A stretch of DNA of 64,000 nucleotides from Lunularia cruciata (Eukaryota > Streptophyta > Marchantiopsida > Lunulariales > Lunulariaceae), in the NCBI GenBank assembly GCA_948567375.1, contig OX419760.1:7998001-8062000 (forward strand). Reading direction: 5' to 3'. Below the pieces are notes generated by a model, which was not told where the DNA came from, did no database searches, and worked only from the letters and a program-made list of their open reading frames with translations. This document shows, one piece after another, positions 1-64,000 of the stretch. The first letter of the stretch is position 1, and each line of letters starts with the position of its first letter. A program made the position numbers and the translations under genes.

Positions 1-690
1 ATTTGATCTATTGATTCCATCATGTATAACATCCTCCCAAATGTTACTAAACCAAATTTCATCTCTAGATCATATGTCTAGCTATTGGTATTACAACTTT
101 GCATCCAATGCACATTGTAAAATATATAGACCTTGTCAATGTCATATGGAGAAAGAACCATATGTGTTCTGATATGCAAATTTTTGAAAACCATATGATT
201 TTGACTATTTTTGACCATTTTTGAGAACCATATGCGTAATGATCTGCACATTTTTGAGGCCTAATTTATCCATTTAGGCCACTAAAATTACCTCTAAAGT
301 TGTCAGGCCTATTTTGGTTTCTGCCCTATTAGTAGAAGTGCTCTTTTGGTGATACTTCTACCTGATCTACTTTGTCCATTATATGTACCATCCTTCCAGA
401 TGTCACCAACCTAAATTCTACTTTTAGATCATATGTCTAGCTATCAATTCTAAAGTCTTCAAGCATATTTGATTTCTGGCCTATTAGTAGAAGTATTCTT
501 TTGGTCATATTTCTATTTGATCTATTTAGTCCATCATGTATAACATCTTCCCAAATGTTACCAAACCAAATTTCATCTCTAGATCATATGTCTAGCTATT
601 GGTATTATAACTTTGCACCCAATGCACATTGTAAAATATATAGACCTTGTCAGTGTCATATGGAGAAAGAACCATATGCATAATGATATC
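1..690 (-). repeat. Tandem pieces of family C LTR
   Basis: Three partial copies of the external end of the family C LTR lie head to tail in minus orientation: 1-98 (cut by the window edge), about 240-456 and about 457-618. They match the complete LTRs at 18326-18918, 59407-60003 and 62618-63207. Positions 1-165 recur at 515-680 with few differences, a period of about 514 bp, and the flanking sequence after the LTR end is copied too, so this is a segmental duplication and not separate insertions. Confidence 0.7.
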
Positions 691-3600
691 GGAACACAAG
701 AAGCATTGGAGGTGGGAGTTCCAAACATAGTCAAAGAGATGTGGTAAACTCCTCAAATGTCAAGTGGAAGTTCTTGATCAAGGGGGAGGGATGGAGCAAA
801 GCTCTATAGCAATTCCCTCCATGTGAGGAAATTCTAGCTCTATCACACAGTAATACCTCAATAAGGATGCTAGTAAGGTAGTTACATGCGCTCATTGTGA
901 TCCAAATTTTTCTTCCTAAAATCTAGTGATACAAAGTCAATAAATGCAAGGAGTGTTGTACATAGAGGATCTGGCAATAAGTCTAAAGCCAATCAAAGTG
1001 CTATCTAGAAGTCATAAGTACATGAATCCACAACAATGATAGGTTCTAACAAAAGGGACGACCTTGGTATCAAAATCTATTAGCCAAGGGAGGAACACAA
1101 GACCTCATGGTCCTATATGATACAAGTACAATAGCCTCTTGATATATGAGACAAGAATCTTTCATGGCTATGTGTAGAGCTATCTAGAGCTTATACTAGT
1201 TTTTGGTAGCTATTGGAGCATAATGGCCCTAATAAAGTGGAGAAACTAGTGCAAAATGTACTATCAAATGTGCATAACTAGGGCAAGAGTATATTTATAG
1301 GAGTTTAAGTACAGTCAAAATAAGAGCCCCAAGGGATATAGCAATATATTATTATAGAATATATTATTGGTGTATTCTCCATTTGAGGGAGTAAATGAAT
1401 GTGTGCAATAGCATGGACCAAAGTGTTGAAGATGAACAGGCTGCAAAAATAATCCTTCCTAAAGAAGGAGGATGATTGGCTCCATGACTCAAAGTCCAAA
1501 AGAGTCTCACAGTGCATATGAAATCTCCTCATGTAATTGTGAATAAAATGTCTCATTTTCTATGATCAGCTCCTATTTCATTTATCCCAATATGATTTGT
1601 CCTTTGTCCCCTAAGTTGAGTGGGTAATTCCCTATAGTTTTGATTCCCATGATTTTTTGCAGCCCATTGGTATCAATAAGCAAATTTAGATCACCCTAAA
1701 AATGCACTTGATTTCTAAGGCACTTGGAATGCAAGTCTTCTCATACAACTAATCCTTAAACATGCTAATCCCTAAAAGTGCTATTAATGTGACCTCAATT
1801 TCCCTAGGTCACATGCAAATCTTTATCAATTATTGAGTCTTTTGTTGCATAATGAACACCATCACCCATGTGTAATCTTATGGTGTGAATTCTATCTATT
1901 GTTCTATTCCTTGAGCTTGAAGAACCAAATCAATCTTCAAATTTCAATTTTCACCTTTCTTGATATTATGGTTCCATTGTAGTGTTTAGTTTCCTTAGTG
2001 AGTTAACAAGAATGTTAGAGTTGTTTATCTATGTAATATTCTAGATTATATGGTATATCCATTTTCATTTGAGCAATCTATGTATATTCAAGTGATTGGC
2101 TACATAGATTATGATCTTATCCTCTTCCAATGATTTTATGTATAAAGTGGTGGAGGTTCCACAAGAGCAATGTGTTTTAGTCTTTCAAGTTCAAGTGGGA
2201 ATAGAGTGCAAAAGGTAGGGCATCCAAGAGTGGTAGCAAAGTGTGAGAGCTAGAGCATTTGAGGGTGAGATGACTGAGAGATGTTATGTGCTCCCAAACT
2301 ACCTCTCCCAAAACCCTTTTCTCATTAGGCTTTAAATTTTCCATTATGATTACTTTTGGGATTGGAAGGTAGCTTATTTTGATTTTTCATTTATTATCTA
2401 GATAATAGAGAATCTGGATCCTATTATCCTTCTTATGCTTACTTATGTGTAAGTTTTGGAATTAAACATTTTAATTAAACATCCTTTTTTTAGAAGTATA
2501 TGTACTAAAAATCTTACTCAAGGCTTTGGATGTGGACTTTGGAAGTCCATGTGTTGCAATTGTCCAAAGTATAAAGAATTGATTCTCACCAAGTTAGGAC
2601 TAGGGTTTGCATGCTTGAGAACTTTCTAGAAGGCCATTAGGAAGAAAAGCCAGCAATTAGAGAGAAGCAAAAATGCTACAATTTGTAGACAACAAATGTG
2701 AGATATGATGGAGTAATTCTTTCCTACAATATGATTGATCAAATCCATTGGGTCTAATTTTTATCCATTGCACAGTTTGGAGGATTTCAAGAGTTTCATA
2801 ATAGATTTTTGTAGTTTTTTTGTGGATTGGAGATAACAAAAAATGCTAGTTGTGTTGCATTCAAGAAATGCTATATTTGAGTCAAGTTTGAACATAATGT
2901 GATTGATTGAAGTTGGAGTAATCAAAAGCAAGGTCTGTTGGGTAGAGATTACAATTAAGTTTAGGGGTTTGATCTCATTTTTGTTTGGATAAGCTTATGA
3001 AAATTCCAAGCATTGTTGGTAGTTAAGGTTTGTACCTTTTTGTCAAATTTATGTGTGAACTACTCAAGTAAGGAATTCAAGGTATTGGATCAAGTACTTA
3101 TGTGTCTATAAAATTCAAATATAAGCTCAGTTTTAGAATTGATTCATCTTTAGGGATTTTTTAGGTCAAATATCAAATTTCACAAAGAGTTAGACAATTG
3201 CACTTTCAACTATTGTGTAAAATCTGGTTTGATTAGGGTTTACAAGTAGTGAGATATCATACATCAAATTTTCATTGAATCATTATCATATATGCAAACA
3301 ACTTTTACTATTCATACTTGCAATTGATCAAAAATTTTCCTCTTTAGAATCATGATTGAAATAATTTCACCTTTTTGGAGTGCTCTTAATACTAAGTTAA
3401 AGTCATGAGCCAAAACTTTGGCAAAAGTTTTCCAAGAACTAGGATTGGAATCTTGATTAGGGTTGAGCTACAAACATTAGACTAAGGTCAAGAGATTGTC
3501 ATGAGTGTTTTAATAGTCAATTGGAGGTTGATATATATTATTGGAAAGCACATCTTGTAAGCTTTTCATTGAGTCATAGAACATCTAAATCAAAGCTATA

Positions 3601-4520
3601 GAGAAGAAGTTATCTTAATATGAGTTTTGTAGTTATTTCACACCAAAAAAGTAGAATTTCCCCATTTGGAGCAAAGGTTGAAGAGGAGATCTTTACCACA
3701 CCAAGATGCATTGATATAATTATGTACTAGAAACACAAAGAGTTTTTGTTAATATAATAGTGTTTGGATCCTCTTCATGCTTTATGCCCAATTGGCTTGG
3801 ATTTGTATATGTGTGGTGCAATCAGATTTCCTTTCTTAGGTGTGTTGTTTATTTTTCCTTGGTGATGTTGGAAGTAATGACCAACAAGCCAAGAGTGTAT
3901 GTTGTGATAGTAATTAGGTTTTATTTTTTCTACCTAATAAAAAAGGAAGTTTGGGAGATGATGTAGAAGTTCTTGATGATAGAGATTACAAGTGTGTATA
4001 TTCATCCATGGTAGGTTTAGCTTTGATTTCTTACGTATAGACCCTGCAACTAGACACCCATTGTGTTCCATGTGAAAGTAAAGAATAGTTCTATAGAATG
4101 TTCTTTGTACTAAATCTTGATCTTGCTCAAGACTAAGTACATGGTGATTAATTAATGAAATGATGAACTAATTTCTCATCCTATACTTATTTCTCCTTAT
4201 TTGAAGTAATTCCTACCCATTCAAATCTTGAATAAACAAGGCTACTTGTGCAATTTATTTTCACTTTACTGATGGATTTTCTTTTCGATAAGGAAGCAAT
4301 TGCCAGTCCTTGCCATTCATTTCACTATAAATAAATCTGGAAGTTATTCCCTAAGTTTGTAAATAATATTTTCATAAATTGTTGCTATGCCAACTAATAC
4401 TAATTGCATGTTGGTTTATATTAAGCATTAGGGTGTTGTTTAGTCTTTTTTCCATCTTGGGCTATGGATAAATCTTTGTGCCAAATGTGTAATTGTTTGT
4501 TGCTTCTTTGTGGCTCTAGG
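691..4520. other. No gene recognised
   Basis: This AT-rich stretch has only short open frames on both strands, none resembling a known family. It could be decayed transposon sequence or intergenic DNA. I see no RNA gene. Confidence 0.5.
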
Positions 4521-4836
4521 AATGTGTATTACTTCGTCCAAAGATTTTATTTGCAATTGATGGCATAGTTTGTGCATGATTTTAATAGTGACCAAATGGA
4601 AGATAGGAAGTCCTCAGAATGAACTACTATCTCAACATCAAAATTTGGATTACACAAAGTTTTAACTATTGGCATATTGTCTTGTGCCAGTAGTCTAAAT
4701 TTTGTGTAATCCAAAATTTTCATGCTGAGATAGTAGTTCATCTTGAGGACTTCCTATCTTCCAATTAGTCACTATTAAATTCATGCAAAAACTATGCCAT
4801 CACCGCAAATACAATCCTTGGACCAAGTTATACATT
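4521..4836. repeat. Long inverted repeat (foldback / MITE-like)
   Basis: Two arms of roughly 145 bp (about 4521-4669 and 4688-4836) are reverse complements of each other with only scattered mismatches, separated by a loop of about 20 bases. If transcribed it would make one long hairpin RNA. No transposase or clear target duplication is visible. It may be a foldback element, a MITE, or a recent inverted duplication that could serve as a small-RNA precursor. Confidence 0.75.
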
Positions 4837-5199
4837 GTGACTAGTCTAGCAACTAGGAGAACCAGATTCTAGCATGTTAGAAAGATGGCATACTTGTCTT
4901 TATTTCTCTATCTTCATGTAAGGAAACAGAAGATTGAAGATGCTAGTGTAAGTTCACTTGTGATTGGAAATCTTAGCACCATAGGAGGAAGTTTGTGAAA
5001 TCCATATCTTAAGTGCTTAGTATTTCTGTGAACTTGTACACTTTGGAAGTAAAGCAAGAGAGAGGGCAATATGGGAGGAGAAAACCAAAGAACTGAGACA
5101 TGAGAAGAATTTCTTACTTTCTAATTATACATGAGTATTACACATCAATACAAGATTCTCTTTGATTTATTTAGGGCTCTAATTGGTTGCTTTTGTAGG

Positions 5200-6916
5200 A
5201 GAGGAATAAGTTGAAATATTATTACTCTAATCTATATTTTTTTATTGGGATCTAATTATAAAATTATAGAAATAATAAATAGAAAGTATGAGGGTTCATA
5301 ATTTTGTGGAGTTTTGAGAGTGAGTGTTTTCTTTAGTAATAGGAAACATGAGTGGATCTTGGTTATGGAGGTATGAGGAAATCTAGGATGGATCATCCAC
5401 TATTATTAGTGTTATTTTTGTGCTAGCTATTGTTTCACTTCCTAGTCTAAGCAATGTGAGGTAGACCATATTTAGTGTGTTTTAAACTCTTTATCATGGA
5501 AGCTAAGGGGTAAAGACCCATGTGTGAAAGATGCATAAGGGCTATGATTGGATTACTTCGAATGTTGACTTGAGGTGGATGATATTCAAGATCTTATACA
5601 TTATATCACTTTCTTTGTTGAGAAATTGCCAATCAAAGTGTAGAGATAGTTAGCACCCTAGGCAAGTTATATTCTAGGGTTACTTGGGAGTAGTTTTCTA
5701 TATGCATGCTTATTCCATCTACTTCATTATGCATTCAATGAGCTAGATAGGATTTTCACTCACCACTTCAGTATTTTGCACATGATCTCTTGGATGAGAT
5801 AGTATTGCTTTTTCTTCTTTACTCTTATGATGGATTTTTTATTATACTAGAGGATACTTTGCAAGGTAGAGAAAGAGGTGGTTGCTAGACTTTTTAGATT
5901 CAAGGCAAAGGATTGTGATGTCTTAGAAGAAAAGTTTTTTTCATAGGCTTTATCCCTTGTTAGGAGAAGTGACATTAGACGTTTTAGAATATCAATCTAA
6001 TGACCTGTTATGTCTTGATAAATTACTTTCTGCTCATGCATTGTTCACAAATCCTTTTCTCTGTTTTAGGGACTTTAGGATAATTTTGGTGCATCTTAAA
6101 GATTAGTTTTAGGTAAATGATCCATTTAATGGTTTTATGAAGTTATTCCAAGTGGTTTTGGTAGCAACAAAGAAGGAACTCCTATGTCAATTTGCTAAGT
6201 CTTAGGTGCTAGGTGAACTATATAGAGAACATTAAACCAATTGCTATTGGGTGGTCTTATCACTCCTTATTAGATATAACATTATCTTTTAAAATTGTTC
6301 TTATTTTTAGTAGGACCTTAGTAACATCCATGTAGTTAGATACTACATAGGAGGTTGTAAGACTATATCTCTTTTCATTATATCACTCTTAAACATCTAC
6401 CTAAATTGGGCTATCATGTAACACTTGTTGAAAACACTTTTAAGAACACTTTTGTGTGTCTATCTTTAGAGAGCTTAGAGAGACTAGTGGATCCTTGGAG
6501 TGAAAATAAGGGCTAGGGATTTTACCACACATTATTTAGATGCATCTCTTGCAAATGATATCCTTCACATGAATGACATTTCTCTACCAAGAGATACACA
6601 GATGGCACTTGATATAATCTCCTTGAGTATTGGTTGCTTGTCAACCAACCTACATACTTTGCATAGTTCTTCCTTCTCCAACCCTTCTATTATGTGTAAG
6701 AGCATTAAGAAGATTATAAGATTTTTAGTGGTGATATCATTGAACCTAGGAATTTTAAGAATGTGACATGAGACTTAAAACATAGACACATATATCTACC
6801 AATTTCATATGGAGAGGTAGGGCTATTATACATGGAACATGTGGCACTTCTAGCATTTCTGTCTAGTTTAACATCCTCAATACTTTTTCTTTCCTACTAT
6901 TTTATGGTTTTTGATA
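5200..6916 (+). pseudogene. RLE-1: decayed 5' part of RLE-type non-LTR retrotransposon
   Basis: This stretch aligns along its length with the better preserved copy at 24.0-26.36 kb. The match includes the 5' leader, the zinc-finger region (5505-5560 matches 24330-24385) and the C-terminal side of the reverse transcriptase, where an 88-codon open frame at 6500-6766 is recognisably homologous to RLE-2 codons around 25980-26210. The copy is full of stops, frameshifts and C-to-T / G-to-A changes. It stops at 6916 exactly where gypsy element A begins and resumes at 17892. The 5' limit is approximate. Confidence 0.75.
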
Positions 6917-7441
6917 TGTCATGCATATATACATCACTACATAACATACATTGCTATCAACATCATACACTATAGAAGCAAAACTCACACATAAGTCATA
7001 CATGAACTCTAATGCCACAATAATCAGATCATTTACAACTCAAATCATTTCAATACTTGATCTGATCCTCAACAATTTTCCAACAATAGGGCAGTGATTA
7101 CAATCAAGCCACACCCACTCTAGCTAAGAGACTCCAGGTGACACATGCTGGCTTTCTGTCCACTCTAGCCAAGAACTTGAAGACTCAACATCAGAGGAGT
7201 GAGCTCTTTGGAACTGCACTTTCAGGGTATACTCTTGATTTCAACCTGGGTCTCATCCCAATGGTCCCGATGGTGTGGATGGTGCAAGTGATAGTAGGCC
7301 CCACCATGGAGTAAGTACCCCAAACACAAAATCTGACTGTCAAAAAGTAATTTATGAGTAATTGTCAGAATGCCTCTAACTACTATCACTCGAACTCTAG
7401 TGTTTGAGCAATCTAAATGCAACACTACAAATGGCATGACA
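6917..7441 (-). repeat. 3' LTR of element A, with extra flanking repeat
   Basis: Positions 7013-7441 match the right-hand LTR (17444-17891). The outer boundary reads TGTCATGC at 6917 and the inner one ends GGCATGACA at 7441, giving inverted termini. The leftmost 100 bp (6917-7016) are absent from the right LTR but recur just inside the element at about 7443-7548, so this LTR is flanked by a direct repeat of about 100 bp. Confidence 0.7.
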
Positions 7442-7721
7442 ACTGTCATATGTATATACTTCACTACACAACATAAATCATTGTCAACATCATACACTAT
7501 AGAAGCACAACTCACACATAAGTCATACATGAACTCTAAAGTGCCACAATTGCTCCACTAGCTGGTGGTTAGGTCCCCCTAACTCCAGAGCCATCTACTC
7601 TAAGTAAATGGTATACCCTATGATAGGCAAAGATCAGGAGGCTGGGTGCTATGGAGCCTCATCGTTAGTCGCCTATCGCAAATCTATACCATATAAATGA
7701 TGAACTAGCTATAGGTCAAGT

Positions 7722-8102
7722 ACATCTAGGACATAACCACTATCCTTGAGGAACCACCATGAGAGGAGGGATCATACATGCCATATGCCATCCTCTTGAA
7801 CAACTATCACACACTAATATAGTAGCAGCTCCATTGGAAGAGCCGCATAACATACACTTCAAGCCTACCCGTACAAGTGCCAAGCTTGGGTCCATAGTAC
7901 CATCAATGTTTGGGAGATGGCATGGCACACAATTGTGCCCATGATCCTTCCAAACAACACCATCATGTCCTTCCAACACTAAGACTCCAAAAGGCAAAAC
8001 TTCATGCATTCTCAAGATAGTGCGGCCTGTCAAAACATCAAGTGTTGTCAATGCTGTCTGCTGTAGATATACATAGTTACCTGGATGAAATTGATGGATC
8101 AA
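7722..8102 (-). pseudogene. Element A polyprotein C-terminus with PHD finger
   Basis: A 120-codon open frame starts at 8102 and, after one stop (TAG at 7740-7742), the same frame completes the domain. The N-terminal half resembles the small barrel-like region after gypsy integrases (FHPGNYVYLQQ). From 7856 to 7722 it has a full C4HC3 PHD pattern: CMLC, CDSC, GWHMAC, then WLCPRC beyond the stop. PHD fingers usually bind the histone H3 tail. Here it occupies the place where chromoviruses carry a chromodomain, so a role in directing integration to particular chromatin is a reasonable inference. The stop lies between the sixth and seventh zinc ligands, so this copy could not make an intact finger. 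Confidence 0.8.
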
Positions 8103-8120
8103 GGGTCTATAACCTCCTCC

Positions 8121-8924
8121 TCAAATACAAGCATAGCATAAGGTATCCTTATGCTGAGCAATCGGCAAGTTCTCAAAGGCCATTGGCATCACTCTTTGAA
8201 AGATCTCTGCCCACTGAGAACATGCGCTCATCCATACATCTGGATCATCCAAGTCCAAAACTATAGTAGCATCTTGACAAATGGCTGCAGGTAAATCTGG
8301 ATCTCGCCCATAGAATAGAAAGTAAGGAGAGAAGGATGCTAAGGAGGCTTGCCCGCTGAACCAATAGCCCATGGCCAACCAAAGTAACTAGAGATCCCAA
8401 TCTCCTAAGTGGCTTCTCTGCAACTATACTTTTGCAATCCTCTCTTCACCATTTGAACCACTCTCTTTGCTATGCCATCTGCCTTAGGGTGATCTTGGGA
8501 GGTAGTACGATGATCAATCAAAGCCTTGTCACACAAGACCTGAAACTCTCTCAAGAACTATGTACCCTGATCAGTCAAAACCTCAGCTGGTGCACCAAAA
8601 TGTTTGAGAACCTGATCCAAGAACAAGTAAGCCGTCCCTTCACTAGACTTGTTAGGAAGTGCCACCAACTCAATCCACTTGGAGAAGTGCTCCACCATCA
8701 CCAAAACATATTGATGATGTCTCATGGTCAACAATAAAGGTCTAGCAAAGTCTAAACTCCAATGGTAACCCAATTTCATAATTGTTAATGGGTGTAAATG
8801 TGGCATAGGAGCATTGAATGATGCTCTAACTCAGTCACAAGCCACACATTTGGAAACAAATTGTTGTACCTTGGTCTACATACCGTGCCACCAATAATGA
8901 CTCTATGATACCCATATTTTTTGT
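8121..8924 (-). pseudogene. Integrase core of element A
   Basis: The minus strand encodes retroviral-type integrase pieces in order: a WWHGM motif with a C..C pair from the zinc-binding region (about 8900-8850), HWSLDFARPL with the first catalytic Asp, LTDQGT with the second (about 8575-8560), then a region near 8500 where the catalytic Glu of the usual AERVVQ-like motif reads Lys. The downstream part (8378-8121) holds the FYGRDPDLP motif typical of gypsy integrase C-domains. Frames change at least three times. The N-terminal zinc region is separated from RNase H by the D1 insertion. Confidence 0.75.
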
Positions 8925-10510
8925 TTTGTTAAAGTTTTGAAGAAGAAGTGTATTGAGGAAGCCAAATTACAAAGGAAAGAATGGACTTAGGTGTCTTTAG
9001 AGTAAACCCAAAGAATTTGACCTTGAGCCGGGAATCAAAAGTACCCAAATGGGGTTACAAAAAGACAAATCCAAAGAAGTGCATCTTCATAATGGGAAGA
9101 AAAGGCCAATATGAAGATGATGTACAACCTCTCTACATGTTAGGCCAATCAAGAACATACACTTCAAGAAATGGCAAAGGTAGGAGAAGAGTACCTTGAC
9201 AATGACACAAAACCAACATGCAAAAGAAATGGGAGTCAATTTGAAATCAACTAAAGAATGACTGCACTTTGAGGTACTATAAAATTGCTATTGTGAAGAG
9301 GGAAATCAAACATGTCAAGTAGATACCCTATTCCTTGGAGTAGTTGTCTTGTAGTAATGCGCATCAAGAAGCCAATTGAGAGTGAAATTTTCCAAAGTCC
9401 AGAAGGGGTTAGAGTGTCACATCCAAGAGAGGGGATAATCTTCCAGTGCCAAAGAACTAGTAAGAAGATCATGGCAAAGAAGACTAAGAACGCACTTGCA
9501 ATGAGGAGTTTTGCAATTTGGCGATTAGATGTCATAGCTAGGATCAAAGTCTTGAATAGACTTTGGATCACATTCCTAGTATGGAACTGGAATGTCAGTT
9601 TTCCAAGCGTCATGGCAAAGATAGTTGCCAGTAATTGTGAGGAAGACCCCAAAGTTATGGAGAAGAGAGGAAAATCCGGCTCAATGGATTGAGTCAGATT
9701 GGAAGTTAGTATTGAGGAGGAAGTAGGAGAGGCAACTGGGGTTACTTTCTATAGGAAGTGCGATGTTGCAAAAGAGGCTACAGAAATTCAAAATTTGTTC
9801 TTTGCTCCACGGACCAACCATGGCTACAAAGTGGAGTCCTATAAAGACCCGATTAAGCGGAGCATTATGGGAGTGCTCATGGCCATGTTCAAGCCCAAGC
9901 AAACAACATACATGAACATGCAATAGGCGGTCTTCTTCCATAAGATGTTTGCAGGAGTGAAAGTGAACTAGGCAAAGTGTTTCCATTAAAGAATACGGTA
10001 GATGATTGTCAATTGGAGAACCAATTTTCCACCACACTACCTCACATTGTTTGTAGTGCACTTCTACTTTGGATTAAATCTATTGACAATGGAGGAGAGG
10101 CAACATATGGTTTTGCATTTCCATCCCAATCTTTGACTAGAAGTGGACAAAGAGGAGCAATGATACATTTTACAACTGCAAGCTAGTGACGACCATTTCA
10201 TCAGAACAGGACAAACGGAGATAGTGGAAGGACAAAGTCCAAAGACAAAGAAGCGGACTAAAACCAAAGAGGCAGCCTTACCCTAGCCACAACACAAGAC
10301 CCAAAGACTGAATCCGTGAGGTAAGAAGGTGGTGAAGGATGAGACTTTGGAGACAAAGTCTAAAGGAGAGACAAAGTCAAGAAGAGGAGACTCCAAAGAA
10401 GCTGAACTCACATTACAGAGTGAGGAGTCCGGGAGTGAGAGTGAAGGTGAAGAGGAGGTCCAAAAATCAATGTAGATAGAAGAAGATGAGGTGTTCCATG
10501 TAGCAATTGG
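8925..10510 (+). mobile_element. D1: truncated family D repeat inserted in element A
   Basis: This plus-strand block aligns with 51345-52940 (copy D2), and its ends coincide with interruptions of element A's coding sequence. Broken open frames at 9312-9692 and 9699-9926 correspond to one frame at 51908-52381 in D2, sharing the motifs NLFFAPRT and MAMFKP. It stops in the acidic Glu/Ser-rich region and lacks D2's coiled-coil part. No LTR or poly(A) ends were found, so how it moved is unknown. Confidence 0.7.
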
Positions 10511-11330
10511 TGTATACTTTCACTCTACCATCCTCCCATACACGCAAAAGGTGTTTTCTCTCCAATCTGAACCGCCTAGCTTGCTAAAGGACATAATCTC
10601 TTTCCTTGGCCCTAATTTTGCCACCCACAACACTAGTGCAACAATAGTCCATCACTAAGACATCATAATGAATGTCTCACTGAACTATACCACTATCTCC
10701 ACTCTTTGGATCTGTGACCTCAATAACTCCTCATGTATGTGATGAGAGAGATACCACCAAAGTCTCAAAAAATATACACAAAAAGGTAGATGCATGCCAA
10801 CCTGGCACCATCTCCTCATCTAAGTCACCATGCTAATGTGCTCTGGTCTGATCTTGCTGGTTGGGACATGGGTTTCTACTCAGCCCATCTGCATCACGGT
10901 TCACCACTCCATGTCTATGAATAACCGTGAAATTATACTCCTATAAAATCAGAGCCCATTGTCCAAGCTTCCCTAAAAGCTTTTCGGACTCCATCAACCA
11001 CTTCAATGGCTGATGATCAATGATGAGAGTAAAGGGGTTACCAAATAGGTAACATCAAAAATGTGCTACTACCCAAATTTCTGCCAAGCACTCTCTCTCA
11101 TATGGACTATACTTTGCCTCCACTGAATTGTTAGAGCAACTAGCATAGGCCACCATAACTCCTTCCCCTCAGCATCATGTTGGGTGAGCACTATTCCAAG
11201 CCCCAACACACTCAACTCTGTGTGAACTTGAAATGGTCATCCTCTAATCGATCTCCTTAAAATAGGAGCATATATCAACCTCTCTTTGAGCTCTACAAAA
11301 GCTCTCTCTTGCTCATCTCCCCAACATCAC
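10511..11330 (-). pseudogene. RNase H domain of element A
   Basis: Reading the minus strand gives GIVLTQHDAEGKE, then a YSPYERECLAEIW motif, IIDHQPLKWL and, near 10880, NRDADGLSRNP. This is the usual order of a Ty3/gypsy RNase H domain (strand-invading Asp residues, the tether motif, and the terminal DALSR-like motif). The segment after it (10510-10700) corresponds to the linker towards the integrase zinc domain and is cut by D1. Several stops and frameshifts make it non-functional. Confidence 0.7.
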
Positions 11331-11425
11331 TCATATGTAAGCTTGGTTAGCTTTGTCAAGGCCTTGGCAATGGCACTAAATCATCTAACATAGTGACTAT
11401 AGAAGTTTTCCAACCCAAGGAATGC

Positions 11426-12320
11426 TCACACTGTGCTAACATCCATAGGTTGAGGAATACATGCAATAGCCTCCACCTTGGTATGTTGAACACCAAGTCC
11501 TCCAGGGTAGATAGTGTGACCCAAATACTCAACCTTCTTGTGGAAGAACCTACATTTCCCAAGATGCAATTTGAGTCCATGAAATCTCAACCTCTCAAAC
11601 ACCTCCAACAATTGTCTCTCATGGTCCTCCACAGTAGTGCTATAGACCAAAACATCATCAATATAGCACCAAGCAAAATCCAATCCAGCTAGGATATTTT
11701 CCATGACCCTTTGGAGCTTAGCAAGAGCCTTCTTAACCCAAATGGTAAGAACTTCCATTGATATAACACATCCTTGCCGTGAGGATCAATAGTCCATAGT
11801 GCTGACTTGGACTTATCCTCCTCCCTGATCAGCAACTGATGATATCCTACTCAAAGATCCAAAGTACTAAAGACCTCTACATGCCCAATTGCATCAAAGA
11901 TCTCCTCTAGTGTAGGCATGGCATACCAATCAGCCCTAGCTTGTTGGTTGATAGGACGGAAATGTTCACACATCCTCCTATTTGTGTAATTACCATGCAT
12001 ATCCTTCTTGGTCAACATCACTATCATTGATGCATAATCTCCATGTGAAATCTCTACTAAACCAACCTCAAAAAAGTCACTACTCCGGCTTTGAATCAAT
12101 GTCCTCTCCATATCACTATATCAATAAGGACATCAAAAAATTGGTGTATTGCTAGTATGCTCAACTTGTATACTAGGTCCCTTTAAAGCACCCAAATCCT
12201 TCATATTGAAGGCAAAACAACTTGTGTAGCTCCTCAAGAACCTCCAAACCCTTTGTCTTTCCTCTCCTATAAGCTTGGGTCCAAGATTTGGCTTCCAAGT
12301 ATCCTCTATAACTATCATAG
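11426..12320 (-). pseudogene. Reverse transcriptase of element A
   Basis: The open frame at 12133-12318 carries a segment typical of the region before RT (CFAFNMKDLGALKG). The frame at 11851-12111 has the fingers and palm start, ending in the FSTLDL motif that holds the first catalytic Asp. The frame at 11426-11758 has YIDD at 11665-11654, the catalytic box (YVDD class), followed by LHLGKCRFF and VEYLGHTI. The order and spacing are those of a Ty3/gypsy RT. Frameshifts separate the three frames. It directly follows the methyltransferase region in the polyprotein order. Confidence 0.85.
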
Positions 12321-12580
12321 GAGTAGAAGATGTATTGAATAGCTACTACACTAGACCCTTGGGAGCAGTAGTGTCATGCTCCCAAGCACTAGAGGTCCCA
12401 ACCTCAATGTGAAAAACTCCCTCCACTCTGGTTGCAAGCTCCACTCGTCCTGTAGCAACATCCCAAGTAGACCAAGGGTGTAATCCAAGTAGCCCATGCT
12501 CACCTGGATGGACTCCAAGTAGACCACTCTCCCTAGTAGCTACTGGCTATGTCCCAAGAATACCATGTCCACTTGGTCCA

Positions 12581-13746
12581 TCACCTCCCAGCATGTGCCT
12601 GAATAGTCTCAATAGGCACAAGGCTCACAAGTGTCCGAGTGGTGATGCCTATCAAGTGCATCTTATGTTGCTTTGCCATGCCAAGGCTCACAAACCAGGT
12701 CAAACAATTTAGGCCCATAGCTTGACCTAACACCTGACGCATAAAGACCTTTGACACTGTTGGAATAATGGTAATACCGGTGCAAAAGCCCATTGCTTGG
12801 TCTTTCTTATCGGCATTGAGCTCCACCGACTACTATAACTATGAGTCCCAAACAAGTCTATGTACTCCCTCTCAAAAAGCATGAGAGCCTAGGAAACTCA
12901 TAAGTGTGGGCAAAGTGGCTTTGGGCTGTCCAACTAGGTTCACCACTACCATAGGTAACCTATTAGTCACTACCACCGTCTAAGACTGACGCCCAACATC
13001 CAAGATGTCATCAACAAGGATGTGGTCTAGTTACTGAATCTCATCATATGCATGCCGTAAAACATCTCTGGGTAAGAGGTTTGTCCACCAAAGACGAAGA
13101 TGATGAGCCCGTGATCCCACTCTGGCTGCGTCTAACAAAACAACAAGTCCTATCTAAGAATGGACTTGATGTGTACTCACCACCACCCGAGTACAAGAAT
13201 CACCCATCAAAGGGACATTCTTTAATATGTAAGCTAGAGAAAAGATTGTTGAACTTGGAGATGTTGTAGTATCTATAACATCTCCCAAAACATACCAGAA
13301 TAGGGATCTTGAAGACCCAAACCTCGGCCAACACGTGTATATCTCTGACATTGCCATCCCAAAATCACCAAATGAATAAGCCCATACCGCTCGAGATCAT
13401 GCACCCCCAATAAGGAAATGTCTATTGGTAAGACCTTTTGATAACCCTTGATTGTTGACATCAGTAATAACTCTGGATATTGATAAGCCAAGTGTGCCAC
13501 ATGATGTAGAGAGACTTGCCTAGCAGTCTCATTTCTCTCCACATACAAGTACCTTTGTACTTGTATACCCGCCTTTAGGACTACAGTTGGTCTGATGCTA
13601 ATCCCACCAAACAACTCCAATAGACATACTCCTTCTATTAGATTTTGCCAAGCAATGAGTGTAGTATCCAAAGGTGTCAAAGTAATTGACATCCTCACAA
13701 TCATCTCTTGATGGTAAAAGGCTTCACTCCAAGCTTGCTGCACCAA
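12581..13746 (-). pseudogene. DNMT3-like cytosine-5 DNA methyltransferase domain of element A
   Basis: Lying between protease and RT, the minus strand spells the motifs of a C5 methyltransferase in order. ELFGGI (motif I, cofactor binding) begins at 13617. GWQCQ (motif IV, catalytic Cys at 13350-13348, normally Pro-Cys) is at about 13359. LKNVP (motif VI, normally Glu-Asn-Val) is near 13222. LDAARVGSRAH, resembling motif VIII, is near 13130. A C-terminal frame at 12826-12581 with MGFCTG and RQVLGQAMGLNCL resembles motifs IX-X. The motif VIII to X wording is closest to the DNMT3 type. Family enzymes transfer methyl from S-adenosylmethionine to cytosine C5. The Pro before the catalytic Cys and the motif VI Glu are both substituted, and there are frameshifts near 13275 and 12900, so this copy is dead. 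Confidence 0.82.
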
Positions 13747-13847
13747 CCAATCTGCATGCTAATGCAATGCCTCCTTTGAACTCCACAATGGAACATCCAA
13801 GGTGGATAGAACAATCTCACCTGTACTCCAAATCCGAGTGATCTCCT

Positions 13848-14402
13848 CTAGTATTGGAGTATCCTTTGCATGGGCGTTCCACTCCAATAAGTCACTAGGC
13901 CAAGTAATTGCACCATTGAAAGCTGAAATTGATGCTGCCATGGTCTCAAACTATAGTGAGCCAAGATTGCTACTAGTGAAGTGTACTGGTAGGTGACATA
14001 CTCATCCCTCACCAGATTGCCAACCTGGAGGCTATCTCCTCCCAATAGTCAATACTGAAACCCATGGGGTATAGCACGGCTCCACCAACTAGCACATCAT
14101 ATGACTCGGCTATTGTTGCAATAGCTTGAGCTCTCATCACCGAGCTATCAATCAAGTGACTAGGCTGAACCTGGACAACAAGCTCTCCACGTGTGATGTA
14201 CTGTGTTGACCCACCCTCTAGGGATGTTTGGATCTGAAATAGACACCTCTCCACATTGGTCTTCCGTAACTCCATACCGATAATTGCAACCTTCCTTAAC
14301 ATAAGGGTGCACCAAAGCACTAGAGTCTAATAAGACTCTTTGTGGTGTATAGACCTTCCTTGAAGGTGCCACTAAATAGAAAATCCCCCTTTGGTTATCC
14401 AA
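13848..14402 (-). pseudogene. Aspartic protease of element A
   Basis: The frame starting at 14402 contains RVLLDSSALVHP, with the catalytic Asp near 14327 and the usual DSG/DTG reading DSS. The overlapping frame 14320-14009 contains SYDVLVGGAVLYPMGF, the second conserved part of a retropepsin fold (the hydrophobic strand and flap-proximal segment) in this type of gypsy element. A frameshift separates the two. In the polyprotein it precedes the methyltransferase. The Gly-to-Ser change alone would be expected to kill the protease. Confidence 0.65.
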
Positions 14403-15051
14403 TAGGACAACATCAGGTGTAAATTGGGCTCTCTCAAAGGCCAGTCAGGTTGGCAACTCCTCTAATCTAATAGTTGATGCCTGCCATAGCCACTAGTAGT
14501 TGAGCAAATTCCATGCTCCTCAACCAAGTCAGCTCCACCATCAACTACCTCTATTCTAGTAGTGGGGATCACATCATCCCTACTCTCACAAAGTGTGGTA
14601 GCCAATTGGAACACTTGGGTTGGGTCAACTCCCAATGTAAACATGTCATTGGCTGAAAACAAAGGGCACCACATAATCAGCTGAGCCGCCCCCAACATCA
14701 TGTTAGAGTCAATATGTATGGTAGCATGTGGCTGACTAGCAGGTAGTCTATCATGCACCCCATCACCACCTACCACACATGCATTGGGACGTCTAGGAGC
14801 CATGGATGTTGTTTGCAATGCCTCAGAAAGCATGAAAGATGGGGGAAGTCTAACCTCTCTCCCAATTTATCCTCTCTATGAGTCCAACTCCATTGATGCT
14901 CCTCTAGGCTTTGAAGCATATATTGCACTCCTATTCATTGTTGCAAATGCATCCACCTATGTTGCTCCGCACATGAAGTCCAATGCATCTCTATCACCAG
15001 CATATGAGGTAGAAGCCTCAACACCCAAATCTGATCTCCTCTGAGCTATGG
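14403..15051 (-). pseudogene. Gag-protease linker of element A
   Basis: A minus-strand open frame at 14833-14462 lies in phase order between the gag zinc knuckle and the protease. It has no recognisable domain. It probably encodes the linker of the polyprotein. Confidence 0.4.
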
Positions 15052-16244
15052 CTATGCTAGCCGATATTGCTCCAATTGCTCAATGCAAGTAGCCATGGTT
15101 GTATCAGAAGTAAGAGCAGGTACTACACCTCTACTAGGTGTAGATCCTCTACCACCACCTCTACCACCTTGTTCTCCATGAACTAGAGCTCCTCTACCAC
15201 TTGCCATAATAGCCCTACCACTTTGTAACTTTGGGTGTAGGTCAAAGCACTGGTCACTAGTGTGACCAAATCTATGGGCAATGCTCACACTATCTCTGTG
15301 CTAGTTGTGATGCACCAGAGGTATCAAGTCCGTTGCCTTAAAGACACTCTCTCATGTGATGAGGTCCATCACAAGTCAAACAAGCAACACCACTACTCAT
15401 TGGCTGCTATTGACCCAAAAATGAAGGTAAGGGTCTAACTACAATAGGCCCTCCACTCGCTCCATAGGACCTAGGTTGTCCACCCTATTCTCAAAAACCA
15501 ATTAGACATGCTGCACTCTAGAAGAAGTCATAGTTGTGGATGAGGTCTCCCTACCAAATTCAGATGTCACCACTCTCTCCTCCACCATGTTGAGCTCAAT
15601 ACGCTCAGCCAAGCCAAAGACCACTGCCAAAGTGAGCAAAGTAGCATGTAACAACGTAGCATCACAAACTTGAAGTCTCAACTCCCTATCCAATATCCCA
15701 TACCAAAACTAGACTGCTTGGGCCTTAGTAACTCCCTGAGTGAAATTGATCAGCCGCCTCATGCAAGTGTATGCCTTGCATAGGCTCTCTTCAACCTTTC
15801 TGAGGAGCTTGCAATTGCAAGCTCCTCAGCGTGTTAGTCTACATTCCTTGGTAGTTCTGCCTCAAACACTAGATGAACTCAACCATGGGATTAAACCTTG
15901 ATACCACACCACCTCCTATAGGAGTACCTCCACTCGTAGTAGCATTATCTCCAGCTAGTGCACCTCCACTAGCTCCACCAACGCTACTCGAGCTAGAACT
16001 TGTGGGTACGGCTGATATACTCTTGGCACCCAAGGCTGAAGTCAGGAGACATAGTTCGGAGACCAATGTTGTTCCATAACTCAATCTCCTCCAAGTGAGC
16101 TCTCTTGAACTCATGGAAATTGTGTATTGACTCACCCTCCAAATGGTGAAACAACCCCTTCCATGCCATGAAGGGTGTAAACAAAGTTGGGGTTCCGCAT
16201 CTACTGTAGATCACACCAACTATCAAACTTCTAGATGAAGTCAT
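15052..16244 (-). pseudogene. Gag region of element A
   Basis: The frame at 16244-15993 carries capsid-like sequence (AWKGLFHHLEGES, ELWNNIGL). Near 15290-15247 a CCHC zinc knuckle is seen as CEHC, a one-base frameshift, then HRFGHTSDQC. It is followed by a Gly/Arg-rich tail (15190-15120) typical of nucleic-acid binding. Gag would package the element RNA. The knuckle is broken by the frameshift. Confidence 0.65.
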
Positions 16245-17443
16245 CTAACTTAATGGTACCCACTATACCAGAGTAATGCCTAGGGCCCTTGGAGGCCCCA
16301 TAAATGATGTCCATGTCTCACAACAATGGTGCGGACACGCCAAGTGCACTCTCAATTGGATCAACTATTATGTCAAACTCCAACTCAAAGTCAATCTCCT
16401 CCCTCACTAGGACCTAAGATACAGGCTGATATTGAGCAACACTCTAAGTAAACCCACTTCATATTGCATGGCTATCTCATTTGGAATCCCCAACAAACTC
16501 TATCGTGACAAAGTAACTGCAAACCGCCAACTGCAAATCAAAACCACAAACTACAACTGCAACCCCACCAAGTGCCAACACCACCAAGTTCAAACACCAC
16601 AAACCAAGCACCACCAAGTGCCAACACTAACAGAACACTACCCATTAAATGTAACTCTAACTAAGACAACTACACTAAGGGAAGTGCGACTTGTAACCTG
16701 CCATCACAACACGCACTCTCACAATTTGCAAGTCATCACTTCCTACCTCATTTGAGAGAAATAAAGACAATCTAATTGGTCATCACTCCAGCCTCACTAC
16801 CGAGAGCACACCAGAGCACCAACACTCTAAATTTAGGGCACCTCACAAAAACACGGTGCACAAACAAGAAGAGAGTGGAGGGGGTCCAATCACAAGAAAA
16901 CTAAACAAAACCCTCCATCTCATAAAGCAACACCAGATTGACTCTGTCACCATTTGGCATTTGATATAATTGGAGTACCTATCTACTTCTTGAGCTACGA
17001 GGATCATCAAGAATGGGATCAAAGTTCTTCTTGCCAACATTTGACATAAACCCTTCACAAAATCTGACATTAAATTTGATGTAAATCCCTAAAATTGTTT
17101 GACCGCCAAATCATTAGCTAACTCTTCACTCAAGCCAAATTGGAAAAATGGGTTTCGTCCAATCTCTAATTCATGAGGATTTGCTCCCAACTCCACCTTC
17201 AATTTCACTTTGTGAGCTCAACTTGCAACAAATTGGTTCTACTTTCACCTCTTGAGCTCAAAATCACAATTACCGCTTGAAAATTGCTTCTCTTTGGCTC
17301 CAAATTTTGCTAGTGCTTCCACAAACAATCTCTCTAAGAGAAATCTGAACTACTCAATCAAGACACCATGATCCACTGAGCTTGGAGATACCACCAATAC
17401 TCATCGTTCCCGCACTTGATTTCCCCATGACTCACTTCTCTAA
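16245..17443 (-). other. Leader and gag N-terminus of element A
   Basis: Between the 5' LTR and recognisable gag. On the plus strand 16510-16640 is rich in CCACCAA-like repeats (TTGGTGG on the coding strand). The sequence just inside the LTR (minus strand from 17443) does not match the initiator-tRNA primer site seen in families B, so a different primer tRNA or a mutated site is likely. Confidence 0.45.
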
Positions 17444-17891
17444 TGTAATCAAATTGTTTACAACTTGAATCAGCTCAAATCAGATCAGTACTTGATCTAA
17501 TCCTCAACAACTTGCCAACAACAGGGCACTAATTACAATCAAGCCACACCCCCTCTAGCTAAGAGACTCCAAGTGACACTGGCCGTCTTTCTGTCCACGC
17601 TAGCTAAGAACTCAAAGGCTCAACATCAGAGAAGTGAGTTCTCTGGAGTTGCACTTCTAGGGTATAATCCTGATTTTGACCTAGATCTCATCCCAATGGT
17701 CCCATTGATGGCACACCTAACGGTGCAGATGGTGCAAGAGATGGTGAGGCCCACCATGAAGTCAATACCCTAAACACAAAATCTGAACGTCTGAAAGTAG
17801 TCTATAATTAACTGCCAAAATGCCTCTAACTACTATCACTGGAACTCTAATGTCCAAGCAATCTAGATGCAACACTACAAATGGCATGACA
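17444..17891 (-). repeat. 5' LTR of element A
   Basis: It matches 7013-7441 over its length and runs TGTAATC to GGCATGACA on the plus strand, that is TG...CA termini. It abuts RLE-1 sequence at 17892, where GATA repeats the target found at 6913. Confidence 0.8.
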
Positions 17892-18325
17892 GATAAGCTA
17901 AACTGAGAGACAAGCATGATGGACATGGAAGAGAGAGGGAACTTTTCTTGTTTGCAAAGAGATGGTTGTTACTCTTATGTACAAGATGATCTTACGTCTT
18001 TTATTTGCCTTCTAATTGTAATAGTGATTGTAGTTTTCCTTAATAGATCAACAAATTCAACAAGCTTTGTATTCTCTTCTAGTTGACCTAACCCTTCCTT
18101 ATGCTATTAGTTTATGTCTTTGCTCTTGGTTTAGTAAGGATCAAAGCTCTTTGGATTGATAAGCATTTGCATAGCTTTGGTCCACCTATCTACATCTTCA
18201 TTACTTACTTGTGAGTATAGTACTTACCTTAGATATAATAGTTGTCCATATATTTTTTTTCACACTTGGAAAGGCAACAAAGGAGTCCCATAATACCATC
18301 AAAGATATCATGTTTACAGTGCTAC
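17892..18325 (+). pseudogene. RLE-1 middle segment
   Basis: Continues RLE-1 exactly from the point interrupted by element A (corresponding to 26363 in RLE-2) through the zinc-binding C.C motif region; 18180-18220 closely matches 26720-26760. A stretch of about 55 bases present in RLE-2 is deleted near 18160. It ends where a family C LTR was inserted. Confidence 0.75.
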
Positions 18326-18918
18326 TATAATATTCCAAGGTCAAGAGAATTCCCAAGAGAAATACAAAAGAGAAACACAAAGTTTCAACACTCAATACTC
18401 CCATGCCCCAAAGGAGCACCTTGTCTTATTATATAGCAAAGAGGATCCCCTCAAGGGAAGCTCCACCCTTGGATCAGGTACATGGATTGGTGATATATCA
18501 ACAAGCACACTTAGATTAGTTGCAGGATGGGTGACAAGTTGGTCTTTGTTCTATCTAGTTTGTCAAACAAGTTTGACCAAAGGGATTCTTTAGGGAATCT
18601 TCCTATAAGAAGCTCTGAATTGCATGGGTGAGGTACCATTGGAAAGCTCTTGACAAGACAAATTGTGGGGGAGAAGGAAAGCCTTTTTCCTTGGAGAGGA
18701 GAAGTCTTTCCATTTTTGAGGCCTAATTCATGTGTTTAGGAATTCAAAATTAGTATTGAAGTTTTAAGGGTGTTTTTGACTCCTACCCTATTAATGGAAG
18801 TATTTTTTTTGGGTGATATCTCTATTCAATCTACTTAGTTCATTGTATATAACATCCTTCTAGATGTTACCAAGCCAAATTCCACCTCTATATAGTATGT
18901 CTAGCTATTGGTATTACA
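18326..18918 (-). repeat. Solo LTR of family C in RLE-1
   Basis: 593 bp, matching the reverse complement of the C LTRs at 59407-60003 and 62618-63207. The termini are TATAATATT (from TGTAACAC) and GTATTACA. RLE-1 coding sequence continues on both sides. The flanks GCTAC and AGTAC could be a mutated 5-bp target duplication. No internal sequence is present, so it is a solo LTR from LTR-LTR recombination. Confidence 0.8.
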
Positions 18919-19411
18919 AGTACAAGAAAATAGATACTTCACATGGAGTGAGTGTTAGTATACATTATAAACAACACAAGTTAAAGAAGACTTGTATATG
19001 GTCCAAGACCACCAAGTAAGAAAAGCAAATTGTATTGATATGGATCCTACACAAGACATAATTTTACCCAACCTCTTGGATGGGTATCTAGTGGAGCTAT
19101 ATCAACAAACTTTTCCAAGTTTAGGGATGTGTAGCAAGGTCACCTCATTTTACTACTCTAGCCTTTGGAGTAATATGGAGTTATGGATACAATGATATTT
19201 ATAAAGGACCGAGTGAGAACTTATCATACCAATGGATTTCTTTGCTAGTTTATAGCTTCACTTTCATACTTATAACAAGTGTCTATTCCCCATCAAGAGA
19301 ATTAATTGTTGCAATATAGAAGAGAGTAATCACACTAGTTCATGCTTTTTTGGATGCTCCAATATAATGTAGACTATTTGACTTGCATAACTTTGATGAT
19401 CTAGGCTCTCA
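18919..19411 (+). pseudogene. RLE-1 3' part (endonuclease region)
   Basis: Corresponds to RLE-2 26873-27380. The frame at 18992-19195 is homologous to the endonuclease core (MVQDHQV, DMDPTQD) and to the following conserved LELYGAMDT-like region. The catalytic Asp of the RADL motif is lost. Homology fades before the 3' hairpins. Confidence 0.7.
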
Positions 19412-19978
19412 TTTGGATAGGGAGATAAGTATTTCCATCCTTTTTTATATCTTGTGGATGTCCTGTTTACTCTTATGTACTAAATTTTCTTTATCATATA
19501 GTGAAGAAGGTTCCATTTGAGGAAGATTTGATTCACATGTTAATATTGAGAAACATTTGATAAAGAATTTCAAACCATAAGATTTTGCTGGTTTTAGGAA
19601 AAGTTCAAAACCTTTAAGATTTAAATTTTATAAATTGTTGAATCATATTGAAACCACATCCACTCCATAAAAGTTTCAATATTATAAAATATAAGTAGGT
19701 ATAAATAAATAAATAAATAAAAATAAGTAGGTATAAATTATATTTTTAATAAAAAGCCTATCTAAAAAAGATAAGTTCACTCTCTTCTTTGAATCCGGTA
19801 CAAAACCTAGATTAACCATAACTTAGTGGACAAAAGTCCTTATATGGTGTGCAAGCTTCCTTATCGGAGGTCCAACTTTTTCCACTAAGTCATGGACGAC
19901 GAGAATTAGGTCTGCAGAAGAGGAACTTCCGCTTCAATCATATGTGGCCTAGCTGCTATCCTACTGCAGTATTATACA
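19412..19978. other. AT-rich spacer with short tandem repeat
   Basis: No gene seen. At about 19690-19740 there is an AAAT microsatellite flanked by two copies of AAGTAGGTATAAAT. This is the boundary between the CpG-poor transposon nest and less depleted sequence to the right. Confidence 0.5.
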
Positions 19979-20124
19979 CTATGACATCCTCCTGAAAGCA
20001 TCAAAGATTCCATTCTCACCGGTGATGACACCACGCCCATTGCGCATGAGTTTAAACAGAGCTGTTTTAGATAGATCGAGAACCCGCTGTATAATCTCAA
20101 ACCGAGACGACTTGGAGTTGAATC
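19979..20124 (-). CDS. Probable terminal exon of an unidentified host gene
   Basis: On the minus strand a good 3' splice site (pyrimidine-rich, then TTATGCAG) at 20125-20132 is followed by 48 codons ending at TAG (19981-19979). The predicted peptide (motifs RFEIIQRVLDL, VITGENGIFDAF) looks like conserved globular protein. I do not recognise the family. Possible upstream exons on the same strand end near 20334 (donor CAT|GTAAAC) and at about 20640-20720 (RFAEILDKVP), but frames there are not secure. It could instead be a gene remnant. Confidence 0.35.
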
Positions 20125-23100
20125 CTGCATAAGCTGTGAGAGACACTTATTGAGATCCTTTGCTTTTCTCTGCTTCTCTCTCAGATCTTGAAGTACAACA
20201 AGTACAATCTTCATGTCAATCATCTGTCAACATCAACAATCATGAAATCTACTATTTTGTCCCGGTGAAGTGCTCGATCTTCGATGGCCAGCAGAAACTA
20301 TGTAGATCCCCTGGTGGGCAGAGGGTTTACATGCAACCTCGTGTCCCAGCACTGCCCTGAAACAGCATCCTTTCTAAAATCTGGAGTAGGAATAGTGATA
20401 CGTGAGTGCATGGAAAAACTCAAAACAGGGCTTCTACTAAATCTAACCGTATGTTTGCATGAGAAGCAGCTCTCATTATCGTCCGTGGGTACCCAAGTAT
20501 TGCACGTATCATCCGGCAATGTTTGTTATACGTGGTTAAATTAGTACTACAGTACCATTCAAGTGTCTTCATCCGAACTGGTGGAGTGGAGTGGAGCTCC
20601 GACCTTCTAGTAGGCAAGCCCAGTCCTCTTTTGGTGCCGCTGGACCTTTAATGCCGGTCATCCTTATCCATGTAACCTCCATCATTAAAGACTTCAAGAA
20701 TTGTCGGTACTTTGTCCAGAATTTCCGCGAACCTAAACTGGTAGAGTTGTCCGTAAATGAACACCTTAATACTCCAGTCAAATATTGACGTCTAGTGGCT
20801 GTTCCAAGTGTAACCCTACACTTTAATGAGATGTCCACAATTTATTAGAGTGGTCAATATGATGCACTTTCGTATATGTTTTGAAGGTATGCAGGCAATA
20901 GCCCAATTTTACGACAATGTTGTGCAAAAACCTGCAATAATTATTTCGCTAGAGGATAAGCCCTGAAATGACGTGGAGAGCACCACCTCTTTTATCTATT
21001 CCGTACGGAAAACTTGAACTAAAATGTTTCCAAATTCAACAGATAATTACGCTACTTACAATTCTCACGGTTGTCATGTAAAAGCTATTTGATCGATTGG
21101 TCCCCTCCCTACTCCGGTGTCTTCTCCGAGGGAGTCCCCGGAGAAGGACATTGTCGTAAAGCCGAGTTGTTACAAGGATGGGAAGAATTGTTAACTGTAC
21201 CTCGAGGTACTGATTCGTTGGTTTCTTCTTTGAGTGATCATATAATGCAACACATCAGCACCCATCGTGTTAAAAATAGCCTCACCACCCGCGGACCATG
21301 GCATGAATCTGAGAGCTCTAATGGTTGGCTCGAGCGAAATCCTTCTGCTGTTGTGAGTCCCGCATGCAGGTTTCAACAAAGGATTTTGACTTGCAAGAGT
21401 AGTATGGAGAACGTGGAGTAGGCATGACTTGTCTCCTGATCTTAAACTTGGAACACAATCCCTATAGTATAGCACTAGGATTTCATGAGCCACCCTGAGG
21501 TCTCATTCTGACAAAGGAGCCCATTATCTTGAAGAACATGGCATGAGCTCGAATGGGGCCCAGTTGTCGAACTAGAGTCCTTGTGTTCCCTTGTGTAAGT
21601 CTGTAACCTGATTTAAACATTTCCCGGTTGATACTCAAGAGTCTCCTTGTCCAGTCAAGCTTTGATGTAGAACAGGTTCTTCATTTTGAGGATTATATTT
21701 TAAAGCTCACGAGTGAACATGTCACGTTTTGTGGGTGCGATGTAACCTCACCAGGGGCTGAATAGAGGTAGACTAAGGAGTTGGATGCGAGACCCGCACT
21801 GTCCAGCTTTCACACACAACACACCCACGCCAAACCCTCCCCCCGCGCCCCCACAAAGCATCTTTCTCCAGTGCTAGTATGGCCAGTCAGATTCGTGCCA
21901 TGCTTCTCGACATGGCACGAATCTGACTGCCCCGGACTTAAGCTCTTGTCTGACTCGTCAGCTCTTGCAAGCAGCATATCATATGATTTCAAGAGCTAAA
22001 AGAGAATGACGAAATAAGTACCTCTCGGGAACATAGAGTACAATAGGCCTTCATAAATTTCTGGTATTTGGCACGGGACAGTGTAACATGTAGCCAACCA
22101 CCTTCACAAGGATAGCTTGGACCTGTCATGGTTGGAGGCTGACCCTCTGTGAACAACGAGGTAAGGCATGCAACTAAACCGCAGTTACCTGATCCGTAAC
22201 GATATGTTCAGTAGTTTAAACTACGACCAAGTTCTAAATCATTTGGTTAAAGGAGACTAATGTGATTCCTCGGCCATGGTTATATAACGCTACACAATTT
22301 TGAGAGTGCTTCTGGAAGCACCTGTTGCCTTCTAATCACGTGACTAGGGTTGGTGTCTAACCCTGGTTCTGGACTAGGGTCAATCTAGCAACCATGCCGA
22401 TTTACGCGACCTGCCACACCGGTTAGCATCAGGTTACACCGCTCCACAACATCATGGACTACGAGGGGTGGTATAACGGGTCCCCAAAAAGGTGACCAAC
22501 TTGCCATATCCGGAGGGAGGGACCATTTTTCTGAACTCAAGTTAGAAACTTACTGGGGTTGCAGCAGGAGTGCCTTGCAAAACGTGGTGTGCAGAAAGGT
22601 CATGACAGTCAACTCGGTAAACTAACCCGTGGAACATGTGTAGGTGGAGTCCACAGACTCCGGCCCTTGAGAGGGGGAGTACGCTCTACGCAAGGACTTT
22701 TGTTAGATATCCGCTGCATTGAGAGGACCGAATCAAGAAGGTTGACAAATATACAGGACACATTCGGAGGCAGACTGGGCGGTTTTGCTCCTCACGCAAG
22801 GCGGCAGCCATCACCTCTCGTTTTCTACGCCTGTACCTCACGTTCTCCAACGCTCCAACTTAGTTGCCTACCGTACTCCTCTCTCACGCCGTCTATACTG
22901 TCTCTACTGAAGTTAGACCTGGTGCCAGTGCTTCTTCTCCTACTCGGCACTATATCATGGCTAGCACTGGAAACTTCGTCGTCATGTTCAAGTCCACAAT
23001 TTACCAGCTCTCTGTTAGAAAAGGTTACCGGTGGGGTTCGTCTTCTTACTATTTGTGGAGTTGTCTATTTCCAGACGTGTGGTTGCAAAAATATATATTT

Positions 23101-23938
23101 ATCTTAGTTTTGAGCTCAATAAGTTAAACGAAGGGTTGAATTCAGGGAAGGTTAAGCGCTTTACGATGATATCAACGCCTTCGAAAATTCGAGAGACTTG
23201 TTAAATATTATCTCGATTGGGTGAATTGCGCTGCAAACACTTGGAGTAACTGAAACCTGCGTCACATGCAAGAAATTACCACCAAGTTTTGGGAAAACGA
23301 GTGATGTAGAGTTCCAAAACGTGGTAATAGAGAATAATAGTTTGATTGGTTACTTCGCATTTAAAAAGTGCTGTAGTTTGCTTGTAACCTCGGAAGCCCA
23401 AGCCTTTCAGAACAAACTCAAATGTTAGAAAGTAAACATGCGTATTTTCCTTTTCCTGATACCATCGTCATGGAACCATTGCAGGGGATTGATGTCTCCT
23501 CCAGATTCTAGTACATCATATCGTTTTGCTGCAGTGTTCTTTAGGCTCAATTGCAAATGGCAATTGAGCAATGGCTTCAGACTACTTGGTATAACTAAAT
23601 CTCCACTTTTCATGCGTCGGTAGTTGACTACAGTCCACGTATAGGGAATTTCATCTCCCGACGAGAGTACTGACAGTCGAAGTCGAGAAGTTGTTGACAA
23701 CAAGATGTGCATATGCGACATGCTCCAAATTTTAGTTGTCCAAAAAACTAAAATGAAGGAGGTAAGTGAAGGAGCTGCGGGGAGGAGCTGCGGGGAGAGT
23801 GTGGAGACGGGAGAGGAAAGGGAGAGACGTGAGACAATTTTGATAAAATCTGAGTGCTCTCTAGCATATAGCCTTCGAGTGAATAGACGATTCTCTTCAT
23901 TTTTCAATTTCGGTTCCATTGGCACCTAGATTGAAGAC
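20125..23938. other. Unresolved low-repeat region
   Basis: This stretch has normal-looking CpG content and does not match the other repeats in the window. It contains several mid-length open frames (minus 21493-21191 and 23925-23425; plus 22559-23107) without family resemblance. Short exons of the gene ending at 19979 may lie here on the minus strand. Positions 22962-23030 could be a short exon with its own start, but this is not supported further. Confidence 0.3.
21884..21929. repeat. Perfect 19-bp stem inverted repeat
   Basis: 21884-21902 and 21911-21929 are exact reverse complements (CAGTCAGATTCGTGCCATG) with an 8-base loop. The sequence is not AT-rich, so a perfect match of this length by chance is unlikely. 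It does not resemble a tRNA, a transcription terminator or a plant miRNA precursor, whose stems are longer. Confidence 0.85.
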
Positions 23939-24246
23939 TATGGAGAATGGAGTAGAAAGTTATGAAGTTTTTTAGCTTTTTTAGGGTTGAGAGTGATCAT
24001 TATACATCGAGAGTGATGGGTTGTGAATTTTCATTTCTAATCTCTGGGTTTTCATGATTAAGTTCCATGGGAATTTAATTTGAAAATTTTGGAGATGGAA
24101 ATTGAAAGTTATGAGAGTTTATAGATTTTAGGGTTGGGAGAGATTGTTTTCTTATGTGAGTTGGGATGTGATGGGTTGTGGTTTTGCAGATATGGGGAGA
24201 TATGGAGAGGAGTATCATGTGTTACTATCACTATTCTTGTGCTAGC
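23939..24246 (+). promoter_or_regulatory. Tandem repeats in the RLE-2 leader
   Basis: Two imperfect copies of about 150-155 bp: GAAAGTTATG at 23955 and 24104, GATGGGTTGTG at 24015 and 24170. Tandem promoter-bearing monomers in 5' UTRs are known in other non-LTR retrotransposons; a promoter role here is inference. Confidence 0.6.
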
Positions 24247-24247
24247 C

Positions 24248-25205
24248 ATGGCTACACTTTCCCATGTGGGGTCGCCTAGAGCGGGTCGGGATACACCATG
24301 CCCGGTGTGTCACCGACGCTTTACCTCGCAAGGGGTAAAGACCCATGTGGGAAGGATGCACAAGGACTATGATTGGACCACTTGGGATGCCCACATGAGA
24401 CGAGCGATCACATCGACAGCAGTGACACTCGGGTTTACGCACGCTTCTTCTATACCTTCGTTGATCGTTCCAGGGATACCGATCGAGTCGTGGGAGTGGT
24501 TAGCTTCTCAGGCGGGTTGCATTTTGGGGTTATTTGAGACTATTTTTCCATGTCCACGTCTATTCCATAGGCTACCCCGCACACTCCATGATGAGGCTAG
24601 ACAGGCTTTTTGCCTACCATTGGATCGTTTGGCACGTGATCCCTTGGACGAGCTAGCGTGGTTCCTATTCCTCCTACTCCCTCCATGGTGTCTTCGTTAT
24701 GCTAGAGGGGGACGTGCGGGGCATAGAGAGGTGGCGGCTAGATTTTGTCGATTCCGAGCGGGGGATTGGGCAGCCCTTCAGGAGGAGTCTGTTAGGGCTA
24801 CACGATTTAGGAGACAGACATCGCCACATGATACCACAGATTCCACTCGATTACGACGATGTAGGACATTGGGTCAGGCGAGAGAGTTTAGTAGAGCAGC
24901 ACGAGCGCTACACCCTTTGTCTATAGCGAGTCCTTCTGATGAGACCATCTCTTCCCTACGCTCATTGCATCCTATAGCAGTAGAGGGACTACCACTAGAG
25001 GTCTTAGATTATCAGCCTGAGCAGCCTTTATGTCTTGATAGGTCACTATTTGCACAAGCTTTGTGCACTGCCCCTCGCCTTTCCTCAGGAGGCTTGTCAA
25101 GGATGGTTTATGAGCACCTTAGAGATTGCTTCCAAGCAGATGATCCTTCTAGTGGTTTTACCGAGTTGTTTCAGGTGGCTGCAGCAGTAGCGAGGAGATA
25201 TTCCT
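24248..25205 (+). pseudogene. RLE-2 N-terminal domain with C2H2 zinc finger
   Basis: The open frame runs from an upstream ATG at 24134 to 25216; I prefer ATG 24248, close before the zinc finger. The finger, C-P-V-C ... H-V-G-R-M-H, lies at about 24297-24360. In R2-type elements such fingers bind the DNA target. The remaining 270 residues are basic and Arg-rich in places and lead into RT. The frame must shift by one base near 25195-25205 to join the RT frame. The join reads straight through at the protein level, which indicates a single-base deletion and not a separate gene. Confidence 0.75.
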
Positions 25206-27416
25206 ATGTCGGTTAGTCGGGTCTTAGGTGCTAGTCGACTTCTCGCGATCGAGAAGGACACGGGAAGCATTAGACCGATTGCTATTGGAGAGATCTTTTT
25301 GCGTTTGGTCAGTCGTACCATTGTCCTTCAGCATCGTTCTCACTTTCGACAGCACCTTAGTCCACATCAGTTTGGAGTAGCTACACCTGGAGGATGTGAG
25401 GCTATATCTCTAGGCATTAGAGCACTCCTAGATATCCATCCGGAGTGGCTCGTCCTACAGGTGGATGTTGAGAACGCTTTTAATAGCGTCTCACGTGCAT
25501 CCATCTTTAGAGAGCTTAGGGAGGCTGGTGGATCCTTGGCGAGTCTCATTCCTTTTGTGCGGTCTTTTTATGGCTCTCCTGCTTCCCTTTACTACCAGCA
25601 TGGTGGTTCACAGGAGGGAGTCACCGTCTTGGAGTCAGCTGTTGGTACACGTCAGGGAGATCCTTTGGGGGGGGGGCCTTTATTTGCCATGGCTCACTTT
25701 AGAGCTCTCTTGTCTACTACTTTGGCCATGCCAGGTTGTGTATTTCCATCCTTGGCAGATGATACACACATCGTAGGCCCTGTAGATCAGATTAGGCAGG
25801 CCTTTGACTACTTGACTACCGAGCTACATCTAGTAGGCTTGAGAGTCAAGGTGTCAAAGTGTAGGGCATGGTCCCCTTTAGGTATCCCTCCCCACCTTGA
25901 GCTTCCAGAGGGGTGTATCACATCCACAGAGGGACTTCGTGTTCTTGGAGTGCCAGTAGGATCGGAGGATTTTGTCACACGCTTCTTGGACGTTGCCCTT
26001 GCAGAGGATGTTCTCCATGTGGATGACCTTCCATTACTAGGAGATCCGTAGGTGGCATTTGGTATACTCTCTTCCAGTATTGCTCGTCGACCATCCTACC
26101 TCATCCGTACAGTTCCTCCCTCACCGTCCTTCCTATCACGTCTGAGAGCATTTGATAGGAGGATTATGGGAGTCTTTGGTGATATTATTGGACCAGGGAC
26201 TTTTGAGTGTGTGACAGGGGATTTGGCACGTAGACAGACGGCTCTACCGATCTCATGTGGTGGGGTTGGCTTGCTTTCTATGGAGGAGATGGCACCTATA
26301 GCGTTTTTGGGTAGTTGGGCTCTCTCGGCACCCCTACTTGCCTCTCGTTTTGTGGTTGCTGATAGGCCGGTTTTGGAGACTTATGTGACAGAGGTGGAGG
26401 GAGGATCCTTTTCTCTCCAGGTGTTATTGCGGCAGACGAGAGATAGTCTATCTCCACGAGCACGAGAGGGTTTTCCACCGTTTGCTTCACTATCGTCAGA
26501 TTGGACTAGAGGTCTACAGTCTTCCTTGATGGAGCGATAGTGTGAGCATACGCTACATTCTCTCTTAGTTGACTCGTCCATTCTTCAGGCTACTAGAGCA
26601 CATCTACGCTCTTGCTCCGGCAAGGGTGCAGGCTCGTGGATCCTAGCTCGACCATGCATTAGGGCTTTCCGACTCGCACCTGCTACTTTCTCTACAGCGA
26701 TGAGGTTTTGCCTAGGTTTGGTCCACCCATCTGCATCTTCACTACTCACTTGTGAGTGTGGTTCTACACTAGATGCAGCGGCGGTCCACATGACACGGTG
26801 TCCTTTTGGAGGACAGAGGATAGCTACCCATGATGCCATTAGAGACATAGTGTTTGCTATGGCACGAGAGAGTGGATACTTGGCTTGGAGGGAGCGTTCG
26901 TATGCATTGCAGACGACACGTGTCAGGGCAGACTTATACCTGGTCCGAGATGATCAGGTGACAGTAGCGGATGTCGTGGTGACGGACCCTACGCGTGATA
27001 CAGTTTCGGAGGGAGTGATTACCCATCCCCCTGGATGGGCGGCGAGTGCAGCAGCAGGTCGCAAGGTCTCCAAGTATAGGGGCATGCAGCGAGGTCACCT
27101 CTTTGTTCCTCTAGCCTTGGAGTTATATGGAGCGATGGACACGGCATTTGACACATTTGTCAGGGAGTGCGCGAGAGCTTATCATGTTAGGCGTCAAGGT
27201 GTACCACTCTCACTCTCATACTTTGTAGCTTACTTTAGACAGCGTGTATCCATTGCTCTACAGAGGGCAGTGGCTGGTGCAATCCATAGGAGAGCAATCA
27301 CATTAGGTGATGTTTCTTTGGATGCTCCAGTTGTGTGTAGACCGTACGACTTGCATAGCTCGGATATCTTAGGTGCGGTAGGGCAGATTTCTCATACAGA
27401 CTCTATTGGGGCTTAG
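25206..27416 (+). pseudogene. RLE-2 reverse transcriptase and restriction-like endonuclease
   Basis: One frame from 25206 to TAG 27414-27416 is interrupted only by TAG at 26049-26051 and 26538-26540. RT motifs appear in order: RPIAIGE, VDVENAF (about 25462, first catalytic Asp), RQGDPLGGG (about 25651), LADDTH (catalytic ADD at 25755-25763), and VKVSKCRAW. The C-terminal part has a CxC...H...C zinc motif (CECG at about 26750 to RCPFGG) and then a PD-(D/E)XK-like nuclease core: RADLYLV, VADVVVTDP and a downstream GRKVSKY. RLE-1 has CAG at the position of the first stop (6609-6611), so that stop arose by C-to-T change. Otherwise the protein looks functional. Confidence 0.88.
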
Positions 27417-27471
27417 CCCCATGTTACCTTTTTTGTCTCTCCCTTGTACGGCTTGATGGGGTCTTCCCATC
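27408..27471 (+). promoter_or_regulatory. Two RNA hairpins around the RLE-2 stop codon and 3' UTR
   Basis: Hairpin 1, GGGGCTTAGCCCC (27408-27420), has the stop codon in its loop. Hairpin 2, GATGGGGTCTTCCCATC (27455-27471), has a 7-bp stem with one G-U pair. Both recur at 28487-28499 / 28533-28549 and, reverse-oriented, at 62361-62373 / 62311-62327. In RLE-3 the G-U pair is A-U. 3' UTR structures of R2-type elements are known to be bound by their RT; that function is inferred here. Confidence 0.7.
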
Positions 27472-27508
27472 CTTCATTTTTCCTACGCGGTCGCCTTTTT
27501 TCAAAAAA

Positions 27509-28462
27509 ACTCTCCTCGCTCACAATCCTTCATATAAAAGCTACTCAGTTTTACAAGACTCGACCTCTTCCGCAAGAAATGGTGATTCTTCATTGGCGGT
27601 CTGTGCTTCGACGTGATGGATGACGGTGTCGTAGGTAGCAGCTAGTGCAGCACTTGGGCAATCAAATTGAGAGTATTACAATAGTGTCCCTTTTGGGGTG
27701 AAAATCATGGCATCCTGGCCCTGGTGAATCGGTTGCTTGGACTCTAATTCTGCACTCTTTATGAGGTTCTAAGATGAAAACTAATATTTCAAGTAAATTA
27801 AGTACTACAAGGATAATTGCTTTATTTGATTTATGTACATATCGTGTTCCGGCTCTGCTGCTCTCTTTATATTCCTATCTCCTTGACTCCCACGCTCGTG
27901 GATTCTGATGTGTTTCTATAGTTAAGTTGATCGACACGTGAGAACTTAACAGTCTTGAGGGCTTGACCAAGTTGTGTTCACAAGTATTTTGGTGCTACTC
28001 AATAATGGTGTTCATTGTGAATCTGATAGCCCGCGAGAATCAAGCGATTTACTTTAAGATGATTTCAAAAGCTCAATTCGTTGACAAATGTACAGGCCTT
28101 TTGTCCATCATACAATGTAGGTAAGGATTGTCGATGCGCGATATATTTCATTGATAAATTTCAATGCAGAGAAAGGGCTTAGCAAGAGATACCGAATGAA
28201 TACCGTTCTGGTGAATGCTTATCTCAAAGATAATACACCATCAGTCAGAGACAACTGCACAGGATATTTGTCGTATTGGGAATGACCGTAAATGATTTCC
28301 ATTGACTATTTGATAGCGAAAATGTAAAATGTTAGTATGGAAAAATTTTAGACCCCGCTCATTCATCCTTATCAAGTTCTTTAATTCGGAATACAATCTA
28401 GTACAACACTATCCACTTTTTTGGGTGGAATATCACTTATGCTTGTCCGAAAACCTCGGACT
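27509..28462. other. No gene recognised
   Basis: Low-repeat sequence between RLE-2 and its truncated copy. Nothing convincing on either strand. Confidence 0.45.
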
Positions 28463-28592
28463 AAATGTTCTCATATAGACTCTATTGGGGCTTAGCCCCA
28501 TGTTTACCTTTTTTATTCTCTCCATTGTACTTGATGGGGTCTTCCCATCCTTCGCTTTTCCTACGCGGTCGCCTTCTCCCAAAAAAAATGTT
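28463..28592 (+). mobile_element. RLE-2b: 5'-truncated 3' tail of the RLE family
   Basis: About 116 bp (28470-28585) matching RLE-2 from 27390 to the A-tail, including both hairpins, flanked by AAATGTT at 28463-28469 and 28586-28592 as a probable target duplication (the right copy overlaps the A-run). This is a typical abortive target-primed insertion. Confidence 0.8.
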
Positions 28593-29087
28593 ATTGTTCT
28601 TGACTTCCTTTCTTGCTCCATGCACCAGTAAAATTCGAATATGACGCAAGAGTGATTGTTTTGCAATGACGTCGTCATCAGCTATATCTAGTCGGCTTGG
28701 GTGGCTGTTGACAACATGCGCTGTAGTGATGGGATGGGTTCAAAGCTGAATACCACTCAACTTCTAAAATGCCGTTGCTGAGAAGGTGGTTGCAGTACTT
28801 TATGGAGAGGATTGAGCTTTTATTCTTTGCAGTCTTAACGCGCCGAGCTGCAAATGCACTATTGGATGCAAAATATTTGCATCCACTGTTTGCATCGAAA
28901 TGTATGATTCCACTCCTCGGTCCTCAAGTTTCATCTCTACATGATCATGCAAGCATGCAGAATTCGAGGTTTGAAACCTATGAACATGGCTAATATTACA
29001 CGGTAAAACTGTATAGCAATTGCTGAGTTCCAGTGGGGCTTTCCAGGTTAATAATCTTTCAAGGTCCTGAGTCAGATAACTTCGTCT

Positions 29088-29148
29088 GGATATCACAATA
29101 GGAGAGAAAAGGCGACCGCGTAGAAAACACGAAGGATATCACAATAGG
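29088..29148 (-). mobile_element. 31-bp RLE insertion with 15-bp target duplication
   Basis: GGATATCACAATAGG occurs at 29088-29102 and again, identical, at 29134-29148. The 31 bases between (29103-29133) are the reverse complement of the extreme 3' end of the RLE family (AAAAGGCGACCGCGTAG). So this is an extremely 5'-truncated insertion on the minus strand. Confidence 0.85.
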
Positions 29149-32100
29149 GGTTACGAGAAACTTCATCGGGATGCTGGTTGGCAAAGCACCTCCAAGGTCC
29201 AGACCACCACAGCTTATGAATCAGACAAGTGTTTTTGCTGATACGTCATGTCGTAGCCAGCTGTTGAGTCAAGGACCTGTCCATCTCAATCGTGATCTTT
29301 GAATCTCTGGAACATGGGACCAATGGAGTTCTGCTGTAGAATGTTCCAGAGCTCAGACCCTGCAAACCTTGCGTCGCTCGACATGTGTGTGGCTTGATTC
29401 AAAAGCTTATGCTTGCTTTGCCATTCAAGAATCTTATCCAATCACAATGACAAAGAAGAGATTAAGTTTCTTCATCACATCTGACTGTAGCTGAGCAAAA
29501 CCTTGTCAGCATTTAAATTTAGTTATTAAATTCAATGTCGGAAATATTGAACACGATCCCCATCTCGAGAAATGGCCCTCTAGTCTGCCACCAAGAGTGT
29601 GTGCATCATCTAGCTTATGTGAAGACAAGAGAAGAACAAATTTATCTAATTCTGAATTAGGAGCTTAATCTACATGAATGCATTAGAGCTCTGAGCTTCA
29701 TTGAAATCGAAGATTGGTATCAAATACAGGAGTTTAGATTGGCATTGGAGGACTTCTTGAGAAGTTATCTACTCTTAAATTCCACCGGAACACTGAGTAG
29801 TGAGCAGTGAGACTTACGAATCAGTTGATATGAAACCATAAAGTGAGATCTGCAAATCTCAAGGATTGCCACGTAATTTGATATACATTTTGATTAAAAC
29901 ACGGTTATTTCTCTACTGCATTAACATTGAAGCATATAGATGAAGGCACATTGAGGCAAGTAGAGCAACGGCATGTCACACTCCAAGCCTATACTGATTG
30001 GTTTTTAATCTAGCCCATAATGATTCTAATTATACTAATGAATCATGCCATAATTTGAAATCAATATCAATATGGTGTATATATATATATATATATATAT
30101 AGAAAGAGTGCTAAACTTCGCTATAAGGGATACCTTCGCTATAAGACTCATCAGAGTCTTGTGGAAGCTGAACTCTATCGCACGAGAATTGGGACCTACA
30201 TCCTCTATCTTTTTCAGATATCCTAGTATCAACCACTAACGACCCACAAATTTTTCATAATTCTCACCTTCACTTTCACTTTCTCGTCGGATCGATGTGG
30301 TCATTATAGAGTAAAATTTAGGCTCAAATTTAATATTCTAAATAATGGTCTGATTTTATGGAGCTGGATGGTGCAAACAAACTAAGACTATCCATTAAAT
30401 AACATGTAAGAGTCAAATTGATGCCTATTGGTCTAGATACATCACTCTAGAATATATAAAAAACCGAGAAATGCTGCAGTTTTTAATTCGTGAGAATTGA
30501 TACTAGTATGGAGATAACTCTGAGTATTCCAATTTACCACAAATTGGATACGCATTATCCAAATTTAGTGAATTTCAAATTTAATAATCTCAGTAAAGTT
30601 GTGGATAGGACTGATCTTTTAAATGGAGAATGTGCAATTCAACTCATACAGTACATCCTTCTCTCAATTATTGAATAGAATATACCATAAATCTCGAGGT
30701 CACTGATAAATATCTTTTATAACTGACATGCAACTTCATAAGTGCTTCATCCTACGTCATATACAAAGTTAGTTCAAATGTGCATATCCAAGAAATCAGA
30801 ACCGTGATGGTGTCCTCTACAGACACCATTATGTGCGCGAAAATATTTCTTAAGCTCTTTGCTTTCAATCACTGAGTGAGTACGTGTATATAATTTAAAT
30901 TCTGTGAAACATAACTTACATATTTTGTTTAAGAACCGCCGAGTGTCTGGCAATTTTCTCGTCTCTGGCGGTTGGCAGTCAATCGAAAAAAGAATCTGAT
31001 GCATAATATCGTAGGAAGGTCTCAGTTAACCCACTAAATGTGTTTTCTCTGCTTGGTTTAGTAGAACCTACTGATTTCATAACACAGGGGACACAGACGA
31101 AATTTCAAGATGTGTGCAGCGACCAGCATGTAGTTTCTCTTTATTAATCTCGACAGTTCGTCTAACCTGATTTAAATGAATAATGAGATTTATACGTGCA
31201 ATTAATGCTAGAAAAAGTGATCATTATACAGTTTCCTAATCTGAGAAAATGCGGGGACCCAGGACAATAATATCCGCATTAGCCTCTATATTGATCATAT
31301 CGTAGATTAGCATCATCGACTGTATTCATGTGCTATTGCTTTTGTTTCCAGAATCCTGAGACTTTGTTGAGAAGGGAAGAGGTAAACCAAAGAGCTTTCT
31401 GCTCTAGAAAACCAAATTGATACAGCGTATAAACCACACATCTTAATCTAATCTCTTCAATTTTCGAAGCCTAACTCGAAAAGCCTCATACCACACTCAG
31501 AAGGACCCACTATGGCTTCTAATAGGTGGCGTAGATGAAGAGGTAGATGCTCATCAACAAAAAAAGTCAACATTAAATAACACCTCACAAAATCATTTCT
31601 ACCCTATAGTTAGTTGTAAAATATCCTGGCATAACTGCTCAGAAGACAATATCTGATTTCAGTGTTTGCCATTATACGCAGCCCCCAGGTTTAACGTGTT
31701 CTTAGTTGACATGCTTGTACATCGACACGCTGGTGCTGAAATATCCTCACTACTACTCAACTGTGCGACACGGAAATACGTCTGCTGTTTACCATAAATC
31801 AGCGAGTCAATATCCGCCAATTACCGAACATCGTAACCTGCTCCACAAAAGATCCAGTCCTTCCATCTGCTAACCTCAGCTTCCGGAAGGGAAGTGATTT
31901 CTCAAACTTGGAGGAAAAACCAACCAAGCTGGACTAATACGTTTTTTGCGATTTCGCGTTTCCATTTTCGTCAAGGAATAGTCAGGTCTGTTGTATAGCA
32001 TGCATACTATTGGCTGCTACCACCAGTAAGTCACAGCCCTGGGGAGATTCCGCAGACGATGCAGAATATGTCCTAAAGAACCTTGTCAACTAGGAGTGAG

Positions 32101-32399
32101 TCTTTCAACGCCACTCTGTCTGTGTCAAACTGGACTCCACACTGTATCAGTCCTTGTTCTAGTAGAAGAGAGTTGGACAGATCTTCTTTTCATCAGGAGT
32201 ACAGAGTTCAAGAAAATGCATACACGTTCACTCCGACAGAAGGCAATATTAATCTGTGGATAGGTACTGACCTGAGAACCTTCACGTTAGACCCCTCCAC
32301 CAGTTCTCAGTCTAGGCAGCCCAGAAGTATACAAAGCCTATCTAGCATCAACAATCTCAAGAAGGATACCTGGACTGTGCGATAACTAACCTACTTACA
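29149..32399. other. Intergenic; TA microsatellite
   Basis: No gene recognised. A (TA)n run lies at about 30078-30101. The sequence does not match the repeat families of the window. The right end should include the 3' UTR of the calmodulin methyltransferase gene (reading leftwards from 32400). Confidence 0.5.
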
Positions 32400-35300
32400 C
32401 TACAGACACGATTGCTCATGATCGAGACATGTCACAGTAAGAAAGAGGGGATAACAATGATTGCTATCGTAATTTGGCCATCCTTTCCTATCACCTTTCA
32501 GCAGCTGTTGGTGGATAGACCAAAGGTTTGCGTCATACTGCTCTTTAATTTCAACATTAAGTCCAATACTCTCGGCAGCTTCTTTGAACAAATCCAGAGT
32601 ATTTCCCCTTCTTGGGTTGAAAAGTATTGCTTGGCTATCCCTTGATGTTCCTAGGAGACTTTTGATAGTATGAGCCAAGTCAGAGTGGAAATCTTTGAAG
32701 AAGGTGCTGCAAGGTCAAAAAGACTTCCATATTAGAAACAATACCGGCAGGTCCGATGAACTGAGGTAAACACAGCCTTCTTTTCTGAAAGTCCAAGTTA
32801 ATCGATAGGTGATACATAATCAAGATCTTTCTACTCTTCTCGGAAGAAGCACCATCAAGATTGAGTTCCGAGAGAACAACTCACCAGTCTGCAGCGACCA
32901 CCACATCAAAGGTCCTACCGGAAAGGGGACTCTCGTCTCGACTCCAATATAGAGTTGATATGCTTACTTCAGTGTTTCCAAAGGCCGAAAGATTTGTTTT
33001 GACATTCTGCTCTATATCTATGGGTAAAGTATGACGGAATTGGATTAAAGGTCACAATACGGGCTCCAATACTACGTAGTACTATCTCAAAAAAACCACG
33101 TCCCCGGCAAAAACAGATACAAACGATAAAATACCGCGAAGGAATAAATGAATCAGATTGAGCATGATTGAGCTAACATGAAACTCCCGACGCACAAAAC
33201 ATACAGGATACAGTTAACCACTTCAGGATTTCCGTCCGTAATGACAACTTCAGCAGCATCGGTGCAAGCAGCTATCGCAAGTCCTCCTAATCCGTAGCCT
33301 GCTCCAAGTTCAATGACCGTTTTGTTCCTATATTCGGAGGAAGTAAGTACCATGAACTGATTCCTTGACATCCACAAGTCTACATACTATACCTGATCTA
33401 CCTGATCACGAGTTCTTCTGAATTTATTAGAAGAAAGACGAAGTTTCATTCATTCTTGAAGCATCCATGTATTCTGTATATATCAATCCCTATATGCACC
33501 TGAATGTTTCTGGATGACGAGCACAGAAATATGTCAGGACCTCCTCCGCTGGCCACAAACCTATAATAGAATCCAATAGCCAGGGTTTGTTAGGTACAAT
33601 CAACGAGGCTATGATAGTAAGGTGCTACTACTGGAATGCAATTAAAACCAATATACCCAAACAGTCCATAGATTGCGAGAATACCCACCAAACACAACTC
33701 CACTAATCCAATAAGTTAGAACAATAACGGACAGGTAGGACAAGGAAGACCTTACATATAATGCCCGTATTGTCTATGGCGTTTTTTTGACATCTGGCAA
33801 AATCCTGCAAGTCCATAGAATGCTTTTGCCTGCATGTATTCAGAAGGAAATCCATATCTTCAATTCAAACCTTCTGAATGGCAGACCTTAAGCAGAAGAA
33901 GTTATAAGTGAACTACTCTCTCACAGGATCAGTTTCCTTCCAAGTATGAACAGGGATGTGAACTTCAGTGACTTACCGCACTTTCAGCTTCATGCTTGTA
34001 GCCACAGGAATAGTGTACTCCAGCAGTACATCCTTCCCGTTCAGTCGAGAGGCTATTAGAGATTCTTCTTCTTCAGCAGCTCCTGGCTTCGCTTGACTAG
34101 TGACGATTCGGCTGGGAACAAGGTTGTATCGTCCTCCAGGTCTCCTAGAAACTTTCTTGAGCTCTCCATCAATTGCCGTTCCTGGTAACCATAGAGGCGG
34201 AATAGACATTCAGTCCTTGGAAGATCCGGAATAAGATATCGACAACCCAAACCACAGAACGTCATGAGATAGGTGACCTTCATGGCTCAAAACCCACTCC
34301 TGCTCGTGCTTGAAGTCTAAATAGCACCACACACCAACTTCTACTTTCATTCTTGCATTTTTAAGATTCTTGAAACAGAATTTTATCCATCTGAAGACAA
34401 GATTCTATGCACCAATCCTATAGATTTGAACAGTGCATGGAAATATCACAAAAGGTTTCCTCTTTCAGCTCTATAACAAGAGTTCTCTCGCGAGGAGGTT
34501 TCACCCACCATGGTTTCATTCTAGCAAAAGCATTTTCTGATCCTCAAGTCCTATCTACCAGCCTAGATCCAGAAATTTGATTTAAATTGGATTAATCCTA
34601 GCAACACTAAAGGAACAAAGAACTAATGTGGAGAACTGAGCCTGCAGATCATGTCCTCTAATTGTTGAATTAAGTGCCTGAGACCATTTCATGCATAAGT
34701 ACTTGATGAAACTCTGTTTTTGAAAACAATAGACCCTACTGGAGTTGTCATTGTTACAACAGAACGTCAGATATGTACTGTAACGCAATAGCAAAAAATT
34801 CTTCGGCACCATAAGGAGAGGATTTACCAAACTTAAAGAAACTTCAGCAACAAAGGATTTATCATTTATCGAGAACTTAATTCTTCTACATATCAGCGAG
34901 CTCGAAGGATAACTCAAAGCCGTATGAATTCCAAATTCGTGAGGCTACCAGATATGGTTAGCCAGAAATGACGCACATCTCATCTGAGGAAAAAAACTGA
35001 AAAGAAACATAAGCACTAATAGTTCTTCTGTCAATTGTGTTTCATTAATTATAAGTGGCTGAGATACAAGGAGAACATGAACCTTTAGGAGCTTTATACC
35101 TGACGACGGGACGGGAATAACAGGAAGCAGAATTGGGAAAAGTCCAATAAGACCCGTTGCTGACCACATGTTTACTTGCTGTAGAGATATGATGGACACT
35201 ACAAGTTTGAACATGAGAAACATGAGATCCATTTGGTTGATAGGAAGACACGAGCACATGGCTTCTTCTTCAGCAATACCTCGTTGTTGGCCAAAAGAGA

Positions 35301-36071
35301 ATCATGAATGATCCAAGTTATGGGCGATATCCTCTTTGTAAGTCTAGCGTTTATCGTTCAAATTATACTGACGAAGCTTTGATAGATAAAACAGCTGTCT
35401 TACCGAACCACTCACCTTGACAGGCACACCAAGTTTAAACGCGTCAAACATACGTGACTTTTCCCAAGGTGATCAGAACGGATACTTGAGAACCGCATCT
35501 AAGTCTTGCTCACACGGAATACTTACTGTCCGTCATTCTTCAAGAAATTAAGTTCCTTCCTCTTAAAGGGGTTGACACAACATGTGTTCAGGAAAGCAGC
35601 ACACAGTGAAAGTGACCTTCACAAGCATAAATCTTTGTAGAACACTCAGCACACAGAGAAGCTCAATGTGGCCAGGGATACTATATAATCATCAGATGCC
35701 TTAAAAACTGTCACCTGTTCTCTTTGACAGTTCAACTTTGCCTATTCCCGACCGCTTTTGAATCCATTGCCATATAGTCATGCTCAGACGTAAGACCGGG
35801 AGATCTATAATACACGAAAGAGAGTACAATTGAGTTTTCCTGTAGTGTTTAGTCATTCTCAACACAGATCTTACGAGATGGTCTCTAATAGTGAACCTCC
35901 TCAAGAACAGCCGATCCATCCAATTTCAGATTGCTCTGGATGTTTGAAGACCCACACACCTTGATGAGAAGGAACAATAGCCCGGGATAGAAGGCGCCAT
36001 CGCAATTTAGCTGCAGCTGAACGGGGAGGGCGTGGGGGCAACCCCACCTCTTTCTTCACCTCAGACCCCAT
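32400..36071 (-). CDS. CaMKMT: Calmodulin-lysine N-methyltransferase, seven exons
   Basis: The enzyme family trimethylates one lysine of calmodulin using S-adenosylmethionine. Exons, minus strand: 36071-35960, 34181-33977, 33829-33756, 33560-33500, 33327-33212, 33017-32885, 32706-32400. Together 1008 nt, 335 codons plus TAG, with all introns GT-AG and phases matching, so the frame is intact. Key motifs: AAAKLRWRLLSRA near the N-terminus, SRRPGGRYNLVP, AIDNTGIICLWPAEE, VIELGAGYGLGGL (cofactor-binding motif I), VVITDGNPEVV, DVVVAADCTFF, and a C-terminal HCYPLFLTVTC segment. Length is close to the roughly 300-residue plant homologues I recall. The 1.8-kb first intron is the largest. I chose ATG 36071 over an in-frame ATG at 36119; the first 16 residues of the longer form look unlike the family. 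The exon 2 acceptor (TTACCAG) is the least certain join, since another phase-compatible AG lies a few codons downstream. Confidence 0.88.
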
Positions 36072-36720
36072 GTGTAGTTCCCACACCACAAAAAAAATCT
36101 CACATCCAACCGTCCCCACTACCTCTACCTGCTACGGCTATTTTCATTTCCTCTGCATAGTAGTAGCAGATCTCCTTCCACACCTCCAAAGCAGCAGCAG
36201 TAATAATCACTCATATGAAGCTCATGTCCGCGAATTGCCCCGATCATCAATTTCCTCTTCTTCCTCTGTTGTAAATGTGGTGTGAAGTGGTGATGAATCT
36301 GTCTCCTCTTCTTCCTTCCCTCTTTCGTATACTGTTACTAGTCTACTACTGTTTCTCCTCGCTGTTGTTTCTCTGTTCAATTTTCATTGGGTTATGTGTA
36401 CTCTCAGCTCACTTCCTCTCTCTCTCTCGGCACTGCTCTTCTGCACTCTGTTCTCTCTGTTCTGTTCTGAGTTTCCTCTCCGAATCCCATGACCTGTCTG
36501 TTGCTTTCTTCCTTCGTTCGGTTGCTCCCTCCGGGACATTCATTCCAAACAAGCTTTACCTGTTCCTTGCTTCATTGCACGAGAGAACTGTATCGTGGGT
36601 CCCTTACTGTGGGACCAGATTCGCCGTTTACAGGACCCCACCAGGTTGACCAATTGCCGTTTCTCGGAGATACTCCTAACCACGTCCTTATCTACGCAGT
36701 TTCGATTTGATTATGTCTGC
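36072..36720 (-). promoter_or_regulatory. 5' UTR and promoter region of the CaMKMT gene
   Basis: On the coding (minus) strand 36120-36480 is GA-rich with GAGAGAGAGA runs, typical of plant 5' leaders. Two class II TCP-like sites, GTGGGTCC (36595-36602) and GTGGGACC (36609-36616), lie about 530 bp upstream of the start codon. No clear TATA box was found. The plus-strand 124-codon open frame here is a by-product of the CT-rich sequence. Confidence 0.45.
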
Positions 36721-39700
36721 TAATTTAATTTTCTCTTGGTAGGGAGGTTCTCGACAGATTAACTGAGATGAAGCAAACCCACAATTCTACACCTAGTGAC
36801 TACCATCTCTTTTAGGTGTATGTGACATAAGTTTGTTTGTAAAAAATGTGCAGATTTGATCTATCTCAATACAATCCACCTCATATATGCTTTGATATCA
36901 TTAGTCTCTATGAAGAGTAATTACACTGTTGAGTAAGTGGTGTTGACATTATCGGACTTCAAGTTTTTGAATTTACACGCAATCTATGTGAAAGGATATG
37001 TGCTTCTCTGTTTACAAAGATTCCAGCGCAATATTCCAATAATTCCAACAATATTGACCGTTAAAGGTCAAAATCCACCAATCACACTAACTAAACTGTT
37101 CAGCTTAGCCATTCTAGCATTACACTGGAACTTTAAATGCTAATATAATTCTAAGATGTGCTCGAAGACTGATCAAAGATTCACAAAAAGTTATAGCGTT
37201 TTACAAAGCCAAATTTTTCATGCAAAACCTCAACTTGATGTCTTCTATTATTCCGTGTAATCATATTGTACAGTTTAGATATACAATGTTTTCTCGGTGT
37301 ACTCATAACGCTACTGCGCTCTAAAGCTTGGTTGATTTGCTTGTTCTCTTTTGAATATGCTCCATAGAGTCTACATATATAATGTTTTCTGGGTTACTCA
37401 GAAGCGCTACTTGGTTCTAAAGCTTGGTTGATTTATTTATTCTCTTTTTGAATATGCTCAGTAGGCCAAGAGTACCCTGAAAAAAGAAAAAGAATACAAG
37501 ACATAAGTGCAAAAGGGGATAACGAGCACGAGGCCGAAAGAAAGAGAGGATAAACCCAATGTAAACCTATCTATGGCCCAAGACAAAACAGAAGAAAAAG
37601 AAACTAAGTAATCTATTATCTATTTAGTAAATGGGGAGCTCCTACTGCAGACTCGATGAAGGGTCAATGCTTGAAAGCGCCATAAAATGATTAAGATTCT
37701 AGATTTAAAATATGAAGTGAGCATGGTTGGAGAAATGCTCCTCTCATCTTGGAGCAAATCATTAAATTGGTGATGAAGGTATCCAAAAATCTCTATAGCT
37801 AAAGATACAAAGATAGTTATGGTGCTTAATGTAAAATACATTCTAAAGTCTATATTTCATCTGTATTATATGGAGATGTATAAACATATATTTATAATAA
37901 TACTCCTAAAATGTAAAAATTATATGTGTCATTTGTGTCACATATTGCGAACTATAAATATTGGTATAATAGCACTAGAATTGTTATATGTGATAAAACT
38001 CAAAAACAAACATTTATTATTTTATATGTTATGAACAGAGTCAGCATAGAAAGTACACTTTACTCTGATTGAGAACACGAAGTTTTCAGTGAAAGATTGA
38101 TACTCCAATTGCTATAGGTCGTTTGTGGAGGGATAAAGGCATGCACCTATTTCTACTCGTTCGAGAGTTTTGAGATCAGTTTTACACGTTTAGTTTATCA
38201 GTTGCTGTCAGTTCTTACTTAGACAGAAAATGCGGTACTGTGGTAGAAAATGTTATTAGCAGTACATTTTTTATGCATGTTAAACTTCGCAGAACGGTTG
38301 CCTTATTTCCTGTACTTGGACTATTCAATTTACATCAAGATTACCTAACAATAATCTGCAAGCCTTTCTCCTCATCCATCTCTGATGATAGGACTTTTAA
38401 TGATTTGATGACATTAAGCTCATGTGATAGGGCGAGTCGATATCTAGTAGTCCTACATACATATTGACATCTTTTTAAGTATTAAAGCTAGTAAACCCCG
38501 CTTATTATAGGGTAATGTTAAAGCGAAAAGGCTATGACGTAGAGCACAAGAAAGATAAATAAATATATGATTTTCCTGAAAATTAGACAATAATTATTAT
38601 TATTATTATATCAATTATTATTGGCTTAGTTTTGTGGACATGTTGCACGGTTGTGTCCAGTCCGTGGGCAAAGACGCTACTTGTTTATCACACGCCCTAT
38701 AGTTAGATTGATTTCAAACGCGGACAGGTTGCATCTATTCTACGCGGACAGGTCGTGTTATCTATTCTCCTAGGAGCACTTAGTATACTTGAAAGTTACA
38801 CTAAAACGGCATGGCCATTAATCTTGGCATACCGCTAACAATGTGCCAAGAGAAGTTCCCGAGATGCAAATGAGTCTTCTGGTGGTGGGACAGCATAGTG
38901 GAAGAGATTTCTTGTGTTTGGATATTTTAGAAAGAAGATTAAATGTCTTATATATTTTAAGGAGTTTCGTACATTTATTTAACATTTTCTTTTATTATAT
39001 GATTTAAAATTGGATCTAAAACAAAGTCCAAACTGTACTATTTTGTATTCTTCTATTATGCTTGCCCCTCCTCACGAATGAACTCTTTAAACATAATTTA
39101 TAAGAGCAAACTTTAGTTTAAATCGGTCTACGAACCTCTATCTTCATTATAAGGTCCTGTATTAAACACAGTTGAAATAGCTCTACTTTCTTGTAAATGC
39201 TACATGGATGCATTGTGAGTACTCTTTATTCTTTCTCATCATAATTTTCAGTCTTATCTACCATTATAGTCCAATCTGCCTTGAATCCAGAGTCGGGTTT
39301 GGTGAATTTCAAAGGACTCGTGTCATCGCTAACATAATACTCCTTACAATAATTGACACATATCTTTGCTGAGGTATTTTGATTCTTAGATCCTTCTCAA
39401 TCTGGACTATCACTCCCACAGCTTGGATTCAGGTGGTCTGGATAAATCTAGAAGCGCCACCATACTATAATTTAGTACTAAGGTTTGGATCAAACCAGGT
39501 GAGGAACTTACTTGTCGTACTAGTCATTATTTTGTACTGATGGAGTAAGTTCTGGTGGGCTTTGACGCGTTTAAAGAGAATATCCAGGGTTTAGAGGGTC
39601 AATCTCTGAGCTGCCCAGGAAACCAGACTATACAATTCCTACAACCTGGCACATTTTTGTTTTTTCCAATTTGGAAACGTGACACTTGTTGTTGAGTGAC

Positions 39701-41633
39701 AACTGGGGTTTCTTTAGGAAGTTACTGGGATATTAGAAGAGTTTTAAGAAAACTGGAATTTCATACATAACTCATGGAACCTCGGAGGACAATTTTCCTC
39801 ACCGGACTTCCCTTGTAGTGCAAAAGAGTTTCGTAAGTATATCTTAAAGAGTCTTTCAATGTTCCAATGTTATCTAAGCTTATCTAGACTATTCTATTTT
39901 ATTACTTACTATTAGCTCAGAATTTTGTCTGATATAATTTCATTACATAAAATAACATTAATGCCCAACCAATCAAAATAGAAAATGAAAGGTCATACTC
40001 CATACAAGACCTTACAAACATTGAATTGAAGAATAATTACAATTTTTTTTAATTATTCTTCTTTTTGAACCTAATTTTATCAGAGACGATCATGACACAC
40101 TCTTTCGTTTTGTCTCACTTTATCTCATTACTAGTAGTTTAATAGTGTTTTAGACAATAGAATCTTAGGATAGTGCTAAGTAGGATAAAATGATTAGTTA
40201 GGCTTAGTCCTTAACAAATTCCTAATCTGGCTTGTCTAACCTCTTGCCTACTACAGGTTTCTAGAACAAATACCAGAATTCTCCTACCTAGACCAGATAA
40301 CAGATAGGCTTCATATCGTACCCTATCTTTGCTGAACAAACCACCCAACAAGGACTACAATATGAGATCTGCTATGGTGCCTCAATCTCAACTCACTATA
40401 ATAGAATCAGTATGAACAGGTTGTTCACTCAAGGATGCAAGTTGGAAATGGCTAAAATAAGACAGGCAGGGTTGCAATGAAGACAATCTATTATTTCATG
40501 ATTAATTTCTCGGGCAGCATCATTCCCAAAAGAGGATAATGTAACCAAACAAGGTGAGACTCCAAAATGCTAAGCCATTGATTCTCCTATGTGCTAAAGG
40601 GTCAAATCTAGTGGATTCCTAAGAAAGGGTGGGTTCATTCCAAAGAAAGGTCACTTCGTTATGGAGCTCCTTTGATCACCAATTGTCAATTCTAGCATCA
40701 AACTACCATGGTAAGATTCATGGGAGCCATGATTTGTATAGTGCCCCCACCATGAGTCTTACAAAATACAACCCCCTACCACACCGCACAAAGGAAGTAT
40801 GATAACTTTGCAAACTAGATTGTGTGGAAGAGATTTCAGAATTTACATCACTCTGAAGACTATGACCATAACATGATGTTCTACCGTTCCCAAAAGGCAC
40901 GAGGTAATGGGAGTTAGAAACAATTTGTGCTAGTCAATCTTATAGTGTTACTTGATGAGACACTAGAGCCATGCATACATGTTTGTGTATTGTCCTTGAC
41001 TTGGGTCAAACTCCTAGAGAGTTATACTCTAGTTCCCCATGAATGCACCATCACACTCTAGTGCCTTGGTTTGTACCTCAAGATTTGTCACTCCTAAATC
41101 AGTTGAGCATGGAATCATTCACACAATGGGCAGACTAAAAGACATACATTAACTCATGAGTATTGATTATATAAACTTTGTATTTACTTGCAAGAAAAGA
41201 ATGCACCAAATGGACCTAGTGAACATCAGGCCTAAGCCTTTTATACATATCCTGCTTGGTTACAAAAAAATCCAATGACTACAATGGATGGAAATTTCTT
41301 AAGTACATCTAAATTGCTCAATCTTGATCATATCTTATCCTAACCCTAAACTTAATAGTAGGTAGATGCGGATGTAATAAACCTAGTCAAGGATCATCTA
41401 CCCTTAATAGACTAATATTATGTATTGGTCCCAAGCCAGTACCTATTTACAAATTATGTACATCTATGAACTTCCTAGGGCTATGAAAATGAAGATGCTT
41501 ATAATATGTACAAAATGATGTCTTATCATTAGACAACAAAAATGACCACAACTATCTTTGTAAGACAAAGCTCAAGTCATTTTTCCTTGGTGGGAGAAGC
41601 AGGTGGTGCTTGTGCCAATCTCTTAGCTCACTT
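36721..41633. other. AT-rich intergenic region with small tandem repeats
   Basis: No coding family recognised. A two-copy tandem repeat of about 96 bp spans 37276-37467 (AATGTTTTCT at 37285 and 37381; AAAGCTTGGTTGATTT in both). A two-copy repeat of about 24 bp with CGCGGACAGG is at 38719-38766. A 12-bp palindromic pair GAAGAATAATTA / TAATTATTCTTC lies at about 40028-40063. Confidence 0.5.
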
Positions 41634-42059
41634 TGTAACAATATGGAGTTTAGCAACGTAGTTAGTAAGGCTAACAAAGTAGAGAATAAGCCAAATTAGC
41701 CCAGAATATTCCAAAAGCATCTAGGAAGCTTCTTGGGAAGCTTACCAACTAGCTTAACTTGCACTCCAAGCAAATAGCTTCTAGAAGGAAGCTTCTAGAA
41801 GCTTCTAATTGGCTTAGCTTGCACGTCAAGTAAGTGGCTTCTAGAAGAAAGTTTCTTGAGAAGCTTCTTGGTTAACTTGGCTTGCACTCTAAGAAAGCGG
41901 CTCAAGGAAGCTTCTTGAGAAGTTTCTCAAGGGCCTTGTATGCTACCTATAAATACCAAAGCCCAAGCTCATGTTAGGCATTTGGATTTTTCACTCATTC
42001 AAGTGTCCCAATGTGAGCTTCCATTCTCCTATTTCTCTCCTTGGTCTTGGAATTTTACA
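41634..42059 (+). repeat. 5' LTR of element B
   Basis: 426 bp, TGTAACAATATGG to TTTTACA. Other copies: 44141-44569 (reversed), 47160-47570, 63280-63699. The central 200 bp is built from AAGCTTCTAGAAG-like palindromes. A TATA box (TATAAATA) is at 41948-41955. Confidence 0.9.
41779..41955 (+). promoter_or_regulatory. Heat-shock-element array and TATA box in LTR B
   Basis: At 41779-41805 the sequence reads TTC-ta-GAA-g-GAA-gc-TTC-ta-GAA-gc-TTC: at least four consecutive alternating nGAAn units with exact 5-base spacing, a strong heat-shock factor site. Further GAAnnTTC pairs lie at 41844-41930. The array is upstream of the TATA box at 41948. Similar units occur in the three other LTR copies. 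Heat activation is inferred by analogy with the Arabidopsis ONSEN element. Confidence 0.65.
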
Positions 42060-42060
42060 C

Positions 42061-42076
42061 TGGTATCAAAAATAGG
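42061..42076 (+). other. Primer binding site of element B
   Basis: TGGTATCA directly after the LTR-end dinucleotide, complementary to the 3' end of initiator methionine tRNA; the sister element at 63701 reads TGGTATCATAGCAG. Confidence 0.8.
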
Positions 42077-42429
42077 ATGGATGGAATTTATGGACCACCA
42101 AATCCACTTCTACCAAACCATTGGGATTTTTGTGTCCAAATATTATCAAAGCATCATTTCACATAATTCATTACCTTGCGCTTTGGATAAGATTTTTTTC
42201 ATATGATCACCTTGTCTAAGGAACCCTTGATACTTCAAATTGTAACTTATGGAGAATAGTGGACATATTGCATCTAATCAATTAGATACATTGGGAGTAG
42301 TGGGATAGAGTAGTAGTCATGGCAGCAATACTAGACATTATCCTTGTGATGTAGCAACAAATTGAGCACCTTACTCGATTGTTGGATGACAGAGACCAAC
42401 AATGATAAGAACACATAGAGAGAGCACCA

Positions 42430-43160
42430 GATCAAGATGGAGAAGATTCCATCTGATTTCCAAAACCCAAGGTGTTTGAAGGCAAGAATCTTCCGGGCTC
42501 AGTGGAGAATTTTGTGTTTGATTGCAAACATTACTTTGAAGCCACCAATCTTCAAGATGAATGGAAATAGATTCTCTTGGCTTTTAGCCAGTTGGATGGT
42601 GTGGCAAAACTTTGGTGGCAATTCCGAGTGGGGCGAGCTGAACAACAAATTGTTGCACTAATTTTGACATGAGCAAAATTCAAGGATACAATACTTGGTT
42701 GATTTCAAACTATAAATGCCACCCAAGCCGCACGAGATAAATTGGCGGAGTTGAAGCAGATTGGCTCGGTAAGGAGCTACACCACACAATTTCAAAACAT
42801 CATCATGCAAATGCTAGATATACAAGAAGGTGAAGTTTTGGATCGATTTGTGTGGGAATTGAAGTCACAAACCAAATTGGAAGTGACCATGTGAGAACCA
42901 CAACATGTGGAAGAAGCCATGCAATTGGTTGAGCGCTTTGATTCCTTGGTTGCGACAACTTGGTCTTGACCTTGGCCTACACAAAGCCTACCAATACACT
43001 ATGCAAGGGTGGCACCAATGGAGACTGATGCTATCCAATGGAGACCACTTGGTATAGTGGATAGAGAAAGATTACGATAAAATGGATATTGTTTTATTGT
43101 CGCCAAGTTGGACATCGCATTGCTGAATGTCCACTTAGGAATGGACGACCTTGACAAGTC
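42430..43160 (+). pseudogene. Gag of element B
   Basis: The plus strand encodes a typical gypsy capsid (LLAFSQLDGVAKLWW, then RSYTTQFQNIIMQMLD, then LKSQTKLEV) in shifting frames. Near 43090-43125 the zinc knuckle CRQVGHRIAEC is in frame with a preceding CF once a one-base frameshift is allowed. Stops at several places make it inactive. Confidence 0.75.
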
Positions 43161-43299
43161 ACCCAAATGGAGTTTGTGGAACAAAATGATCAGGGAAATG
43201 AGGAATCCTAGTAGGAGATTTTGAGCCGCCTATTAGGAGCTTGATTAGTTCCAATGGGATTGAAGGCTTGACCTATGCAAATTTGCTTCACCTGCAAGG

Positions 43300-43560
43300 T
43301 ATGATATCTAATCGGGGTTGTAGGACCTTGGTTGATATTGGAAGTTCAGAGAATTGCATGTCTATGCAAGTAGCAAAGGAATTGGGTATTCCTATCAAAA
43401 CCGGTGATTGGAAGTAGATTGATGATGGCGGATGGTAGAAAAGGTTATGCATTTTATACCTCACATCCTGTTACCTTTAAGATTGGGAAGGAGTATTTGG
43501 AGTGTATGAGGTTTATAGTAGATTCTCTACACTATGATGTCATTTTAGGAATACCTTAGC
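43300..43560 (+). pseudogene. Protease of element B
   Basis: RTLVDIGSSENCMS (about 43320) is the LVDTGSS active site of gypsy aspartic proteases with Thr replaced by Ile. The following region ends with a DVILGIP-like motif (about 43540), which also fits the fold. A frameshift lies near 43415. Confidence 0.7.
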
Positions 43561-43859
43561 TTGAACGTCATAAAGTTCAATTTGATTGGACCCGATGATA
43601 AATTCAAGTACAACACCAAGGTAGGAATTTTTGATTAGGTTGTCTGGTACCTCTGAGTAAGACACTTAAGAATAGTTAGTCCCATGATGGGAAGTTTGTC
43701 GGGAAGGTAGCCATAGAGCATACCTTGAATGGAGATGAGTCCCTAGATGGGAATTTTGTTAGTGAAGCAGCTATAGAGCAAGCTTTGGAGGAAGATAAGT
43801 CTGCTTTTGCAATGTGGATTAAGCAAATTGCACAAGGACAATCTGAGGAGTGCAAAGAG

Positions 43860-45195
43860 CCTCATCAAGCAATGGTTGATCAGATAGTTCAAGAGTTTGC
43901 AGATATATTTCCGAATGATCTGCCGAATGGATTACATTCCGATTGTGGTGTGCCCTTCAAGATTGAGTTAGTAGACCAATCTATCGGCTCTTACCAAAGG
44001 AGTTGGAAGAGTTGCAAACAACACTTACAAAGTTGTTGGAGAAGAAATTCAAACGATATAGTACCTCTCCTTGGGGAGCACCGGTACTATTTGTTCCAAA
44101 GAAGGATGGAGGACTTTGTTTTTGTATTGATTATCGTGGGTGTAAAAGACCGAGATCAAGGAGAGAAATAGGAGAATGGAAACTCACATTGGGACACTTG
44201 AATGTGGGAAAACTCAGAATGCCTAGCATGAGCTTTTTATTTATAAAGCGGCTTGGTTTGGTATTTATAAGTAGCATACAAAACCCTTGAGAAGCTTCTC
44301 AAGAAGTTTCCTCAAGCCGCTTTCTTAGAATGCAAGCCAAGTTAACTAGGAAGCTTCTCAAGAAGCCTTCTTCTAGAAGCTGCCTACTTGGCGTGCAAGC
44401 TAAGCTAGTTGGAAGCTTCTAGAAGCTACTTACTTGAGGTGCAAGCTAAGCTAGTCAAGAAGCTTCCTAAGAAGCTTCCTAGATACTTCCGGAATATTCT
44501 AGGCTAATTTGTCTTATGTGCTACTTTGTAAGCCCGACTAACTTCATCACTAAACTCCATATTGTTACAATGGGCTCAATGAGCAAATAGTGAAGAATGC
44601 ATATCCCTTGCCTCGGATTGATGACTTGCTTGATCAATTGAGTGGAGCACAATACTTTTCCAAGTTGGATCTTTGCAGTTGCTATTGGCAAATCCCCATT
44701 GATAGGGAGGATGTACAAAAGACTGCCTTTCATACAAGGTATGGGCATTTTGAGTGGAGAGTTTTACCTTTTAGGCTCACTAATGCTCCAGTAGTCTTCA
44801 TGGATCAGATGCATTGGGTGTTGGATGGACTATTGGATCGGTATGTGGTAGTGTTCTTGGATGATATCTTGATCTATAGCAAGAGAGAGGCGGAACATGT
44901 GAATCATATGCAAGAAGTCCTAAGACGACTACGACAATGGAAATTTTACTGTAAAAAGTTGAAGTGTGCTTTTTGGCACAAGGAAATTAACTTCTTGGGT
45001 CCTAAGATCTCATCGGAGGGGATCAAGATGGAAGAAGAGAAAATCAAGGCCATTACTGAAAGGCTTACTTCAAAGGATGCTATAGAAGTATGGATATTTA
45101 ATGGGTTGGTCAGTTTCTACCAACGGTTCATCTATTATTATGCTCATGTGGCTGCACCATTGACCAACCTCTTTGAGAAGGACTCAAGCTTCTAG
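43860..45195 (+). pseudogene. Reverse transcriptase of element B, split by a solo LTR
   Basis: The N-terminal part ends at 44140 with [15 protein letters not shown]. The gene resumes at 44570 with an LNEQIVKNAYPLPRIDDL-like sequence. The second part is open from 44590 to 45195 (201 codons), with YFSKLDL, FRLTNAP and VVFLDDILIYS, an intact FLDD catalytic box. A frameshift near 44000 lies before the first half. Without the LTR and this frameshift the domain would be complete. Confidence 0.85.
44141..44569 (-). repeat. Solo LTR of family B inside element B
   Basis: 429 bp, reverse complement of the B LTR, from TGTAAAAG to TTGTTACA. The flanking 5-mers GTGGG (44136-44140) and ATGGG (44570-44574) form a target duplication with one mismatch, and removing the LTR plus one flank restores a continuous RT codon frame across the site. 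Confidence 0.9.
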
Positions 45196-45640
45196 TGGAA
45201 CACCAAGCACAAAGAAGCATTCCAAAAGTTGAAACATATGGTGTCTTCAAGACCCATTCTTCAACCGTATGATCCTAAACTACCCAGTGTGATTGATTTT
45301 GATGCTTCTAACTTTGCAATTGGAGCCGTGTTGCAACAAGAATTCCTGGATGGACTACATCCCATTGCCTTTGTGTCTTTCCGACTCAATATGGCTGAAA
45401 GAAACTACTCTGATTGAGATTGAGAACAACTTGTAATGGTATATGCCACCAAGGTATGGAGGTATTACCTCTTGGGGAAACAAGTGATCATGCAAACTGA
45501 TCACAAACCATTATTGCAGACCTTACACTTGGAACAACTCCAATTGTTTGACATCAAACTTGAGTACAAACCGGGTCTATTCCATGTCATCCCTGATGCC
45601 TTATCACGGCAACCTGATTTGAAGTCTCTTCTTCTCATCA
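45196..45640 (+). pseudogene. RNase H of element B
   Basis: VIDFDASNFAIGAVLQQ (first catalytic Asp), then VMQTDHKPL and PDALSRQP give the standard gypsy RNase H. A TAG at 45195 and TGA stops at 45415 and 45421 interrupt it. Confidence 0.75.
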
Positions 45641-45779
45641 TGGCAGCAATTACAATGGTGTCAATTGACTCTAAGGTCCAAAATGAGTTTCAATTATCTC
45701 TGCAACAAGATCCCTTCTTCCAAATGGTACATGTTCATCTTATAGCATGCAACAAGGAGTACAACACCTTCTCCTTCAA

Positions 45780-46800
45780 GAAAGGTCTTTTTTCCATAAG
45801 GACTGGATCTATGTTTTAGCCAAAGGTAATCTCCAACTTATACGCCTTCAAGAAGCCCATGATTTACCAATAGCTAGTCACATGGGTGTGGACAAGACCT
45901 TGGGTACCCTCTAACACCCATGGTGGTAGCCCAACATAACACAATGTGTTTGAAAGTTTGTCCAATTGTGTGAGAGCTACCAACGTAATAAGGCCAACAA
46001 CCAAAAGCCAAGTGGACTCCTTCAACCACTCCCCATTCCATCCACTTGATAGGAACACGTGAGATTGGATCTCATCACATCCTTGCTCAAGACAAAGCAA
46101 GGACACACAACAATTGTGGTATTTGTGGATAAGCTCAATAAGCAAATCCACTAAACACCAACTTGTGATACCGTAGATGTTCCAACCTTAGCACAAATCT
46201 ATGTCAACAATGTCTTCAAGCATCATGGGATGCCATGTGTACTCATCTCCAACCATGATCCTTGCTTCATTGGGAAGTTTTGGCAAGCACTCTTCCAAAT
46301 ACTCTGCACCAAGCTTTCTTTGACCATAGCCTATCATCCTCAAATTGATGGACAAATGGAACGTGAAAATTTTACCTTTGCTAGGATATGCTACGTGCCT
46401 TTGTCAATGTCCATCATACCAATTGGGATGAATGTCTTGCAATTGCAAAATTTGCCTACAACAATTCCAAACAAGCAAGCACCAGATTTTCTCCTTTCTT
46501 TCTCAATTTTGGCCAAGATCTACTTGTCCTAGATTCTCTTCTTGCTCCTCTCCGTCTCAAGTCCCTCATACTTCAACCTTCTTGACCACTATCTCCGAAT
46601 CTCTCCAACAAGCCAAATCTCACCTCCTTGTTGCTCAGATAGTCAAAGACAATATGCAGACCACCATCGTTATGATCTTACCTTTCAAGTCGGTGATAAA
46701 GTTATGTTATCCTCTAGTAATCTACCCCTCCCATTTGATACCCAAGTTTGTAAACTTGCCCCTAATTGGATAGGACCCTTTGATGTCATCCAAATTGTCT
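45780..46800 (+). pseudogene. Integrase of element B
   Basis: In shifting frames: a zinc-binding HHCC region (EAHDLPIASHMGV ... LCESYQ, 45850-46000), a core with DLITSLLKTKQGHT, ISNHDPCFIGKFW (usual SDRDPRFTSKFW; an Asp is changed to Asn) and YHPQIDGQMERE (46330-46370, catalytic Glu retained). Stops and frameshifts are frequent. Confidence 0.75.
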
Positions 46801-46959
46801 CTCTTGTTGCTTATCGACTTGTTTTGCCTTGTCATATGCGCATCCATCCTATCTTTCATGTTTCCAAGTTAAAACCCTTTTTTCCTGACCCTTATTCTTT
46901 TTTCTCTCAAGTCCAACTCCCTCTTCCTCCTATCCCTATCAATGATCATGAGGAGTACA

Positions 46960-47105
46960 AAGTTGATTGTATCCTTGCACGTCACCGCATTCAACGAGGA
47001 TACCGACAATATACGGAGTATAAGGTCCTTTGGAAAGGGTATCCCCTTCATGATGCCACATGGGAACCTCTTCCTCACCTCCAAAATGCACAGATGGCTA
47101 TCTAG
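46960..47105 (+). pseudogene. Chromodomain at the end of element B integrase
   Basis: Within the open frame 46542-47105 the C-terminus reads YKVDCILARHRI ... YKVLWKGYPLHDATWEP, the chromodomain pattern with aromatic residues Y, W and W. In chromoviruses this domain binds methylated histone H3 and directs integration. This part is intact and is joined in frame to the integrase C-domain. Confidence 0.85.
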
Positions 47106-47148
47106 GAGTTTGAAGCTTCAATGGAAACAAGGATGTCACCAACTAGCG

Positions 47149-47570
47149 GTGGGGGAATATGTAGCAATATGGAGTTTAGCAACGTAATTAGTAAAGCTAA
47201 CAAAGTAGAGAATAAGCCAAATTAGCCCAGAATATTCCAAAAGCATCTAGAAAGCTTCTTGGGAAGCTTCCTGACTAGCTTAACTTCCACTCCAAGCAAA
47301 TAGCTTCTAGAAGCTTTGAACTAGCTTAGCTTGCATGCCAAGTAGACGGCTTCTAGAAGGAAGCTTCTTGAGAAGCTTCTTGGTTAACTTGGCTTGCACT
47401 CTAAGAAAGCGGCTCAAGGAAGCTTCTTGAGAAGCTTCTCAAGGGCATTGTATATTATGTATAAATACCAAAGCCAAAGCTCATTTAGGCATTTGGAGTT
47501 TTCCCTCATTCAAGTGTTCCAATGTGAGCTTCCATTCTCCTATTTCTCTCCTCAGTCTTGGACTTTTACA
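47149..47570 (+). repeat. Polypurine tract and 3' LTR of element B
   Basis: The purine tract GGTGGGGGAATA ends at 47159; LTR 47160-47570 (411 bp) with TATA box TATAAATA at 47460-47467. It differs from the 5' LTR by small deletions in the palindromic array plus substitutions, so the insertion is not recent. Confidence 0.85.
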
Positions 47571-50300
47571 CCCATGTAGATGTGAACAAGGTCTAAGAGC
47601 TCCTTTGATAGCCTTCCATGATTTTTTCCAAGTTGGACTTAGTCTCCTCAAACTTGGCATTAGTGTGGCTCTAGAGTTTCATAGACAATGATTTGAATTG
47701 CTTTTTTAAGTACATCTTCCTCTCCAATGATGTCAATTTGAGTACATAAATCCTTTACCTTTGTTCATTGGGAGGTCTTGTTTTCCATGCACTCCAACTA
47801 GCTAAGTAGCTAGGTGGTCATATGACCAGTAGTTGTGAGCAGCCTTGATCATTTGTTCTCTAGTTTGGTTCATTTGGCACTCAATTTGTCAATCATCTCC
47901 TTACAAATTGCTTGGCTTGCTTCAACACTTTCTCTTATTGTCATTTAAGGTTGGTAGATAAGTTGGAGATGTAGAGGTCAATCAATTGCTTTTGGTTATC
48001 ATATGGGATCTCTAATGCCCTTGCCTTTGCTTGGGCCATTTCTAGCTTGTTTTATAGCGCTACAAGTTCATCTTCCCAATTTTGTTTCTCCTTGTGTTCA
48101 GTTCTTTTGTGGAAGACCTCTAGGCTATAGTTTTCAACCTCCTTCTTTAAGCCTTGGATCAGCTTTTCATACTCCTCTTGCCATTTTAGTTCCTCCCTTT
48201 AGAACTTTTCTAAGCTCTCTTCACTTTCCTTATCTCTCTTGCTCATCTTGGTTTGGATCAGGTGATGTAAGTGGTAGATGAGTGCAGCCGGTTCCTTTAT
48301 CTTTGGATCCAAATTTTAGTATATTGGCAAAAGTTCTTCACCAATGCTTCCATTGCCTACGTCAATGTATGAATGGTGTAGGCCACCATTAGTAAAGGAA
48401 AAGAATTTCCATCCTTGCCCAATTGTCTCTATAAGGCCTTTGTTTTAGGCATGGGATTTTTGTCATGGCCTGGACAGTTGTCTCCTTTGCTTTGTGAGCT
48501 AGGACCGCTTCCTCATTCTTGCACATCTTGTTATTGTTGGTCGGTAGTGTGACATCAATGATGATAGCATCTCCACCTGATTGTCCTTCAGTATTGGGGG
48601 CAACGGGGTTTGTCTTATGAGTTTTGCTGGACTTTGGAGGGATATTCCCACCTTGTTGTCACAAGTGATTTTGACAACATCTACCACCAAGCAAGTTTGT
48701 TTCAACCTCCATTTTGTTTCATAGTATGAAGCTTCCTCCTTGTTTTAGACCAAATTGAAGAATGGAGGCAGTTAGGGGGACAAATTTTGTAGTTGGCTCC
48801 TTCTCCTTATCAATTAGAAGCATTTCATTTTTGTTAAGCGGGGATGATGATTGTGCCTTGTTGTTTGGCCCTTTTTCTCCTTTTTCCACTACAAGAAATG
48901 AAATTGACATGAAGGACTCCTTACTCTCCAACTTCATGCTCTAAGCAACTCCAACAAAAATTTTGTTAGCCACCTTTTGTCCTTGCAATGACATCTAACT
49001 TGAGTCAACCTGTATAATACAATTTTACTCCTGTTATCCCTCAACAAAGATTCTAGCTCCTAGCATCATTTTTGTTTCTTGGAAGCTTGAATTGTTGCAC
49101 AATCCACTAGAGTCTTTTGTCAAATTGTAATAGAGCTATATGTCTCCACCACTTGCATGAACTTCCAGTTTCTAGCATATTATTTGTCTACCTTGTAGTA
49201 TTTAGTGATTGCTTTCAACAAGTTGGGGTCTTTGCTAAAGTAAGCTAGATGATGTAGGAGGGATGGGAACTTCTATTTCTCCTCATCCATCAATCGGTTC
49301 ATACTAATGTAAAAGTGAGTGATGAAGGAGGCCATGAAAATGGTGGAACCTTCTATCATGTGTTCCAAGAGCTCAATGACTACACTAAATATCTTGGCCC
49401 ATCTAATTGGCTTTTGCTCGTGTATGAGTTGGAAGAAGATAACATGATTTTGATGGACATAGTTCATTCATTTTGAACAAAACAACCTCACTATTGTTTT
49501 TGGTGATTGTGCATTGAGTGGGGCCCTTCATATCTTTAATTTTATACACATTCATGGATTTTTGCCAACAAATGAGTCATCTATTCTCTACTTTAATTGT
49601 TTTCTAGGTTGGCCGTATGGAGTATCAATATGAATTTCCCCAAATGGGGAGCAATCTGCATCTAACACCTGCTCCTAGTGATCCTCCATCCACATTGTAG
49701 GACATCTTCATAAGGAGTAATCACTTAGATTCTAGATGTTATCATGAATTTCCTACAACATGGACCCAATTGAGAGACCCTAATCTCATAGCAAAAAGTC
49801 CATTTTCCTTTTCTTGATGTAGTCAATTTGACAATATAATCCCCACTCTGAAAACTCAAGAGATTTTCTTAAGAATTCCATAAGTTGCTTCATTTCACTT
49901 TCATCTCCATCTTAGGAGTTTGTCTTTTCATGACTAGATATTAAATTTTTGCATGATAGTGTGATTCCCGTTCTATTTTTCATCTTGAGCTCTCAATACT
50001 ATTGAATAAATTTGGCAAGCTATGTCTGAAATTGCTTGCACAATGTCACAAGAGATGGTGGTTGTGGAGAGAGAAATGAAAGAAGTGGAAGGGAAAAGCA
50101 AAAAAAGTGAAAAGTGAAAATTGAAGATGTAGAAAGATTCACCTTGTGGTGTGGAGTTGGCCTCTTAATAGCTCCAACAAGGCAAGATCTATCCTTCTTT
50201 TGTTGTGGCAGTTTGTTAAGGGTCACAATCATCTATTGCAGAAATTGAGCACAAAATGGTTGCCATTGGCTTTTTGGCAAGATCTTGAAAAGGTGGCAAA
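47571..50300 (-). pseudogene. D3: divergent family D relative, reverse strand
   Basis: The minus-strand frame 49467-49273 is recognisably related to D2 at about 52370-52530: both have a hydrophobic/aromatic segment WAK...HFY...L..EE with matching spacing. Downstream on the minus strand (48937-47580) the sequence is rich in Lys/Glu and Leu, like the acidic and coiled-coil parts of D2. No long open frame remains. Identity of the ancestral protein is unknown. Confidence 0.5.
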
Positions 50301-50549
50301 AATTGGGAGAGTTTTGTAAATTTTTGTATTTGTCAAAAACTTATCACAACTCTCACCTTCCTATAGAATCTTTTGATGTTGGGGTTGCCTTCTAGTGGAG
50401 TGTTTTGTTTGTTGGGCAAGCCTCTTCATAAGCCCTACGGAATGGGGACAAAATGAGTTTGACTACAAAATGAGTCTAGTCCCATTCTTGTTGGGTGGAC
50501 GTGGAGTCTCATTTTATTTAAGCACCTCACACTTCCTTATTGCAGAGTT

Positions 50550-51080
50550 ATGACTTTCAATGAATCTTACAAATGGCACTTCTTGATGTTTGGTTTGGAC
50601 TATTGGTTTGGTTTGGACTACACAAAGAAAAACAATAAAAAGCAACAAAAACCAAGGCTCATAACAAAAGGGGTCATGAAAATGGCTCTCAATGATATCA
50701 AAAGCTTTAGGAGTGTTTTAGAGAGAGGATGGAGTAAAGGCACTTGTAGGAAAATTTCTTGCACCCACTTTTTGTTCTTAAATCCATTCCATATCAAAAT
50801 AACGTACATACAACATGAGCAAGTGAAAGTATATCTTGTTTATCATTTTGGAGCAAAGTTCATGGATATAGTGATGAATTCACCAAACCCAATTATTCTA
50901 CCCGTGGTGATATATGATAGAAAGTGGGATTTGAAAATCTACATTCTCTTATGGTATAATGGATCTGAATATATCCAATCTTCTCCCTACACTCAAGTAG
51001 AAATTTTTTATATGGTTAAACCAAAAGTGATGTTTAGGGATTTTGTGGTCCGCAATTTTAGTGAGGAATATTATCAATGA
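50550..51080 (+). CDS. Open frame of unknown origin, 176 codons
   Basis: The longest uninterrupted frame in this half of the window that I cannot place. It is preceded by an AT-rich region and followed by family D2. Aromatic-rich composition with no clear domain, signal peptide or membrane segment. It may be a chance open frame in decayed transposon DNA or a family D-associated gene. Confidence 0.25.
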   Translation: MTFNESYKWHFLMFGLDYWFGLDYTKKNNKKQQKPRLITKGVMKMALNDIKSFRSVLERGWSKGTCRKISCTHFLFLNPFHIKITYIQHEQVKVYLVYHFGAKFMDIVMNSPNPIILPVVIYDRKWDLKIYILLWYNGSEYIQSSPYTQVEIFYMVKPKVMFRDFVVRNFSEEYYQ

Positions 51081-51907
51081 ATGATAGCCTTTGAAGTCCC
51101 AATGATAGTCTCAATAGTACATGCTCCTCTAGAGTGATCAGGTTAACTCTTTATTGAAGTAAGAAGTAGCGATTGAGCATTTGTTGTGTATAAGAATCAT
51201 GGATCCGTAGTTGCAAGATTTGATGCAAAGGATGTTGAATGAATTTTGGGAGATCAAGCTAACCATGGAGACATTGCAAAGTCAAGTACATACTTTCAAG
51301 AATGATCAAGCAATCCAAGAAGGAGAACCATCCCAAACTGTGGTGCCCACATTTTTTGTTCTTTTCTGTTTATTAGCATTTGGGGGAAGAAGTAAACACG
51401 AAAAGCTGAATTGCAAAAGAAGGAATGGACAGAAGGGACTTTGGAGGAAATCAGAAGAAGTTGAGATCAGATCCGATGATGGAGGTACTCAAGAGAGGGG
51501 TACAACGGAAGAAGTCCAAAGAGCATTGTCTTCAGATTGGGAAGCACAGGCTGATATGAAGACCATCTAACAACCTTGGTACGTGGCAAGAAAGTACACT
51601 TCAAGAAATGGCGGAGGTCAAAGAAGCATGTCTTGACAGTGACAAGACAGCAACATGCAGAAGAGGGGAAGTCTACTTTGAAATTGACTGAAGAATGACT
51701 ACAATTTGGGGTAATATAAAATTGCAATTGCACAGGGACAAGTTGAATATATCAAGTAAATTTCCAATCCCTTTGAGTAGTTGTCTTGCAGTAATGCGTG
51801 TCAAGATGCCAATTGAGAGTGCAATTTTCTGAAATCCAGAAGAGGTTAAAGTGACTTGTCCAGGGGAAGGCATAGTCTTTTAGTGCCAAAGAACAAGAGA
51901 GCAGATC

Positions 51908-52618
51908 ATGGCAAAGAAGGTCACAAATGCTCTAGCGGTGCAAAGTTTTGCCATTCATAGGTTAGATGTTGTAGCAAGAAATGAAGTCTTGAATAGACTT
52001 CGTATTACCTTTTTAGCATGGAACTGGAATTTCAATTTCCTAAGAGTCATGGCAGAGATAGCTGCTAGTAATTGTGAGAAGGGCCCCAAAGTTGAGGGGA
52101 AGAGAGGGAATCTGGCTCGATGGACTGAGTCGGATTGGAGGTTAGTGTTGGGGAAGGAAGTAGGAGAACCGACGGGGATCACCTTCTATTGGAAGTGTGA
52201 TGTTGTGGAAGAAACGGCAAAGATCCAAAATTTGTTCTTTGCTCCGAGAACAACAAATGGTTACAAGGTGAAGTCCTATTGGGACCCGATTAGGCGCAGT
52301 ATTGTGGGGACAATTATGGCCATGTTCAAACCAGAACGGACAACTTATGTGAACATGCAGCAAGCGGTCTTCTTCCACTAGATGTTTATAGGAGTAAAGG
52401 TGAATTGGGCAAAGTGTTTTCACCAACAAACAAGGCAGATGGTGGTCAATTGGAGGACAGGTTTGCCTCCACATTATTTCACACCATTTGTAGCACACTT
52501 CTACTTCGGGTTGAATTTGCTGACAATAGAGGAGAGGCGTTGCATAGTGTTGTATTTCCATCCTAATTTAAGGCGGGAAGCAGATGAAGAACAGCGACAA
52601 TATATGAGACACATGTGA
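51908..52618 (+). pseudogene. Family D core protein
   Basis: Two frames, 51908-52381 and 52382-52618, are separated only by a TAG (52379-52381) and read on as one protein of about 236 residues. Sequence shared with D1: VLNRL.ITFL.WNWN, TESDWRLVLG, NLFFAPRT, MAMFKPERTTYVNMQQ; and with D3: WAK...HFY. The conserved Trp-rich pattern suggests a real ancestral domain, perhaps a gag-like or plant-transposon-associated protein. I cannot name it. Confidence 0.5.
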
Positions 52619-52657
52619 GCCAATGATGATCACTTCTTGAAGACATGACAATGGAAG

Positions 52658-54284
52658 ATGGAAGCAGTCACAAGTCCAAAGAAGAAGAAGCATAGTAAAC
52701 CCGAAGAAGCAAAGTCACCTCCAGCTCAAAGGAAGACCCAAAGACTGGTTTTGCAGAGTAAGAAGATGGTGAGAGAAGCATCATCGGAATCCAAGTCTGA
52801 AGGGGAGACAAAGTCTCAAGAAGAGCAATTAGAAGAAGATGAACTCACTTTACAAAGTGAGGAGTCCGGAAGTGAGAGTGAGGGGGAACCTGAGGTTCAG
52901 CAATCAGTTGGAGTAAGTGAAGCTTGTCATGCAATGATTGACAGTGTACCAAGAACAAAGAATCATTGCATAGCCCTGGTTGTGGAAGAGAAGGAGCCAG
53001 AAAGACGGAAGGAGTACCTTGCGGGGCTGAGTTCAATCGATAAGGAAGAAGAAAGCTCGGAAGCAGTGTCTTTGAAGATATGAAGATTGCAACTTTGGCA
53101 GAAGGAGCCAATGGAAGAGGTGAAGTACGAAGATGGGGATGAAGACAAAGAGAACTTTGGTGGGATACAGTATCTAACAAAGGTTGTCACTCCCTTGTTG
53201 GAACTGTTAAAGGAGCATAAGAGGGTAATTCCCCAAGATCGTAAGAAAGTGACGAATGAGTTTCAAGTGTTGAAGTATTTGTTGAGTGAAGTGAAGGGGT
53301 TGCAGGAGCAAGAAGTCCAAAGAAATGAGGAAGTTGAAGAACTTTGGATGGATGCAGTCTTGAAGAAGAAGACTTTCGAGATGTTGCAAGAGAGTTGTGA
53401 GTCAAGAAGGAAGGAACTACAGAAGCAAGCTGAGGAATTGAAGGAGCACGCAATGTTGCTGAGAAAAATGAAAGAGGAAGTCAATGATGTGTGCATTGAG
53501 AGTATTCATTTGAAGATGACAGCAGCGATAATGGAGTAGGAGTTAGAAAGCTTGAAGAAGAGTGCAGCCGAGAAGGATCAAACATGGCAGAGAGAGTTAG
53601 CAGTCAAGCATGATGAAGAAGAAAGATTTCGCAAGCTGGTATGAAGTGCTGAGTTACAAATTTCACAGTATGCAAAGGAGAAGAAGATGATCGCTGCTGA
53701 GTACAAAGATGAGTTGAAGATGTACCGCAAAGAATTGAAGGCAAAGTGATCTCGAGGGTATGAGTCAAAATCGGTAGGAGAAGTGATAGGAAAGTTGTGA
53801 GCAATCTTGAGCACGAAGGCTAAAGGGAGATTGGAAGAAGCATGTCTACATGAGCTAAAGTTGCTTGTGCAAGAAACTCAGAAGAGAAAAGCTAAAGATG
53901 TAGATATGAACACTTTGATGATCCGATGAAGGGAGCGAGTAGATCGGAAAATGTTAGAAGTAGGAGACAATGTCAGTCTCAAATTGCATTTAGTTAAATC
54001 AGAGTTGGAGAGAATTAGGAGTAGTGTGACAGAGGAGAGGAAGTCTGATGTTGCAGAAAGGAATTCAGGTGTCATCGGACTTATTATTTGATACATTAGA
54101 GAAGAGTGGGTCGGGAGATAACAAAGTAGAAGGATTACCCATGAGCTCAATTGTAGATTGTAGTGTAGAAGTAGTAGAAAGAGTGAAGGAGTTGGTAGAA
54201 TTAGATATACCTGAAGAAGGAGAAGTAGTAGGAAGATCATCGGGTTTAAAAGCCAATGATGAGGTAGACATCGGATCGGAATAG
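52658..54284 (+). pseudogene. Family D acidic and coiled-coil region
   Basis: Frame 52658-53083 begins with a Lys-rich stretch (PKKKKHSKPEEAK, a possible nuclear signal) followed by Ser/Glu-rich sequence. Frame 53087-53539 is dominated by Glu, Lys, Leu and Gln with heptad-like Leu spacing, a strong coiled-coil signature. Shorter Glu/Lys-rich frames continue to about 54284 after stops at 53537 and beyond. The two main frames differ by one frame step. Homologous acidic sequence is present in D1 up to its 10510 break. Confidence 0.5.
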
Positions 54285-55085
54285 AAACAGATTTGAGATT
54301 TGAAGAGGCAGATATGAAGAGGTGGTTTGTCAATTTGGATCTGCAGGTAGGAAGAGATGTTAGGAAGCAGTGCATTAGTAGGAAGAACTGCCATTTGCTT
54401 CAGTATTTAAGAGGAGCATTTCGCAGTATTATGTTGTTCAGTATTCAAATTTTTGAAGATAGATAAAGCAAAGTGCTGGTTTTCAGTGCTCGTTGCTTGA
54501 GCTTAATTCCGATTGTCATGTCTGTGTTTGTGTTTGTGAGTGTGTAGAGAATTTCAAAGTGCAAGTCAATGTGTCTGTGGATGTTGGATTCTGTAGCCTT
54601 GATCTTCATTCTGTGTGTTTGATCTTGAGTGAAGTGCATCGGAGCAATGCCTTGATAGATCTGAGAGGAATTGTAGTATTGGTAGTATTTTGCATTTGTG
54701 AGTGCAACACGAAGTTGATGTGAAGCAATTTTGATCAAGGAAGTTGTGCCTTCAGTGGAGGGGTGGAACACAATTTTGAGGCAAAGTTGTCTTGCAGTGA
54801 AGTGCCGTCTTCGGGAGAATCTAAATCATCACAATCAAGAATTTTTTTGGATAGAATTTGCTATGTTGTGATTATGTGTGTGTGTATTCATGACAAGTTC
54901 TCAAGATTGTGAGCTTGTTACTCTCTTTTGGGTGTATTTTCTACCTGAGAGACTAAAGACGCAACCAAGAAGAACTAAATTGTTACTTTGCTTTGTATTT
55001 GGACATTCTGAATCATATCTCTACGGGAATGAACTTTACTTACCCGATTACCGCAAAAGTGATATTTGTCGGGTTGTCACACAAA
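54285..55085. other. 3' non-coding part of D2
   Basis: TG-rich sequence with several GTGTTTGTGTTTGTG-like runs (54520-54545, 54874-54890). No coding family seen. It may contain an unrecognised LTR. Confidence 0.35.
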
Positions 55086-55179
55086 CCCACCAATACCAGT
55101 AGCCAAAGTAACTAGAGAGTCACTCATACCAACACCATCAAACTTGGTCAACAATGAAGTCATAAAGAATACTATGGGG

Positions 55180-55680
55180 ATGAAGAATACATGCAACATC
55201 TAGCCTTACATGGGACAAAATTCTATGGGGATGGTGGAAAACTAGATTTCAAGAATGAATTGATACTTATAGATTATTCATAATTGAGATCACCAATCAT
55301 TCTGCATGTGTTGTTTGCATGTGGTTACTTGATCAAGAAAGCCTTCACATGGTACAAAATTTAGTAACAATCAATGATGGTAGAAGGAAGAGAGGTCACT
55401 TGGTCGGCAATGCATGAAGAGCTACTAAAGAATTTTCAATCTATAGATTCTATGCATATGGCTTGAAGCCAATTATGGAAGTTGAAGCAAAAGAATAACT
55501 AACAAGAGTATGTGGAAGCATTTCTTGACTTGTAGATCGTAATAATAGATATGAATCTAATAGAAGCTCTAGATAATTTCAAACAAGGGTTAAAAGAGAA
55601 AATTCACCAAGAAATAAAGATACAAAACCCTTGCACTAGTTTTGAAGCCATTGTCTACGCTTAGAGAATAGTAGGTGCAC
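55180..55680 (+). pseudogene. Gag of element C
   Basis: Fragments in shifting frames resemble gypsy capsid: TWDKILWGWW, EELLKNFQS, EYVEAFLDL, NFKQGLKEKI. No zinc knuckle was clearly seen. Confidence 0.5.
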
Positions 55681-56133
55681 TTGGAGGAGGTGAAGAGGTA
55701 GTCTCAACTCAACATTATTGTACTAAAACACCACACTTTGGTGGACCAATTCATATTGAATTGGACAACATTCAGTTCCAAGATCAAAGAGCACGATTGC
55801 TCCAAGGAGAATGGAGATGGATCAAAGAAAGGAGAGATAGAGTCCCATGAGGAGAAGAGACTTGAGCAAAACAACATTATCACTAAAATTGTGGTATAGT
55901 TGGGGACATACCCATCATCTGTTGTGCTTGTCTTCCTAGAGTCTCTTGGCCTCCATACATGTGATCTTTGAACAACATGGAGAGATGAATTGAAGAAAAG
56001 GATGCAAAAATCACATCAAAAATTGAAGATTGCTAGTAAAGGTACCTTGTGGCCTTACTAGCTCAATGGAGAAGAGAAAAAGTAGAGGGAAGAAGAGGAA
56101 AAGTGCAAAAAGGTTGAGGAAACAAAATCATAA

Positions 56134-56361
56134 TTGATTTTTGTGAATGTAGTCCTAGAAAGCAATCCTGTGAGAGTATTGATAGACCTTGGATCAATAG
56201 AGAATTTCTTGTCTTGCTTTGTTGCAATAAGGTTGGGGATGGTTCTAGAGAAGGATGAGAATGAAGAAGTAGGGTTACCAAATGGTCAAATAGAGAAGAT
56301 TGAGTCATTTCCTAGAAAAGTAACACTCTCTATAAGAGAGTATCAAGAAGAGATTGAGTAG
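56134..56361 (+). pseudogene. Protease of element C
   Basis: A 75-codon frame with VRVLIDLGSIENFLS: the gypsy protease active site with DTGS reading DLGS. The order before RT supports the call. Confidence 0.65.
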
Positions 56362-56460
56362 CAAGTGATATGATTTTCCCTTTATAATGCAATCTTTGAC
56401 ATAACATGGAGAGAGCACTACAACCCTATGGTTGATTAGAGAAAAAAAATTAGTGAGAAT

Positions 56461-57480
56461 TTGCCATGGAACATCATTGGGGTTGAAGAAAGATCACACA
56501 AGCAAGAACTATCTCTTTATGTTATAGGGACAATAGCTATCTATAAGATAGATAGATGTTTCATAGGCCTAATAAGAGAAGTCCAAAGTGCACAACTCAA
56601 TGGAAAAATTCCTGAGAAATTGAAAAATATGGTCAACGAGTTTCAAGATGTCTTCCTAAATGACCTAACCTCAGGATTACCACCAAAAAGTAGAGTAGAT
56701 CATAAAATTGAGATACTTCTTGGGAAGACACGTCCTTGTAAGTCCCCATATTGACCTATCACCTCATGAGTTGGAGGAGTGTAAGGCTCAAATCAAGGAT
56801 ATGCTACAAAAAGGGTTTATCCAACCCAATGTATCACCATATGGGGCTCCTATCTTGTTTGTGAAGAAGAAGAATGATACAATGTGCATGTGCATTGAAT
56901 ACAGGAGCCTAAATCAACAAACGATGAAAAATAAATATCTTTACTTAGCATGGATGACCTATTTGATCAACTCAATGAGGCAAAACACTTCATCAAACTT
57001 GATTTGTAGAGCGGTTACAACCATATCAAGATTGTGGAAGACAATATACACAAAATAGCTTTTTGAACAAGGTATGGTCACTTTGAGTACCTTGTAATGT
57101 TGTTTGGCCTCACTAACGCACCAGCCACTTTCATGAGTTTGATGAATGATATATTTTGTCCATACTTGGATAAATCTATTATCACTTTCCTAAATGACAT
57201 CTTTGTATATAGTAGGATGATTACAAAGCACAAGTAACATCTACAAGAAGTTCTCTAGATTCTACAATAAAATCAATTGTATGCCAAAATCTCAATGTGT
57301 GAGTTTGGCAAGTCTGAAGTAGACTACTTGGGGCATAGAGTAAGAGCAAAAGGTATCCAAGTGGTAATAGATAAAATAGAGGTCATTCAAAAATAGTGTG
57401 CTCTAGAAGATCAGACTAAACTCAAGATTTTTTTGGGATTGGCAAGTTCTATAATCAATTTTTCAAGGACTTCTCTAAGG
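56461..57480 (+). pseudogene. Reverse transcriptase of element C
   Basis: Frames 56461-56754 and 56708-57058 give the connection (MVNEFQDVF) and RT fingers ([35 protein letters not shown]). Near 57110 LTNAPATF and near 57190 [11 protein letters not shown] follow, where the catalytic FLDD box has Asp changed to Asn. A stop replaces the residue after the KLDL-like motif (57000). Confidence 0.8.
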
Positions 57481-57539
57481 TTGCACAACCTCTAACAACA
57501 CTACTTGGCAAGGAGAAGAAGTGAATGTAGGGAACCGCA

Positions 57540-58860
57540 CAAGAATTGGCCTTTTAGGAATTGAAAGAAATATTACTACATACCCTAATCTTGAAATGGT
57601 ATGACCCAAAATATCCAATCAAGTTGACTACAAATGCATAAAGCGTAGTAATAGGAGCAATCCTACAACAAGAGTAGCATGAAAAATGGCACCTTATTGC
57701 ATGTTTCTCTTGAAAGCTATTACTTGCGATTATTACACCACCAACCAAGAAGAGTTGGCTACTATCTTTGCAACCAAGCATTGGAAGCACTATCTTGGCA
57801 AGAAGGCATTTGTAGTGGAGATAGACCAAAAAAGTCTACCTTGAGATACAAAAAGATCTATCTTGCCAACAAACTTGGTAGACAGAGTGGAGAAAATATT
57901 TCAATATGATGATCACATATGTAGAAGGCAAGAATCACTTGCAGATGCATTCACCCAAATGCTTATGACAAACAATTTGATGGTAGAGGTCAAGATGAAC
58001 CCAAAATTCTAGCTAAGGATTCTTGCTACTACAAAAGGACCCATAGATTGTAGGAGCTCATTCATCTAAAGGCGTCACCATTACTCAAGGACTCACCTTT
58101 TGTGATGGCAAGTTATGGATCCCAAATGCCACAAAGAATCACCATCTTGGTGTAATGTCATTGGTTCTGCCATTGTAGGTCATGTTGGAGTGGACAAGAC
58201 CTTAGATGCAGTCAAACTCTATTACTATTGGTCCAAGATGAGCAACAATGTATGAAATACATTTGAAGCTGCCTACTCTATCAACAAAATAAAGCTTCTA
58301 ATCATACTCTTGTAAGACTCCTTCAACCACTTCCTACTCCTACACAATGTTAAGAACAAGTAAGCATGGATTTGGTTTGTGAATTGCCCAAGACCACCTT
58401 GGGGTTTGACTCCATTTTAGTCTATGTTGATTGACTTAGCAAAATGATCCATGTGTGTCCTACCACCAAGGACATGATTGCTCCACAATTAGCTCAATTA
58501 TACTTAGCTAGAGGTACTCAATTTGCTAGTTTGTTTTTGAGAACACTCTTTGGAATCTTCAAAACCAAATTGGTCATGTCTATGGCTTACCATCCATAGA
58601 CCAATGGACAAATAGAGCAAACTAATTGCACTATTGAGAACATGCTCTAGGGCTTTACCTTAGATGAGCAAGGTGGGACACCTTACTTCCATCGGTGGAA
58701 TTTACCTACAACAATTCAATAAATGCATCCACATAGATCACACCATTCTTCCTCATGTATGGAAAGCATCCTTTCACACCTTCAAGCTTGATGAAGATCG
58801 GCCCAATAGCTACCAAGGTTGACATTGTCAACACTTTTGTTTCTAGAATCCAACATGGTG
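57540..58860 (+). pseudogene. RNase H and integrase of element C
   Basis: RNase H sequence at 57590-57960 ends in a DAFTQML-like motif (DALSR position, about 57940). Integrase follows: a zinc region with HVGVDKT (58165) and a C..C pair (about 58270), the core with DLVCELPKTT (58365) and a TNGQIEQTNCT motif (about 58600-58625). There are many frame changes. Confidence 0.65.
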
Positions 58861-59179
58861 TGTAGAACGCCAAGTACAAGCTGTAGATTGCCCAAAATCA
58901 AAAAAAATACTATGTAGATGCACATCACCGGCACATGGAGTTCAATGTTGGGGATCAAGTTTGGCTATCCATAACCAACCTCATGTTAGTTGGCCCTTGT
59001 AAGCTCAAACCTCATTTTATTAGGCCTTTTCTCATCCTTTGACAAATTGGCACAATGGCCTATCATCTCAAGCTACCACCATACATGAAGATTCATCCAA
59101 TGTTCCATGTTTCCTTTCTTCATAGATATGCATCCCAACTACCCCACTTTCCTTCCATACTAGAAATTTGACCTTGTTC

Positions 59180-59330
59180 AACACTCATTGATGGCACAAA
59201 GGAATATGAAGTCAAATGCATTCTCTAAAAATGCATCCGTGGTACCCGCCACTTTGCATGTGGAATATCTTGTACATTGGAAAGTGTAACCAATATATGA
59301 GGCAACATGGGAGCCAACAACTAACTTGAC
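59180..59330 (+). pseudogene. Chromodomain of element C
   Basis: KEYEVKCIL at about 59200 and, after a frameshift, VEYLVHWKV then IYEATWEP (59260-59312) show the chromodomain pattern. Two in-frame stops are present. Confidence 0.65.
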
Positions 59331-59406
59331 CCATGCATTGGTGTTAGTGCAATCTTTTGAGCAATAGCTTTGCAATGAGGATGTTGCATCTTAAAAGGAG
59401 GATGTT

Positions 59407-60003
59407 TGTAAAATCATTAGCTAGACATATTATTTAGAGGTGAAATTTTGCTTGGTAACATCTGGAAGGATGTTATATATAATGGACTAAGTAGATCAGA
59501 TAGAAGTGTCACCAATAATGTACTTCCACTAATAGGGCAGTAACTGCAAACACCCTAAAATTTTGGCGTCAATTTTGGAGGCCTAAATGAAGGAATTAAG
59601 CCTCAAAAATGAAAGTTTCCTGATTCTTGTAAGAGAAAAGGCTTGCCTTCTTCTCCCTGTTGTTTGTCTCATCAAGAGCTTTCCAACAATACCTCATCCG
59701 TATGATTTTGAGTTTCCTACAAGAAGATTCCCTAAAGATTCTCTTTGGTCAAACTTGTTTAACCAACTAGATAGGACAACAATCAACATGTCACCCATCT
59801 ATGCAACTAATCTAGGGGTGGAGCTCTCTAACATGTCACCACTCCATGTATCTGATCCAAGGGTGGAGCTTCCTTTGAGAGGATACTCTTTGTTATATAA
59901 TAAAGACAAGGTGCTCCTTTGGGCATCAAAGTATTGACTGTGAAGCTTTGTCTATCTTCTATTGTGTTTCTCTTGAGTGTACTTCTATCCTTGGAACATT
60001 ACA
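59407..60003 (+). repeat. 3' LTR of element C
   Basis: 597 bp from TGTAAAATC to AACATTACA, with a TATA-like sequence (TTATATAATAAAG) near 59893. It identifies the orientation of the other family C LTRs in the window. Confidence 0.85.
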
Positions 60004-62280
60004 CCCTTAGGCAAATAATTTTTTACAAAGGTTTATAATACTTAAGATCTTTTAGATTCCACATAAATCTTATTCTTTGTAATTGATCTAGATTATGAAA
60101 TATTAACATATAAAATTACATTACCTTTTTCCAACATACACTAATTTTCACAATAATAAATTGATAGAGATGGCTCAAAGATAATAAATTATTTTTACAA
60201 TTAGATAGAATTTATCATGATATTTCTTGAAGATATATCTTCCAAGCTAGATTCTATTGGGAATTGAATCATTGTTGATTTATTAATTATTTATAATAAA
60301 TTACCGTAGGACCTAACTTGCACAATCAAAAAAAAATTTCAGAAATTTAAAAAACAATTGATAGTTTATCTCTATATCATAAGATGTATATTGACAAGCA
60401 ATCCTAACATCCATTTGCATGAAAAGAGGATGAGTAAATGTAGAAGAAATTATTCTTTAAGAAAAAGAAACTTTTCCCTTTATCTATCTAGAGCTCTCCA
60501 AATCTGTTCCTACTTTATATTTATCATTTATCTTCCCTATTTGAGGTGCTCCTTTGAAAGTTTATACTTTTTAATACAAGTTTTTGGGTTTTTATAAGCA
60601 TTATGCTAGAATTTACTTATGTAGAAAAGAATAAATTTTAATAAGACAGCTAAATGGAATACTCTTCAAATACCAAGGGTTGCACGCACATTATTATTTA
60701 TAACTGAATATGATTCAAGCCTACTTCTTAACGAATTAATAATTAGTTTGTAACCAAGTTATTCTATCTCTTTGAAAGTTCTTTGAAATATCTTACAATC
60801 CAAGTCCATAAATGATTACTAAGTATTTTACTATATTATTCAATACTTAGTAAGGTAATCTTTTATTTTCTAAAATTATTTTATAATAGTGAAATGATTT
60901 TCTTCTAGTAAATTTTTTATAGTGTAATCTATATGTAGGTTATGGTGTTTTACTATGGCATTTTTATTGTACTTTCAAATATCAGAGTATTATATGTTGA
61001 CGATAGACACGGGAGATAAAATAAATTTTGAAATTCCATAGATATTTAGATCCATTTTAATAACTTTTAGCAAAATAAAAAATTTCTTCTTTAATGACTA
61101 ATTATATTTTCTCAAAAGATAATTAAAATTCTAGTCAGAATTCATTATATTGCAAAGATTCATCTGAAATTTTATAATTAACTAAAATTATCATGAATAA
61201 TATATCATATTAGATATTTAGTAAGGTCTTAAACATACAAAAATATAAAATTCAAGTTCTTAGATGTTTTTAGATTCAACTAATCCATGAGAATATTATA
61301 AAAATTAATTTATTATTGTAAATGTTATAATTTATTTCATATTATTTTTAATCTTGAATATTTTTAATAAAGAGAATTTTTTAATTATAACGCATGCTTA
61401 ACAGTAGACTTTGAAAAGCAAGTGTTTAAATTTAAATTATTTACTTATTTCCACTAAAAAAATTCATGTGTAACTATCATATTCAGATTAAATCTTTGAA
61501 AAATTATTAAATTATTATTATTTATTGTAAGTATTTGTTATCTCTAGTCAATTAATACTTCAAGAAATAAAAATATATCAGTCAACCATGAAGAAAACTT
61601 ATAAATCACAATGAAGTTAAGATGGGAATGAAATATTAATGTTGAGAATTATATATTTCTTGATCTATCATCTTAAGGAGTTTCAACAAAAATATTAGAG
61701 ACTGCTCATATGAATAAATAGTCTCTCAAATTAATTCATTTTGATATATTCAATCAAAATACAATACTTTGTAAATTAAAGAGTATTGGATATCTAATTG
61801 CTAACCTAAAATAGCTAGTAAATTTATTGATTAGATATTAAAATCTAAGGTTTTCTTCTAGATTTATATTCATACCTTTACAAATTTCATGTTTATAGAG
61901 TAAAGAAAGCTATTTGAGACTTAAGAGGCTTCAACAAATGTATGGTAGGAGGAAAAAAATATTTTATACATTTATAAAAATTTGATTTTAGGGATTGCTA
62001 AGTAAAAGAATTCCTAGAAATATTGTTCAACCTTCATACTATACTTACTTTGTTGCCAAAAGTTTTAATGGTAAATCTTGATCTTGATTGTTTGTCCAAT
62101 ATAGTTAATTCATAAATCATATAAGGGAAATTTCCATAATGCCCTTGACAAATTGAAAAATTAAAAAATACCCCAAATTATTTTTTAATTTCAAAAATAC
62201 CCTTTGTTAATGAAGGGCGTGCCAAGTCTCGAGTAGTGCGGCTAGAGGAGATTTTAGATTTATATAAATCAATCAAGATG
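60004..62280. other. Very AT-rich region without genes
   Basis: Dominated by A and T with poly-A/T runs and scattered short palindromes. No coding or RNA gene recognised, and no similarity to the repeats around it. It could be an old spacer or a scaffold-attachment-like region. Confidence 0.5.
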
Positions 62281-62617
62281 GGAGATGGTGAACACTTAGA
62301 AAACATGAAGGATGGGAAGATCCCATCAAGCCGTACAAGGGTGAGACAAATAGGTAAAATGGGGCTCAGCCCCAAAAGAGTTGATATGAGATATTTGCCT
62401 ATTGCACCTAAGATATCCGAGCTATGCAAGTCATATAGTCTACAAACAATTGGAGCATCCAAAGCAGCATCACCTAGTGTGATTGCTCTCATATGGATTG
62501 CACCAGCCACTGCCTTTTGTAGAGAAATGGACACATGCTGTCTAAAATATGCTACAAAGTTTGAGAGTGAGAGTGGTACCCCTTGGCGCCTAACATGATA
62601 AGCTCTCTCACACTTTT
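62281..62617 (-). pseudogene. RLE-3: 3' end of a third RLE copy
   Basis: The reverse complement matches RLE-2 from about 27163 to the 3' UTR. The minus-strand frame starting at 62672 reads YHVRRQGVPLSLSNFVAYF, nearly the same as the RLE-2 C-terminus. Hairpins are at 62361-62373 and 62311-62327. CG dinucleotides of RLE-2 appear here mostly as TG or CA. It is interrupted at 62618. Confidence 0.85.
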
Positions 62618-63207
62618 TGTAATACAAGTAGCTAGACAGATTATCTGGAGGTGAAAATTGGTTTGGTAACATTTAGAAGGATGTTATGTAAAATGGGTTA
62701 GGAAGATCAGATATAGATGTAACCAAAATAGTACTTCTACTAATAAGGCAAAAGCCAAAAAGAACATAGAAACTTTAGAGCCAATTTTGGAGGACTAAAC
62801 AAATAAATTAGGCCTCAAAAATAAAAAGATGCATCCCCTTAGGAAAAAATAGCTTGGCTTCTCCCCCTTATGAATCATCTCATTGGGAGCTTTTCAATGG
62901 TACCTCACTCACACAATTCTGAGCTCCATACAAGAAGATTCCTTAAAGATTCCATTTGGTCAAACCCATTTGACCAACTAGATAGGACAAGGATTGATAT
63001 GTCACCCATCCAAACAAATAATCCAAGGATGGAGCTTGTTGATAGGTCACCAATCCATATATATGATCCAAGGGTGGAGCTTCCTTTGAAGGAATCCTCT
63101 CAGCTATGTAATAAAGTAAAGAGATGATGTTCCTTTGGGGAACCTGAATATTGCATTTTCTCTCTTGTATTTCTCTTGGAGAGTTCTCTTGTCCTTGGAG
63201 TGTTACA
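62618..63207 (+). repeat. Solo LTR of family C in RLE-3
   Basis: 590 bp, TGTAATAC to GTGTTACA. RLE-3 resumes directly after it. The flanks CTTTT and CTTCC could be a decayed target duplication. There is no internal sequence. Confidence 0.85.
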
Positions 63208-63279
63208 CTTCCTAAAAATGTGTCAAACATTGTGCCCATTGCTCCATACAACTCCAAGGCTAGAGGAACAAAGAGGTGA
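63208..63279 (-). pseudogene. RLE-3, continued
   Basis: 72 bp matching the reverse complement of RLE-2 27105-27163, cut at 63279 by a family B LTR. Confidence 0.8.
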
Positions 63280-63699
63280 TGTAACAATATGGAGTTTAGC
63301 AACAAAGTTAACTAGGGCTAATGAAGTAGCAAATAAGACAAATTAGCCTAGAATATTCTAAAAGTATATAAGAAGTGTCTTGGGAAGCTTTTTGGATAGC
63401 TTAGCTTGCATCCCAAGTAAGTAACTTCTAGAAGCTTCCAACTTCCAATTAGCTTAGCTTACAAGCCAAGTAGGTGGCTTCTAGAAGAAAGCTTCTTGAG
63501 AAACTTCTCGGTTAACTTGGCTTGCACTCCAAGAAAGTGGCTCAAGGAAGCTTCTTGAGAAGCTTCTCAAGAGCCTTGTATGCTCTCTTTGAATACCATA
63601 GCCAAAGCTCATGCTAGACATTCGGAGTTTATTCACATTCAAGTGTCCCAATGTGATCTTCCATTCTCCTATTTCTCTCCTCGGTCTTGGTCTTTTACA
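63280..63699 (+). repeat. 5' LTR of a second family B element
   Basis: 420 bp, TGTAACAATATGG to TTTTACA, matching 41634-42059 and including the heat-shock-like palindromes (63420-63575). The TATA box is changed (TTTGAATA near 63589). Confidence 0.88.
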
Positions 63700-64000
63700 T
63701 TGGTATCATAGCAGGAATGGGATGGATAGGATTTATGGACCACCAAATCCATCTCTGCCAAACCATTGGGATTTTTGTGTCCAAGTAATACTCAAGCATT
63801 GTTTCACACAATTTAACATCTCACTCTTTGGGTAGGATTCTCTGCATGCAATCACCTTGTCTAAGGAACCCTTGATACTTTTGGTTGTAACAGTGAGAAT
63901 GGTTGTAATGGTTGTAATGGAGAACGGTAGACGTGTTGCATCTATGTGTTAATAAATTAGATAAATTGGGAGTTATGGGATAGAGTAATAGCCACCATGG
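63700..64000 (+). mobile_element. Start of element B2 internal region
   Basis: Begins with a primer site (TGGTATCATAGCAG at 63701) and matches 42061-42325 of element B. The rest lies beyond the window. Confidence 0.85.

What the first reader, a model, noticed from the sequence alone, without database searches (positions are those of the whole stretch)
7722..14402. Gypsy polyprotein that joins a DNMT3-like methyltransferase and a PHD finger
Seen: in element A the order is protease, C5-methyltransferase (motifs I, IV, VI, VIII, IX-X), RT, RNase H, integrase, PHD finger. Known: methyltransferases have been captured by retrotransposons in a few eukaryotic lineages, and animal DNMT3 enzymes use a PHD-like ADD domain to read unmodified H3. 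Inference: a retrotransposon that reads histone state through its integrase tail and writes DNA methylation could protect or hide its own copies, or choose its target chromatin. The pairing within one polyprotein in a land-plant genome may be undescribed.
Basis: partly seen in the sequence, partly recalled or inferred. Interest (0 to 1): 0.9.

Follow-up and report, generated by a model that had tools for sequence, protein, structure and literature searches.

The report
Plant retrotransposon carrying a DNA methyltransferase
A jumping gene in this plant genome carries a DNA-methylating enzyme next to its shell protein and a likely histone-reading finger on its integrase; similar elements occur in liverworts and green algae, so it may mark its own DNA and choose where it lands.

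Summary
Element A (window 6917-17891, minus strand) is a decayed Gypsy-type retrotransposon: gag, protease, DNMT3-type C5-methyltransferase (MT), RT, RNase H, integrase, PHD. It is no chance fusion: 14 of 17 sister copies inspected hold all eight parts searched, and MT dN/dS (0.42) resembles RT (0.35). Predicted proteins with both MT and PHD occur in Marchantia, Monoraphidium, Volvox and Tetrabaena. Prior art: KnitGypsy-Dnmt3 of Klebsormidium (PMC5890265), a Gypsy element with DNMT3 and DIRS-type repeats. I did not find the PHD, the UAG or the duplications in print. MT and PHD activities are inferred. The origin of the MT (host DNMT3, phage or other) is unresolved.

The parts
17892..17895 (.). 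4-bp target site duplication TATC, 5' side of the element
   Evidence: same 4 bases at 6913-6916
17446..17891 (-). repeat A1, start of the element (TGTC...)
   Evidence: blastn of repeat A of copy L013, 77.7%
15508..15944 (-). gag remnant
   Evidence: tblastn of sister-copy gag
14027..14393 (-). retropepsin-like protease remnant (LLDSGAQ in open copies; motif meaning recalled)
   Evidence: tblastn 85-86%; motif read
12662..13632 (-). DNMT3-type C5-cytosine methyltransferase remnant
   Evidence: tblastn 72-77% to the open MT of L012; profile and fold from sister copies and relatives
12346..12348 (-). in-frame UAG between the gag-PR-MT and the RT-RH-IN-PHD coding regions
   Evidence: UAG in 36 of 36 junctions read
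11357..12165 (-). reverse transcriptase remnant
   Evidence: tblastn, RVT_1 2.9e-15
10923..11341 (-). RNase H remnant
   Evidence: tblastn 78-79%
8896..10514 (.). later insertion of about 1.6 kb into the element
   Evidence: no match to copy L013 between its flanks
8280..8902 (-). integrase remnant
   Evidence: tblastn 80-81%, rve 2.3e-9
7875..8276 (-). integrase C-terminal region
   Evidence: tblastn 81%
7719..7874 (-). [quoted passage not shown]
   Evidence: tblastn 88%, PHD 9.1e-7
7444..7550 (-). repeat B1
   Evidence: blastn 88.8% to B of L013
7022..7441 (-). repeat A2, two bases after B1
   Evidence: blastn 73.4%, matched 7441-7036; end set at the start of B2
6917..7021 (-). repeat B2, end of the element (...GACA)
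   Evidence: blastn 87.9%
6913..6916 (.). 4-bp target site duplication TATC, 3' side

Best explanation
Element A is an old copy of an autonomous Gypsy-type retrotransposon family with split direct repeats. Shown by sequence: (i) two coding regions in one frame, gag-protease-MT and RT-RNaseH-integrase-PHD, separated by one UAG; (ii) repeats A1...B1-GC-A2-B2 with ends TGTC...GACA and 4-bp target duplications; (iii) MT and PHD with dN/dS well below 1, like RT. Inferred: most ribosomes stop at the UAG and make Gag-PR-MT; a minority read through and make the RT-IN-PHD extension, so the MT is made in Gag amounts and assembled into the particle. There it methylates the element's own new DNA before or at integration, while the PHD reads the H3 tail (by its relatives, probably not H3K4me3) and guides integration. 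The repeat layout is what results if a molecule with B-GC-A at both ends is joined into a circle and the integrase cuts one of the two palindromic GACA-GC-TGTC junctions with a 2-base stagger; the other junction stays inside as B1-GC-A2.
For: MT, RT and RNase H in 17 of 17 copies, all eight parts in 14. dN/dS: MT 0.42 (8 stop-free of 16 full copies; bootstrap 0.33-0.59), RT 0.35, RH 0.33, IN 0.41 (0.25-0.97), PHD 0.39 (0.20-0.81). UAG in 36 of 36 junctions, CAG CCA after it in 33 of 36; CAR-YYA directs leaky stops in plant viruses (PMC2194720, passages). B1/B2 repeat found in 14 of 15 copies examined, not L027; 2-base spacer GC in 10 of 12 copies with a readable B1 end, AC or GT in the others; 4-bp duplications in 10 of 12 copies with both ends, plus the window copy. 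Catalytic Cys 148 of 151 and motif VI Glu 149 of 151 in relatives. MT fold best matches DNMT3A. G-run directly before B1. PHD nearest solved relatives include CHD4, KDM5A/B, PHF21A, ATXR5.
Against: No enzyme, reader or readthrough activity was measured. The isolated DNMT of KnitGypsy-Dnmt3 did not methylate yeast DNA; its authors call that inconclusive because human DNMT3B also failed (PMC5890265). Old copies carry the mark of CG and CHG methylation, so any self-methylation does not obviously protect the element. A UAG shared by copies mostly 95-99% identical at the junction can be inherited from one ancestor and is weak evidence of selection. No TGG primer-binding site follows A1, so priming is unexplained. 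Four PHD proteins of one subclade lack the MT, so the MT is dispensable there. dN/dS used stop-free copies only. The Pro of the PCQ motif is Glu in 63 of 151 MTs.
Confidence: 0.5

Rival explanations
1. The MT is a silencing or damping device: it (or the host acting with it) methylates integrated copies, so the element limits its own spread and the harm to the host.
For: Differences between A1 and A2 of 10 copies, taken as C-to-T decay, are concentrated at CG (59/362) and CHG (47/526) against CHH (45/1360); the window copy differs by transitions at 43% of CG and 33% of CHG cytosines of copy L013 in MT-RT.
Against: CHG decay points to host plant methylation, and any plant transposon may show it; no control element was analysed. 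De Mendoza et al. name this idea without a test in the section read.
Confidence: 0.2
2. The MT methylates RNA (its own genome or a primer tRNA) rather than DNA.
For: C5-MTs of the DNMT2 type act on tRNA (recalled); the element has no evident tRNA primer site.
Against: Best solved relatives and fold are DNMT3, a DNA enzyme; DNMT2 chains score only E 0.03-0.1.
Confidence: 0.07
3. The MT is catalytically irrelevant and serves as a nucleic-acid-binding or structural part of the particle.
For: MT absent from four proteins of one subclade that keeps the PHD.
Against: Catalytic Cys 148, motif VI Glu 149 and two Arg 148 and 149 of 151 sequences, stronger than a scaffold would need.
Confidence: 0.1
4. 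The MT was captured from a phage, bacterial or other viral C5-MT, not from a plant DNMT3.
For: In one blastp set the own MT scores 79-89 bits with five DNMT3-like phage MTs, 74 bits with a HhaI-type viral MT, 60 bits with a DNMT3A half-domain and 38 bits with a host DNMT3 exon; in the 35-row quick tree the retroelement clade lies on the side of two HhaI-type viral MTs (support 90), apart from DNMT3 plus the phage MTs. One such phage enzyme itself matches DNMT3B at 9e-31.
Against: The eukaryotic rows are half-domains or single exons, which lowers their scores; the two viral rows were found with patterns from the retroelement MTs; two chlorophyte-type MTs tested score DNMT3A about as high as or higher than the phage ones; deep branches are long.
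Confidence: 0.35
5. Chance fusion, assembly artefact or host gene misread as an element.
For: The window copy alone is badly decayed and its MT pieces have no Pfam hit.
Against: Sister copies inspected on seven contigs, with long open frames and target duplications, and relatives in other species.
Confidence: 0.01

Closest known systems
KnitGypsy-Dnmt3 of Klebsormidium nitens (de Mendoza et al. 2018, PMC5890265)
   Same: LTR Gypsy domains with a Dnmt3-related MT; repeat structure described as that of a DIRS element; MT under purifying selection (Ka/Ks < 0.2) (section 9 read).
   Different: Described as MT in the Pol polyprotein ORF and as an acquisition in the K. nitens lineage. The word PHD does not occur in the main text. 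Here the MT is on the Gag side of a UAG, a PHD ends the integrase, 4-bp target duplications are shown and relatives occur in chlorophytes and bryophytes.
SymbioDIRS-Dnmt3 and SymbioLINE-Dnmt of Symbiodinium (PMC5890265)
   Same: Retrotransposon-borne DNMT; SymbioDIRS DNMTs methylate CG in yeast (section 10).
   Different: Other element classes.
PAT-type DIRS elements (Pat1, Toc3, Kangaroo; PMC4157794, passages)
   Same: Split direct repeats A1-B1-A2-B2; DIRS elements encode a putative MT domain.
   Different: Tyrosine recombinase, no integrase and no target duplication; here a DDE integrase and 4-bp duplications.
Chromoviruses (Ty3/Gypsy with integrase chromodomain; PMC3605345, passages)
   Different: Chromodomain in chromoviruses; a PHD finger here.

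Membership tests
Ty3/Gypsy (Metaviridae-like) retrotransposon | pol order RT-RNase H-integrase with DDE integrase (rve) and H2C2 zinc motif | tested here: met
   (RVT_1 3.3e-31, RT_RNaseH 4.1e-35, Integrase_H2C2 2.6e-18, rve 1.2e-12); the model of a relative (pTM 0.36) matches foamy-virus and Ty3 intasomes
Ty3/Gypsy (Metaviridae-like) retrotransposon | two plain LTRs at the ends | tested here: not met
   split repeats A1...B1-2 nt-A2-B2
Ty3/Gypsy (Metaviridae-like) retrotransposon | short target duplication with TG...CA ends | tested here: met
   4-bp duplications 11 of 13; ends TGTC...GACA
DIRS/PAT elements | split direct repeats | tested here: met
DIRS/PAT elements | tyrosine recombinase, no target duplication | tested here: not met
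   integrase present and no tyrosine recombinase among the Pfam hits of the three frames scanned; duplications present
DNMT3-type C5-methyltransferase | unrearranged motif order with catalytic Cys and ENV (motif names recalled) | tested here: met
DNMT3-type C5-methyltransferase | closest to DNMT3 among solved MTs by sequence and fold | tested here: met
   best 29 of 55 matches are DNMT3 chains; all 50 fold matches shown are DNMT3 entries
DNMT3-type C5-methyltransferase | descent from a eukaryotic DNMT3 gene | tested here: inconclusive
   phage DNMT3-like enzymes score higher, and the quick tree groups the clade with HhaI-type viral MTs (90); eukaryotic rows partial
DNMT3-type C5-methyltransferase | transfers methyl groups to DNA | not testable with these tools
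   needs an enzyme assay
PHD finger (H3-tail reader) | C4HC3 zinc ligands | tested here: met
   197-199 of 199 rows, all chosen by a PHD profile
PHD finger (H3-tail reader) | H3K4me3 aromatic cage | tested here: inconclusive
   the position of the cage Trp (recalled from ING/BPTF) is Gly in 181 of 199; binding not measured
KnitGypsy-Dnmt3 family | sequence relationship to the K. nitens element | not tested

The most novel reading that the evidence does not exclude
Green algae and bryophytes share an ancient class of integrase retrotransposons that integrate from a circular, circularly permuted intermediate (GACA-GC-TGTC junction, split repeats, 4-bp duplications). They package a DNMT3-type enzyme with Gag by placing it before a leaky UAG, so that their DNA is methylated before integration, and steer integration with a PHD that reads unmodified H3. 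Split repeats and DNA methyltransferases then go together in unrelated retroelements (DIRS and this lineage), hinting that the methylase serves the circular intermediate.
Probability: 0.2. Interest if true: 0.92.

Novelty: new variant of a known kind. Interest (0 to 1): 0.77.

Why it matters
Transposons are normally the targets of DNA methylation. Here a mobile element carries both a writer (MT) and a likely reader (PHD), and proteins with the same pair occur in liverwort and chlorophyte sequences. It moves methyltransferase-bearing Gypsy elements from one alga to a wider green lineage that includes a model plant, Marchantia. It also joins two replication styles usually kept apart: split repeats, associated with tyrosine-recombinase elements, and an integrase with target duplications. 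The UAG gives a cheap, testable prediction about which particle protein the MT travels with.

Tried and rejected
Pfam on the window's own MT pieces: no hit because of decay; sister copies were used instead. Plain LTRs: first assumed from the repeat pairs and, then rejected when the eight copies printed all showed the same kind of sequence after the 3' repeat. Independent MT captures for the two gene orders: not favoured, since the MTs form one clade (99, SH-aLRT) and the order RH-MT-IN one subclade (96), with nearly the same split in the integrase tree (98). Against this: both are quick trees (the careful one did not finish), the outgroups are partial, the integrase tree used 40 of 119 type-B rows, and P0140, which has its MT before RT, falls inside the type-B integrase group on a long branch. 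Viral contigs as a source of relatives: the MT scan gave 2 loci (L047, L048), which proved to be other C5-MTases without the other element domains; the integrase-PHD scan gave none. Second SAM-MTase-like tail in chlorophyte-type elements: the P0042 tail has no solved match below E 0.5. Primer-binding site: no TGG directly after A1 in the copies printed; left open. Papers: open-licence PMC only; 10 of 10 searches used.

Limits. The 17 inspected own copies were chosen by an MT profile, so they cannot show how often the genome's copies lack the MT; the genome-wide MT, integrase/PHD and UAG searches did not complete. A less biased test is the 112 new public proteins of the listed 120, chosen by integrase+PHD: of 54 that span RNase H to integrase, 14 have the MT between them, 2 before RT, 38 have none in that protein. 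Four of those 38 sit in the MT-between group and look like losses. For the rest an MT in a separate upstream protein, as in our element, is likely but was not shown.


Full report
What is in the window. Element A is on the minus strand. Pieces of better-kept sister copies place gag, protease, MT, RT, RNase H, integrase and PHD in that order from 15944 down to 7719. The copy is full of stops and frameshifts and holds about 1.6 kb without match to copy L013 between RNase H and integrase. Its own MT pieces have no Pfam hit, while RT, integrase and PHD do.

Sister copies. PF00145 searched in the window's genome (566 Mb) gave 123 places at E <= 0.001; only 123 of 2161 candidates were scored, so this is a lower bound. 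Most rows cover about profile positions 48-120, and the open frames around them run from 97 to 1428 codons. Six of these places are host methyltransferase genes or exons by my reading (DRM, DNMT3-like, CMT/MET1-like). Of 20 loci fetched, 17 are copies of the element; three (L020, L021, L026) gave no match to any of the eight parts. In the 17, MT (91-97% to the query L012, or L012 itself), RT and RNase H are in all; gag and protease in 16 (not L025); the PHD in 15 (L014's stretch ends before it, L018 is broken in the integrase); all eight parts in 14.

Two coding regions and a UAG. In open copies the first runs gag-CCHC-protease-MT and ends at one UAG; the second, in the same frame, starts with CAG CCA and runs RT-RNase H-integrase-PHD. 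UAG is present in 17 of 17 copies and in the window and in 18 of 20 further short fetches; the other two did not cover the junction. CAG CCA follows in 33 of 36 (not in L017, L025 and the window). This matches CAR-YYA, the plant-virus leaky-stop context (PMC2194720, passages); a TMV context of that type (CAA UYA) gave 32% readthrough in plants (PMC2754532, passages). Sister copies are so alike that the conservation itself is weak evidence. Among 28 public proteins with only gag/PR and a full MT, the protein ends a median of 97 residues after the MT (10 to 183), which fits a stop there, although many are predictions.

Split repeats and target duplications. The 3' repeat is followed by a sequence that also precedes it. 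The layout is A1 (449 bp) at the 5' end and B1 (107 bp)-2 bases-A2-B2 at the 3' end; B1/B2 were found in 14 of 15 copies examined (not L027), 98-100% alike in most (L012 93%, L024 96%). No A1 start was found for L015, L025 and L028. Outside A1 and B2, 10 of 12 copies with both ends show the same 4 bases, and so does the window copy (TATC); L012 and L024 do not (for L017 the second of two A1 starts was used). The ends are TGTC...GACA, and B1-GC-A2 reads GACA-GC-TGTC, what joined ends with a 2-base spacer would give. A G-run lies right before B1 and no TGG right after A1. I infer a cDNA with B-GC-A at both ends that is circularised and then cut inside one repeat.

Age and decay. A1-A2 identity ranges from 88.2 to 99.1% in 12 copies (L027 over 301 bases only); L010 has a 77-base match and L015, L018, L025 and L028 gave none. 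The window's repeat pieces are 84-85% alike. Differences between A1 and A2 of 10 copies (L010 and window left out; C taken as ancestral) are transitions at CG 59/362, CHG 47/526, CHH 45/1360; the window pair, much decayed, gives 4/8, 13/30 and 34/157. In MT-RT the window copy shows transitions at 59/136 CG, 79/236 CHG, 57/779 CHH and 44/1122 A/T sites of copy L013. So old copies look methylated as plant transposons usually are. No control element was analysed.

Constraint. Pooled pairwise dN/dS of stop-free copies: gag 0.43, PR 0.28, MT 0.42 (8 of 16 copies), RT 0.35 (6 of 14), RH 0.33, IN 0.41 (5 of 14; bootstrap 0.25-0.97), C-terminal region 0.42, PHD 0.39 (13 of 15; 0.20-0.81). The MT is thus constrained about like RT; dropping copies with stops may bias these values down.

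MT and PHD identity. The MT's best solved match is DNMT3A (2e-9), and the best 29 of 55 matches are DNMT3 chains. The predicted fold of the Calypogeia relative (MT about residues 313-640, pLDDT mostly 80-96 with dips to 52) best matches DNMT3A, E 1.2e-15, target TM 0.83. Across 151 retroelement MTs the catalytic Cys is kept in 148, motif VI Glu in 149, two Arg in 148 and 149; the Pro before the Cys is Pro in 78 and Glu in 63. The PHD is nearest to CHD4, KMT2D, KMT2C, KDM5B, DPF2 and others including PHF21A, KDM5A and ATXR5, and no BPTF, ING or TAF3 chain is among the 60 of 87 rows shown; several of these relatives are known readers of unmodified H3K4 (recalled). The cage tryptophan position is Gly in 181 of 199 (cage recalled).

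Relatives. (48 proteins; only the 7989 candidates sharing most words were scored) names Marchantia polymorpha, Calypogeia fissa, Sphagnum fallax and Closterium; others (112; 307, 120 listed) add Monoraphidium, Cymbomonas, Haematococcus, Volvox and Tetrabaena among mostly unnamed proteins. Of 255 proteins held, 177 have the MT, 198 the PHD and 121 both, by domain profiles; since the searches chose by MT or by integrase-PHD, these shares are not frequencies. Named proteins with both are Monoraphidium P0087, Volvox P0200, Tetrabaena P0244 and the Marchantia gene model P0145 (part of the MT); Calypogeia, Sphagnum, Closterium and Cymbomonas proteins show the MT without a PHD, Haematococcus a PHD without MT. 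Two orders occur: PR-MT then RT (ours), and RT-RH-MT-IN-PHD in one frame. The MT tree (115 rows) gives one retroelement clade against DNMT3/DRM pieces and one clade for the second order. The integrase tree (84 rows) nearly repeats the split, with P0140 as an exception, and puts four MT-less PHD proteins inside the second group, which suggests an MT loss. Against viral enzymes the retroelement clade stands (99), but its nearest kin is open: blastp bits 79-89 for DNMT3-like phage MTs, 74 for a HhaI-type viral MT, 60 for a DNMT3A half-domain, and the quick tree groups the clade with two HhaI-type viral MTs (90) rather than with DNMT3. 'DNMT3-type' therefore describes motifs and fold, not proven descent.

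Known and new. De Mendoza et al. 2018 (PMC5890265; abstract, passages and sections 9-11 read) described KnitGypsy-Dnmt3, a Gypsy element with a Dnmt3-related MT, DIRS-like repeats and Ka/Ks below 0.2, as an independent capture in K. nitens. PAT elements have split repeats but a tyrosine recombinase and no target duplication (PMC4157794, passages). Chromoviruses carry a chromodomain at the same place of the integrase (PMC3605345, passages). I found no paper on the PHD, the UAG, the duplications or bryophyte and chlorophyte members (searches; listings only except the papers named; also passages of PMC6338049, PMC12344493 and PMC6453930). Hence a new variant of a known kind, with a wide range and several unexpected parts.

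Noticed in passing
P0039 and P0042 C-terminal tails: These chlorophyte-type elements carry after the PHD a stretch with motifs like a second SAM-dependent methyltransferase (DPWAGTGT, TSPWF in P0042; degenerate in P0039; my reading). No Pfam hit there at E 0.01 and for P0042 no solved match below E 0.5.
   Followed up: partly
P0049, P0056, P0077, P0128, P0185, P0115: Some relatives list PF01585 (G-patch, name recalled) or, in P0115, PF00385 (chromodomain, name recalled) besides the PHD.
   Followed up: no
window 8896-10514: Insertion of about 1.6 kb inside element A; 9718-10017 recurs at 52155-52454 with 76% identity.
   Followed up: no
window 44566-46364 (+): A second, distantly related Gypsy pol (RT, RNase H, integrase at 29-34% identity) lies in the window.
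   Followed up: no
L020, L021, L001, L004: By my reading the host has DRM-type genes and DNMT3-like exons of its own, useful as comparison for the element's MT.
   Followed up: partly
MT118304.1 41172-41978 (L069): A Pseudomonas phage 'hypothetical protein' is a clear DNMT3-like C5-MT (DNMT3B 9e-31); 326 phage records match the element's MT at E 0.001.
   Followed up: partly
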